From: Candidatus Caribbeanibacter nitroreducens
Lineage (GTDB): Bacteria; Gemmatimonadota; Gemmatimonadetes; Palauibacterales; Palauibacteraceae
Length of the DNA stretch: 51,610 nucleotides
Direction of reading: 5' to 3'
Assembly: GCA_947581645.1 (NCBI GenBank)
Contig: CANPVF010000134.1
Span: forward strand, 1-51,610
Both the position numbers and the translations under genes were made by a program. Below are positions 1 through 51,610 of the stretch, piece after piece (position 1 is the first letter of the stretch; every line of letters starts with the position of its first letter). The notes under the pieces are model-generated. The model was not told the origin of the DNA, searched no databases, and saw only the letters and a program-made list of their open reading frames with translations.

Positions 1-501
1 CCTCGCGGAGACGTGCCGCTCCCGGCGCAGGTGCCGGTAGGCGGCCCGGGCGTCGGCGTAGAGGCCGGCCTCCGAGGGGCTCCCCTCGCTGAGCCCGTAG
101 CCCCGGTAATCGAAGAGGAGCACGTCGAGGCCCCGCTCGGACCACCGGCGGGCGATCTCGGCGCGGCCGGCCAGATGACCCGCGTTGCCGTGGAAGTAGA
201 GCACGGCGCCGCGGCTCCCGCCGCCGTCCTCCTCCGGGCGGGCCGGAATCCACCACGCGTGGAGGGTGGGGCCGTCGTCGGCGGTGATTCGGAGCTGCTC
301 GCCCCGGGTGAGGCCGTGCGCGGCGGGGTCGGCGGCGGAGCTCGGGAGGCCCGCGGGATAGTACGTCAGGGCCGGGGCGACCCGGGAGGCGATCTCCGGA
401 AGGAGGCCCCAGCCCGCGGCCAGGAGCGTCACGGCGAGGACCGCTCCGACGGCCGTCCGCAGCATGCCTCCGTCCACGGCGGTCTCCCTCTCGTTCGACA
501 T
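1..501 (-). CDS. Alpha/beta hydrolase, N-terminal part (truncated by window edge)
   Basis: Reading the minus strand from an ATG at 501 gives 167 codons with no stop before the window edge. The start is MSNERETAVDGGMLRT, followed by a hydrophobic stretch (about residues 13-32) that is a signal anchor or signal peptide. The motif YFHGNAGHLAGRAE (about residues 102-115) followed by LLFDYRGYGLSEGSPSE is the oxyanion-loop and strand region of the BEM46/ABHD13-like serine hydrolases. The nucleophile elbow (GxSxG) and the rest of the triad should lie beyond position 1 and are not seen. The ATG lies just past the stop of the upstream OB-like gene (503-505), so the two are probably co-transcribed. Substrate unknown. 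Confidence 0.85.
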   Translation of the reverse strand, partial: MSNERETAVDGGMLRTAVGAVLAVTLLAAGWGLLPEIASRVAPALTYYPAGLPSSAADPAAHGLTRGEQLRITADDGPTLHAWWIPARPEEDGGGSRGAVLYFHGNAGHLAGRAEIARRWSERGLDVLLFDYRGYGLSEGSPSEAGLYADARAAYRHLRRERHVSAR

Positions 502-502
502 C

Positions 503-940
503 TCATTCGATCCGAATCTGTCCGGGGCCCCGGACCTCGATCTGCGGCACGCCCTCGTGCTCGGTGATCCGTCCCGCCACGCAGATCCGGGCCCGGCGGT
601 ACGTCCGCTCCGGCGGAGCGTCGAACCGCCCCCTGCGCTCCCCCCAGATCACGGCCGTGAACGCCTGGTCGGGGTTCGGTGCCCCGAAGTTGAGGAAGGT
701 GGGGCGGCCGTCGACCTCCGGCACGTAGGTGGCCTCCGCCACGGTGCCGCACACGGTGGCCGTCTCCCCCACGTGGGCCGCGGCCTGTTCGGGCCGGAGC
801 GTGGGGCCGTCGCCGGGTCGGGCCGGTGGCCCGGCGCCGGAGCCGGGGACCAGGTGCCGGCGGCCCAGGAAGGCCAGCAGCGCCAGCACGGCCAGCAACG
901 GCAGGAGCCACTTCCAGTCGCGGAGCCTGCGGAGCGCCAC
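503..940 (-). CDS. Membrane-anchored OB-fold-like protein
   Basis: This encodes 145 aa from a GTG start, preceded by a G-rich stretch (GGGGTG) at about the right distance. Residues about 8-26 form one hydrophobic helix after a basic start (ALRRLRDWKW), so the protein is probably anchored in the inner membrane with the rest outside. The C-terminal 90 residues (HVGETATVCGTV, PTFLNFG, FTAVIWGERR, ICVAGRITEHEGVPQI) resemble the small OB-fold domains found alone or attached to thermonuclease-like proteins. That assignment is from pattern recognition only and the function is unknown. It ends next to the hydrolase start, suggesting a two-gene unit downstream of katG. Confidence 0.75.
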   Translation of the reverse strand: MALRRLRDWKWLLPLLAVLALLAFLGRRHLVPGSGAGPPARPGDGPTLRPEQAAAHVGETATVCGTVAEATYVPEVDGRPTFLNFGAPNPDQAFTAVIWGERRGRFDAPPERTYRRARICVAGRITEHEGVPQIEVRGPGQIRIE

Positions 941-1092
941 GGCCGGTCACCCCGCTCCTGCGATCTCGGCGTTCATCTCGTCCGTGGCCGGCGGTTCGAT
1001 GCTCGGGACGCCTCCGGTCGCTCGGGGTAGGGGTACACGCCTGTCGTCCGTGTACGCCACATACACCACGGCCCCGGCAGGCCGGAGCGGCC

Positions 1093-1136
1093 CACCGGGG
1101 ACCGGCGGTGTTTCCCTGTCCGGGGACGGTGTCCCC
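1093..1136 (-). terminator. Possible katG terminator (hairpin)
   Basis: Just downstream of the katG stop on the minus strand lies GGGGAC-ACC-GTCCCC (plus positions 1122-1136), followed by a second weaker stem, CACCG/CGGTG (1093-1110). There is no clear U tract, so this could equally be a transcript-end stabilising hairpin. The whole gap 941-1149 contains no other gene that I can see. Confidence 0.3.
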
Positions 1137-1149
1137 TGCCCGGGCGGGA

Positions 1150-4000
<2,851 letters not shown>

Positions 4001-4035
4001 GGCGAAGGCCCCGATTGTAACTCCTCACGTTCGTG

Positions 4036-4050
4036 GAATTATTCTAATTC
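4036..4050 (-). promoter_or_regulatory. Fur/PerR-type operator (palindrome)
   Basis: GAATTATTCTAATTC is an inverted repeat: GAATTA and TAATTC are exact reverse complements around TTC. It has the AT-rich, roughly 7-1-7 layout of PerR/Fur boxes and stands out sharply in a very GC-rich region. It covers the -10 element of the regulator's promoter, so binding would block transcription of fur-katG. Confidence 0.7.
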
Positions 4051-4069
4051 AAGACGAGGGTCGCTGCAA
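4041..4069 (-). promoter_or_regulatory. Sigma-70-type promoter of fur-katG
   Basis: On the minus strand TTGCAG (-35, plus 4064-4069) is followed after exactly 17 bases by TAGAAT (-10, plus 4041-4046). The start of transcription would fall around 4033, giving a leader of about 33 bases to the ATG at 4000. The -10 lies inside the palindromic operator. Confidence 0.6.
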
Positions 4070-4088
4070 ATCGCGATACGTCGGGTGG

Positions 4089-4103
4089 GACGGGGGTCCC
4101 GTC
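4089..4103 (-). terminator. Possible terminator of the gamma-synthase gene
   Basis: On the minus strand GACGGG-ACC-CCCGTC forms a six-pair stem about 28 bases after the stop at 4131 and before the fur promoter. No U run follows. Confidence 0.35.
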
Positions 4104-4130
4104 GTCGGACTCGCGGCTACCGGCGGCCGC

Positions 4131-5450
4131 TCACACCTCGGCCAGCGCCTGCTCCAGGTCGGCGATCAGGTCGTCCGGGCTCTCGATCCCGATGGACAGC
4201 CGGATCATGGCGTGGGAGATCCCCATCCGCTCCTTGTCCTCCGGGGGGACGTCGGCGTGGGTCATCGTGGCCGGGTGCTCGGCCAGGGACTCGGTGCTGC
4301 CCAGGCTCACGGCCAGCTTGACCAGCTTCAGGGCGTTCAGCACCCGGAAGGCCTCCTCCTCGCCGCCGTCCACCTCGAAGCTCACCATGGCGCCGGGTGC
4401 GTCGCACTGGCGTCGGTAGATCTCCTGCTGGGCGGTCCCCTCCTCCAGGTGCCCCAGGTAGTGGACCTCCTCCACGGCGGGGTGGTCCGCCAGGAAGTCG
4501 GCCACGCGGACGGCGTTCTCCGTCTGGCGCTCCATGCGGAGCTTCAGCGTCTCCAGGCTCCGCATGACCAGCCATCCGGTCCAGGGCCCCGCCATGGTGC
4601 CCATGAAGGTCCGCAGGCCCAGCACCGGCTCCAGCAGCTCCTCGGAGCCCAGGCACGCGCCGGCGATCAGGTCGCTGTGGCCGCCGACGTACTTGGTGAG
4701 CGAGTACAGGACCAGGTCGGCGCCGTGGTCCAGCGGGTGCTGCCACAGGGGGCCGAGGAAGGTGTTGTCCACCGCCACGATGGGGCGGTCCCCGTCCCCG
4801 GCGGCGGCGTCGGCCACGGCCCGGCACGCCTCCAGGTCCACCAGCGTGTTCGTGGGGTTGGCCGGGGTCTCCACGTAGATCATGGCCAGCCTGTCGCGCC
4901 CCCCGTCGAGCCGGTCCAGCGTCTCCTCGATCTCCGCGCGGTCGCTGCCCACGGGGAAGGAGACGGGCTGGATGCCGAACTCGGTGAGCACGTGCCGCAG
5001 CAGGTGGTCGGTGCCGCCGTACAGCGGCTCCGAGTGCAGGAGCACGTCGCCGGGGCGGAGATGGGCCAGGAGGGTGGTGGAGATGGCGGCCATCCCGCTC
5101 TCGAAGACGCCGGCGGCCCCGGCGTCGTCCCAGACCGTGAGCCGGTCCTCGAGGATCTCCAGGTCCGGGTTGTTGAGGCGGCTGTAGATCAGGCCCGGCG
5201 TCTCCGCGGGGTCCTGCTCGCGGAGGCCGTAGGCCACCTCGAAGAAGTCCTTCCCGTCCTCGGCGGAGTCGAAGACGAAGGTGGAGGTCTGGAAGATGGG
5301 CGACTTGAGCGCCCCCTCCGACCACTCCGGGCGGTACCCGTAGCTCATCATCAGGCTCTCGGGCGCCAGCTCCCGGTCGCCGATCCGGGTCCGGTACTGG
5401 CCGGCTCCCTCGCCCGGTCCGTCCGCTCCGTCTCCTCCGTCCGTCACGCT
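4131..5450 (-). CDS. Cystathionine gamma-synthase-family PLP enzyme
   Basis: About 439-aa member of the Cys/Met-metabolism PLP-dependent enzymes, which carry out gamma-replacement or gamma-elimination on homoserine esters, cystathionine or methionine. The PLP lysine is K252 in YSLTKYVGGHSD, and VAVDNTF carries the aspartate that contacts the pyridine nitrogen. YSRLNNP and ETPANPTN are the usual substrate/cofactor loops. The C-terminal half has the SLGSTESLAEHPATMTH segment typical of the family. The best start is a GTG at 5450 with GGGAG five bases upstream; a TTG at 5471 is possible but lacks a ribosome site. Family motifs do not separate cystathionine gamma-synthase, gamma-lyase, O-acylhomoserine sulfhydrylase or methionine gamma-lyase. 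A cystathionine beta-synthase at 21600-23006 makes a transsulfuration role plausible. Confidence 0.9.
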   Translation of the reverse strand, partial: SVTDGGDGADGPGEGAGQYRTRIGDRELAPESLMMSYGYRPEWSEGALKSPIFQTSTFVFDSAEDGKDFFEVAYGLREQDPAETPGLIYSRLNNPDLEILEDRLTVWDDAGAAGVFESGMAAISTTLLAHLRPGDVLLHSEPLYGGTDHLLRHVLTEFGIQPVSFPVGSDRAEIEETLDRLDGGRDRLAMIYVETPANPTNTLVDLEACRAVADAAAGDGDRPIVAVDNTFLGPLWQHPLDHGADLVLYSLTKYVGGHSDLIAGACLGSEELLEPVLGLRTFMGTMAGPWTGWLVMRSLETLKLRMERQTENAVRVADFLADHPAVEEVHYLGHLEEGTAQQEIYRRQCDAPGAMVSFEVDGGEEEAFRVLNALKLVKLAVSLGSTESLAEHPATMTHADVPPEDKERMGISHAMIRLSIGIESPDDLIADLEQALAEV

Positions 5451-5513
5451 GTCTCCCGTCTCAGTGTGCAAATGTGCAGAGGGCCCTGTGCGACGTCCGC
5501 GTCCGGGGCGACT

Positions 5514-6197
5514 TCAGAACCGCCGGACCGCGAGTCCGACGGAGACCCCCAGGTCGTTCTGGACCCGGTCCTCGCCGCCGGTGGGGCTCCCGTAGATCGT
5601 GACCCGGTCCCGGAGCTCGACGCGGAGCTCGAAGCGTCCGGCCAGCCGAACGTGGGCCCCGGCGGCGGCCGTGGCCATGGGATCGGTGGCGTCGGTGACC
5701 TCCGGCGAGGCGATGGCCTGGACGTCGAGGCGACGCACGCCGCCGCCCAGGGCCAGGTAGGGCCGCACCACGCTCACCTCCGGCGGCAGCGCGACCCGGT
5801 ACCGCACCTCGGCGGAGGCCGCCAGGTAGTCGGCGGAGCCGAGGTCGCTGGGGAGCGCGCCGGTGAAGTCCGTGGGGATCAGGCTGAGCTGGGCCGGGGC
5901 CCACACCCCCTGGAGCGCGACGCCCAGCCGCCGGCGGGGCCACCAGGTCCCCTCCGCACCGAACAGGGCGGAGGAGGAGATCTCCGTCTCGAAGGTCTCG
6001 GGGTCGGCCGTGAGCCGCGACAGTGGCGCCAGGACCCCGGCGAAGGCGGTGGCCTCCATCCGGGGGCCCGCCGGAGGCCGGGGATCCGGGTCCGCCCCGG
6101 CGTCGGAGACGGCCTGGGTCCGGGCCGTCTCCGGGGCGAGGAGCAGGGCGGCGGCCGCGGCGAGGAGCACGGCGTCGCGGGGGTTCGGCGGCATCAT
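5514..6197 (-). CDS. Secreted outer-membrane beta-barrel-like protein
   Basis: 227 aa with a signal peptide (hydrophobic stretch about residues 9-27, LLAAAAALLLAPETARTQA). The mature part is rich in alternating hydrophobic/polar segments (ADYLAASAEVRYRVAL, PYLALGGGVRRLDV, ELRVELRDRV) and ends in an aromatic residue (VRRF), the usual mark of an eight-strand outer-membrane barrel recognised by the BAM machinery. No specific family is recognised. It follows the metallopeptidase gene by about 30 bases on the same strand, so they may share a transcript and work at the cell surface. Two ATG codons in tandem (6197 and 6194) could start translation. Confidence 0.75.
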   Translation of the reverse strand: MMPPNPRDAVLLAAAAALLLAPETARTQAVSDAGADPDPRPPAGPRMEATAFAGVLAPLSRLTADPETFETEISSSALFGAEGTWWPRRRLGVALQGVWAPAQLSLIPTDFTGALPSDLGSADYLAASAEVRYRVALPPEVSVVRPYLALGGGVRRLDVQAIASPEVTDATDPMATAAAGAHVRLAGRFELRVELRDRVTIYGSPTGGEDRVQNDLGVSVGLAVRRF

Positions 6198-6227
6198 CTC
6201 GGTGCGGGTGGGGTCATGGGGTTCGGG

Positions 6228-8978
6228 TCATCGTACTCGGATCACCGTGAGGTGGAGGCGGGCGGAGGCCGGCGGCGAGCCGCCGGTGACGGAGGTGAGG
6301 CGCAGGGCCAGCGCCGGCGTGCGCCCGGAGCCGCCGACGGAGAAGTACGCCGGCGCGGCCGCCGGCAGGTCCAGGCTCAGGAGGTCCAGCTCCTCCCCCA
6401 GCCGGACGGGGTCCAGGGGGTATCCGGCCGGGAAGAGCCGCCCGGCCGAGGGGTTGTCCTGCAGCCCCTCGTAGAGGCCGGGCAGGTCCCAGGTCGCGAG
6501 CTGGCTCCGGGGCGACGTCGAGAGGCGGGTCCCGGCGGCGGTCTCGCGGTCGTCCAGGAGGGGCACGCGCACGAAGTCCAGGAGGAGGTCCTCCCAGGCG
6601 GCCCCGGTGACCCGCTCCACGTTCTCGATGCCCTGCAGGTGGTCCGGTCCGCCGGCGGAGAGACGGCGGAAGAGGGCGGCCTCGTCCCCGGACGAGAGGT
6701 GATCGCCCAGCCAGCGGCTGAAGAGCCAGGCGAAGCCCCTCATCCGCAGGCCGAGGGGGCCGCCCGGGTCCACGGTCGCCAGGGCCGGCGTCAGGGTGGG
6801 AGTCCGGAGGAACAGCTGGAGGCGGCCGAAGTTCTGCAGGTGGAAGACGTTGAACGCCTCCAGGCGCTCCCGGGTGTCGTCGAAGGGCTCGAAGTCCAGG
6901 TTGGAGCCGGTCTCCATGCCCAGGGCCGCGTGTCCCACGGCCTCCTCGGCCAGGTGCGCCATCCCCTCGGCCAGCCACACCTCCTGCAGGTCGCCGAAGT
7001 CGCCGTCGCCCAGGACCACCCGCTGCTCGGCGCTGAGCAGGTGCTCCAGCTCGTGGGACCCGATGGAGCGGGCGTTCCGCAGGGCCCCGGTCCGGTCCAG
7101 GGCGGGTCCGAAGCTGCCCTCCGGGTCGGCCGTGGCCAGGTAGAGAACCTCGCCCTCGTTGCTGGCCGGACAGGTGGCGCCGCTCTCGGGCGCGATCCCG
7201 TCCCCGCCCGGGCCCGCGTCGGCCAGGTCCAGGGGGAGGAAGAAGCCGCCGATGCGGGAGTCGGCGCCGCGGGGCGTGAGGTCGTTCACCCTCGGCGTGA
7301 GGAGGACGATCACCCGGCCGTTGCCGTCGATGTCCGCCGGCGGCCCGAAGTAGGCGGTGTCGGTGGGGAGGACCAGGCTCTGGAATTCGTCCCGGATGAG
7401 CCGGAAGTCCTCCCCGGTGAGTCCCGCGGGCGCCTCCGTGTCCTGCACCACGGCCACGTCCGGGCCGGTGGCGCGCACCACGCCGGTCACGGCGTCCGCG
7501 GTGTCGGTGCAGGAGATCGACATGTCCCCGGAGACCGCGAAGTCGAGGCGCAGCGTGTCGCCGGGATCGGAGCGCGGGCGGACGCTGGTCGAGGCCCGGA
7601 GGTCCGTGTCGCCGTCGAGCTCGAGATCGGCCCGGCGCACGGGGCGGGCGTCCCGGGCGAGGAGCTCCGCCCGGGCCCCGCGGCGGAGGCGGACCTCCAT
7701 GGCCGACCGGTCGCCCCGGGTCGCGTCGCCGGAGAGGGAGCGGGCTTCTTCTCGCAGGGAGGCCAGCGAGAGGGAGGCGCCCGGAGAGCCCGCGGAGGCG
7801 TCGCCCTCCAGGCCGCCGACGCCGCTCCGGACGCGGAACGCCAGCGGCGTGCGGGATCCGGCGGAGCGGGCGGCGCTCACCAGCGCCAGCCGGTAGCCCC
7901 GTCCCGAGGAGGAGGGAAGGCGCAGGCACTCGCCGCCGCCCGGCGCCGCCAGCGTCCGGGCCTCGCCCACGGCCAGGTCCAGGGCGGGATCGGCCGGGGC
8001 CACCTCGGCCTCCAGGCCGTCGCTCCACCCGCCGCTCCCGTCCCGGAGGCGGAGCGTGGCGGCCCGCCGGGGGCGGCAGCCGTCGTCCTCGGGCAGGCGG
8101 ACCCGGACCCGGCCCGCCTCCGCCGAGGTCACGGGCACGGAGGATCCGTCGAGCCACAGCTCGCCGGCGGCGCCCAGCCCCCGGCCGTAGAGCGTGACCT
8201 CACGCCCGGAGCGGGCGGGGCGGGGCCGGACCGAGTCCAGCCGCATTCCGGAGGAGAGGGAGTCCACCCCCCGGACCCGGAAGCGGACGGTGTCGCCGGC
8301 GGCGGGAGCGGCGACGACGGCCCGGACCCGATGCTCGCCGGGCTCGTCCGCCAGCGTGAGCAGGACCCCGGCGGACCCGGACCCGTCGGTGAGGACCGTG
8401 TCGGCCGAGAGCGCGGCGCCGCCCGGGGAGGAGACCACCTCGAAGGCGATCCGGGCGCCGGCCTCGGCCTCGCCCCCGGGCGTGGCGGCGGTCACGGAGA
8501 GCGGGCGCGGGAGCTGGCTCCCGGCCTCGGCCCGCTGGTCCCCGCCGCCCCCGGCGGAGAGCCGGAGACGGCGGGTCGGCCGGGCGTCGCGGCGGAAGGT
8601 GACCGGGGAGACCCACGGGGCGTCCGGGACGTCGGCCCGGAGCGCGGCCTCGCCGAGTCGGCCGCCGGGCAGGTAGGCCGCTTCGGCCGTCCCGTCCCGT
8701 CCCGTGGACGCGGTCTGCGGAACGGCCCGGCCGGGACCGCTCGTGAGGAGGAAGCGGACCTCCACGTCCTCCCGGGGGTCCCCGTCCTCGCTCACGACCC
8801 GGACTTCCAGCGGGGAACCGGCCGGGGCGTCGGCGTCCACCGGTGCGGACCGGGGCGAGACGGCCACGATCCGGGCGGGCCTCGTCGACCCCGGCCCGGC
8901 CGGCCCGTCGCTGCACGCCCCGGCGGCCAGGGCCAGCAGCCCGACGGCCAGAGCTGAAACCGTTGTGAAGCGGAACAT
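6228..8978 (-). CDS. Lipoprotein with Ig-like repeats and M30-like zinc metallopeptidase domain
   Basis: About 916 aa. From the ATG at 8978 a 22-residue lipoprotein signal ends in LALAAGAC, so the protein is probably lipid-anchored. The N-terminal part (about residues 30-270) holds bacterial Ig-like/invasin-type segments (PLEVRVVSEDGDPREDVEVRF, DGSGSAGVLLTLADEPGEH). The C-terminal third carries the zinc motif HELEH (H642, E643, H646) and, 25 residues on, WLAEGMAHLAEE, in which E671 is the likely third zinc ligand. With DIDGNGRVIVLLTPRVN this resembles M30/hyicolysin-like peptidases. A GTG at 9026 would add 16 residues, but the ATG gives a normal signal length. A TATAAT promoter lies upstream. 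Natural substrate unknown; family placement is by motif only. Confidence 0.85.
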   Translation of the reverse strand: MFRFTTVSALAVGLLALAAGACSDGPAGPGSTRPARIVAVSPRSAPVDADAPAGSPLEVRVVSEDGDPREDVEVRFLLTSGPGRAVPQTASTGRDGTAEAAYLPGGRLGEAALRADVPDAPWVSPVTFRRDARPTRRLRLSAGGGGDQRAEAGSQLPRPLSVTAATPGGEAEAGARIAFEVVSSPGGAALSADTVLTDGSGSAGVLLTLADEPGEHRVRAVVAAPAAGDTVRFRVRGVDSLSSGMRLDSVRPRPARSGREVTLYGRGLGAAGELWLDGSSVPVTSAEAGRVRVRLPEDDGCRPRRAATLRLRDGSGGWSDGLEAEVAPADPALDLAVGEARTLAAPGGGECLRLPSSSGRGYRLALVSAARSAGSRTPLAFRVRSGVGGLEGDASAGSPGASLSLASLREEARSLSGDATRGDRSAMEVRLRRGARAELLARDARPVRRADLELDGDTDLRASTSVRPRSDPGDTLRLDFAVSGDMSISCTDTADAVTGVVRATGPDVAVVQDTEAPAGLTGEDFRLIRDEFQSLVLPTDTAYFGPPADIDGNGRVIVLLTPRVNDLTPRGADSRIGGFFLPLDLADAGPGGDGIAPESGATCPASNEGEVLYLATADPEGSFGPALDRTGALRNARSIGSHELEHLLSAEQRVVLGDGDFGDLQEVWLAEGMAHLAEEAVGHAALGMETGSNLDFEPFDDTRERLEAFNVFHLQNFGRLQLFLRTPTLTPALATVDPGGPLGLRMRGFAWLFSRWLGDHLSSGDEAALFRRLSAGGPDHLQGIENVERVTGAAWEDLLLDFVRVPLLDDRETAAGTRLSTSPRSQLATWDLPGLYEGLQDNPSAGRLFPAGYPLDPVRLGEELDLLSLDLPAAAPAYFSVGGSGRTPALALRLTSVTGGSPPASARLHLTVIRVR

Positions 8979-9049
8979 CCGGGGCCCGCGCGTTTCCTCT
9001 TGGTTGGACGCGTTCTGCTCGGACACGTACCGGTCCGGTTCGCCGTGTG

Positions 9050-9078
9050 ATTATACGGCAGGGGCCCGGGCAACTGAA
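9050..9078 (-). promoter_or_regulatory. Promoter of the metallopeptidase-barrel unit
   Basis: On the minus strand a perfect -10 TATAAT (plus 9050-9055) is preceded, 17 bases away, by a weak -35 TTCAGT (plus 9073-9078). The transcript would start near 9042 and read into the lipoprotein gene. The gap is shared with the divergent gene at 9135. Confidence 0.5.
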
Positions 9079-9134
9079 CCGGCAGTCGCGGCCGTTCCGG
9101 GCCGGAGCCGCCGGTTTTCGATCGAGGCATCTCC

Positions 9135-9839
9135 TTGACCCCATCGACGAACAGCTCATCAGGGCGCACCGCGTCCGGACGAGGGGCGCTGCGCGTCCTC
9201 GTGGCCGCGTCCTGGCTCGCGGCCGGCCTGCTCGCCGGGGCCTACCCGGTCTCCGCGCAGGAGGAGGGCGAGGCCGTGGCCGGGCCGCTGCCGGGGGACA
9301 GCGCCGCGCGGGAGGTGGCCGGCCTCCGGTTCGGGCGCTGGGAGGTGACCGGCCTGGAGCGGGCGCCCCAGACCAGCTACTCCGAGATTCCCGCGGTGGA
9401 CCTGTACTACGAGCGCGAGCTCGGCCGGAGGACCGCGCTCCAGCTCGGCCTGGGGCTGTGGCGGAGGGGACAGGTCAGCAGCGCCGGGACGGTGGCCATG
9501 TGGGTCGGGCCGGTCTTCGGCGGGATCCGGTACTATCCGGTGGGCGGCCCGGACGGCGCCGTCGACCCGTATCTGTCCGTGGCGGGAGGCCCGGCGCTGG
9601 GGTTCGAGCAGCGCCGGAGCTCCGGGTTCGGCTCCCTGGAGTCCGGATGGACGGCGGCGGTGGGCGCCGGCGCCGAGGCCGGCGGCGGGGTGGACCTGGA
9701 GCTGACGCCCGCCGTCGGCCTGGTGGCGGACGTGCAGTACCAGTGGGTGCGCTACCTGGCCGGTGAGCTGGACAGCCCGGACACCTACCGTGGCGTGCTC
9801 TTCGCCGCCGGCATCACCTACCGGCTGGACCTCAGGTAG
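9135..9839 (+). CDS. Secreted outer-membrane beta-barrel-like protein
   Basis: 234 aa starting at TTG (9135), supported by GAGG seven bases upstream. A basic N-terminus is followed by a signal peptide (VLVAASWLAAGLLAGAYPVSA, likely cut before QEE). The mature region alternates strands typical of small barrels (LYYERELGRRTALQLGLGLW, GGIRYYPVGG, DPYLSVAGGPALGFEQ, VADVQYQWVRYL, ITYRLDL). No named family is recognised; similar proteins are common in Gemmatimonadota-like genomes. It is divergent from the metallopeptidase gene and precedes the RNase P RNA gene. Confidence 0.75.
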   Translation: MTPSTNSSSGRTASGRGALRVLVAASWLAAGLLAGAYPVSAQEEGEAVAGPLPGDSAAREVAGLRFGRWEVTGLERAPQTSYSEIPAVDLYYERELGRRTALQLGLGLWRRGQVSSAGTVAMWVGPVFGGIRYYPVGGPDGAVDPYLSVAGGPALGFEQRRSSGFGSLESGWTAAVGAGAEAGGGVDLELTPAVGLVADVQYQWVRYLAGELDSPDTYRGVLFAAGITYRLDLR

Positions 9840-9889
9840 CCGGCGAGCGGAACTCTTCCGCGCCCCGACCGGTAGCAACGTACGCCGAC

Positions 9890-9906
9890 GCAGGCCATTC
9901 GCCTGC
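9890..9906 (+). terminator. Hairpin between barrel gene and rnpB
   Basis: GCAGGC-CATTC-GCCTGC is a perfect six-pair stem about 50 bases after the stop at 9839 and immediately before the RNase P RNA. No T run follows, so it may end the upstream message inefficiently or mark the rnpB 5' flank. Confidence 0.3.
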
Positions 9907-9908
9907 CG

Positions 9909-10340
9909 GCCGACCGTGAGCGGAGGAAGTGAGAGGTCGCGGGCCGGCCCCGTCGCCTTCGGGCGTCGGAGGCGCGGCTCGAGGAAAGTCCGGGCTGCAC
10001 AGGGTACGGAGCCGGGGAAGACCCGGGCGCCGCGAGGCGACGGCCAGTGCAACAGAGAGCAGACCGCCGACGGCGGCCGCGCGTTCCGCGAGAGCGGGCG
10101 CCGGACGCACGGGCAAGGGTGCAAGGGTGGGGTAAGAGCCCACCGCGCTCGCCGGCAACGGCGGGCGGCACGGCAAACCCCTCCGGCAGCAAGGCCAAAT
10201 AGGAAGCGAGCGGCGACCCGCCGCGACGAGCTTCGGGTAGGCCGCGCGAGGCGTCGGGCGACCGGCGTCCGAGAGAGATGACCTCCCCGGGCAGCGCCCG
10301 GGAACAGAACCCGGCTTACTCCCCTCCGCCACGGTCGGCC
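9909..10340 (+). ncRNA. rnpB: RNase P RNA (bacterial type A)
   Basis: This is the catalytic RNA of RNase P, which cuts the 5' leader from precursor tRNAs. The universally conserved blocks appear in the right order: GAGGAAAGTCCGGGCT (9981-9996), CAGTGCAACAGAGAGCAGA (about 10045-10063), GGTAAGAGCCCACCGC (about 10131-10146), AGCAAGGCCAAATAGG (about 10188-10203) and ACAGAACCCGGCTTA (about 10304-10318). The ends close by a long P1 helix: GACCGTGAGCGGAGG (9913-9927) pairs with CCTCCGCCACGGTC (10323-10336) with a one-base bulge, and the helix extends to about 9909 and 10340. Exact 5' and 3' ends are inferred from that pairing. The stretch 10341-10542 after it holds no other recognised feature. Confidence 0.95.
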
Positions 10341-10542
10341 GGTCCACGGCGTCGCTCCGGCTGTCCCGGCACTTCGCCGGAGCCGGAATGGATCGGAGCT
10401 TGCAACTCCAACCGCCCGATCCGGACCCGATCCCGTCCGCCCTGTCGCAGTGCCGCGCGAGGGCACTGCGCCGTCAGCACCGAGCCAGCGGCGCCCGCGC
10501 ACCGGCGCGGCGCCCCCATCCATCTCCAGGGTCGAGAGATAC

Positions 10543-11916
10543 ATGGACGATCGCACGAGCCCCCCGGCGGGTGATCCCGACGGAGGGGTGTACTTCCCGT
10601 ACCGGCGCGAGACACTGGACAACGGGCTGGAGGTGATCCTGCACGAGGATCGCTCCACGCCGGTGGTGGCCGTTCACCTCATGTACCACGTGGGGAGCAA
10701 GGACGAGCGGCCGGGCCGGACGGGCTTCGCGCACCTGTTCGAGCACCTGCTCTTCCAGGGCTCCGAGAACGTGCCCAAGGGGGAGCACTTCCGGCTCGTG
10801 CAGAACGCCGGCGGGACCCTGAACGGCTCCACCTGGTTCGACCGAACGAACTACTTCGAGATCCTCCCCTCGAACCAGCTGGACCTGGCCCTGTGGCTGG
10901 AGTCGGACCGCATGGGCCACTTCCTGCCGAGCATCACGCAGGAGAAGCTGGACAACCAGCGCGGCGTGGTGAAGAACGAGCGGCGGCAGGCGTACGAGAA
11001 CCGGCCCTACGGCCTGGCCTTCGAGGAGGCCCTGCACGCCGCCTTCGACGAGGGTCACCCCTACCGCCACCCCACCATCGGGTACATGGAGGACCTGGAC
11101 GCGGCGGACCTGGGGGACGTGCGGGACTTCTTCCGCGACTACTACGGCCCGAACAACGCCACGCTGGTCCTGGCCGGCGATTTCGACGCCGACGACGCCC
11201 TGGACCGGGTCGAGCGCTACTTCGGGCCCTTCGAGGCCCGGGAGACGCCGCCTCCGGTGGAGGTGCCGGAGGTGGAGGCCCCCGGCGAGCGTCGGGCGGA
11301 GCTCACCGACCAGGTGGCGGTTCCCCGGGTCTACCTGATGTACCACGCGCCGTCGTACCGCGACGACGAGTTCGAGGCGGCCGACGTGCTCACCAGCCTC
11401 CTGGCCGACGGCAAGAGCTCGCGCCTGCACCGGGAGCTGGTCTACGAGCGGCAGGTGGCCGCCGAGGCGCAGGCCTTCACCTGGCCCACCGAGGAGACCG
11501 GCATGGTGTGGGCCGTGGTCACGGCCCGTCCCGGGGTGAGCGCCGACCGGCTGGAGGAGGCCACCCGGTCGGTGCTGGACGAGGCCCGGGAGGAGGGCTT
11601 CTCCGAGGACGAGGCCGCGGGAGCCCGCCACCGGGCCGAGCGCTCCCTGGTGGGACAGCTCAACAGCGTGGGAGGACGCGCGGACGCCTTCGCGCACGCC
11701 GCCGTGCTCCGCGACGAGCCGGGTTACGTGAACGAGGTGTTCGAGCGCTACGACCGGGTGGGCCGGGAGGAGGTGGACCGGCTGGCCCGGGAGGTCCTGC
11801 GGCCGGAGCGGCTCACGGTCACCCGGGTCGTGCCCGAGTCGGACGAGGTGCCTGCCGACGACGAAGAGGTGGAGACGCCGGCCGTGGCCGGCCGGCCCGG
11901 AGGGAGCCAGGCATGA
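10543..11916 (+). CDS. M16 family zinc peptidase, catalytic subunit
   Basis: 457-aa M16 (pitrilysin/PqqL-like) peptidase. The inverted zinc motif HLFEH (H64, E67, H68) is intact, and the third ligand is probably E146 in KNERRQ. The second half has the usual M16 fold segments (YLMYHAPSY, LTSLLADGKSSRLHRELV). There is no signal peptide, so it is likely cytoplasmic, degrading peptides or processing a partner protein. The ATG at 10543 is preferred over an upstream in-frame start because the extra 31 residues are basic low-complexity sequence. Its stop overlaps the start of the next gene by four bases (ATGA), pointing to translational coupling with a second M16 subunit. Confidence 0.93.
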   Translation: MDDRTSPPAGDPDGGVYFPYRRETLDNGLEVILHEDRSTPVVAVHLMYHVGSKDERPGRTGFAHLFEHLLFQGSENVPKGEHFRLVQNAGGTLNGSTWFDRTNYFEILPSNQLDLALWLESDRMGHFLPSITQEKLDNQRGVVKNERRQAYENRPYGLAFEEALHAAFDEGHPYRHPTIGYMEDLDAADLGDVRDFFRDYYGPNNATLVLAGDFDADDALDRVERYFGPFEARETPPPVEVPEVEAPGERRAELTDQVAVPRVYLMYHAPSYRDDEFEAADVLTSLLADGKSSRLHRELVYERQVAAEAQAFTWPTEETGMVWAVVTARPGVSADRLEEATRSVLDEAREEGFSEDEAAGARHRAERSLVGQLNSVGGRADAFAHAAVLRDEPGYVNEVFERYDRVGREEVDRLAREVLRPERLTVTRVVPESDEVPADDEEVETPAVAGRPGGSQA

Positions 11917-13271
11917 GCAGCGAAGCGACCGTCGACCGGAGCCGTCCGCCCCGCCCGGAGACCCCCCGGGAGCTCGAGCTGCCGCCGGTGGAGCGGTTCC
12001 GGCTCTCCAGCGGCGTCCGGGTGTGGGTGCTGGAGCGGCCGAGGCTGCCCGAGGTCTCGGTGCGGCTGGCCATCGATGCCGGAGCCGCCTCCGAGGCCGC
12101 CGACCGGAGCGGCGTGGCCGAGCTCACCGGCCGGCTCCTGACCGAGGGCGCCGACGGCCGATCGGCCATGGAGGTGGCCGAGTGGCTGGACCGGCTCGGC
12201 GCCGGGTTCAGCGCCGGGGTCACGTACGACGCCGCCGTCGTCTCCATGCACCTGCTGGAGGACACCCTGGAGGAGTCGCTGGACTTCCTCCGGGCCGTGG
12301 TCCGCGACCCCGCCTTCGAGCCGGACGAGGTGGAGCGGATCCGGGACGAGCGGCTGGACGAGATCGAGCGCGACCGGGACGAGCCGGACACGGTGGCCGA
12401 GGAGACGCTCATCGCCTCCGTCTACGGCTCTCACCCCTACGGCCGGCCCTCCGACGGGCTGAAGCCCACCGTCGAGGCGCTGGACGCCGATGCCGTGCGC
12501 TCCTTCCACCGGCGCCGCTACGGCGCCGACGGCGCGGCGCTGGCCGTCTGCGGCGACGTGGACGCGCGCCGCGTCCGCCGCCTGCTGGAGGAGCGCTTCG
12601 GAGACTGGGGCCGCGGCGAGGGGGCGGAGGACCCGCCGGAGACGCCGGACCGCCCCGTGGCCGCCGGCGACACGGTGCTGGTGGACCGCCCCGGCAGCGC
12701 CCAGTCGGAGATCCGGATCGGCGGCGTGGGCGCGCCCCGGAGCACCGCGGACTACTTCCCGCTCAGGGTGATGAACGCCGTGCTCGGCGGGCTCTTCAAC
12801 TCCCGCGTCAACATGAACCTGCGGGAGGAGAAGGGGTGGACCTACGGCGCCCGCACCCTCTTCCGTCACCGGCGCGGGGCCGGGCCCTTCGTGGCCTCCG
12901 CCGCCGTGGAGACCGGCGTCACCGCCGACGCCCTCCGCGAGATGGAGGAGGAGATGCGCGGCATGTCGGAGCGCCCGCCGGAGGGCGACGAGCTGGAGCT
13001 CGCGAAGAACAACCTGACGCTCTCCCTCCCGCGGAAGTTCGAGACGCCGAGCCAGGTGAGCCGCCGGATGATCACCCAGCTCCTCTACGGCCTGGAGGAG
13101 GACTACTGGGAGCGGTACCGCGAGCGGGTGGAGGCCGTCACCCGGGACCAGGTGGCCGAGGTCGCCGAGCGGTACCTGGACCCGGACCGCATGGTGCGGG
13201 TGGCCGTCTCCGACGCGTCGGAGGTGCGGGAGGACCTGGAGGAGCTCGGCCAGCTCGAGCTCCGGGACTGA
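11913..13271 (+). CDS. M16 family peptidase-like protein, non-catalytic subunit
   Basis: 452-aa M16 homologue. Where the zinc motif should be it has SGVAELTGRLL, so the HxxEH site is lost. It keeps the C-terminal substrate-binding signature NMNLREEKGWTYGARTLF, with the Arg-Tyr pair that completes the active site of heterodimeric M16 enzymes (as in mitochondrial processing peptidase and bacterial two-gene M16 pairs). It overlaps the catalytic gene by four bases, so a heterodimer made in equal amounts is the natural reading. Confidence 0.92.
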   Translation: MSSEATVDRSRPPRPETPRELELPPVERFRLSSGVRVWVLERPRLPEVSVRLAIDAGAASEAADRSGVAELTGRLLTEGADGRSAMEVAEWLDRLGAGFSAGVTYDAAVVSMHLLEDTLEESLDFLRAVVRDPAFEPDEVERIRDERLDEIERDRDEPDTVAEETLIASVYGSHPYGRPSDGLKPTVEALDADAVRSFHRRRYGADGAALAVCGDVDARRVRRLLEERFGDWGRGEGAEDPPETPDRPVAAGDTVLVDRPGSAQSEIRIGGVGAPRSTADYFPLRVMNAVLGGLFNSRVNMNLREEKGWTYGARTLFRHRRGAGPFVASAAVETGVTADALREMEEEMRGMSERPPEGDELELAKNNLTLSLPRKFETPSQVSRRMITQLLYGLEEDYWERYRERVEAVTRDQVAEVAERYLDPDRMVRVAVSDASEVREDLEELGQLELRD

Positions 13272-13290
13272 GCGGGACGCGGGGCCCGCG

Positions 13291-13875
13291 GTGACCCGGA
13301 TCGAGGGGCGGGAGATCTACGACGGAGACGTCGTCCACCTGGAGGTCGACCGCGTACGCTTCCCCGACGGATCCGAGGGGGAGCTGGAGATCGTCCGCCA
13401 TCCCGGCGGCGCCGCCGTCGTCCCCCTCCGGCAGCCGGACGGCGAGGCCGGCGCCGAGCCCTCCGTCCTCCTGCTGCGGCAGTACCGCTACGCCGCCGGC
13501 GGCCACATCTGGGAGGTCCCGGCGGGCAAGCTCTCCGACGGGGAGGACCCGGAGGCCTGCGCGCTGAGGGAGCTGGAGGAGGAGGCCGGCGTCCGCGCCG
13601 GAAGCCTCCGGAGGCTCACCTCCATCCTCACCACGCCGGGGTTCTGCGACGAGCGGCTCCACCTGTTCCTGGCCACGGAGCTGGAGGACGTGCCCACCGA
13701 CCACGAGGACAGCGAGTTCATCGAGCGGCGCGAGGTGCCCGTCTCCCGGGCCCTGGAGATGGTGGAGTCCGGCGGCATCGAGGACGCGAAGAGCGTGGCG
13801 GCCCTCCTCTACGCCGCCCGGTTCACCGACGCGCTCGAAGCCGGTGTCGGAGCCGATCGGGACCGTTCGGGCTAG
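13291..13875 (+). CDS. Nudix hydrolase, ADP-ribose pyrophosphatase-like
   Basis: 194 aa from a GTG start. The Nudix box is complete: G79, E85, then RELEEEAGV (R93, E94, E97, E98, G100). The surrounding pattern (VLLLRQYRY before, WEVPAGKL at the box, TPGFCDERLHLFLA after) matches the NudF/ADP-ribose pyrophosphatase branch, which splits ADP-ribose into AMP and ribose 5-phosphate. Sugar-nucleotide hydrolase activity in general is secure; the exact substrate is an inference. It begins 20 bases after the M16 pair and may share their message. Confidence 0.9.
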   Translation: MTRIEGREIYDGDVVHLEVDRVRFPDGSEGELEIVRHPGGAAVVPLRQPDGEAGAEPSVLLLRQYRYAAGGHIWEVPAGKLSDGEDPEACALRELEEEAGVRAGSLRRLTSILTTPGFCDERLHLFLATELEDVPTDHEDSEFIERREVPVSRALEMVESGGIEDAKSVAALLYAARFTDALEAGVGADRDRSG

Positions 13876-13971
13876 ACGGGAATACCCTTTCTCCGGAGAC
13901 ATCGCACATCGTCGTCCGTCGGCACACGGCTGGTTCCGCCGACCGGGCGACCGCTTCCTCCACTCACCGGG

Positions 13972-14658
13972 ATGGTCGCCATGAACAGGATCGAGATCCG
14001 GCGCGTCGGAGTCCTCACGGTCGCCCTGGCCGTCGGGTTGCTGTCGGGATGCAGTGACGGAACGGGCCCCGATGCGGACCTGACCCGGGAGCAGGCGGAG
14101 AAGATCGCCCAGGCCGCCTCGCAGAACGCCTACCAGCAGGACTTCACCGCCGCGGGGAGCGCGGCGGTCCAGCCGACGCCGCTGAGCCTGAACCTGTCCG
14201 GGGGCATCTCTGCCGACACGACGCTCCAGTACGAGGCGTCCGGCGACGGGCCCTGCCGGGGAGGCGGCACCGCCGCCTGGTCGGTGGAGGTGGACGCCTT
14301 CCGCAGCGAGGCCCGTGACTCGGTCACCATCGACGGGACGCTCGAGTACGACGCCTGCACGTCCACCGTGGACAGCTCCACGGTGACGCTCACGTCGGTG
14401 GACGATTCCGCGTTCGCCTACAGCGGGCTGTGGCTGCGGTCGACGGCCGACTCCACGATTCAGTGGTCCAGCGACCTGACCGGCAGCGTCGAGTGGGCTC
14501 TCGACGGGGAGAGCGGCACGTGCAGCCTCGACCTGGCCACCGACATCACGGTGACCGGCGTGGGGGATCCGTCCGCGGGCAGCGTGGACGCCACCACCGG
14601 CGGACGCGTCTGTGACCACACGGTGGAGCGGAGCTTCAGCCTGGAGGCCGGCTCGTAG
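13972..14658 (+). CDS. Predicted lipoprotein of unknown function
   Basis: 228 aa with a clear lipoprotein signal: a basic start (MNRIEIRR), a hydrophobic core, and the lipobox LLSGC followed by SDGTGP. The mature part is Thr/Ser/Asp-rich with repeated beta-strand-like segments (AWSVEVDAF, SVTIDGTLEYDA, TVTLTSVDDSAFAYSG) and four cysteines that could form disulfides. I do not recognise a family. Translation may begin at the ATG at 13972 or at a second in-frame ATG at 13981. It is probably monocistronic: a strong hairpin follows at about 14693. Confidence 0.75.
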   Translation: MVAMNRIEIRRVGVLTVALAVGLLSGCSDGTGPDADLTREQAEKIAQAASQNAYQQDFTAAGSAAVQPTPLSLNLSGGISADTTLQYEASGDGPCRGGGTAAWSVEVDAFRSEARDSVTIDGTLEYDACTSTVDSSTVTLTSVDDSAFAYSGLWLRSTADSTIQWSSDLTGSVEWALDGESGTCSLDLATDITVTGVGDPSAGSVDATTGGRVCDHTVERSFSLEAGS

Positions 14659-14692
14659 ACCGCGAGGCTGTCCCGCAGGATCCACATACCGC

Positions 14693-14730
14693 GTGGCGCG
14701 GCCGGCAGGAGGCCGCGGCACGCATTTCTT
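14693..14730 (+). terminator. Rho-independent-type terminator after the lipoprotein gene
   Basis: GCGGCC (14698-14703) pairs with GGCCGC (14711-14716), extended outward with one mismatch to GTG/CAC, and is followed by ATTTCTT. It lies 35 bases after the stop. The 377-base gap to 15036 also has a 7-pair hairpin (ACGGCCC/GGGCCGT, 14824-14846) and the candidate ECF promoter below. I see no gene in it; an in-frame upward extension of the sigma factor is arginine-rich and not protein-like. Confidence 0.5.
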
Positions 14731-14950
14731 CCGGGTCTTCCCCTCTCCACCCCCTCCTCACCCCTCGCCCGCCCCGTCCGGGGCGCACGGCACCCGCCTT
14801 GCGACAACAGAGTGCAAAGCCGAACGGCCCGTCTCGACGGGGCCGTACGCGAAAGCGAGGACCCCGTTTCTCGATTCGGCGGACAACGCTGAGGCGCACT
14901 CGAACGTCTCACACAACGAGAGGCGGCCACGAAAGCGGCTCCCGGCGGGC

Positions 14951-14977
14951 GGGAACTCCGGCCGGGGCCCGGATGTT
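14951..14977 (+). promoter_or_regulatory. Candidate ECF-type promoter of the sigma factor gene
   Basis: GGGAAC (14951-14956) and GTT (14975-14977) are 18 bases apart, which is the layout used by SigR/SigE/RpoE-type ECF sigma factors (GGAAC, about 18 bases, GTT). It lies about 60 bases before the sigma start codon and would make the gene autoregulated. The match is short, so chance occurrence is possible. Confidence 0.4.
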
Positions 14978-15035
14978 CACAGGACGCCGCACGAGTCCCG
15001 ATGCACGGGGCCGGCGGACACTGGAGGTGATTGCG

Positions 15036-15668
15036 ATGGCCGAGGCCATCGACCTGAACGCACAGCGCGAGGAGCGGGGGCGGGTCGACTGGGAGGAGCT
15101 CGACGACGCACAGCTCGTCGAGCGCTACCTGGAGGGGAGCGAGCGCGCTTTCCACCAGCTCACCGAGCGATACCACGACCGGCTCCTGAACTTCATCTAC
15201 CGCACGGTCGGAGACCGGGACCGCTCGGAGGACCTGGTCCAGGAGACCTTCGTGCGCGTGTACCGGCACCTCCACCGCTTCGACCCGGACAAGAAGTTCT
15301 CCACCTGGATCTACACGATCGCCAGCAACCTGGCGAAGAACGAGCTCCGGAACCGGTCGCGGAACCCGCTGGTGCTCTTCCAGGCCATCAAGAAGAACTG
15401 GGACGACGACCACCGTCCGCTGCAGTGGGAGGACGAGTCCTACTCGCCGGACGACCTCTACAAGAAGCGCTTCCTGCGGGAGACCGTGGAGGAGGCCGTG
15501 GAGGAGCTGCCGGAGCATCACCGGGTCGTCTTCGTCCTCCGGGAGATGGAGGGGAAGACCTACGAGGAGATCTCGGAGATCACCGGCGTGACGCTGGGGA
15601 CGGTCAAGTCCCGGCTGAACCGGGCCCGGAACAAGTTCGCCGAGATCATCGCCCCGATGCTCGAGTAG
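15036..15668 (+). CDS. ECF-family RNA polymerase sigma factor (RpoE-like)
   Basis: 210-aa extracytoplasmic-function sigma factor. Region 2 is clear (FHQLTERYHDRLLNFIYRTV, then DLVQETFVRVYRHLHRF and STWIYTIASNLAKNELR). Region 4 has the helix-turn-helix KTYEEISEITGVTLGTVKSR near the C-terminus. The ATG at 15036 follows a strong GGAGGTGA ribosome site, so longer in-frame readings are not used. A zinc-finger anti-sigma-type gene follows at 15833. A candidate ECF promoter at 14951 suggests self-activation. What stress it answers is not shown by the sequence. Confidence 0.95.
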   Translation: MAEAIDLNAQREERGRVDWEELDDAQLVERYLEGSERAFHQLTERYHDRLLNFIYRTVGDRDRSEDLVQETFVRVYRHLHRFDPDKKFSTWIYTIASNLAKNELRNRSRNPLVLFQAIKKNWDDDHRPLQWEDESYSPDDLYKKRFLRETVEEAVEELPEHHRVVFVLREMEGKTYEEISEITGVTLGTVKSRLNRARNKFAEIIAPMLE

Positions 15669-15717
15669 GCGGCTCCGGGGAAAACGACGGACGAAGGGCC
15701 CGCGACGGGCCGAACAG

Positions 15718-15742
15718 GGGGGCGGCCGAACAGGCCGCCCCC
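15718..15742 (+). terminator. Strong hairpin between sigma and anti-sigma genes
   Basis: GGGGGCGGCC-GAACA-GGCCGCCCCC is a perfect ten-pair stem with a five-base loop, starting about 50 bases after the sigma stop and followed by TTCGGCGTTC. It should end or weaken transcription from the sigma gene into its presumed partner. Confidence 0.6.
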
Positions 15743-15757
15743 TTCGGCGTTCGGGCA

Positions 15758-15785
15758 GGAACTCGATCGGGCGAATAGCGTAGTA
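15758..15785 (+). promoter_or_regulatory. Candidate ECF-type promoter of the anti-sigma gene
   Basis: GGAAC (15758-15762) followed after 16 bases by CGTA (15779-15782) fits general ECF promoter spacing and shares the heptamer GGAACTC with the candidate before the sigma gene. It lies between the hairpin and the anti-sigma start, giving that gene its own signal. Evidence is pattern-only. Confidence 0.35.
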
Positions 15786-15832
15786 TCCGCCGCCTGGACG
15801 GACGTCACCTCGTTTCCGGAGTGTACGGTGGT

Positions 15833-16417
15833 ATGAACTGCGAGGAGTTTCACGAACGGTACTCCGAGTACCGGGACGAGCGCACCGCCGCCGACGGGCT
15901 GCGGGAATTCGAGCGCCACCTGGAGGAATGTGAGGCCTGTGCCCGGTATCACCGGGTCATCTGCCGTGGCGTCGAGGTCTTCCGCGACCTTCCCTCCCCC
16001 TCCCCCTCTCCCGACTTCTACGACCGCCTGAAGCACCGCATCTATCACCTCGAGGACGGCATCCCCGGGGCCGGTTCCTGGCCCACCGGGAGCGCGGCCG
16101 TGCTGGCCGTGGCCGCCGCCGGTCTCCTGGCCCTGGCATGGGTCCCCTTCGTGAGCCAGGTGCCGGTCGAGGTGCAGCTGCAGCCGGTCTCCGTCGAGAG
16201 GCCGGACGCGGCGGTCGAGAGGAGCGCGGAGCGTGAGACGCCCTCGCTCTTCCAGTCCGGCCCCTTCCTCACCCCCTCCCGTTCCGGGGACCGGAGCTGG
16301 CGGTCCGACGGCGACCGGCAGGGGAGCTCGCTCCTCTGGCGCGACGAGGGTTCGTCGTCCATGGGAGTCTCCACCCTCGGGAGCGGGTCGGCGGGCCTCT
16401 CGCGCGGACTCCGGTAG
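15833..16417 (+). CDS. Zinc-finger (zf-HC2) anti-sigma factor, membrane-spanning
   Basis: About 194 aa. The N-terminal domain has the anti-sigma zinc motif H29-x3-C33-x2-C36 (ERHLEECEACARYH), which binds the cognate sigma factor in the cytoplasm. One transmembrane helix follows (about residues 87-107, SAAVLAVAAAGLLALAWVPFV). The remaining Ser/Arg/Asp-rich tail would be periplasmic and has no recognised fold. The neighbouring ECF sigma gene is the obvious partner. The ATG at 15833 is preferred over a GTG four codons earlier. Proteolysis of the membrane part is the usual release route in this family, though nothing here shows which protease. Confidence 0.88.
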   Translation: MNCEEFHERYSEYRDERTAADGLREFERHLEECEACARYHRVICRGVEVFRDLPSPSPSPDFYDRLKHRIYHLEDGIPGAGSWPTGSAAVLAVAAAGLLALAWVPFVSQVPVEVQLQPVSVERPDAAVERSAERETPSLFQSGPFLTPSRSGDRSWRSDGDRQGSSLLWRDEGSSSMGVSTLGSGSAGLSRGLR

Positions 16418-16495
16418 CGCTCCTCCCGCGATCGTGACGGAGAGCCCCGCCCGCCGGGCGTCGCCGCCGACGGCCGCGGGTGCCGCGGGAGCACC

Positions 16496-17518
16496 ATGGC
16501 TCTGAGCGCCGACGCCGAGCTGGACCGGGTCGTCCGGGAGGGGGACCTCGACGGCGCCTTCTTCCTGCACGGCGAAGACGAGCGTCTCCGGGACGACGCG
16601 GCCAAGCGTCTGATGGAGGCCGCCGTGGAGGACGGGACCCGCGACTTCAACCTGGACCGGTTCGACGGCGACGACGTCGAACCCGCCGACCTCTCGTCGG
16701 CCCTCTCCACGCCGCCCATGATGGCCGACCGGCGCGTGGTGGTGCTCTTCGGCGCCGAGGAGCTGACCCCCACCGGCCGGGGCGTGGTCGAGGACACGGT
16801 CTCCGACCTCCCCCGCGGGCTCACCTTCATCGTCACGGCGCGGATCCCCGACGGCTCCAGCGCGTCGCTGTACAGCACGCTGAAGGAGCACGCCCGGAGC
16901 TTCGGGTGGTCGGCTCCGAAGGAGGAGGAGATTCCCGGCTGGCTCATGGAGCGGGCCGAGGAGGAGTACGGCTACTCCCTCACCCGGGAGGCGGCCCGGG
17001 CGCTGGCGGCGGCCGTGGGGGACGACCTGTCGCTGCTGGACGCCGAGCTGGAGAAGCTCGGCGGCGCCGCCGACGGCGGCGAGGTGGACCGGGAGGACGT
17101 CCGCCAGCTGGTGCCCAACGTCCGGCCGGTGGACCGCTGGGACTGGCTCGACCGGGTGGCGGGGCGGGAGTACGGCTCCGCGCTGGAGGACCTGCCGACG
17201 CTCCTCCAGGAGCCCTCGGAGTCCGCCGTGGGCCTGCTCATCGGGATGATCGAGCAGCACCTGTACATCGGCCTGGCGCTGGAGGGCGGGCGCCGGGAGG
17301 TGTCCGACGCCCTGGTGTCGGCGGGCAAGCCGTATCTGAAGTGGAAGGCCAGGATCTACGACCGGCAGTCCAGGCGGTGGTCCCGGGGCCAGCTCCGGCG
17401 GGCCGTGTCGCTGATGCGCCGCGCCGACCGCCACGCCAAGTCCGGGATCGGCGACCGGGCGGTCCTGCAGGAGCTCCTGGGCGAGCTCCGGACGCTGAAG
17501 CGGCAGGGGTCGACGTGA
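16496..17518 (+). CDS. holA: DNA polymerase III delta subunit
   Basis: 340-aa clamp-loader delta subunit, which opens the sliding clamp at primed sites. The order is typical: an N-terminal mini-AAA domain (GAFFLHGEDERLRDDAAKRL, then DFNLDRFDG, MMADRRVVVLFGAEEL), a middle domain (LTREAARALAAAVGDDLSLLDAELEKL) and the C-terminal collar (ALEDLPTLLQEPSESAVGLL). As is normal for delta there is no working Walker A site. GGGAG lies four bases before the ATG. Its stop overlaps the GTG of the next gene (GTGA), so the SPOR protein is co-translated. Confidence 0.92.
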   Translation: MALSADAELDRVVREGDLDGAFFLHGEDERLRDDAAKRLMEAAVEDGTRDFNLDRFDGDDVEPADLSSALSTPPMMADRRVVVLFGAEELTPTGRGVVEDTVSDLPRGLTFIVTARIPDGSSASLYSTLKEHARSFGWSAPKEEEIPGWLMERAEEEYGYSLTREAARALAAAVGDDLSLLDAELEKLGGAADGGEVDREDVRQLVPNVRPVDRWDWLDRVAGREYGSALEDLPTLLQEPSESAVGLLIGMIEQHLYIGLALEGGRREVSDALVSAGKPYLKWKARIYDRQSRRWSRGQLRRAVSLMRRADRHAKSGIGDRAVLQELLGELRTLKRQGST

Positions 17519-18465
17519 GCGCGGGGGCCCGTCGGCGGCGTCACCGGCGTCCCGCGCCGCGCTCCGTCCGGGCCGCCGCGGCGGTGCTCCTGGCGGCTGC
17601 CGCCGTCCTCCTGGTTCCCGCGGGTGCCCTCGCCCAGGATCCGCCGGCCCTGGACGCCATCGAGGCCGCGGCCGACTCCGGGTACACCGACAGCGCCCGG
17701 GCCATGCTGGATCGGTGGCGCGAGGCCCGGGAGGGGGACGCGTCGCCGGAGCAGCGGACCCGGGCGAGCTTCCTCCGCGCCCGCCTGACCCGGGACGCCG
17801 ACTCCGCCGCCAGCCGCTACCTGCGCGTCGCCGTCGACGGCGGTCCCGGGTACGGCGACCGGGCGTGGCTCCGGCTGGCCCAGCTCCGGCTGGCCGCCGG
17901 CGAGCCGGGCCGGGCGCTCCAGGTCCTGGACCGGCTCCGCTCCGACTACCCGACCACGGGCCTCACGGCGGAGTCCTGGCTGTGGACCGGACACGCCCGC
18001 CGGGCGTCCGGACAGGGCGAGGAGGCGTGCGCGGCGTGGCGGAGGGCCGTGGAGACCGCCGGCCCCGACGGGGCGCCGGTCCGCCGCAGGGCGCGGGCGG
18101 CCCTGGACGGATGCGGCTCCGCGGCGGCGGCCGAGGATTCCGACCGGGCCGAGGGGGCGGACGAGGCCGGGGACGCGGAAGCCGATCCCGCGCCGGAGGG
18201 AGCCCCCGCCGACACCGCCGCTCGCCGCTCCGGCTGGGTGGTCCAGCTCGGGGCCTTTCGCCACCGGTCGGGGGCGGAGAAGTTGAGGCGCACCGTGGGG
18301 GAGAGGGTCCCCGACGTGGAGCTGGTGATCGTGCCGCCCGGCGCCGACGAGAAGCTCCACCGGGTCCAGACCTTCCCCCCCGGCGACCGGGCCTCCGCCC
18401 GGAGCCTCGCCGAGGATCTCGAGTCCCGGCAGATCTCCGCCATCGTCGTCCGCACGCGTCCATGA
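17515..18465 (+). CDS. TPR-like secreted protein with SPOR domain
   Basis: 316 aa from a GTG that overlaps the holA stop. It has a basic N-terminus and a hydrophobic signal (AAAAVLLAAAAVLLVPAGALAQ). The middle (about residues 45-200) has TPR-like helical pairs (RLAAGEPGRALQVLDRL, WLWTGHARRASGQGEEACAAW). The C-terminal ~75 residues (WVVQLGAFRHRSGAEKLRRT to AIVVRTRP) are a SPOR domain, which binds denuded peptidoglycan at septa. It is probably a periplasmic cell-wall or division-associated protein. An acidic, Ala-rich linker joins the two parts. Confidence 0.82.
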   Translation: MSAGARRRRHRRPAPRSVRAAAAVLLAAAAVLLVPAGALAQDPPALDAIEAAADSGYTDSARAMLDRWREAREGDASPEQRTRASFLRARLTRDADSAASRYLRVAVDGGPGYGDRAWLRLAQLRLAAGEPGRALQVLDRLRSDYPTTGLTAESWLWTGHARRASGQGEEACAAWRRAVETAGPDGAPVRRRARAALDGCGSAAAAEDSDRAEGADEAGDAEADPAPEGAPADTAARRSGWVVQLGAFRHRSGAEKLRRTVGERVPDVELVIVPPGADEKLHRVQTFPPGDRASARSLAEDLESRQISAIVVRTRP

Positions 18466-18499
18466 CCCGTTCACGACCGACCCCACCACGACCGACTCC

Positions 18500-21169
18500 A
18501 TGACCGACACGGAGTCCTCGCCGACGCCCCTCATCCAGCAGTTCCTGGACATCAAGGCGCGTCACCCGGACACGATCCTCTTCTTCCGGGTCGGCGACTT
18601 CTACGAGATGTTCTTCGACGACGCGAAGGACTGCAGCCGGCTGCTGGGGATCAACCTCACCTCCCGCAACAACGGCAACAACGACGTGCCGCTGGCCGGC
18701 GTGCCGGTGAAGGCGGTGGACGAGTACCTGCCGGAGCTCCTGCGCCAGGGCCGGCGCGTGGCCATCTGCGAGCAGGTGGAGGACTCCTCGCAGGCCGAGG
18801 GGCTGGTGGACCGCGAGGTCATCGAGGTCATCACCCCCGGCACGGTGCTGGAGGACACGCTCCTCTCGGCCAAGAAGAACAACTTCGTGGCCGCCGTCGC
18901 CGGCTCGGACCCGGTGGGGATCGCCACCCTGGACGTCTCCACCGGCGAGTTCGGGACCTGGGAGAGCGCCGCCGACAGCCTCCGGGACGAGCTCGGCCGC
19001 CTGGAGCCCGCCGAGGTGCTGGTGCCGGACGAGCGCGAGGGGACGCCCGACGGCCCGTGGAGCGTCACCCGGCGCGAGGCCTGGCGCTTCGAGGAGGCCT
19101 TCGCCGAGGAGACCCTCTGCCGGGAGTTCGACGTCCAGAGCACCGAGGGCTTCGGCTTCGAGCCCGACCGCGACGCCCACATGCTGCGCGCCGCCGGGGC
19201 GCTGGTGGCCTACCTGGACGAGGTGCGGCCGGCGGGTCTGGAGCACCTGCAGGTGCCGGAGGTCCACCGCCGCGGCCGGTACATGCACCTGGACGAGATG
19301 ACCCGCCGAAACCTGGAGCTGGTGCAGCCGCTCCGGAACGAGGGCGGCGGGACCCTGCTCGAGGTGATCGATCGGACCGAGACCTCCATGGGCGGGCGTC
19401 TGCTCCGGCGTCGGGTCCTCCATCCGCTGGTGGACGCGGAGGAGATCCGGGCCCGGCACGACGCCGTGGCCGAGCTCGAGGCGGACGGCCCGCTCCGGGC
19501 GGAGGTCCGGGAGGAGCTCTCGCGGGTCCGCGACCTGGAGCGGCTGGCCGGGAAGATCTCCTCGGGCCGCGCCGCCCCCCGGGACCTCCTCTCGCTGGCC
19601 GACTCCCTGGAGGTGCTCCCCGACGTGCTGGAGGCGCTGGGGGATCCGGACTCGGGGCGTCTGGCCACGCTGGCCGAGGAGCTGGATCCGCTGGCCGACG
19701 TCCGGGAGACGGTGCGGGAGGCCATCGACCCGGAGGCGCCGCCGAACCTCAAGGACGGCGGCGTGATCCGGGAGGGCTACTCGGAGGAGCTGGACGAGAT
19801 CCGGGAGACCCGGGACGGGGCGGTGGAGTTCATCGCCGAGATGCAGTCCCGGGAGCGCGAGCGAACCGGCATCGACAGCCTGAAGATCGGCCACAACAAG
19901 GTCTTCGGGTACTACATCGAGGTCACGAAGGCCAACCTGGACCGGGTTCCGGACGACTACCACCGCAAGCAGACGCTCAAGAACGCCGAGCGGTACTTCA
20001 CCCCCGAGCTCAAGGAGTGGGAGGAGAAGGTCGTCGGCGCCGAGGAGCGCATCGAGGAGCTGGAGGTCCGGCTCTACCGGGAGCTCCGGGAGGAGCTGGG
20101 CGCCGAGGTGGAGCGGGTCCAGGAGACGGCCCGCCGGGTGGCCGCGCTGGACGTCCTGGCCGGCCTGGCCGACGTGGCGGACCGCCACGACTACACCCGG
20201 CCGGAGGTGACCGGGGAGTTCGGCCTGGAGATCCGCGAGGGGCGACATCCCGTGGTGGAGCGGATGATCGCCCGGGAGGAGTTCATCCCCAACGACGTGG
20301 TCCTGGACGAGGACATGCACCTCATGGTGCTCACCGGGCCGAACATGTCCGGCAAGTCCACCGTCCTCCGGCAGGTGGGGCTCATCGCCCTGCTGGCCCA
20401 GATGGGGAGCTTCGTCCCGGCGTCCTCGGCCCGGGTCGGCATCTGCGACCGGGTCTTCACCCGGGTGGGGGCCTCGGACAACCTGGTCCGTGGCCAGAGC
20501 ACGTTCATGGTGGAGATGACCGAGACCGCCACCATCCTGAACAGCGCCAGCGACCGCAGCCTGGTCCTGCTGGACGAGATCGGGCGGGGCACCTCCACCT
20601 ATGACGGCGTCTCCATCGCCTGGGCCGTGACCGAGTACATCCACGAGCACGTGGGGGCGAGGACCATCTTCGCCACGCACTACCACGAGCTCGTGGAGCT
20701 GGCGGACCGCCTGGAGGGCGTGGGCGCCTACAACGTCTCGGTGCGGGAGACCGACGACGGAATCGTCTTCCTGCGCCGGCTGGAGGAGGGCGGCTGCGAC
20801 CGCTCCTACGGGGTGCACGTGGGCGAGCTGGCCGGCCTGCCCGGGGGCGTCATCGACCGCGCCCGGGAGGTGCTGGACCAGCTGGAGAACGGGCCCGACC
20901 GCGCCGGGAGCCGCCTGGCCCGCTTCATGGACGACGAGCAGGACCAGATCCCGCTCTTCCGCGTGGCCGAGGATTCGCCCTCGCCCGAAAACGGCGACGG
21001 GGCCGGCGAGGACGGCGAGTCCGGGGCCGACACCCGGGAGCCCGAGGCCGTCCGCCGGCTGCGGGAGCTGGACACGGACCGGCTGACGCCCCTGGAGGCG
21101 CTGAACCGGCTGGACGAGCTGGCGCGAATGGCCCGCGGAGACGACGGGGGAGAGGAGGCAGGGGCGTGA
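18500..21169 (+). CDS. mutS: DNA mismatch repair protein MutS
   Basis: 889-aa MutS1, which recognises mispairs and small loops and starts strand-specific repair. The mismatch-reading motif is present near the N-terminus (FYE within RVGDFYEMFFDDA, F34 and E36). The ATPase has Walker A GPNMSGKST (about residues 613-621), Walker B LLDEIGRGTS, and FATHYHELVEL. Lever and clamp domains lie between. No mutL is in the window. The stop overlaps the GTG of the following lipoprotein gene. Confidence 0.97.
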   Translation: MTDTESSPTPLIQQFLDIKARHPDTILFFRVGDFYEMFFDDAKDCSRLLGINLTSRNNGNNDVPLAGVPVKAVDEYLPELLRQGRRVAICEQVEDSSQAEGLVDREVIEVITPGTVLEDTLLSAKKNNFVAAVAGSDPVGIATLDVSTGEFGTWESAADSLRDELGRLEPAEVLVPDEREGTPDGPWSVTRREAWRFEEAFAEETLCREFDVQSTEGFGFEPDRDAHMLRAAGALVAYLDEVRPAGLEHLQVPEVHRRGRYMHLDEMTRRNLELVQPLRNEGGGTLLEVIDRTETSMGGRLLRRRVLHPLVDAEEIRARHDAVAELEADGPLRAEVREELSRVRDLERLAGKISSGRAAPRDLLSLADSLEVLPDVLEALGDPDSGRLATLAEELDPLADVRETVREAIDPEAPPNLKDGGVIREGYSEELDEIRETRDGAVEFIAEMQSRERERTGIDSLKIGHNKVFGYYIEVTKANLDRVPDDYHRKQTLKNAERYFTPELKEWEEKVVGAEERIEELEVRLYRELREELGAEVERVQETARRVAALDVLAGLADVADRHDYTRPEVTGEFGLEIREGRHPVVERMIAREEFIPNDVVLDEDMHLMVLTGPNMSGKSTVLRQVGLIALLAQMGSFVPASSARVGICDRVFTRVGASDNLVRGQSTFMVEMTETATILNSASDRSLVLLDEIGRGTSTYDGVSIAWAVTEYIHEHVGARTIFATHYHELVELADRLEGVGAYNVSVRETDDGIVFLRRLEEGGCDRSYGVHVGELAGLPGGVIDRAREVLDQLENGPDRAGSRLARFMDDEQDQIPLFRVAEDSPSPENGDGAGEDGESGADTREPEAVRRLRELDTDRLTPLEALNRLDELARMARGDDGGEEAGA

Positions 21170-21603
21170 GGTCCCGTGCCCGGCGCCGGGCCACGTGGCC
21201 GGCGTGGACGCCCGCGGTCCTGGTGCTCCTGGCGCCGGCGGTCATGGGCTGCTCGGACGCCGTGCAGCCGGCGCTGGGCGGCCTGACCATCGGTCGCCCG
21301 GGCGCCGCGTTCGAGATGCCGGTCATGGAGAACGAGGCGCCTCCCTTCGGCTACCCCGACGCGGCCTGGGAGTCCGGGGCCGGAGGCGTCGTGGTGCTCC
21401 GGATCCACATCGACCGCCGGGGCGTCGTGGACTCGGTCTACGTGAAGAGCGGGTCCGGGGCGGCGGCCCTCGACTCGGCGGCCCGTCGGGACGCCCGCCG
21501 CCTCCGCTTCCGGCCGGCGCGCCAGGGGGAGGATCCCGTGGACGTGTGGGCCACCCTCCCCGTTCGATACCCCGCCCCCCAGAAGCCCGAGGAGGACCGA
21601 TGA
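21166..21603 (+). CDS. Lipoprotein with TonB C-terminal-like domain
   Basis: 145 aa starting at a GTG that overlaps the mutS stop. A basic N-terminus leads to a hydrophobic stretch and a lipobox-like VMGC (C29). Residues about 65-135 (GGVVVLRIHIDRRGVVDSVYVKSGSG, then LDSAARRDARRLRFRPARQ) match the TonB C-terminal domain, a fold for energy transduction or partner binding. There is no TonB-type transmembrane anchor with a proline-rich linker, so this is a lone domain and its partner is unknown. The ATG of the next gene overlaps its stop. Confidence 0.8.
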   Translation: MRSRARRRATWPAWTPAVLVLLAPAVMGCSDAVQPALGGLTIGRPGAAFEMPVMENEAPPFGYPDAAWESGAGGVVVLRIHIDRRGVVDSVYVKSGSGAAALDSAARRDARRLRFRPARQGEDPVDVWATLPVRYPAPQKPEEDR

Positions 21604-23006
21604 GTGACCCGTCGGAGCGAGAGGATCCGCCCCACACCCGCCCCTACGACGACGTCCTGGAGACCGTCGGGTGGACGCCCCTGATCCGCCTGAACCGGGT
21701 CACCGAGGGGCTCCGGACCCCGGTCTACATCAAGGGCGAGTCCTACAACCCCGGAGGGTCCGTCAAGGACCGGATCGGCGAGGCCATCATCGAGCAGGCC
21801 GAGGAGGACGGGCGTCTCCAGCCGGGCGGGACCATCGTGGAGGGCACCTCCGGCAATACCGGCGTCGGGCTGGCCATGGCCGCCGCGGTGAAGGGCTACG
21901 ACTGCATCTTCACGATCCCGGACAAGATGAGCGCCGAGAAGGTCCGGCTGCTCAAGGCCTACGGCGCCGAGGTGATCGTCACGCCGACGGCGGTGGAGCC
22001 CGACCACCCGGACTACTACGAGAACCGGGCGCGGAGCATCGCCGAGGAGCGGGACGACGCGGTGCTGGCCGACCAGTTCTACAACGAGGAGAACCCCCGC
22101 GCCCACTACCGCACCACCGGGCCCGAGCTCTGGGAGCAGACCGACGGCCGCATCACCCACTTCGTGGCGTCGCCGGGCACCGGCGGCACCATCAGCGGGG
22201 TGGGGCGCTACCTGAAGGAAAGGGACCCCGGGATCCGGATCATCGCCGGCGACCCGGCGGGCTCGGTCTACGCCCATTACTTTCACACCGGCGAGCTCGG
22301 TCCCCACGCCCCCTACAAGGTCGAGGGGATCGGCCACGACAAGATCGTCGGGACCATCGACTTCGACGTCATCGACGACTTCCGCACCGTGGGCGACCGG
22401 GAGTCGTTCCTCATGGCGCGGAGGCTCACCCGACAGGAGGGGCTGCTCTCCGGCGGGTCCACCGGGCTCATCGTGAACGTGGCCCTGGAGGTGGCCGAGG
22501 AGGTCGACGACCCGGACGCCTGTGTGGTCTGCCTCCTGTGCGACACCGGCGAGCGGTACCTCTCCAAGGTCTACAACGAGGAGTGGCTCCGGGAGCACCA
22601 GATCCTGGGGCCCGAGCGGGTGACGGCCGACGACCTCATGGACCGGAAGGAGCGTCCCGGCCGCGAGGTCATCGCCGTCCAGGTGGGCGAGAAGGTCCGG
22701 AAGGCCATCGAGCTCATCGAGGCCAACAACGTCTCCCAGCTCCCGGTGCTGCAGGACGGCAGGCCGGTGGGCTCGGTGCTGGAGGGCGAGGTCATGTCCG
22801 CCGTCATCGAGGACCCCTCGCTGCTGGACGCCTCCGTGGAGTCGGTGGCCGACGAGGCCTTTCCCGTCGTGGAGGAGGAGGTCGAGCTGCCCGTGGTCTC
22901 GCGACAGCTCAGCCGGGGCGCCCCGGCGGTGCTGGTGGAGCGGGACGGCGAGATCGTGGGGATCCTGACGCGCTACGACGTGCTGCATCACCTGATGGAC
23001 GAATAG
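21600..23006 (+). CDS. Cystathionine beta-synthase-like PLP enzyme with CBS pair
   Basis: 468 aa. The N-terminal ~330 residues are a fold-type II PLP enzyme: K56 in NPGGSVKDRIG is the Schiff-base lysine, GTSGNTGVGLAMAAAVKGY binds the phosphate and alpha-carboxylate, and SPGTGGTISGVGRYLKE is the second glycine-rich loop. The C-terminal ~110 residues are two CBS modules (VIAVQVGEKVRKAIELIEANNVSQLPVL and GAPAVLVERDGEIVGILTRYDVLHHL), the usual energy-sensing or regulatory pair. It likely condenses serine and homocysteine. O-acetylserine sulfhydrylase activity cannot be ruled out. GGAGG lies four bases before the ATG, inside the preceding gene's end. Confidence 0.92.
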   Translation: MSDPSEREDPPHTRPYDDVLETVGWTPLIRLNRVTEGLRTPVYIKGESYNPGGSVKDRIGEAIIEQAEEDGRLQPGGTIVEGTSGNTGVGLAMAAAVKGYDCIFTIPDKMSAEKVRLLKAYGAEVIVTPTAVEPDHPDYYENRARSIAEERDDAVLADQFYNEENPRAHYRTTGPELWEQTDGRITHFVASPGTGGTISGVGRYLKERDPGIRIIAGDPAGSVYAHYFHTGELGPHAPYKVEGIGHDKIVGTIDFDVIDDFRTVGDRESFLMARRLTRQEGLLSGGSTGLIVNVALEVAEEVDDPDACVVCLLCDTGERYLSKVYNEEWLREHQILGPERVTADDLMDRKERPGREVIAVQVGEKVRKAIELIEANNVSQLPVLQDGRPVGSVLEGEVMSAVIEDPSLLDASVESVADEAFPVVEEEVELPVVSRQLSRGAPAVLVERDGEIVGILTRYDVLHHLMDE

Positions 23007-23017
23007 AGGAGACTTCG

Positions 23018-23809
23018 ATGACCGACGACGGAACGCTGCTCGAGGGCAAGAAGGGCCTCGTCTTCGGGATCGCCAACCAGCGGTCCTACGCCTACTACAT
23101 CACGAAGAAGATCCTGGAGGCCGGGGGCGAGCCGCACTTCTCCCACCTCCCGGGCGAGAAGATGGAGCGGCGGCTCGTGGACGCCACGTCCGACCTGGGG
23201 CTCGAGGACCCGTGGATGGAGCCCTGCGACGTGAGCGAGGACGAGCACCTGGACAACGTCTTCGACCGCTACGCCGACGAGATCGGCGAGCTCGACTTCG
23301 TGGTCCACTCCGTGGCCTTCGCCGACCGCGACTACCTGAAGGACGGCAACTTCTGGGAGACGCCGCGGGAGGCGTGGACCGAGGCGCTGGAGATCAGCGC
23401 GTACTCGCTGGTGGCCATGGCGCAGCGGGCGGCCCCGCTCATGGACGGCAACGGAAGCATCGTCTCCATGACCTACTACGGGGGCGAGAAGGTGGTGCCG
23501 GGCTACAACATCATGGGGATCGCCAAGGCGGCCCTGGAGCACAGCACCCGCTACCTGGCCGCGGACCTGGGCGAGAAGGGCGTGCGGGTGAACACCATCA
23601 GCGGCGGCCCCCTGAAGACGGCAGCGGCCATGGCGGTGGGAGGCATCCGGGAGATGTTCGACATCCAGGAGGAGCGCGCTCCGCTGGGGCGCAACATCGA
23701 GGGCGACGAGGTCGGCGACACCGTGGCCTTCCTCCTCTCGGACCGGGCCAGCGCCATCACCGGCGAGACGGTGCACGTGGACGCCGGGTTCAGCGTCACG
23801 GGCATGTGA
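23018..23809 (+). CDS. fabI: Enoyl-ACP reductase FabI
   Basis: 263-aa short-chain dehydrogenase-type enoyl-[ACP] reductase of type II fatty-acid synthesis. The active-site signature of FabI is present: Y154 (MTYYGGEK) and the pair Y163-x6-K170 (YNIMGIAK). The NADH-binding start LVFGIANQRSYAYYITKKI and VNTISGGPLKTAAA are also family features. GAGGAG precedes the ATG by a few bases, only 11 bases after the preceding stop. It is the target class of triclosan-like inhibitors. Ddl follows 10 bases later. Confidence 0.95.
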   Translation: MTDDGTLLEGKKGLVFGIANQRSYAYYITKKILEAGGEPHFSHLPGEKMERRLVDATSDLGLEDPWMEPCDVSEDEHLDNVFDRYADEIGELDFVVHSVAFADRDYLKDGNFWETPREAWTEALEISAYSLVAMAQRAAPLMDGNGSIVSMTYYGGEKVVPGYNIMGIAKAALEHSTRYLAADLGEKGVRVNTISGGPLKTAAAMAVGGIREMFDIQEERAPLGRNIEGDEVGDTVAFLLSDRASAITGETVHVDAGFSVTGM

Positions 23810-23819
23810 GGGAGGCGGC

Positions 23820-24818
23820 GTGAAGGTCGCGGTCCTGATGGGAGGGACCAGCGTGGAGCGCCAGGTCTCCCTGGCCACGGGCCGGGCGGTGCTGGAGGCC
23901 CTCCGGGACCGCGGACACGAGGCGTACGCCGTGGACACGGCCCGCGGCTACGTGCCCCGGGACGAGGAGGAGCGCCTGCTGGGCCAGGCCGTGGGGCGGG
24001 AGCCCCCGGACGAGGAGGCGCTGCTGGAGGCCGGCCGCGGCGAGCTCAGCCTCGGGGTGGCCGACGTGCCGGTGGTGGAGGAGGCCGACGTGGCCTTCCT
24101 GGCCCTGCACGGAGGACAGGGCGAGGACGGGCGCCTGCAGGCCGTCCTGGACGTGGCCGGCGTCCGGTACACCGGTAGCGGCCACCTGGGCTCCGCCGTG
24201 GCCATGGACAAGCGGGTCTCGAAGGAGCTGCTGGAGCGGGGCGGCGTCCCCACGCCGGCGTGGAGCGAGCCCGGCGCCGGCCCGGAGCGGATCGAGGAGG
24301 AGCTCGGCACCCCCGTGGTGGTGAAGCCCGCCGCCGGCGGCTCCACGGTGGGGGTCACCGTGGTCCGGGAGCCGGGAGAGCTGTCCGCCGCCCTGGACCG
24401 GGCGGCCCGCTGGGGAGAGGACCCCCTGGCCGAGCGCTACGTTCCCGGCCGGGAGATCACCGTGGGCGTGCTGGGCGGCGAGGCGCTCCCGGTGGTGGAG
24501 ATCCACCCGGGGCACGAGATCTACGACTACGAGTCGAAGTACACGCCGGGCCTCTCGCACTACGACGTGCCGGCGGACCTGGATCCGGGGCAGGTCGAGC
24601 GGGTCCAGGAGCTGGCCCTCCGGGCCTACCGCCTGCTCCGCCAGGAGAGCTACAGCCGCATCGACTTCCTGCTCTCCGAGGAGGACGATCGCTTCTACTG
24701 CCTGGAGGCCAACAGCCTGCCCGGCATGACGTCCACCAGCCTGCTGCCCAAGGCGGCCGCCGCGGCCGGAATCCCCTTTCCCGAGCTCTGCGAGCGGATC
24801 GCTCGCGACGCGCTGTGA
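23820..24818 (+). CDS. ddl: D-alanine-D-alanine ligase
   Basis: 332-aa ATP-grasp ligase making the D-Ala-D-Ala end of peptidoglycan precursors. It opens with VAVLMGGTSVERQVSLATG. The ATP-grasp core has TPVVVKPAAGGSTVGVTVV, then ITVGVLGGEALPVVEI, and the metal-binding end has FYCLEANSLPGMTSTSLLPK. The GTG start at 23820 has GGAGG just upstream. The sequence does not distinguish D-Ala-D-Ala from D-Ala-D-Lac preference with confidence. It ends the mutS-to-ddl chain of closely packed genes. Confidence 0.95.
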   Translation: MKVAVLMGGTSVERQVSLATGRAVLEALRDRGHEAYAVDTARGYVPRDEEERLLGQAVGREPPDEEALLEAGRGELSLGVADVPVVEEADVAFLALHGGQGEDGRLQAVLDVAGVRYTGSGHLGSAVAMDKRVSKELLERGGVPTPAWSEPGAGPERIEEELGTPVVVKPAAGGSTVGVTVVREPGELSAALDRAARWGEDPLAERYVPGREITVGVLGGEALPVVEIHPGHEIYDYESKYTPGLSHYDVPADLDPGQVERVQELALRAYRLLRQESYSRIDFLLSEEDDRFYCLEANSLPGMTSTSLLPKAAAAAGIPFPELCERIARDAL

Positions 24819-24906
24819 CCCGAAACGTCCCGATCATCGTCCCCTTCGTCGCCGGTTCCGCGATGCCAGGAACGGCGGCACACGGGGCGGGGTAGACCAA
24901 CGGCCC

Positions 24907-25884
24907 ATGGGCTACGCGGAGCGCCGGTACAGCTACCGGTTCGGCGAGGGAGGGTTCGGCCAGGGCGGAGGCTCGGGGAGCGGCCTGTTCGGCTTCACCC
25001 TGACCCCCTGGGTGAAGCGGCTGCTCATCGCCAACGCAGCCGTCTGGCTCCTGACCGCCGTCGGACTGCTTCAGCCGCGGTGGACCTTCCACGCGTTCGG
25101 GTTCACTCCCGGCGACCTGCTCGTGGAGCCGTGGACCCCCTTCACCTACATGTTCGTGCACGGGGGCTTCTGGCACCTCCTCATGAACATGATCGTGCTC
25201 TTCTTCTTCGGGCCGCCGCTGGAGCAGGCCTGGGGAGAGCGCGCCTTCATCAAGTACTACGTGGCGTCGGGCCTGGGCGCCGTGCTCCTCTCCATGCTCC
25301 TCATCCCGGTGGTCCCGGAGATCGCCGGGAGCCAGGTCGTGGGAGCGTCCGGCGCCGTATACGGGGTGATGCTGGCCTTCGCCATGCGCTGGCCCGAGGC
25401 CCCGGTCTACATCTGGGGCATCTTCCCGCTCCGCGCCAAGTGGTTCGTCGGCATCCTGGGGCTCGTGACCGTCTGGTCCACGTTCTCCGGCGGCCAGAGC
25501 GGCGTCGCGAGCTGGGCCCACCTGGGCGGGCTGGCCACCGGCTTTCTCTACCTGAAGTGGGGCGACCGCTTCGAGCGCACGCTCCGCACCCTGTGGAAGA
25601 AGCTGCCCCGCCGCGTCCGGAAACCCTTCGGCGGGCGAGGCCGCTCCCGGAGCGGGGCCGACATCAGCGTGGAGGACGGCGGCGCCCTCTCCGGCGCGGG
25701 CGAGAGCCGTGCCGGAGGATCCAGCCGCCCCACGGGACGCCACGCCCCGGGGGACGAGGAGGACGACCTGGACCGGGTGAACGAGCTCCTGGACAAGATC
25801 CGCGAGGAGGGGATCGAGTCCCTGACCGCGGAAGAGCGCGAGTTCCTGGACGAGGTGAGCAAGCGGTACCAGGACTCCAGCTGA
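24907..25884 (+). CDS. Rhomboid-family intramembrane serine protease
   Basis: 325-aa rhomboid with about six membrane helices (residues ~36-205). The catalytic pair is S148 in VVGASGAVYG and H205 in WAHLGGLATGF. HGGFWHLLMNM is the conserved second-helix segment (H85, H90, N94). The C-terminal cytoplasmic tail is charged and low-complexity, then ends in a small helical segment (DLDRVNELLDKIREEGIESLTAEEREFLDEV split over about residues 280-312) often seen after bacterial rhomboids. Such enzymes cut transmembrane proteins. The neighbouring membrane anti-sigma gene is not close enough to link them. Confidence 0.92.
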   Translation: MGYAERRYSYRFGEGGFGQGGGSGSGLFGFTLTPWVKRLLIANAAVWLLTAVGLLQPRWTFHAFGFTPGDLLVEPWTPFTYMFVHGGFWHLLMNMIVLFFFGPPLEQAWGERAFIKYYVASGLGAVLLSMLLIPVVPEIAGSQVVGASGAVYGVMLAFAMRWPEAPVYIWGIFPLRAKWFVGILGLVTVWSTFSGGQSGVASWAHLGGLATGFLYLKWGDRFERTLRTLWKKLPRRVRKPFGGRGRSRSGADISVEDGGALSGAGESRAGGSSRPTGRHAPGDEEDDLDRVNELLDKIREEGIESLTAEEREFLDEVSKRYQDSS

Positions 25885-25938
25885 CCACGCACTGACGGAC
25901 GGCCACACAGTCCCGCAACCAACGAGACGGGAGGAAGC

Positions 25939-28029
25939 ATGGCGGCGGAAACCGACTCGGACGCACTCCGCAACGTCGCGCTCCTGGGCCACGGCGGCTC
26001 GGGGAAGACCACCCTGGCCGACGCCATGAGCTACATCTCCGGGGCCGTCTCCCGCCGCGGCTCCGTGACCGAGGGCACCGCCCACACGGACTTCACCCCC
26101 GAGGAGAGGGAGCACGGGATGTCCATCGAGCTGGGCCTGGCCCGGCTGCCGTGGATGGACGCCCGCATCAACCTGCTCGACACCCCGGGCTACCAGGACT
26201 TCTGGGGCGAGGCGCACGCCGGGGCGCGGGTGGCCGACGGAGCCGTGATCGTGGTCGACGCCGCCTCCGGCGTGGACGTGGGGACCGAGCGGGGGTGGGA
26301 GCTGTGCGACGAGCACGGCCTCCCCCGGCTCGTCTTCGTGACGGGGATGGACCGCGACAACGCCTCCTTCGAGGAGGCCTTCGACCAGATCAACGGGGCC
26401 CTCGACGACGGCGCCATCCCCGTGGAGGTGCCCATCGGCGCCGGCTCCGAGTACCGCGGCATCGTGAACCTCTTCTCCGAGCGGGCCCACTTCTACCGCG
26501 AGGAGTCGGACACCGGGGAGTACGACGAGGGGGAGATCCCGGACGAGCTCACGGACGGCGCCCACGAGTACCACCGGGAGCTCATCGAGACCATCGCCAC
26601 CACCGACGACGAGCTCCTGGAGGCCTACCTGGAGGGGGACGACCTGCCCCGCGAGCAGGTGCTGGACGCACTCTCCGGCGCCATGCTCCGGGGCGAGCTC
26701 TTCCCGGTCTTCTGCGGCTCCGGCGAGTCGGGGTGGGGCGTGCGGGCGCTGATGAAGAAGGTGGTGGAGCTCCTCCCCTCGCCGGTGGAGACGGCGCCGC
26801 ACCTGGCCGAGGGGCCCGGCGGCGACTACGTGGAGCTGGGCGGCACAGACGGCGACCCGCTGGCCGCCCTGGCCTTCAAGGTCACCTCCGAGGCCCACGC
26901 CGGCGAGCTCAGCTTCCTGCGGATCTTCTCCGGCAGCCTGGAGAACGGGGAGACCGTCTACAACCCCGGGCGGCAGGCCACGGAGCGAATGACCCACCTG
27001 AGCGTCGTCGACGGCGAGGAGCGCACCGAGGTGGACCGGCTGCACGCCGGGGACATCGGCGTGGCCGCCCGGCTCAAGGACACCCACGCCGGCGACACCC
27101 TCTGCCGCCGGGAGACGCCGGTGATCCTGGAGGGCGTGGACTGGCCGGACCCCGACATCTCCGTGGCGGTGCGCCCCGCCTCCCGGGCCCAGGAGGACAA
27201 GCTGGCCACGGGCCTCTCGGCCCTGCACGAGACGGATCCGACCTTCCGCTCGGAGTACGACGCCGAGCTGGGACAGACCATCGCCCGGGGGCTGGGCGAG
27301 CTCCACCTGACGGTCTGCCTGGAGCGCCTGGAGCGGAAGTTCGGCGTGGACGTGATCACCGAGCAGCCCCGGGTCCCGTACCGGGAGACCATCACGCAGC
27401 GGGCAGAGGGCAAGGCCCGACACAAGAAGCAGTCGGGAGGGCGCGGCCAGTTCGGGGACTGCGCCATACGGCTGGCGCCCCGGCCGCGGGGGAGCGGCTA
27501 CGAGTTCCTGGACTCCATCAAGGGCGGATCCATTCCCAGCAAGTTCATCCCGGCCGTGGACCAGGGGATCCAGGAGGCCGCCGAGGACGGCGTGCTGGCC
27601 GGCTATCCGGTGGTCGACTTCCAGGTGGAGCTCGTCGACGGCTCCCACCACTCCGTGGACAGCTCCGAGCAGGCCTTCAAGATCGCCGGGTCGAAGGCCT
27701 TCAAGAAGGTGGCGCAGGACGCCCGGCCAGTCCTCCTGGAGCCGGTGATGGACGTGGAGGTCAAGACGCCCGACGAGTACATGGGCGACGTCATCGGCGA
27801 CCTGAACGGACGCCGGGGGAGGGTGCTGGGCATCGACACCGACGGCCACTGGCAGGTGGTCCGCGCCCAGGTGCCCCAGGCCGAGCTCTACCGCTACTCG
27901 GCGGCGCTGCGCTCCATCACCCACGGCGCCGGCGCCCACACCCGCTCCTTCCACGCCTACGAGCAGGTGCCCCACGACGTGGCGCAGCAGATCATCGACG
28001 GGCGGGAGGAGCGGCGGGAGGCGTCGTAG
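25939..28029 (+). CDS. Elongation factor G-like GTPase (EF-G paralog)
   Basis: 696 aa with the five-domain order of EF-G: G1 GHGGSGKT (residues 17-24), a switch I TDFTPEEREHGMSI, switch II DTPGYQDF, then domains II-V, including the domain IV segment HKKQSGGRGQFGD. Switch I and the Tyr in DTPGY (in place of the usual catalytic His) mark it as one of the EF-G-like paralogs, not the main translocase. The G4 motif, normally NKxD, reads TGMD in FVTGMDRDN, so nucleotide specificity may be altered. Such paralogs have been linked to ribosome recycling, stress or cryptic translational roles. A hairpin follows the stop. Confidence 0.93.
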   Translation: MAAETDSDALRNVALLGHGGSGKTTLADAMSYISGAVSRRGSVTEGTAHTDFTPEEREHGMSIELGLARLPWMDARINLLDTPGYQDFWGEAHAGARVADGAVIVVDAASGVDVGTERGWELCDEHGLPRLVFVTGMDRDNASFEEAFDQINGALDDGAIPVEVPIGAGSEYRGIVNLFSERAHFYREESDTGEYDEGEIPDELTDGAHEYHRELIETIATTDDELLEAYLEGDDLPREQVLDALSGAMLRGELFPVFCGSGESGWGVRALMKKVVELLPSPVETAPHLAEGPGGDYVELGGTDGDPLAALAFKVTSEAHAGELSFLRIFSGSLENGETVYNPGRQATERMTHLSVVDGEERTEVDRLHAGDIGVAARLKDTHAGDTLCRRETPVILEGVDWPDPDISVAVRPASRAQEDKLATGLSALHETDPTFRSEYDAELGQTIARGLGELHLTVCLERLERKFGVDVITEQPRVPYRETITQRAEGKARHKKQSGGRGQFGDCAIRLAPRPRGSGYEFLDSIKGGSIPSKFIPAVDQGIQEAAEDGVLAGYPVVDFQVELVDGSHHSVDSSEQAFKIAGSKAFKKVAQDARPVLLEPVMDVEVKTPDEYMGDVIGDLNGRRGRVLGIDTDGHWQVVRAQVPQAELYRYSAALRSITHGAGAHTRSFHAYEQVPHDVAQQIIDGREERREAS

Positions 28030-28033
28030 CGTC

Positions 28034-28054
28034 GGAGGCCACACGGCGGCCTCC
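28034..28054 (+). terminator. Terminator hairpin after the EF-G paralog
   Basis: GGAGGCC-ACACGGC-GGCCTCC forms a seven-pair stem just after the stop at 28029, followed by TCGTAGAGTT. It lies between convergent genes. Confidence 0.5.
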
Positions 28055-28105
28055 TCGTAGAGTTGCTCCTTCGGGACCCCGGCCCGGCCGTCCACGGTCG
28101 GGCGC

Positions 28106-28127
28106 GACCGTCTCCGCGGGGACGGTC
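28106..28127 (-). terminator. Terminator hairpin after the minus-strand membrane gene
   Basis: GACCGTC (28106-28112) pairs with GACGGTC (28121-28127), and the stem extends inward. On the minus strand it begins right after the membrane-protein stop at 28130. Together with the hairpin at 28034 it gives each convergent gene its own stem. Confidence 0.4.
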
Positions 28128-28129
28128 GG

Positions 28130-28753
28130 TCAGTCGGTCGACGCGGCGGCTGCTCTCCAGTTCCGGTCGAAGATCAGTCCCTCGGCCATACCTCCGGCCA
28201 CAGCGATGAGCACGATGGCCGGGACCGAGCGGATCGTCCCCAGCGCCAGGTAGCAGAGCATCCCGCCGAGCAGGGCGCCGGTCGCCAGGGCCAGGGCTTC
28301 TCCGGCGACCCAGCGCCCCGCGGGAACCGGCGGGGCCGCGCCGGCGCGGAGGGCGACCCACTTCGCCAGTCCCACGCCCGCCCCGGCGAGGCTTCCCACC
28401 AGCAACAGGGCAGCCAGGTCGGCGGGCAGTCGTCCCCCTTCCAGGCCCACCGCCTCCACCAGCACCGTACCACCGGTGAGCCCGAGGGCCAGTCCGACGG
28501 CGGTGCCCGTGGTCCACAGTGCAGCGTGGACATGTTCACGCACCTCCGAGGCGAGCTGTGCGCCTCCGAGGGCGAGGCCGGCGGCGACCCCGACCACGGG
28601 GAGCACGAACATCACTCCCAGCAGGGTCTCGGTCGGCCCGGCGAGGGCGAGACCGACCGCGATGCCCGCGGCCAGTCCGGCCGCCGAGAGGAGGATTCGT
28701 CGCGCCGGAGCCGAGGCCGCGCTCGACGCGCTCGACGCGTTCGATGCATCCAT
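28130..28753 (-). CDS. Small multi-pass membrane protein, unknown function
   Basis: 207 aa. The ATG at 28753 has GGGAG seven bases upstream, so a long in-frame extension beyond it is not used. After an Ala/Ser-rich start (encoded by an imperfect 9-base repeat) the rest is very hydrophobic, with about six predicted helices (about residues 20-38, 42-65, 78-100, 112-132, 148-170, 176-194). There are few charged residues and no recognised motif. It lies downstream of the LytTR regulator gene on the same strand, 163 bases away, suggesting that it is a target or partner of that regulator. Confidence 0.75.
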   Translation of the reverse strand: MDASNASSASSAASAPARRILLSAAGLAAGIAVGLALAGPTETLLGVMFVLPVVGVAAGLALGGAQLASEVREHVHAALWTTGTAVGLALGLTGGTVLVEAVGLEGGRLPADLAALLLVGSLAGAGVGLAKWVALRAGAAPPVPAGRWVAGEALALATGALLGGMLCYLALGTIRSVPAIVLIAVAGGMAEGLIFDRNWRAAAASTD

Positions 28754-28916
28754 GGAAGTGCTCCCGTCGGAGGAGAAGGAGTTCGTCCGGCGCCGCCGGG
28801 AACGTCCCGGCACCGTGACACAACGGACGCCTGCCCTCCCTCCCCCACCAGACGCCGATCGACGAAACCGGCCGAATCCGTCGTGGAACTGTGCTTTCGC
28901 GTTGCGGGGGCGTGGG

Positions 28917-29816
28917 CTAATCGCCGATGGATCCCCCGGTGGCACCGACGGCGCTCTCGAGCCGGTCGGTGCGGCTCGCGGCGACGCGTACGGAGGTGCC
29001 GTCCGCCAGCCGGGCCCGGAGCGCACCGCGCCCGGCGGACTCGAGCGACTCCAGGTGCCGGAGGTTGACGATGGACGAGCGGTGCACACGGAGGAAGCCG
29101 GCGGGTTCCAGCCGGCGGGCGAGCTCCGTCAGCGTCTCGCGGGTCAGGTGGGAGGTGCCTTCCAGGTGGACGCGAGCGTACGAGCCGGCGCCCTCGATCC
29201 ACAGGATCTCCTGCACGGGGATCAGCTCCACCCGATCGCCCGCCCGGACCGGGAGCCGCTGGAGCTCCGACGTGGTCGTTGACCCGGCCCGCACGGCGGG
29301 GTCGCCCGGGGGGAAGCGGCCGGACCGCCGCCTCACCGTCGCCACCAGCGCACCGAGCATGGCCGCGTAGAGCAGGAGGTCCGCCTGCAGCTGCCAGGGG
29401 CCGGCGTGGCGCCACCACAGCTCGAGCTGGGCCAGCGGAACGGAGCCGATCTCCACGAGGAGGGAGACGGAGAGGGCCGACGCCCGCACGAGCACCACCA
29501 GGAGGACGCCCAGGGCGGCGTGCACGCCGAGGGTGAGGGCGTCTCTCCCGCCGATCCCTCCGATCGAGGCCAGGCGCTGCGCCTGGAAGCGCGCCACCGG
29601 CAGGGCCAGAGCCAGCAGCAGGCTCCCGAGCGCCGCGAATCCGGCGGCCGCCAGGAGCGAGTCCTGGCCCGGCCCGAGGACGATGCCGCCGGCGACGGCG
29701 CCCCACTGGAGGAGACCGGCGAGCGCGGCCGCGGCGAGCCAGGAGGCGACCGTGGTTCCGTCGTCGAGGGCTTCCGGCTGGACCGTCCGGCTGGTCGGGG
29801 CGGCGGTGGGGGTCAT
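28917..29816 (-). CDS. Membrane-anchored LytTR-domain transcription regulator
   Basis: 299 aa. The N-terminal ~165 residues hold three or four membrane helices (about 24-46, 51-77, 93-125, 145-161). The C-terminal part (about 186-287) is a LytTR DNA-binding domain: LPVRAGDRVELIPVQEILWI, then the region with FLRVHRSSIVNLRHLE and GTSVRVAASR. No receiver or kinase domain is present, so it fits the class of membrane-embedded LytTR regulators that work without a two-component partner. The ATG at 29816 has GGAGGG seven bases upstream. In related two-gene LytTR systems the second gene is a small membrane protein that inhibits the regulator; the gene at 28130 is a candidate, but this is inference. 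Confidence 0.9.
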   Translation of the reverse strand: MTPTAAPTSRTVQPEALDDGTTVASWLAAAALAGLLQWGAVAGGIVLGPGQDSLLAAAGFAALGSLLLALALPVARFQAQRLASIGGIGGRDALTLGVHAALGVLLVVLVRASALSVSLLVEIGSVPLAQLELWWRHAGPWQLQADLLLYAAMLGALVATVRRRSGRFPPGDPAVRAGSTTTSELQRLPVRAGDRVELIPVQEILWIEGAGSYARVHLEGTSHLTRETLTELARRLEPAGFLRVHRSSIVNLRHLESLESAGRGALRARLADGTSVRVAASRTDRLESAVGATGGSIGD

Positions 29817-29933
29817 GGTCGTACCCTCCGATTTCGTCCGGAGCTGTTGGCGCGGGCCCTCCCGTGTCTCCAATGTGGGGCCTCGAGGCCGAGCGTGCCG
29901 TCCAGCCCGGAGGAGGGAGCACCCGCGCGGTGA

Positions 29934-30116
29934 TCGTGCCAGGCGACGGCCGCCGGACGACTCGCCGCCGGGGACTGGTGGGGCGCCGGAGGGGCGCTGG
30001 CCGTCAACCTCCTCGTGAACGCGTATCCCGTCCTGATCCAGCGCTACAACAGGATCCGGCTCCTCCGTCTCTTCGACCTGGACCCCGGCACTCGTCCCGG
30101 GAATTCGGGTACGTGA
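29934..30116 (+). pseudogene. C-terminal remnant of a CrtO/'QRYNR' acyltransferase-like membrane protein
   Basis: The frame beginning after a stop at 29931 reads through DWWGAGGALAVNLLVNAYPV and LIQRYNRIRLLRLFDLDPG to a TGA at 30114. The segment ending in QRYNR followed by basic/leucine residues is a hallmark of the last membrane helix and tail of the glycosyl-diaponeurosporenoate acyltransferase (CrtO)-like family. No start codon, ribosome site or upstream conserved half is visible in any frame, so it is read as a gene fossil. The whole stretch 29817-30227 (411 bases) holds no other gene. This call rests on motif memory and needs a homology search. Confidence 0.45.
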
Positions 30117-30227
30117 GGCGGGCGAGGGACGGCGCCCGGCAACGCGCGCCCCGGCCGCCTCGATTCCTCCCCCCGATCGCACGACGTTCCCGTCGCGGCT
30201 CCTTCAACGCCAGCGAGGTGGTGGCAC

Positions 30228-30980
30228 TTGGCCGGTCACAACAAGTGGTCGAAGATCAAGCGCAAGAAGAAGAAGAACGACCGCCAGAAGAGCCGCATCT
30301 GGGGGAAGCTCAGTCGCGAGATCACGGTGGCCGCCCGCGAGGGAGGCGGCGATCCCGAGTACAACCCCCGGCTCCGCACCGCCATCGAGAACGCGGAGTC
30401 GGAGGAGATGCCCAGCGACACCATCGAGCGCGCCATCAAGCGCGGCACCGGCGAGCTCGAGGGCGTCGACTACGAGGAGTACTCCTACGAGGGCTACGGC
30501 CCCGGGGGCGCGGCGCTCTACCTGGAGTGCCTCACCGACAACCAGAACCGCACGGTCCAGGAGATCCGCAACATCCTGGAGGAGTACGGCGGCAACCTGG
30601 GGCAGGACGGCTCGGTGGCCTGGATGTTCGACCGGAAGGGCCAGATCTACCTGGACGGCGACCGCTACACCGAGGAGGCGGCCTTCGAGGCGGCCCTGGC
30701 CGCCGGCGCGGAGGACATGTCGCCCCTGAACGGCAGCTACGTCATCACCACCGCCACGCAGGACTTCCACGACGTCCAGGAGTCCCTGAAGAAGCAGGGG
30801 ATCAGCTTCGACGAGGCCCGGCTCGAGATGGTGCCGGACTCCACCATGGACGTGGACGGCGACGACGCCGGCCGTCTCCTGGACCTCCTGGAGGAGCTCG
30901 AGGACCACGACGACGTCCAGCACGTCTACTCGAACTTCGAGATCGACGGCGCCGAGACGGTCAGCGTCGACGCCTCCTGA
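30228..30980 (+). CDS. YebC/PmpR family transcription/translation regulator
   Basis: 250-aa YebC-family protein. It starts with MAGHNKWSKIKRKKKKNDRQ, the strongly conserved, basic N-terminal segment of the family. Three domains follow, including the acidic central part (YEGYGPGGAALYLECLTDNQNRT and NGGNL-type loop EYGGNLGQDGSVAWMF). The TTG start at 30228 is supported by GAGGTGG upstream. Members act as DNA-binding regulators or, in recent work, as ribosome-associated factors at polyproline stalls. Its place directly before ruvC is the common one. Confidence 0.95.
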   Translation: MAGHNKWSKIKRKKKKNDRQKSRIWGKLSREITVAAREGGGDPEYNPRLRTAIENAESEEMPSDTIERAIKRGTGELEGVDYEEYSYEGYGPGGAALYLECLTDNQNRTVQEIRNILEEYGGNLGQDGSVAWMFDRKGQIYLDGDRYTEEAAFEAALAAGAEDMSPLNGSYVITTATQDFHDVQESLKKQGISFDEARLEMVPDSTMDVDGDDAGRLLDLLEELEDHDDVQHVYSNFEIDGAETVSVDAS

Positions 30981-31001
30981 CGGCGGCGGGCTGAGGCGCG
31001 C

Positions 31002-31496
31002 GTGAAGGTCCTGGGGGTCGATCCCGGCACGGCGGCCACGGGCTACGGCGTCGTCCGGGGGGGCGGGGACAGCTACCGACTGCTGGAGTGCGGCGTCGTG
31101 CGGACCGACTCGGACGATCCCCTCTCCGAGCGGCTGGCGAAGATCCACCGAGGGCTCGTCGACGTGGTGGACCGCCACGAGCCGGCCTGCGTCGTGGTGG
31201 AGGGCGTCTACTCGGGCCCCAACGTCCGAACGGCGGTGGTCCTGGGGCACGCCCGGGGCGCCGCGGTGCTGGCGGGGGCCCTGAGCGAGGTGGAGGTCGT
31301 CGAGTACCCCGCCTCGGAGATCAAGAAGGCGGTCACCGGCAGCGGGCGGGCCTCCAAGGAGCAGGTGGGGCTCCTGGTGCAGGACCACCTGAACCTGAAG
31401 GAGCCCCCGAGCCCGGAGGACGCCGCGGACGGCTGCGCCGCGGCCCTCTGCCACTTCTTCCTGGGCACGGGCCCGCTGGCCGAGCGGCGACGCTGA
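31002..31496 (+). CDS. ruvC: Crossover junction endodeoxyribonuclease RuvC
   Basis: 164-aa Holliday-junction resolvase. The four acidic metal ligands are D7 (LGVDPGTAATGYG), E67 (VVVEGVYSG), D140 and D143 (SPEDAADGCAAALCH). It cuts junctions formed with RuvA and RuvB, whose genes follow. Start is GTG at 31002. Length and motifs are normal. Confidence 0.96.
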   Translation: MKVLGVDPGTAATGYGVVRGGGDSYRLLECGVVRTDSDDPLSERLAKIHRGLVDVVDRHEPACVVVEGVYSGPNVRTAVVLGHARGAAVLAGALSEVEVVEYPASEIKKAVTGSGRASKEQVGLLVQDHLNLKEPPSPEDAADGCAAALCHFFLGTGPLAERRR

Positions 31497-31586
31497 CCCC
31501 ATTCTTAGGGGCGAAGAGGAGGGCGTCGTTCCGCCCGACCTCGCCCGACGCCGCGCCCGTCACTCCCCGCCCACGACCTCCCGCAG

Positions 31587-32177
31587 ATGATCCGACGTCT
31601 CCGAGGAACGCTGGCCCACCGGGGCACCGAGAAGGTCGAGGTCATGACCCCCGGCGGCGTGGGCTACGAGGTGCAGGTGCCCACGGCGCTCCTGGACCAG
31701 CTCCCCGAGAAGGGCCAGGAGGTGGAGCTGGACTGCGCCATGGTGGTCCGCGACGACGCCATGCAGCTCTTCGGCTTCGGATCGGGACGGGAGCGGGAGC
31801 TCTTCCTGCGGCTGCAGGACGCCAGCGGCGTCGGCCCGCAGCTGGCGCTGGCGATGCTCGGTACCCTCTCCTCCGGCCGCCTGGTGGAGGCCATCCGCAC
31901 CAAGGACTACGACTCCCTGGAGATGGTCACCGGCGTCGGCCGGAAGACCGCGGAGCGCATCGTCGTGGACCTGAACGACAAGCTGGACGACCTCCAGGTC
32001 GAGGACACCGTGGGCGCTCCGGGAGGCGAGGAGGGCACCTCCGCCGTGGAGGCGCTGGTGGCCCTGGGCTACGACCGCATGGACAGCCAGAAGGCGGTGA
32101 GCCGCGCCCGGGAGGACGCCGACGGCTCCTTCGACGACACCGAGCCGCTGATCCGCGCCGCCCTCCAGCACCTGTGA
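31587..32177 (+). CDS. ruvA: Holliday junction helicase subunit RuvA
   Basis: 196 aa. It has the OB-fold N-terminal domain ([35 protein letters not shown]), two helix-hairpin-helix segments ([35 protein letters not shown]) and a flexible linker to the C-terminal three-helix domain that contacts RuvB ([21 protein letters not shown]). It holds the junction as a tetramer or octamer. It lies 90 bases after ruvC and 13 before ruvB. Confidence 0.96.
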
Positions 32178-32190
32178 CCGCGGGCCGACG

Positions 32191-33325
32191 ATGAGCGACG
32201 ACGAGGCACCGGCCGAGATCACGACGCCGGAGTCCCTGGACGAGGAGGAGTCGGCGGACGAGCGGTCGCTGCGCCCCGGCGAGCTGTCGGAGTTCGTCGG
32301 ACAGCAGAAGGTGAAGGAGAGCCTGGACGTCTACATCCGGGCCGCCCGGGGCCGCGGCGAGGCCCTGGACCACACCCTCTTCTTCGGCCCACCGGGGCTG
32401 GGGAAGACCACGCTGGCCATGCTCATGGCCAACGAACTCGGCGTGGAGATCAAGACCACCTCCGGCCCGGCGCTGGAGAAGCCCGGCGACCTGGCCGCGC
32501 TGCTCACCAACCTGGAGCGGCGGGACCTCCTCTTCATCGACGAGATCCACCGCCTCCGGCCGGTGATCGAGGAGTTCCTCTACCCGGCCATGGAGGACTA
32601 CCGCATCGAGATCCGGCTCGGGGACGGGCCCCGGGCGAAGACGGTCTCCATGAACCTGGAGCGCTTCACCCTGGTGGGGGCCACCACCCGCTTCGGGCTC
32701 CTCACCGCCCCCATGCGGGCCCGCTTCGGGGTCATCGAGCGGCTCGACTACTACCCGTCCGACGACCTGAAGCGCATCGTCGAGCGCTCGGCGAAGATCC
32801 TGGGCGTCCCGGTCACCGACGACGGGGCCATGGAGATCGCCCGCCGGGCCCGCGGCACGCCCCGCATCGCCAACCGGCTCCTGCGCCGGGTCCGGGACTT
32901 CGCCGAGGTGAAGTCCGACGGCACCGTGGACGAGGGCACCGCCGCCGGCGCCCTGGAGATGCTGAACGTGGACGAGTACGGCCTGGGGGAGATGGACGCC
33001 CGGCTGCTCCGCGCCATCATCGAGAACTTCGACGGTGGCCCCGTGGGCGTGGAGTCCCTGGCGGTGGCCATCGGCGAGGACGCCGGGACCCTGGAGGAGG
33101 TCTACGAGCCCTACCTGATCCAGAACGGCTACCTGCAGCGGACCCAGCAGGGGCGCACCGCCACCCGGAAGGCCTACCGGCGCTTCGGCTACAGCCTCCC
33201 GGACGAGCAGGGGGGCAACGGGCAGGGGCACCTCTTCGTGGAGGGGGACGGGGACGAGGCCGGTGGAGAGGACGGGGCCGGAGGAGAGGGCGAGGGCGGC
33301 GGGGAGGCGGAGAGCGCCGCCGGCG

Positions 33326-33333
<8 letters not shown>
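32191..33333 (+). CDS. ruvB: Holliday junction branch migration ATPase RuvB
   Basis: 380-aa AAA+ motor. Walker A is GPPGLGKT (residues 66-73), Walker B is LLFIDEIH, and GATTRFGLL contains sensor I. The winged-helix C-terminal DNA-binding domain is present ([23 protein letters not shown]). After that domain there is an unusual tail of about 40 residues rich in Gly, Glu and Asp, ending at the stop, which is longer than usual. The QueA gene starts eight bases before its stop. Confidence 0.96.
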
Positions 33334-35646
<2,313 letters not shown>

Positions 35647-35699
35647 CATCGACCTCGAGATCCGACGATCGTCGACATCCACCAACCGGGAGACACAAC

Positions 35700-36032
35700 G
35701 TGAGCGCATTCACGATGCTGGCCATGGCGGGAGGCGGCCAGGGAGGCGGCAGCCCCTGGGGCACCCTGATCATGTTCGCCGCCATCTTCGCCATCTTCTA
35801 CTTCCTCCTCATCCGCCCGCAGCGGAAGCAGCAGCAGGAGCACGAGGAGATGGTGGAGGCGCTGGACAAGGGCGACGAGGTCATCACCGTCGGCGGCATC
35901 CGCGGCGAGATCATCCACGTCGAGGGCGACGTCCTCACCGTCAAGACGGCCGGCGACACGCGCATCGAGGTCCAGCGCGAGAAGATCGGGAGCCGCCTCG
36001 GAGCCGAGGAGGAAGAGGAGGACGAGGAGTAG
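35700..36032 (+). CDS. yajC: Preprotein translocase accessory subunit YajC
   Basis: 110 aa. One membrane helix (about residues 18-38, PWGTLIMFAAIFAIFYFLLI) is followed by the family signature RPQRKQQQEHEEMV and the small beta-rich domain (GDEVITVGGIRGEIIHVEGD). It associates with SecDF at the translocon. GTG start with GGGAG seven bases upstream. The C-terminus is an acidic tail (EEEEEDEE). No secD/secF genes follow it here. Confidence 0.92.
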   Translation: MSAFTMLAMAGGGQGGGSPWGTLIMFAAIFAIFYFLLIRPQRKQQQEHEEMVEALDKGDEVITVGGIRGEIIHVEGDVLTVKTAGDTRIEVQREKIGSRLGAEEEEEDEE

Positions 36033-36198
36033 ATCCAGGGGAGCAGGTCCTCCTCCGGCCGGTCGCTCCGCCCCGCCCCGGCGCGGGGCCCGCGGGCCGG
36101 GAGGGCGAACGGAACGTCCCCCGGGCGGTATCACCCCGGTGCGACGAGGTTCATCCCGGCCGTTCCATCACCTGCTCCGACCGAAACCCGGACCGAAC

Positions 36199-36726
36199 AT
36201 GAGCGTCCGTACCATCAAGCTGCTCGGCGACGACGTCCTGCGGGCGGAGTGCGAGCCCGTGGAGACGGTGGACGACGAGGTCCGTCGCCTCGCCGACGAC
36301 CTGCAGGAGACCATGTACGAGGCCGACGGGATCGGCCTCGCCGCCCCGCAGGTGGGCGTCGAGCTGCGCATGTTCGCCTACGACGTCCGGGACCCGGAGG
36401 CGCCGGCGGGCGTGATCATCAACCCGGAGATCGTCGAGCAGAGCGACGAGACGGAGAAGGAGCCCGAAGGGTGCCTGAGCATCCCCGGCATCCGGGAGGT
36501 CGTCGAGCGGCCGACGCGCGTGGTGATGGAGGGGACGGACCCCCACGGCCGGGAAGTGCGCCTCGAGGCCGACGGCCTGCTGGCCCGCTGTCTCCAGCAC
36601 GAGTACGACCACCTGGACGGCGTGCTCTTCCTGGACCGGATCAGCGCCTTCAAGCGCAAGATGGCCCTGGACAAGTGGTCGAAGATGTCCGAGGAGGAGC
36701 GCCGCTCCGCCGCCGGCGCCCTCTGA
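36199..36726 (+). CDS. def: Peptide deformylase
   Basis: 175 aa. The three family motifs are intact: GIGLAAPQVG, EGCLS with metal ligand C92, and HEYDH with H134, E135 and H138. It removes the formyl group from new proteins. The ATG at 36199 is preferred. fmt lies 79 bases downstream, the usual def-fmt pairing. Confidence 0.95.
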   Translation: MSVRTIKLLGDDVLRAECEPVETVDDEVRRLADDLQETMYEADGIGLAAPQVGVELRMFAYDVRDPEAPAGVIINPEIVEQSDETEKEPEGCLSIPGIREVVERPTRVVMEGTDPHGREVRLEADGLLARCLQHEYDHLDGVLFLDRISAFKRKMALDKWSKMSEEERRSAAGAL

Positions 36727-36805
36727 TCCCTCCCCGCCCGCTGACGTCCCGGCGCGCGCCGCCCCGCACGATCCCGCGCGTCCGACGACCGGTGAGCTCG
36801 CTCCG

Positions 36806-37762
36806 ATGAAGGTCCTCTTCTGGGGCTCGCCGGACTTCGCCCTCCCCTCGCTGGGCGCCCTCCTGGACGCCGGACACGACGTGGTGGGGGTGGTCACCAA
36901 CCCCGACCGGCCTGCGGGCCGCGGGCGCGAGCCGCGGCCGACCCCGGTCAAGGAGGAGGCCCTCCGCCACGACCTGCCGGTGCTGCAGCCCGAGCGCCCG
37001 CGGGGCGAGGAGTTCCTGGCCCGGCTGCGGGACCTCTCCCCCGACGTCTCCGCCGTGGCCGCCTACGGCCAGATCCTGCGGCCGGAGGTGCTGGAGCTCC
37101 CGGAGCGGGGGTCGCTCAACGTCCACGCCTCCCTGCTCCCCGAGCTCCGCGGCGCGGCGCCCATAAACTGGGCCGTGATCCGGGGACACGAGCGGACGGG
37201 GGTGACCATCATGCGCATGGTGGAGGAGCTGGACGCCGGGCCGATCCTGCTGCAGGAGGAGGTCGAGATCGGTCCGCGGGCCACCGCCGGCCAGCTCTTC
37301 GAGCGCCTGGCGCGCCTGGGGGGCGAGGCCCTGGTGCGGACCCTGGACCGGCTGGAGCGGGACGAGGTCGAGGCGCGGGAGCAGGACCACGACCGGGCCA
37401 CCTACGCCCCGAAGCTCGACTCCGGGACCGCCCGGGTGGACTGGAGCCTCACGGCGGAGGAGGTGGACCGCTGGATCCGCGGCCTGGACCCGTGGCCCGG
37501 GGCGTGGTCGATGCTCGACGGCGAGACGCGGGTGGGGCTGTACGCCCCGGAGGGCGTGGAGGAGCCCCCGGCGGAGGATCGGGAGGGAGCCGCCGATGAC
37601 GCCGGACGGGTGCTGGAGGCCGACCCGCGGCGGGGCGTGCTGGTGGCCGCCGGGAGCGGAGCCGTCCGCCTGGGCGACGTGAAGCCCGCCGGGAGCTCCC
37701 GCATGGGGGCCGCCGCCTGGGTGCGGGGGCGCGGGGTCGATCGGGGGGAGCGCTTCGAATGA
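36806..37762 (+). CDS. fmt: Methionyl-tRNA formyltransferase
   Basis: 318-aa Fmt, which formylates initiator Met-tRNA using 10-formyl-THF. It opens with VLFWGSPDFALPSLGALLDAG. The active-site region is VHASLLPELRGAAPINWAVI (His and Asn essential), and the C-terminal tRNA-binding domain is present. The end overlaps the thiE start by four bases. Confidence 0.95.
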   Translation: MKVLFWGSPDFALPSLGALLDAGHDVVGVVTNPDRPAGRGREPRPTPVKEEALRHDLPVLQPERPRGEEFLARLRDLSPDVSAVAAYGQILRPEVLELPERGSLNVHASLLPELRGAAPINWAVIRGHERTGVTIMRMVEELDAGPILLQEEVEIGPRATAGQLFERLARLGGEALVRTLDRLERDEVEAREQDHDRATYAPKLDSGTARVDWSLTAEEVDRWIRGLDPWPGAWSMLDGETRVGLYAPEGVEEPPAEDREGAADDAGRVLEADPRRGVLVAAGSGAVRLGDVKPAGSSRMGAAAWVRGRGVDRGERFE

Positions 37763-38412
37763 CATCGGCTGCCGGCGCGCGGGAGCCCGTCGACGTCCCG
37801 CCCCTCCACGTGCTCGTGGGGGACGCCGAGGTCGCCCGCGGGGACGTCGGCTCCCTGGCCGACGGGATGCTGGCCGCCGGGGAGGGGGACGTGGCGATCC
37901 ACCTCCGCCTCCGGGAGCTCCCGGGTCGGCGGATCCACGAGCTGGCGGCCCGGGTGCGGGAGGGCGTCGACCGGCACGGCGGGTGGTGCGTGGTCAACGA
38001 CCGGGTGGACGTGGCGCTCACCGCCGACGCCGACGCCGTCCAGCTCGGCGGCGAGAGCCTGCCGGTGACCGCCGCCCGCCGTGTGCTCGAGGGGGCGACT
38101 GCCGTGGGCCGCTCGGTACACGGCGTCGGGGCGGCGCGCCGGGCGGCGCGCGATGGAGCAGATTACCTGGTGCTGGGTACGATTTTCCCGACGCCCAGCC
38201 ACCCGGAGCGGCCCGGCGCGGGCCCCGGCCTGGTGGAGGAGGTGGCGGAGATCGGACCGCCGGTGGTCGCCATCGGCGGGATCGACGCCGGCCGGGTGCC
38301 GGAGGTGCGCTCCGCCGGCGCCCGGGGAATCGCCGTGCGTCGCGCCGTGTGGGAGGCCGGGGACCCGGCGGAGGCCGTCCGCGAGCTGCGCGCCGCCTGG
38401 ACGGAGAGCTGA
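37759..38412 (+). CDS. thiE: Thiamine-phosphate synthase
   Basis: 217 aa. TIM-barrel segments of ThiE are seen: WCVVNDRVDVAL, DADAVQLGGESLPV, VGRSVHGVGAA, DYLVLGTIFPT, and VVAIGGIDA. It joins the pyrimidine and thiazole parts of thiamine. The first ~50 residues are less conserved. The ATG overlaps the fmt stop. thiS and thiG follow. Confidence 0.9.
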   Translation: MTSAAGAREPVDVPPLHVLVGDAEVARGDVGSLADGMLAAGEGDVAIHLRLRELPGRRIHELAARVREGVDRHGGWCVVNDRVDVALTADADAVQLGGESLPVTAARRVLEGATAVGRSVHGVGAARRAARDGADYLVLGTIFPTPSHPERPGAGPGLVEEVAEIGPPVVAIGGIDAGRVPEVRSAGARGIAVRRAVWEAGDPAEAVRELRAAWTES

Positions 38413-38435
38413 CGAGGGAGACGCAGGGACCAGCC

Positions 38436-38663
38436 ATGAGCGAGGCCACCGCTTCGGACGAGATCGAGGTGACGCTGAACGGAGAGGCCCGGGGCGTCCC
38501 CGCGGGCCTGAGCCTGACCGGCCTCCTGGAGCACCTGGACCAGGACCCGGCGGCCGTCGTGGTGGAGCGCAACCGGGAGATCGTGCGCGGCGACGACCGC
38601 GACGAGACCGAGGTCCGGGCCGGGGACGAGATCGAGATCGTCCACTTCGTGGGCGGCGGCTGA
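38436..38663 (+). CDS. thiS: Sulfur carrier protein ThiS
   Basis: 75-aa ubiquitin-like protein ending in FVGGG, whose Gly-Gly end is adenylated and loaded with sulfur for thiazole formation. VTLNGEARGVPAGLSLTGLL and VVVERNREIV are typical. No thiF is next to it. thiG follows 126 bases later. Confidence 0.9.
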   Translation: MSEATASDEIEVTLNGEARGVPAGLSLTGLLEHLDQDPAAVVVERNREIVRGDDRDETEVRAGDEIEIVHFVGGG

Positions 38664-38789
38664 TCCTCCCTTCCTCGGAGCCGGGCCCCCGACGGGCCGA
38701 CTCCGCCGGGGCTCCCGCTTCCCGGGCGCCGCGGGCCTCCCCCACCCGAGCGAACCGCCAGGACTGACAACCCCCACGATCCTGACCAC

Positions 38790-39623
38790 ATGTCTACACA
38801 GCGGACCAAGACGAAGACCGACGGCGGCGACGGCGAGCGTCCCGCCGGCGACGAGGACGTTCTGGAGCTCGGCGGGCGGACCTTCCGGTCGCGCCTGATC
38901 GCCGGCACCGGCAAGTACCCGGATCCGGAGACGCGGCTGGCCGCGCTCCGGGCCTCGGGGGCCGAGATGGTGACGGTGGCGGTCCGCCGCGTGGACCTGG
39001 ACGCCTCCGACGACGCGAGCATCCTGGGACAGCTGGGCGGGGACGAGTTCTTCCTGCTCCCCAACACCGCCGGCTGCACCACCGCGGAGGAGGCGGTCCG
39101 CTACGCCCGGCTCGGCCGGGAGGCCGGCGTGGGCGACTGGGTGAAGCTGGAGGTCGTCGGCGACGACGAGACGCTGCTCCCGGACGTCTCGGAGACCCTG
39201 GAGGCGGCCGAGCGCCTGGTGGACGAGGGCTTCGAGGTGCTGGCCTACACCAACGACGACCTGGTCACGGCCCTCCGGCTGCAGGAGATCGGCGTGACCG
39301 CCGTCATGCCGCTGGCCTCGCCCATCGGCAGCGGGCTCGGCCTCCTGAATCCCGTGAACGTGAGGATCCTCAAGCGGCGGCTGGACGTGCCGGTGATCGT
39401 GGACGCCGGCGTGGGCACGGCCTCCGACGCCTGCGAGACGATGGAGCAGGGCGTGGACGGGATCCTGATGAACACGGCGCTGGCCGAGGCCGACGACCCG
39501 GTGCGGATGGCCGGGGCCATGCGCCGGGCCGTGGAGGCGGGCCGCATGGCGTACCTGGCGGGCCGCATGCCGAGTCGGGAGTACGCGGTGCCCTCCTCCC
39601 CTCGCGAGGGCACGCTGGATTGA
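38790..39623 (+). CDS. thiG: Thiazole synthase
   Basis: 277-aa ThiG, which builds the thiazole phosphate ring. The Schiff-base lysine is K119 in DWVKLEVVGDD. MPLASPIGSGLGLLNP and VIVDAGVGTASDACETME are the conserved phosphate-binding loops. The N-terminus is about 20 residues longer than usual and charged, so a later start is possible though no ribosome site was found. The stop overlaps the TTG of the next gene. Confidence 0.94.
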   Translation: MSTQRTKTKTDGGDGERPAGDEDVLELGGRTFRSRLIAGTGKYPDPETRLAALRASGAEMVTVAVRRVDLDASDDASILGQLGGDEFFLLPNTAGCTTAEEAVRYARLGREAGVGDWVKLEVVGDDETLLPDVSETLEAAERLVDEGFEVLAYTNDDLVTALRLQEIGVTAVMPLASPIGSGLGLLNPVNVRILKRRLDVPVIVDAGVGTASDACETMEQGVDGILMNTALAEADDPVRMAGAMRRAVEAGRMAYLAGRMPSREYAVPSSPREGTLD

Positions 39624-40987
39624 CGCCCGCGGCCGAGACCCGAGGTCGGACCCGGGGGCAGGCGGAGGCGCGGACGGCGGCCTTCCGGGTCCTGCAGGAC
39701 GTCCGGTCGGGCGCCCACGCGGACCGCTCCGCCGCGGAGCACCTGCAGGCGCTCGACGACCGCGAGCGGAGCCTGGCCCGGGAGCTGGCCTACGGCGTCC
39801 TCCGCCTGCGGGGACGGCTGGACGCGGAGCTGGCCCGCCACGTGGACCGTCCCCTGGAGGAGCTCGACCCCGGCGTCCTGGACTGGCTGCGCCTGGGCCT
39901 CTACCAGTGCCGTGAGACGCGGATCCCGGAGCACGCCGCCGTGAACGAGACGGTGGAGGGCGCCGGCCGCACCGAGGGGCGCCACGTCACCGGCCTGGTC
40001 AACGCCGTCCTCCGGAGCGCGCTCCGGGCCGGCGAGGCCGACCCTCCACCCCTGGACGAGGATCCCGTGGCCCGGCTCACCGGGTGGGGCTCGCATCCGG
40101 AGTGGCTCGTGCGTCGGTGGCTGGACCGCTGGCCCGCCGGGACCGTCGAGTCGCTGGTGGAGGTCGACAACCGACCGCCGGCGGTCACGGGCCGCGTCCT
40201 GGACGGCGACGAGGACGGCGTCGAGTCGGCCCGCCGCGCCCTGGAGGGGACGGGCGTGGAGATCCGGCCGCTGGACGAGTGGAGCGGCGGGTTCCGACTG
40301 GTGGAGGGGGATCCCGGCGAGCTGCTGCGGCGCGTGCCCCGGGCCGTGATCCAGGATCCGGCGTCCTTCTCGGTGGTGGACTTCGTCGGGCGCGAGCCCC
40401 GCCCGCCCGTGGCGGACCTGTGCGCCGCGCCGGGCACCAAGTGCGTGGGGCTGGCGGCCCGGCGGGAGGCCGGCTCCCTGCAGGTGTGCGGCGACTCGGA
40501 CCGGGCGCGGCTCGAGGCCGTGGGACGGGCCGGCGGCCGGGCCGGCGCCGACGTTCGGCTGGTGGCCGCCGACGCCCGCAGGCCCGCGCTCCGCCCCGCC
40601 AGCGTCGGGACGCTCCTCCTGGACGTCCCGTGCACCGGCACCGGTACCCTCCGCCGCCGTCCGGGCCTCCGCTGGCGCCAGGGCCCGGACCGTCTCCGGA
40701 GCCTGGTGCGGCTGCAGGAGGAGATCCTCGAGGGGGCCGCGCCGCTGGTGGAATCGGGCGGTCTGCTCGTGTATTCTACGTGTTCCCTGGAGCCCGAAGA
40801 GAACGAGGAGCAGGTGGAGCGCTTCCTGGAGCGTCATCCCGAGTTCCGGCGCGAGGAGCCGGAGGACGGTTCCGACCTCCCGCCGGGCGTCGTGGACGAC
40901 CGGGGCGACCTGCGCGTGCTTCCCTGGTCTCGCGGCACGGACGGGTCGTACGCGGCACGCCTCCGGCGTGCGGACCGGACGGGATGA
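39620..40987 (+). CDS. rsmB: 16S rRNA (cytosine-967-C5) methyltransferase
   Basis: 455-aa RsmB-type enzyme. An N-terminal NusB-like domain (AAFRVLQDVRSGAHADRSA, HAAVNETVEGA, LVNAVLRSALR) precedes the SAM-binding domain (ADLCAAPGTKCVGLAARRE). The catalytic cysteines are in DVPCTGTGTL and YSTCSLEPEENE. Starts with TTG at 39620, overlapping thiG. Family substrate is C967 of 16S rRNA (E. coli numbering). Confidence 0.92.
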   Translation: MTPAAETRGRTRGQAEARTAAFRVLQDVRSGAHADRSAAEHLQALDDRERSLARELAYGVLRLRGRLDAELARHVDRPLEELDPGVLDWLRLGLYQCRETRIPEHAAVNETVEGAGRTEGRHVTGLVNAVLRSALRAGEADPPPLDEDPVARLTGWGSHPEWLVRRWLDRWPAGTVESLVEVDNRPPAVTGRVLDGDEDGVESARRALEGTGVEIRPLDEWSGGFRLVEGDPGELLRRVPRAVIQDPASFSVVDFVGREPRPPVADLCAAPGTKCVGLAARREAGSLQVCGDSDRARLEAVGRAGGRAGADVRLVAADARRPALRPASVGTLLLDVPCTGTGTLRRRPGLRWRQGPDRLRSLVRLQEEILEGAAPLVESGGLLVYSTCSLEPEENEEQVERFLERHPEFRREEPEDGSDLPPGVVDDRGDLRVLPWSRGTDGSYAARLRRADRTG

Positions 40988-41002
40988 GGGGATGAGGAGC
41001 GT

Positions 41003-41947
41003 ATGAACTTCCGACGACGGAAGGGGATGGGGCGGGGCCAGAAGGAGGGCCCGGAGGAGGGCGGAGAAGGCCGCTCCCCCGGGCGGCCGCGCGGGAGCCG
41101 GACGGGGGGCTCCGGCGGGGGCAGCGGTACCCTCCGGCGCTGGGGCCTGGCGGCGGCGCTGGTGCTGGCGGCCGCCGGCGGCGGCTACCTCATGGCCGCG
41201 GAGTTCCTCTTTCCCGCCGCCTCCCCGGCCGAGACCGAGTCCCTGACCCCGGTGCCCGACCTGGTGGGGGGCAGCCTGGAGGACGGCCGGGCGCGCCTCC
41301 GGGAGGCGGGGCTCTCCGTCCGGATCTCCGCCCGCGTCCCCCCCGGCACGGAGGCCTCCGAGGGGCAGGTGCTGGCGCAGCGCCCCCTCGGGGGACAGCT
41401 GTCGTCCCCGGGGGACACCGTCTCCCTGACCGTGGCCGCCCCGGAGGGCCCGCTGCGGATCCCGGCGCTCCGCGCCCTCCGGGAGCAGCAGGCGCGCAGC
41501 GTCCTGACCGGCATGGGCTTTCGGGTGACGACGACCCGGGAGGAGGCGTCGGTGCCCCGGGGCGAGGTCGTCCGCACGGTGCCCCCGGCCGGCGAGGCCG
41601 CCGCCCCGGGATCCAGCGTCCGCGTGGTCCTGAGCCAGGGGCCGCCGGTGGCCGGCGTGCCGGAGCTGGTGGGACGCCACATCGACGACGTGCGCGCGAT
41701 CCTGTCCGACGTCGGCCTGGCGCTGGGCGCGGTGAGCTACGACACCACGGCGTTCAGCGCGCCGGGGCGGATCGTGGGTCAGTCGCCGCCGACCGGCTTC
41801 TCCCTCCGCGAGGGGGAGAGGGTCAGCGTGCGGGTGGCCGGCCGACCGCCGGAGCCGCCGGCCGGTGGCACCGACACGCTTCCCGGGGGGAACCGGGAGA
41901 GCCGTCCGGACACCGTCGACGGGACCGACGGGCGGGAGGGGAGGTAG
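41003..41947 (+). CDS. Membrane-anchored protein with three PASTA domains
   Basis: 314 aa. A basic, Gly-rich cytoplasmic N-terminus, one membrane helix (about residues 47-66), then three PASTA modules (about 83-145, 150-213 and 217-280; first PVPDLVGGSLEDGRARLREA). The tail is Pro/Gly/Thr-rich. PASTA domains bind peptidoglycan fragments and are usually attached to Ser/Thr kinases or PBPs, but no kinase or transpeptidase domain is present. It is a stand-alone wall sensor or scaffold, in a run with the YbbR gene seven bases on. Confidence 0.88.
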   Translation: MNFRRRKGMGRGQKEGPEEGGEGRSPGRPRGSRTGGSGGGSGTLRRWGLAAALVLAAAGGGYLMAAEFLFPAASPAETESLTPVPDLVGGSLEDGRARLREAGLSVRISARVPPGTEASEGQVLAQRPLGGQLSSPGDTVSLTVAAPEGPLRIPALRALREQQARSVLTGMGFRVTTTREEASVPRGEVVRTVPPAGEAAAPGSSVRVVLSQGPPVAGVPELVGRHIDDVRAILSDVGLALGAVSYDTTAFSAPGRIVGQSPPTGFSLREGERVSVRVAGRPPEPPAGGTDTLPGGNRESRPDTVDGTDGREGR

Positions 41948-41953
41948 CCGGCC

Positions 41954-42892
41954 GTGGACTGGCGCGAGGCCGTCACCCGGCGCTGGCAGTACAAGGTGGC
42001 CGCGCTCTTCGTGGCGGTGCTCCTGTGGGTCACCGTCACCACGGACGAGCAGCAGGAGCAGGCCGTCCCGACGCGCGTCGACTGGGTCATCCGCGATTCC
42101 TCCTACGTCCTCGTCGAGGCCCCGGGGCAGGTCCAGACGGTCTTCCAGGCCCGGATGGGCGAGCTCCTCTCCTTCGTGGGCAACAACCCCGTGATCCGGT
42201 ACGCCGTGGATTCGGTGCCCGGGCCGGAGATGCGGGTCTCCCTCTCCACGGGGATGGTGCGGTACGGCCAGGCGGGGAACGCCCGGGCCGTCGCGGTCCG
42301 CCCCGCCGAGGTCGTGCTCCGGTTCGAGCCCCGCGTGCGTCGGAGGGTGCCGGTCTCGGCGGCGGTGGAGATCTCGCCGGCCGACGGATACGCCGTGGCC
42401 GATTCGCCCACCCTGCAGCCGGATTCCGTCACCGTGGTGGGGGCCGAGTCGGAGGTGGCGGGCATCACCGCGCTCACCACGGAGGAGGTCACCTTCGGCG
42501 ACCTGCACGGTCGCGTGAGCCGCGACGTGCCGGTGCGGCTGCCCGACGATGCTCCGAACGTGCGGGCGGACCCGGAGATCGTGCTGGTCACCGCCGACGT
42601 GGATTCGGTGGCCCGGCGCTCCGTCCGGGTCGGGATCGGGGTCCGCGGCGTCGACGCGGCGGACGTCATCCTGGCCCCGGACAGCGCCACCGTGGAGCTC
42701 AGCGGACCGAGCTCCGTGCTGGAGGCTCTTCCGGACGACTCCGTGGCCGCCTGGGTGGACCTGACCGGCGGCGTGCCGGAGATCGGCGAGACCCGGACCC
42801 TGGAGCTCTCCGTTGAGGTCTCCGGCTTCCCGCGCGTCTCCGCCGCGGTGGAGCCCACCGAGGTGGAGGTCGGGCGGAGCGGCGCGCCGTGA
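41954..42892 (+). CDS. YbbR/CdaR-like membrane protein
   Basis: 312 aa from GTG. One N-terminal membrane helix (about residues 13-30, YKVAALFVAVLLWVTVTT) is followed by about three YbbR repeats of beta-rich sequence (RRVPVSAAVEISPADGYAVA, SVTVVGAESEVAGITALTTEEV, SVRVGIGVRGVDAADVIL). Such proteins often control diadenylate cyclase CdaA, but no cdaA gene is here. tsaD overlaps its end by four bases. Confidence 0.85.
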   Translation: MDWREAVTRRWQYKVAALFVAVLLWVTVTTDEQQEQAVPTRVDWVIRDSSYVLVEAPGQVQTVFQARMGELLSFVGNNPVIRYAVDSVPGPEMRVSLSTGMVRYGQAGNARAVAVRPAEVVLRFEPRVRRRVPVSAAVEISPADGYAVADSPTLQPDSVTVVGAESEVAGITALTTEEVTFGDLHGRVSRDVPVRLPDDAPNVRADPEIVLVTADVDSVARRSVRVGIGVRGVDAADVILAPDSATVELSGPSSVLEALPDDSVAAWVDLTGGVPEIGETRTLELSVEVSGFPRVSAAVEPTEVEVGRSGAP

Positions 42893-44034
42893 GCGACGAC
42901 CCCTTCTTCCCGGGGACCGTCCTGGGCGTGGAGACGTCGTGCGACGAGACGTCGGCGGCCGTCGTCCGCGGGGGGGAGCTGGCCGGACACGTGGTGGCCA
43001 CCCAGGACGCCCACGAGCGCTTCGGCGGCGTGGTGCCGGAGATCGCCGCCCGGGCGCACCTCCGGCAGCTGGAGCCCGCGGTCCGGGGGGCGCTGGAGGA
43101 GGCCGGCGTCGGCGCCGGCGCCGTGGACGCCGTGGCGGTCACGGCGGGACCCGGGCTCGTGGGCTCGCTCCTGGTGGGGGTGAACTGGGCCAAGGCCTTC
43201 GCCTGGTCCCGGCAGCTCCCGCTCCTCGGCGTCCACCACATGGAGGCCCACCTCTTCGCCAACTCCCTGGAGGAGCCGGAGGCCCGGCCGCCCCTGGTGG
43301 CGCTGCTCGTCTCCGGCGGCCACACCCTGCTCCTCCACGCTGCGGCCTGGTCCGACTACCGCCTGCTGGGCGAGACCCGGGACGACGCGGCCGGGGAGGC
43401 CTTCGACAAGGCGGCGCGGATCCTGGGGCTCGGCTATCCCGGGGGACCCGAGATCGAGCGGGCCGCCCGGGAGGGCCGTCCCGGCGTCTACGACCTGCCG
43501 CGCCCCATGCTCTCCCCCGGCGACGCTCCCGGCGACCCCGCCTACTTCGACTTCTCCTTCTCCGGGCTGAAGACGGCGACGGCGCTGCTCGTCGAGGAGG
43601 TCCGGGAGGGGGGCGACCGACCCCTGGACGACGCCCGCCCGGACCTGGCCGCCGAGTTCCAGGCCGCCGTGGTCGACACGCTGGTGGAGAAGACGCTCCG
43701 CGCCGTGCGTCACACGGGCTGCCGGCGCGTCCTCCTGGGCGGCGGGGTGGCGTGCAACGGCCGGCTCCGCGGCTCCCTGCGGGAGCGCCTGGGCGGGGAG
43801 GGGCGGCTCTTCGTGCCCTCGCCCCGGCTCTCCACGGACAACGCCGCCATGGTGGCCCGGGCCGGCGCCTACCGCCTGGCCCGGGGCGAGCGGAGCGGTC
43901 TGGACCTGAACGCGGACCCGTCCCTTCCGTTTCCCGGTCTCCGGCGGGACCCCGCGCCGCCGGAGGACGGAGCCGCGGCCCCCGGGGGACGGGCGACGGA
44001 AGCGGGCCAGGCGGGGAGCCCGGCGCCGCGATGA
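42889..44034 (+). CDS. tsaD: tRNA N6-threonylcarbamoyladenosine transferase TsaD
   Basis: 381-aa TsaD (Kae1/Gcp family), which transfers threonylcarbamoyl to A37 of ANN-decoding tRNAs. It opens with VLGVETSCDETSAAVV. The metal site is H117 and H121 in HHMEAH, and LLVSGGHTLLL, GEAFDKAARILGL, LLGGGVACNGRL and RLSTDNAAM are all typical. Partners TsaB and TsaE are not in the window. GTG start overlaps the YbbR gene; the stop overlaps the next ATG. Confidence 0.96.
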   Translation: MSDDPFFPGTVLGVETSCDETSAAVVRGGELAGHVVATQDAHERFGGVVPEIAARAHLRQLEPAVRGALEEAGVGAGAVDAVAVTAGPGLVGSLLVGVNWAKAFAWSRQLPLLGVHHMEAHLFANSLEEPEARPPLVALLVSGGHTLLLHAAAWSDYRLLGETRDDAAGEAFDKAARILGLGYPGGPEIERAAREGRPGVYDLPRPMLSPGDAPGDPAYFDFSFSGLKTATALLVEEVREGGDRPLDDARPDLAAEFQAAVVDTLVEKTLRAVRHTGCRRVLLGGGVACNGRLRGSLRERLGGEGRLFVPSPRLSTDNAAMVARAGAYRLARGERSGLDLNADPSLPFPGLRRDPAPPEDGAAAPGGRATEAGQAGSPAPR

Positions 44035-44918
44035 TCGAGATCCTGCACATCTCGGATCTCCATTTCGGCGACCCCTTCATGCCCGACCGGGCCGGTGCGG
44101 TGCATGCGCTGGCCCGGCAGCGGGACCCGGACCTGGTGGTGGTCTCGGGCGACCTGACGCAGCGGGCGAAGCGGCCGGAGTTCGAGGCGGCGGCCGAGTT
44201 CCTGGCCGAGTTCGGGCCCCCGGTGGCCGTGACGCCGGGGAACCACGACGTGCCCCTCTACCGCGTGTGGGAGCGCTTCCTGGATCCCTACCGCCACTAC
44301 GGCGAGCTGATCTCCCCGGACCTGGACGTGGTGCATCGGCTGGAGGGGCTCACCGTGGTGTGCCTCAACTCCTCCCGCAGCTTCACCCTGGACAACGGCC
44401 GGCTCACCTCCGAGCAGCTGTCCTTCGCGGAGGAGGCCTTCGAGTCCGCCCCGGAGGCGGACCTCCGGGCCCTGGTGACCCATCACCACCTGGCGCCGCC
44501 CCCGGACCTGGAGTCGCGGCACAGCGTCATGCCCGGCGCCCGGCGCGCCCTCCGGCGGCTCACCGACGCCGGGATGCACCTGGTCATGGCCGGACACATG
44601 CACCGCTCCTACATCGGCGACTCCCTGGACTTCTTCCCCGGCGACTCCCGCGACCGTTCGGTGGTCATCGTCCAGTGCGGCACGACGACGTCGGAGCGGG
44701 GGCGGGGCCGCGAGTCGCAGCGAAACAGCCTGAACGTGATCCGGGCCGACATGGAGGAGATCTTCGTCACCCACTACCTGTGGCGGGGCGATCGGGGGCG
44801 CTTCGATCCCCACAGCGAGCACCGGTTCGGAGTCCGGCCCGACCCCTGGCTGGAGGACGAGCGGCTGACGCCGGCCGGACGTCCGGCCGCCGAGGGACGA
44901 CGCCGGGACCACGGATGA
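44031..44918 (+). CDS. Calcineurin-like metallophosphoesterase
   Basis: 295 aa. The five phosphoesterase blocks are present: LHISDLHFGD, VVSGDLTQRA, VTPGNHDVP, THHHLAP and AGHMHRS, giving the two-metal site. It resembles cyclic-nucleotide phosphodiesterase CpdA-type proteins but the substrate cannot be assigned. The overlaps at both ends tie it to tsaD and the Omp85 gene. Confidence 0.88.
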   Translation: MIEILHISDLHFGDPFMPDRAGAVHALARQRDPDLVVVSGDLTQRAKRPEFEAAAEFLAEFGPPVAVTPGNHDVPLYRVWERFLDPYRHYGELISPDLDVVHRLEGLTVVCLNSSRSFTLDNGRLTSEQLSFAEEAFESAPEADLRALVTHHHLAPPPDLESRHSVMPGARRALRRLTDAGMHLVMAGHMHRSYIGDSLDFFPGDSRDRSVVIVQCGTTTSERGRGRESQRNSLNVIRADMEEIFVTHYLWRGDRGRFDPHSEHRFGVRPDPWLEDERLTPAGRPAAEGRRRDHG

Positions 44919-47128
44919 CGGGCCGCCGCATCCGACGGGCTCGCGCCCCCGCAGGACCGCTCCTGGTGGCGACCCTCGTCGCCCTGGTGCTGTCGGGTCT
45001 GGCCCGTCCCCCGGCCGCGGCGGGCCAGGCGGGCTCGGTGGACCGCGAGGTGGTGAATCTCCAGTTCGAGGGCAACGCGGCGTACAGCGACGACCAGCTG
45101 GCGTCGGCGGTGGCCACGGGCGAGACCTCCTGCACCTCGGCGCTCTTCGTCGTCCCCTTCCCCTTCTGTCCCTTCACGAACTGGGGCTTCGCCCACGACC
45201 GGGCCTTCCTGGACACCCGGCAGCTGGCGGCGGACCTGCTGCGGCTCCGGCTCTTCTACCGGCGGCGGGGCTACCGCGCGGTGCGGGTGGACACGGCGGT
45301 GGAGCGGCTGAACGGCCGGGCCCGGGTCACGTTCCGGGTGGAGGAGGGGGAGCCGACCCGCATCGACACGCTCCGGATCGCGGGGCTGGACGGGGCGATC
45401 AGCGGGGAGCGGGCGCGGGAGCTGGTGCCGCTGTCGGCCGGCGACCCGCTGGACCTGACGCGGCTACAGACCGGCGAGAACGAGATCACCACGTACCTGC
45501 GCAACAACGGGTACCCGGAGGCCGTGGTGCTGCGGGAGTACTTCATCCCCAGCGACGAGCCGGGGGGGCGGGTGACGCTCACCGTGGAGCCGGGGCCGCG
45601 GACCTGGATCGGCGCGGTGGAGGTGACGGGGGCGCAGTCGCTCTCCCCGGAGGTGGTGCGCCGGTTCCTGGACGTGAACGAGGGGGACCTGTACCGGCAG
45701 GAGCGCATCCTGGAGGGGCAGCGCAACCTGTACGGGCTGGAGGCGATCCAGTACGCCAACATCCAGACGTCCCCGATGACGGAGACGGACAGCCTCTACC
45801 GCCTGACGGCGGAGATCACCGAGTCGTCGATGCGGCGGGTGCGGGTGGGCGGCGGGTTCACCACCACGGACTGCATCCAGACCGAGGGGCGGTTCGTGCA
45901 CCGGAACCTCTTCGGAGGCGCCCGGCGCCTGGAGGCCACCGCGTCGGCGTCCAACATCCTGGCCCGGGAGTTCCAGGGCGGGCTCCCGTGTCCCGGGGTG
46001 AGCGAGGACCCGACCTATCAGGAGCTCAACTACCAGTTCCAGCTGAACCTCCGCCAGCCCTATTTCCTGAGCGGGAGGAACCGCCTGGACGCCTCCCTCT
46101 TCCTCGGCCGCGAGTCGGTGCCGGACATCTACGTGCGGAACACGGGGGGCGGGGAGCTGAGCGTCACCCGCCGGCTGCGTCCCGGCATGAATCTCTCCCT
46201 GGCGGCCCGTCCGGAGCTCACCTCCTTCGGCCGGGCGTCGGCCGACGTCTTCTTCTGCGTCAACTTCGGGTTCTGCACGCCGGGGGACATCGACTTCATC
46301 ACCCGGTCCCGGTGGCTGTCGCCGCTGCGCGTGGACTGGCAGTACGATCGGACCAACGCGCCGTTCTCGCCCACGAGCGGCTTCTACGCCGACGCGGAGG
46401 TCGAGGTGGCGGACCAGGTCACCGGCTCGGAGTACCCGTACATGCGCTTCGTCGTGGACGCGGCGGACTTCTCCACCGTGGCCGGGGACCTGGTGTTCGC
46501 GGTGCACCTCCGCTCCGGCCTCGTGGAGCCGACCGGCGGGGGAGCCTTCCAGCGATCCGGCGGGGTGCTGGAGGACGAGGTGGAGGTGGTGCACCCGCGG
46601 AAGCGGTTCTTCGCCGGCGGGCCGAACAGCGTGCGCGGGTTCGACCAGTTCCTGCTGGGGCCGACGGTGCTGCTGCTGAACGCGAACGAGTACTGCACCG
46701 GGGCCACGACGCTGGAGGAGTGCGTCCCGACGCTCGCGCCCTCGGCCTTCGAGGAGCGGCCGGTGGGGGGCAACGCCCTCATCGAGTCCAGCTTCGAGCT
46801 CCGGTGGCGCACCTCCGAGGACTGGGAGGTGGTGGGCTTCCTGGACGTGGGGGAGCTGGCCGCCGACCTGGGGACCATCGAGCCGCCGGTGGCCTCGCCC
46901 GGCGTCGGGGTTCGCTTCTTCAGCCCGGTGGGACCCCTCCGCCTGGACATCGGGTACGACACCTCCGGTGCCGAGGAGCTGCCCGTCGTGGCCGAGTTCG
47001 CCCAGTCCGAGCTCCTCGAGCTGGGCTTTCCGGTTCGCTATGACCCCATCGGGTTCGACGACCCCGGTCCGCTCACCGAGTTCGCCCGCCGCCTCCAGGT
47101 GCACCTCTCCATCGGCGAAGCCTTCTGA
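44915..47128 (+). CDS. Omp85-family outer-membrane assembly protein (TamA/BamA-like)
   Basis: 737 aa. A signal peptide (VATLVALVLSGLARPPAAAGQ) is followed by POTRA-like repeats (about residues 40-300: LQFEGNAAYSDDQLASAV, RIDTLRIAGLDG, TWIGAVEVTGAQSLS) and a C-terminal barrel. The key loop-6 motif is VRGF in FAGGPNSVRGFDQF (about residues 567-580). The last segment of the mature chain ends in an aromatic (GEAF). Because a TamB-like gene follows 18 bases later, TamA is the better name than BamA, but both belong to one family. Confidence 0.9.
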   Translation: MTGRRIRRARAPAGPLLVATLVALVLSGLARPPAAAGQAGSVDREVVNLQFEGNAAYSDDQLASAVATGETSCTSALFVVPFPFCPFTNWGFAHDRAFLDTRQLAADLLRLRLFYRRRGYRAVRVDTAVERLNGRARVTFRVEEGEPTRIDTLRIAGLDGAISGERARELVPLSAGDPLDLTRLQTGENEITTYLRNNGYPEAVVLREYFIPSDEPGGRVTLTVEPGPRTWIGAVEVTGAQSLSPEVVRRFLDVNEGDLYRQERILEGQRNLYGLEAIQYANIQTSPMTETDSLYRLTAEITESSMRRVRVGGGFTTTDCIQTEGRFVHRNLFGGARRLEATASASNILAREFQGGLPCPGVSEDPTYQELNYQFQLNLRQPYFLSGRNRLDASLFLGRESVPDIYVRNTGGGELSVTRRLRPGMNLSLAARPELTSFGRASADVFFCVNFGFCTPGDIDFITRSRWLSPLRVDWQYDRTNAPFSPTSGFYADAEVEVADQVTGSEYPYMRFVVDAADFSTVAGDLVFAVHLRSGLVEPTGGGAFQRSGGVLEDEVEVVHPRKRFFAGGPNSVRGFDQFLLGPTVLLLNANEYCTGATTLEECVPTLAPSAFEERPVGGNALIESSFELRWRTSEDWEVVGFLDVGELAADLGTIEPPVASPGVGVRFFSPVGPLRLDIGYDTSGAEELPVVAEFAQSELLELGFPVRYDPIGFDDPGPLTEFARRLQVHLSIGEAF

Positions 47129-47146
47129 CGCCCCCGGACCGAGACG

Positions 47147-50100
47147 ATGCCCGACGCCTCCGACACCGAGAAGCGCGACGCCCCCGGTCCCGGGGAGGAG
47201 GGCGCCGCTCCGGAGGGTGACGGCGCGGGAGGCGGCGGGCCGCGGTGGGGCCGGCGGATCGGCCTGGGGCTGGGCGCTCTCGCCCTCCTGCTCGCCGTCG
47301 CCGTGGCGGGCGGCGTGGCCTGGGGGACGCGGACCGACGCGGGGCGGGAGGCGGTCACCTCCTGGGTGGAGAGCGCCGTCGAGGGGGCGGTCCGGGGTCG
47401 GGTCGAGATCGGCGAGGTCACCGGCGGCAACCTCCTGACCCGGGCCGAGATCAGCAGCTTCTCCATCCGTGAGCCGGACGGCGAGCCCTTCGTCGTCCTG
47501 GAGGACGTCCGGGCCGAGTACGACCCGCTGGCCTTCCTGCGGGGCCGCTACGTCTTCCGTGGGGTGCGGCTGGGCCGGGCACGGCTGGTCCTCAGCCAGG
47601 ACGAGGACGGCGACTGGAACTTCGACCGGCTGTTCGCCGACGAGGACACGGCGGCCGTCGACACCGCCGGCGACGAGGGCGGCACACACCTGAGCCTGCA
47701 CGACGTCCGGGTCGACGACGGCCGGGTGGAGGTCCGTACCGACTTCGAGGCGGTGAAGCCGGACTCGGAGGAAGTGTGGCGCCTGGAGCGCACGCCGGAG
47801 GGGCGGGTGGTGCGGACCATCGAGATCGATTCCCTCTCCGGACGCTTCCCGCGGCTGCGCATCGCCGACCCCACCGAGCCGATGCTCCTGGACCTGGAGG
47901 CGATCTCCGGCCGGGCCCTGGCGGTCCGGCAGGCGCTCCCGGTACGGGAGGCCGACGTGCGGGCCGTCTTCCGGGACACGATCCGCGTGGAGATCGGGGG
48001 GATGCGGGTCGGGCGCACCTCGCTGGCCGGCCGGGGGTGGGTGTCGGCGGAGGATCCGCCCCAGTATCGCTTCGACCTGCGGGCGGAGCCCTTCTCGTTC
48101 GAGGACCTGCAGTGGATCCCGGTGCCGACGCCCGCCACCGGCGGCGGCCCGGCGGACCTGACGGTCCGGTCCGTGGGGGAGGACCTGGCCGTCGACGTCC
48201 GGAACGGCGACATCACGATCGCCGACAGCCGCGTGCGCGGGGCGCTCACCGTGGTGACGGCCGAGACGCCCCGCCTGGACACGCTGGACGTGGAGCTGGC
48301 GCCGCTCCGACTCTCCCGGGTCGACCGCATCCTGGACCGACCCACCGCCGTGGACGGCTACGTGGAGGGCCCGGTGCGGGGCGGCGGCCCCATCAGCGAC
48401 CTCCGCCTCTCCGGCGACCTCGCGGTGCGGGACACCGCCGGCGGCGGGCCCCCGTCCGCGCTGCAGCTGGACGGGGGGGTGAGCCTGGTGGAGCCGAACC
48501 CGGTCCACGACCTGCGCCTGCAGCTCGAGGAGTTCGAGCCGAAGTGGGCCGCCATCGTCACCATCCGGCCGGAGATCGGCGGGCGGGCCAGCGGAAGCCT
48601 CCTCCTGGACGGCTCCCCGGCGGACTCCATGTCCTTCGAGGCCGACCTGACGCACCGGGCCCCCACGGACTCCGTCTCCCGGCTCCGTGCCCGCGGGCTG
48701 GTGGCCGACTACGGGGATCGGGCGCTGCGCCTGGACCTCGAGGTCTCCCCGCTGTCCCTGGACGCCGCCGACGCCTACCTGCCGCGGGTGGGGCTCCGGG
48801 GCGCGGTGCGCGGCAGCCTCCGGACCTCCGGCGACCTCTCGCGGCTCAGGACCACCGCCGAGCTCTCCTCCGCCCGGGGGGACGTGGCCGTGGACGGCAC
48901 CTTCGGCCTGACGACCGAGCCGGTCACCTACGACGCGCGGGTCGAGGCCCGGCGCATCCAGCTGCGGGACTGGCTCGACCGGGCACCGTACACCCGGCTC
49001 GGGTTCCGGGGACGGGTGCAGGGGGTGGGGACCGAGCCCGGCGACCTGGAGGCCGAGTTCGACCTGGACGTCCTGCCCTCCCTGGTGGAGGGGGCGGTGG
49101 TGGACACGAGCCACCTGCGCTTCAGCATCGACGAGGGCCTGGCCACCGTGGACTCCTTCGACATCCGCTCCGACGTGGGGCGGATACGGGGGCGCGGCGC
49201 CTTCGGGCTGGAGGCCGGGCGGAGCGGCTCGCTGGTCCTCACGGCCAGCGTGCCCGAGCTGTCGTCCTGGAACCGGTGGCTCGTGCCCGGACGGAACCCG
49301 GTGGAGGAGGACACCTCGGTGGCCGACCTGTTCGAGGGATTCCCGGACTCCCGTGCGGCCACCGGGCCCGGCGTGGAGGCCGACGACGAAGCGCGGGCGG
49401 ACACCCTGGCCGGGCGGCTCGACGGGCGGGGCGTGGTCTACGGCAACGTCGAGGACTTCGCGGCGGGCGGCATGGTCCGGGCCGACTCGGTCTCCTACGG
49501 CGGGTCGGGGGCGGACTCCCTGGCCGTGACGATGGACCTCTACCAGCCGGAGGGGCTGGACTCCCTGGTGGCCCGGGGGGACGCGTGGGGGATCGAGGCC
49601 GGCGACGTCCGCCTGGACTCGCTCGGCGCGGGATGGACCCGCCGTGGGCCCGGGGACAACACCTACCGGGTCTACGCGGGCCGGGACACCACGCTCCAGG
49701 TGGAGAGCAGCGGGAGCATCGGATGGGAGGAGCACCGGAAGGCGCTCCGGGCCGACCGCCTGCGGCTGAAGCTCGGTCCCCAGGAGCTCTCCCTGGAGCG
49801 ACCCACGGTCGTGGCGTGGGGAGAGGAGGGGCTGGAGGTGGACACCCTCCGGCTGGCCGGAGGGCGGGGGGCGCGGCTGACCGCGGACGGGGAGCTCCAC
49901 GCCGAGGGGAGCGTGCGCTTCGACCTCCAGATGCGGGACATCGAGACTGATCTGGCGCACCTGCTCTTCCCCGACGAGACCCCCTACGGCGGATCCGTGG
50001 ACGGGGGGCTGCAGGTCCGCGGCACGGGGGAGGAGCCGGAGATGTCGGGGTTCCTCACCGTGAGCCAGCCCCGGTACGCCGGTGTCGACTTCGACTCGCT

Positions 50101-51610
50101 CACGCTGAACGCCGACTACCGGCGCGGGACCGTGACCTTCAACTCGGAGATCCGCGGGCGGCCGGCGGAGCCGGTGCTCACGGCGGACGGCACCGTGCAG
50201 GCGAACCTCAGCCTGCAGGCCGTGGAGGACCGTATTCCGGAGGAGCCCGTGGCCGTCCGCGTCAGGGCCGAGGATCTGCCCCTCCGGGTGGTGGGGCTGG
50301 TGACCGAGAGCCTGGAGGACATCCAGGGGGTGGCCCGGGGGCAGGTGCAGGTCACGGGGTCGCCCGGGTCTTTCCGATACCGGGGGCGCCTGGAGGCCGT
50401 CGACCTCTCCACCCTCGTGCCCTCGGTGGGCGTGCGCTACGGCACCGATCGGGGCGTGGTCCGCTTCGAGGGGGCGCAGGCCGCCCTGGACTCGCTCATC
50501 CTGAGCTCGTCCGGGGGCGGCAGCCTGACGACGACCGGCACCATCGGGCTCGCCACTCTGTCGAACCCCGCCCTGGACCTGACGGTGGCCGCGCGGAAGC
50601 TGCGGGCCATCGAGCGGCGGGAGATGAGCCTGCTCGTCGACGGCACCGGGCAGCTCACGGGCACCTACGAGGAGCCGTCCCTCGAGGGCGACGCCCGGGT
50701 CTCGAACGGCGAGGTCCAGGTCACCCGCTTCACCCGGCAGGGCGAGGTGGTGGACCTCACGGACCCGGACGCGTACTCGCTGATCGACACCACCTTCGTG
50801 GGCGAGCAGCAGCTCCTGCGGGAGATGCAGAACCCCTTCCTGCAGAATCTGCGGGTGGAGGCGCAGCTCCGCGTCGGGCCGGGCCTGTGGATTCGCTCGG
50901 AGGAGCTGGACGTCGAGGTGGCCGGCGAGCTCCGGGTCCGGATGCAGCCGGACCAGGAGCTGCTCCAGCTCTTCGGACCCCTGCGGCTGGTGCGGGGCCA
51001 GTACCGGGTCTCGCCCCAGGGGACGTTTCTCCAGGGGACCTTCACCCGTCAGCTTCAGATCACCGACGGGACGATCGAGTTCGTCGGCACCCCCGGCGTG
51101 AACCCGAACCTGAACGTCACGGCCGTCTACCGGGCCCGGGGCCCCAACGGAGCCCCCATCACGATCACGGCCAACGTGGGGGGGACGCTGATCAACAAGA
51201 CCCTCACGCTGAGCAGCGACGCGCAGATCAGCCAGTCGGACCAGATCTGCTACCTGCTGTTCAGCGCCCCGTGTGTGAGCGTGGCCGGCGGGGCGGGGCA
51301 GGGCCTGGCGGGCGGCGGGCTGACCCAGACCCTGCAGGAGCAGCTGCTGGGCAGCGTGGGATCGCAGATCACCTCGCTCCTGGTCGCCGACACCTGGCTC
51401 GACTACGCCACCGTCCAGACCGGCGGGCTGTACGGGAACGGCGGCGGGGCCGGGCAGACGGACTTCCTCTCGTCCTCGTTCCTGTCGCAGACGGAGGTGC
51501 AGGCCGGCAAGTACCTGGGCCGGAACCTCTTCGTCTCCATCACGCAGCCGCTGGGGAGCCGCCTCCCCGGGGCGGCCCTGGAGTGGCAGTTCCGGCAGGA
51601 CTGGACGCTG
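47147..51610 (+). CDS. TamB-like (DUF490) translocation/assembly protein, C-terminus beyond window
   Basis: An open frame runs from the ATG at 47147 to the window edge (1488 codons, no stop). An N-terminal cytoplasmic segment and one membrane helix (about residues 36-60, RIGLGLGALALLLAVAVAGG) anchor it in the inner membrane. The rest is a long beta-rich span of repeats (LDTLDVELAPLRLSRVDRIL and similar), as in AsmA/TamB lipid-transport or assembly proteins. The C-terminal portion (about 1150 on; RSEELDVEVAGELRVRMQ, GTPGVNPNLNVTAVYRA, CYLLFSAPCV) matches the TamB C-terminal domain. It pairs with the preceding Omp85 gene as a TamA/TamB system bridging both membranes. Confidence 0.93.
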   Translation, partial: MPDASDTEKRDAPGPGEEGAAPEGDGAGGGGPRWGRRIGLGLGALALLLAVAVAGGVAWGTRTDAGREAVTSWVESAVEGAVRGRVEIGEVTGGNLLTRAEISSFSIREPDGEPFVVLEDVRAEYDPLAFLRGRYVFRGVRLGRARLVLSQDEDGDWNFDRLFADEDTAAVDTAGDEGGTHLSLHDVRVDDGRVEVRTDFEAVKPDSEEVWRLERTPEGRVVRTIEIDSLSGRFPRLRIADPTEPMLLDLEAISGRALAVRQALPVREADVRAVFRDTIRVEIGGMRVGRTSLAGRGWVSAEDPPQYRFDLRAEPFSFEDLQWIPVPTPATGGGPADLTVRSVGEDLAVDVRNGDITIADSRVRGALTVVTAETPRLDTLDVELAPLRLSRVDRILDRPTAVDGYVEGPVRGGGPISDLRLSGDLAVRDTAGGGPPSALQLDGGVSLVEPNPVHDLRLQLEEFEPKWAAIVTIRPEIGGRASGSLLLDGSPADSMSFEADLTHRAPTDSVSRLRARGLVADYGDRALRLDLEVSPLSLDAADAYLPRVGLRGAVRGSLRTSGDLSRLRTTAELSSARGDVAVDGTFGLTTEPVTYDARVEARRIQLRDWLDRAPYTRLGFRGRVQGVGTEPGDLEAEFDLDVLPSLVEGAVVDTSHLRFSIDEGLATVDSFDIRSDVGRIRGRGAFGLEAGRSGSLVLTASVPELSSWNRWLVPGRNPVEEDTSVADLFEGFPDSRAATGPGVEADDEARADTLAGRLDGRGVVYGNVEDFAAGGMVRADSVSYGGSGADSLAVTMDLYQPEGLDSLVARGDAWGIEAGDVRLDSLGAGWTRRGPGDNTYRVYAGRDTTLQVESSGSIGWEEHRKALRADRLRLKLGPQELSLERPTVVAWGEEGLEVDTLRLAGGRGARLTADGELHAEGSVRFDLQMRDIETDLAHLLFPDETPYGGSVDGGLQVRGTGEEPEMSGFLTVSQPRYAGVDFDSLTLNADYRRGTVTFNSEIRGRPAEPVLTADGTVQANLSLQAVEDRIPEEPVAVRVRAEDLPLRVVGLVTESLEDIQGVARGQVQVTGSPGSFRYRGRLEAVDLSTLVPSVGVRYGTDRGVVRFEGAQAALDSLILSSSGGGSLTTTGTIGLATLSNPALDLTVAARKLRAIERREMSLLVDGTGQLTGTYEEPSLEGDARVSNGEVQVTRFTRQGEVVDLTDPDAYSLIDTTFVGEQQLLREMQNPFLQNLRVEAQLRVGPGLWIRSEELDVEVAGELRVRMQPDQELLQLFGPLRLVRGQYRVSPQGTFLQGTFTRQLQITDGTIEFVGTPGVNPNLNVTAVYRARGPNGAPITITANVGGTLINKTLTLSSDAQISQSDQICYLLFSAPCVSVAGGAGQGLAGGGLTQTLQEQLLGSVGSQITSLLVADTWLDYATVQTGGLYGNGGGAGQTDFLSSSFLSQTEVQAGKYLGRNLFVSITQPLGSRLPGAALEWQFRQDWTL

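Follow-up and report, generated by a model that had tools for sequence, protein, structure and literature searches.

Introduction

In the LytTR regulatory systems (LRS) the gene for a LytTR regulator, which is a soluble protein in systems of the S. mutans type, lies upstream of the gene for a membrane inhibitor, and direct repeats precede the operon (Zou et al. 2018, PMC6193735). The same paper describes LRS-like operons of Bacteroides in which the LytTR proteins carry several membrane segments. The membrane proteins of LRS usually have three or four helices (PMC13384398). A different arrangement is seen in HigX from Caulobacter crescentus, a membrane-located protein that joins four helices to a LytTR domain and requires its membrane domain (Brejndal et al. 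2026, PMC13384398); the term 'fused LRS' has been proposed for it, and it has been called the first characterised four-helix LytTR regulator from alpha-proteobacteria (PMC13384398). CoxC is an MHYT-LytTR repressor (Durante-Rodriguez et al. 2024, PMC11347149), and a TTR survey mentions LytTR proteins with membrane segments (PMC10269533).

Here a minus-strand gene pair from Candidatus Caribbeanibacter nitroreducens, which is placed in Gemmatimonadota (order Palauibacterales) and, through its relatives, in the same family as Ca. Palauibacter, is compared with these systems. The window is the whole stretch of 51,610 nucleotides that was analysed, and a preliminary description had proposed that the pair forms a two-gene system in which a membrane protein restrains a membrane-bound LytTR regulator. 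A literature search judged by titles, in which subscription journals were mostly outside coverage, gave no paper on this pair or on four-helix LytTR regulators in Gemmatimonadota. A single paper mentioned LytTR together with gemmatimonads and, to judge from its title, lists transferred genes.

Results

Organization of the locus

The features of the locus are listed in Table 1.

Table 1. Positions of the genes, domains and other features at the locus, numbered from the first nucleotide of the window.
Feature	Position	Strand	Basis or remark
EF-G-like GTPase gene, left border	25939..28029	+	Pfam EF-G domains
Lineage-specific 2.2-kb insertion	28030..30227		Border genes adjoin in 28 of 29 loci from relatives
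Six-helix membrane protein gene, 207 aa	28130..28753	-	ORF, hydropathy
163-bp spacer between regulator and six-helix genes	28754..28916	-	Could accommodate a promoter of its own
Transmembrane LytTR regulator gene, 299 aa	28917..29816	-	ORF and translation, PF04397, four helices
LytTR DNA-binding domain, residues 195-289	28950..29234	-	Pfam, structure model, Foldseek
Four-helix membrane domain, residues about 25-163	29328..29744	-	Hydropathy, AlphaFold2 model, loop charges
Ribosome-binding-site-like GGAGGG before regulator ATG	29824..29829	-	Sequence
CrtO-type acyltransferase remnant, C-terminal end, front part missing	29934..30116	+	PF18927 positions 95-121 of 123
Right border, yebC gene with TTG as its listed start	30228..30980	+	ORF

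The right-border gene, which we take by name to be YebC, was matched in all 34 genomes of the family sample, this genome included. Loci from 29 of the 33 yebC-bearing relatives were compared (all but G008, G015, G024 and G032), and in 28 of them the EF-G-like gene lay directly before yebC at gaps of 2 to about 136 bp, while the 29th (L176) held only 2 bp upstream of yebC. Since the borders adjoin in these 28 loci, the 2.2 kb between them is extra DNA. Neither the regulator gene nor the six-helix gene had a match in the 29 loci.

The CrtO-type remnant matched PF18927 with an E value of 1.4e-8 (35.6 bits, cut-off 27.3). CrtO is present in 4 of 198 class genomes, including this one, where a longer copy is carried on contig C131. 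The G+C content at codon positions 1/2/3 was 0.78/0.56/0.93 in the regulator gene and 0.78/0.60/0.84 in the six-helix gene, with a third-position value (GC3) of 0.98 in both flanking genes. From the insertion, the CrtO tail and the drop in GC3 relative to the flanks, the island can be read as acquired DNA. No flanking repeats resembling mobile-element ends were found at the ends of the insertion.

The absence of the insertion from the relatives' loci, the loss of the front part of the CrtO remnant and the low GC3 of the six-helix gene would also fit an island of decaying, horizontally acquired DNA in which neither gene matters now. This is improbable, given that both frames are open and code-like, that the LytTR consensus motif is kept and that the regulator has a good ribosome-binding site. 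Both genes look truly coding from their codon-position G+C, and the six-helix gene also from its protein relatives.

The regulator and its DNA-binding domain

The regulator gene runs from an ATG at 29816 to a stop at 28917-28919. A LytTR DNA-binding domain attached to three or four membrane helices had been described for its product, and the analysis bore this out with the count fixed at four: PF04397 was matched with an E value of 1.1e-19 (70.9 bits, cut-off 22.6). The lack of a receiver or kinase likewise held in searches of Pfam and NCBIfam, in which neither domain was found. The basic HRS motif of the LytTR domain is intact. AlphaFold2 models of four four-helix LytTR proteins gave a pLDDT of about 84-95 for the LytTR part, for which Foldseek returned 3d6w (E 7e-9) and the LytTR domains of AgrA, among them 3bs1 (E 6e-5), an entry titled as DNA-bound. 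Residues 162-182 had low pLDDT and are predicted to form a disordered or flexible linker. The protein is predicted to reside in the membrane and to bind promoters.

The membrane domain

Four hydropathy peaks were located at residues 29-47, 54-72, 103-121 and 143-161, and the model placed helices at 21-46, 52-86, 90-123 and 128-166 with no periplasmic domain predicted. These four long helices were modelled poorly, at a pLDDT of about 50-70. The loop charges fit a topology with both ends in the cytoplasm. No MHYT-like motif was found in the membrane part. When the membrane domain alone was searched against 295 class genomes no convincing sequence homologue was obtained, the best foreign match (E 1.1e-5) lying in a 772-residue frame and the next reaching 6e-4; with this result and the poor model, a sensing role for the domain rests on analogy.

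Residues 1-175 scored 0.5 bits against a profile of LytS-type kinases, at rank 55-56 of about 360 sequences including decoys and shuffles, and 6.5 bits at rank 11, with decoys above, when the profile was enlarged with the proteins of genomes G141 and G199. The fragment containing helices 3-4 scored 12.7 bits on the first profile and 16.0 bits on the enlarged one, and was outscored on both by an ORF from L076 in the decoy set (23.5 and 16.9 bits). For the membrane domain in the window, an origin from a LytS-type kinase sensor is suggestive only.

LytTR regulators in the genome and the class

The genome contains three LytTR genes, of which the other two are in frames with a receiver-type N-terminus as assigned by a motif rule. 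LytTR genes were found in 108 of 246 class genomes. A simple motif and hydropathy rule sorted 79 distinct LytTR rows into 69 of receiver type, 4 of membrane type and 6 others; one of these others, L136, is nevertheless of membrane type, since inspection by eye shows four hydrophobic stretches in its sequence and its membrane domain is kinase-like. The counts among the 79 rows make the membrane form a recurring minority form.

Four further genomes of Gemmatimonadota (G090, G230, G141 and G199) encode proteins that share the four-helix LytTR architecture with the regulator in the window but differ in membrane sequence and in neighbours. The LytTR genes of G090 and G230 (L132 and L134, about 4200-6100) are related to each other, and each is divergent from a PD40-repeat (propeller) gene. 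The G141 gene (L136, 5072-5863) has amino-acid permease genes on both sides, and the G199 gene has a cupin-like gene downstream that falls below the Pfam cut-off. These differing neighbours indicate that the regulator type occurs without a fixed partner.

The PD40 context of L132 and L134 is conserved, and the PD40 gene may be a target of the LytTR regulator there.

The G141 protein has a membrane domain that clearly belongs to the LytS-type kinases (E 1.6e-18), which makes it a candidate for a sensor fused directly to a DNA-binding part. The G199 membrane domain scored 15.8 bits on the kinase profile, and its LytTR domain is 47% identical to that of the regulator in the window. In a LytTR tree the latter was placed near the G199 protein and the regulator on contig C14 of its own genome, with weak support (88/25). 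The tree was built from 79 rows with few columns and its bootstrap had not settled; with such support, the tree by itself does not show the four-helix form as one clade.

The six-helix protein

A small six-helix membrane protein encoded downstream on the minus strand, belonging to no named partner family, had been described, and both points were confirmed. The 207 residues show six hydropathy peaks, no Pfam or NCBIfam family was matched up to an E value of 5, and DUF3021, DUF2154 and any other Pfam domain were absent. A Pfam search with the family of this protein gave MtrF alone, at E 0.06 and in one of six members.

Relatives aligned at 36-39% identity over most of the length. They were found in 7 of 100 related genomes, a count that includes the protein itself and one chance match, and in 15 of 395 across the phylum with weak matches included. 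The five named records came from metagenome-assembled genomes (MAGs) labelled Gemmatimonadota (three), Acidobacteriota and Chloroflexota. A match in G024 (E 7.4e-4) was dropped as chance, being a different frame of 120 aa; the gene that it adjoins presumably resembles a transhydrogenase subunit.

Within the close family the two halves of the protein align as a tandem three-helix repeat, a score reached by none of 1000 plain shuffles and by 2 of 1000 shuffles that kept the hydropathy pattern. The halves of the protein in the window align weakly (27 and 32 of 1000 shuffles as high). The structure model of the six-helix protein was poor (mean pLDDT 56.3, pTM 0.38).

The family was present in 16 of 18 loci checked, corresponding to 13 distinct places when L041/L159, L043/L160 and L162/L167 were each taken as the same contig and counted once; the two weak matches L168 and L169 gave no family match by tblastn. 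Its neighbours elsewhere, named by eye, include photolyase-like, VWA-like and macro-domain-like genes, and the flanks are short at several loci that end soon (L045, L161).

A separate observation concerns a set of close relatives (L041 6811-7452, L042, L043, L044, L158, L161 and L163-L167) with about 88-97% protein identity to their consensus. Their surroundings are unrelated, and the MAGs that contain them bear the labels of different families and phyla. Several pairs share about 90% DNA identity over only about 680-740 bp, a stretch that begins 20-64 bp before the ATG and ends just past the stop, which looks as though one gene spreads in the form of a small mobile cassette.

Relationship between the two genes

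The proposed regulator and inhibitor pair fared less well than its parts. No LytTR match at E 1e-3 was found in the 18 loci checked for the six-helix family, so that a LytTR gene stood at none of the 13 six-helix places, and conversely no small six-helix partner was found around any of the four other four-helix LytTR genes (G090, G230, G141 and G199). The relatives searched included no genome of the same genus, and the pairing may therefore be peculiar to this lineage. The gap from the regulator to the six-helix gene is wide for a tight operon; co-transcription is possible, as the genes share a strand and no terminator was detected between them.

Direct repeats with units of 9-11 bp and a spacing of 10-13 bp were counted and compared with shuffled sequence; those of LRS have units of 9-11 bp and a spacing of 11-13 bp. 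The check suggested for conserved repeats upstream of 29816 gave five pairs against a shuffle mean of 3.5, with 25% of shuffles as high, which is chance level. The spacer held three pairs, where shuffled versions averaged 0.9 and 15% of them reached as many. A LytTR consensus had no match in either non-coding stretch. A sigma-70 promoter and terminator scan gave no match in the spacer and nothing useful, a test limited by high G+C (0.69 over 28754-28918) and unknown promoter types. A search of the genome with an arbitrary inverted-repeat pattern returned one palindrome, on another contig and irrelevant here.

These results bear on an LRS-like system in which the six-helix protein would hold the regulator inactive and loss of inhibition would start positive feedback on the operon. 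A regulator gene followed by a membrane-protein gene on one strand is the order of LRS operons, and the Bacteroides LRS-like operons have multi-segment membrane LytTR proteins (PMC6193735). The neighbours are not conserved in the loci compared, the partner lacks DUF3021, DUF2154 and every other Pfam domain, the direct repeats are at chance level and the genes are 163 bp apart; the partner also has six helices, against the three or four usual for LRS membrane proteins (PMC13384398). Such a system is improbable, and from the sequence comparisons a two-gene system was not supported by any test run.

The six-helix gene might instead be a local target of the regulator, its product acting as an effector of a membrane or envelope response and not as a sensor. 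The adjacency of the genes on the same strand and a spacer able to hold a promoter agree with this, but the spacer has neither a recognisable operator, its repeat pairs being matched by the stated share of shuffles, nor a promoter match, and the proposal is considered somewhat unlikely.

Discussion

The probable product of the regulator gene is a transmembrane LytTR regulator of the HigX kind that works as a single protein. Its six-helix neighbour is probably not a dedicated inhibitor, and both genes lie on an insertion of this lineage. Most likely the six-helix gene is either a passenger or under regulation.

HigX and, by prediction, the regulator in the window begin with four membrane helices and lack a periplasmic domain; in both a short linker of low complexity leads to the LytTR domain at the C-terminus, and both are without a receiver, a kinase or a fixed partner. 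HigX belongs to another phylum and binds cell-envelope promoters, and the likeness is one of architecture. The resemblance to the LRS pairs HdrRM and BrsRM lies in the order of the genes, a LytTR gene and then a membrane-protein gene; in those systems (PMC6193735) the regulators are soluble, the partners searched for carry DUF3021 or DUF2154 (except for SMU_295 homologues) and direct repeats lie before the operon, none of which is found here. CoxC likewise combines a membrane sensor and LytTR in one protein, whereas the protein in the window is without an MHYT-like motif. Compared with the LytR/AgrA response regulators the receiver domain is missing, and compared with the LytS-type kinases of Gemmatimonadota the kinase core is missing, the similarity of the membrane parts being suggestive only.

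For a single-protein regulator the following mechanism may be proposed. Both ends of the protein would lie in the cytoplasm, and by analogy the four-helix bundle would sense either a small ligand soluble in the membrane or the membrane's own state. Sensing would alter how the LytTR domain dimerises or how stable it is, and this domain would bind promoter DNA from the membrane with no phosphorylation. The six-helix protein would be the product of an accessory membrane gene that came along as a passenger on this insertion or that the regulator possibly controls. In this lineage the whole piece, with the CrtO-type tail, would have entered between the EF-G-like gene and yebC.

This finding would extend the range of four-helix LytTR regulators to Gemmatimonadota, and the list of LRS-type pairs would lose one candidate. 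It is also conceivable, though we offer this tentatively and with more doubt than confidence, that LytTR regulators of Gemmatimonadota arose more than once by the joining of a LytS-type four-helix sensor to a DNA-binding domain, skipping the kinase and receiver, and that the protein in the window is one such regulator carried on a small insertion. Such a fusion would be a short-circuited two-component system, in which reading of the membrane and binding of DNA are combined in one protein. If this is true, a kinase with its response regulator could be set against a direct fusion made from related parts, which would allow the question of what phosphorylation adds to be asked directly.
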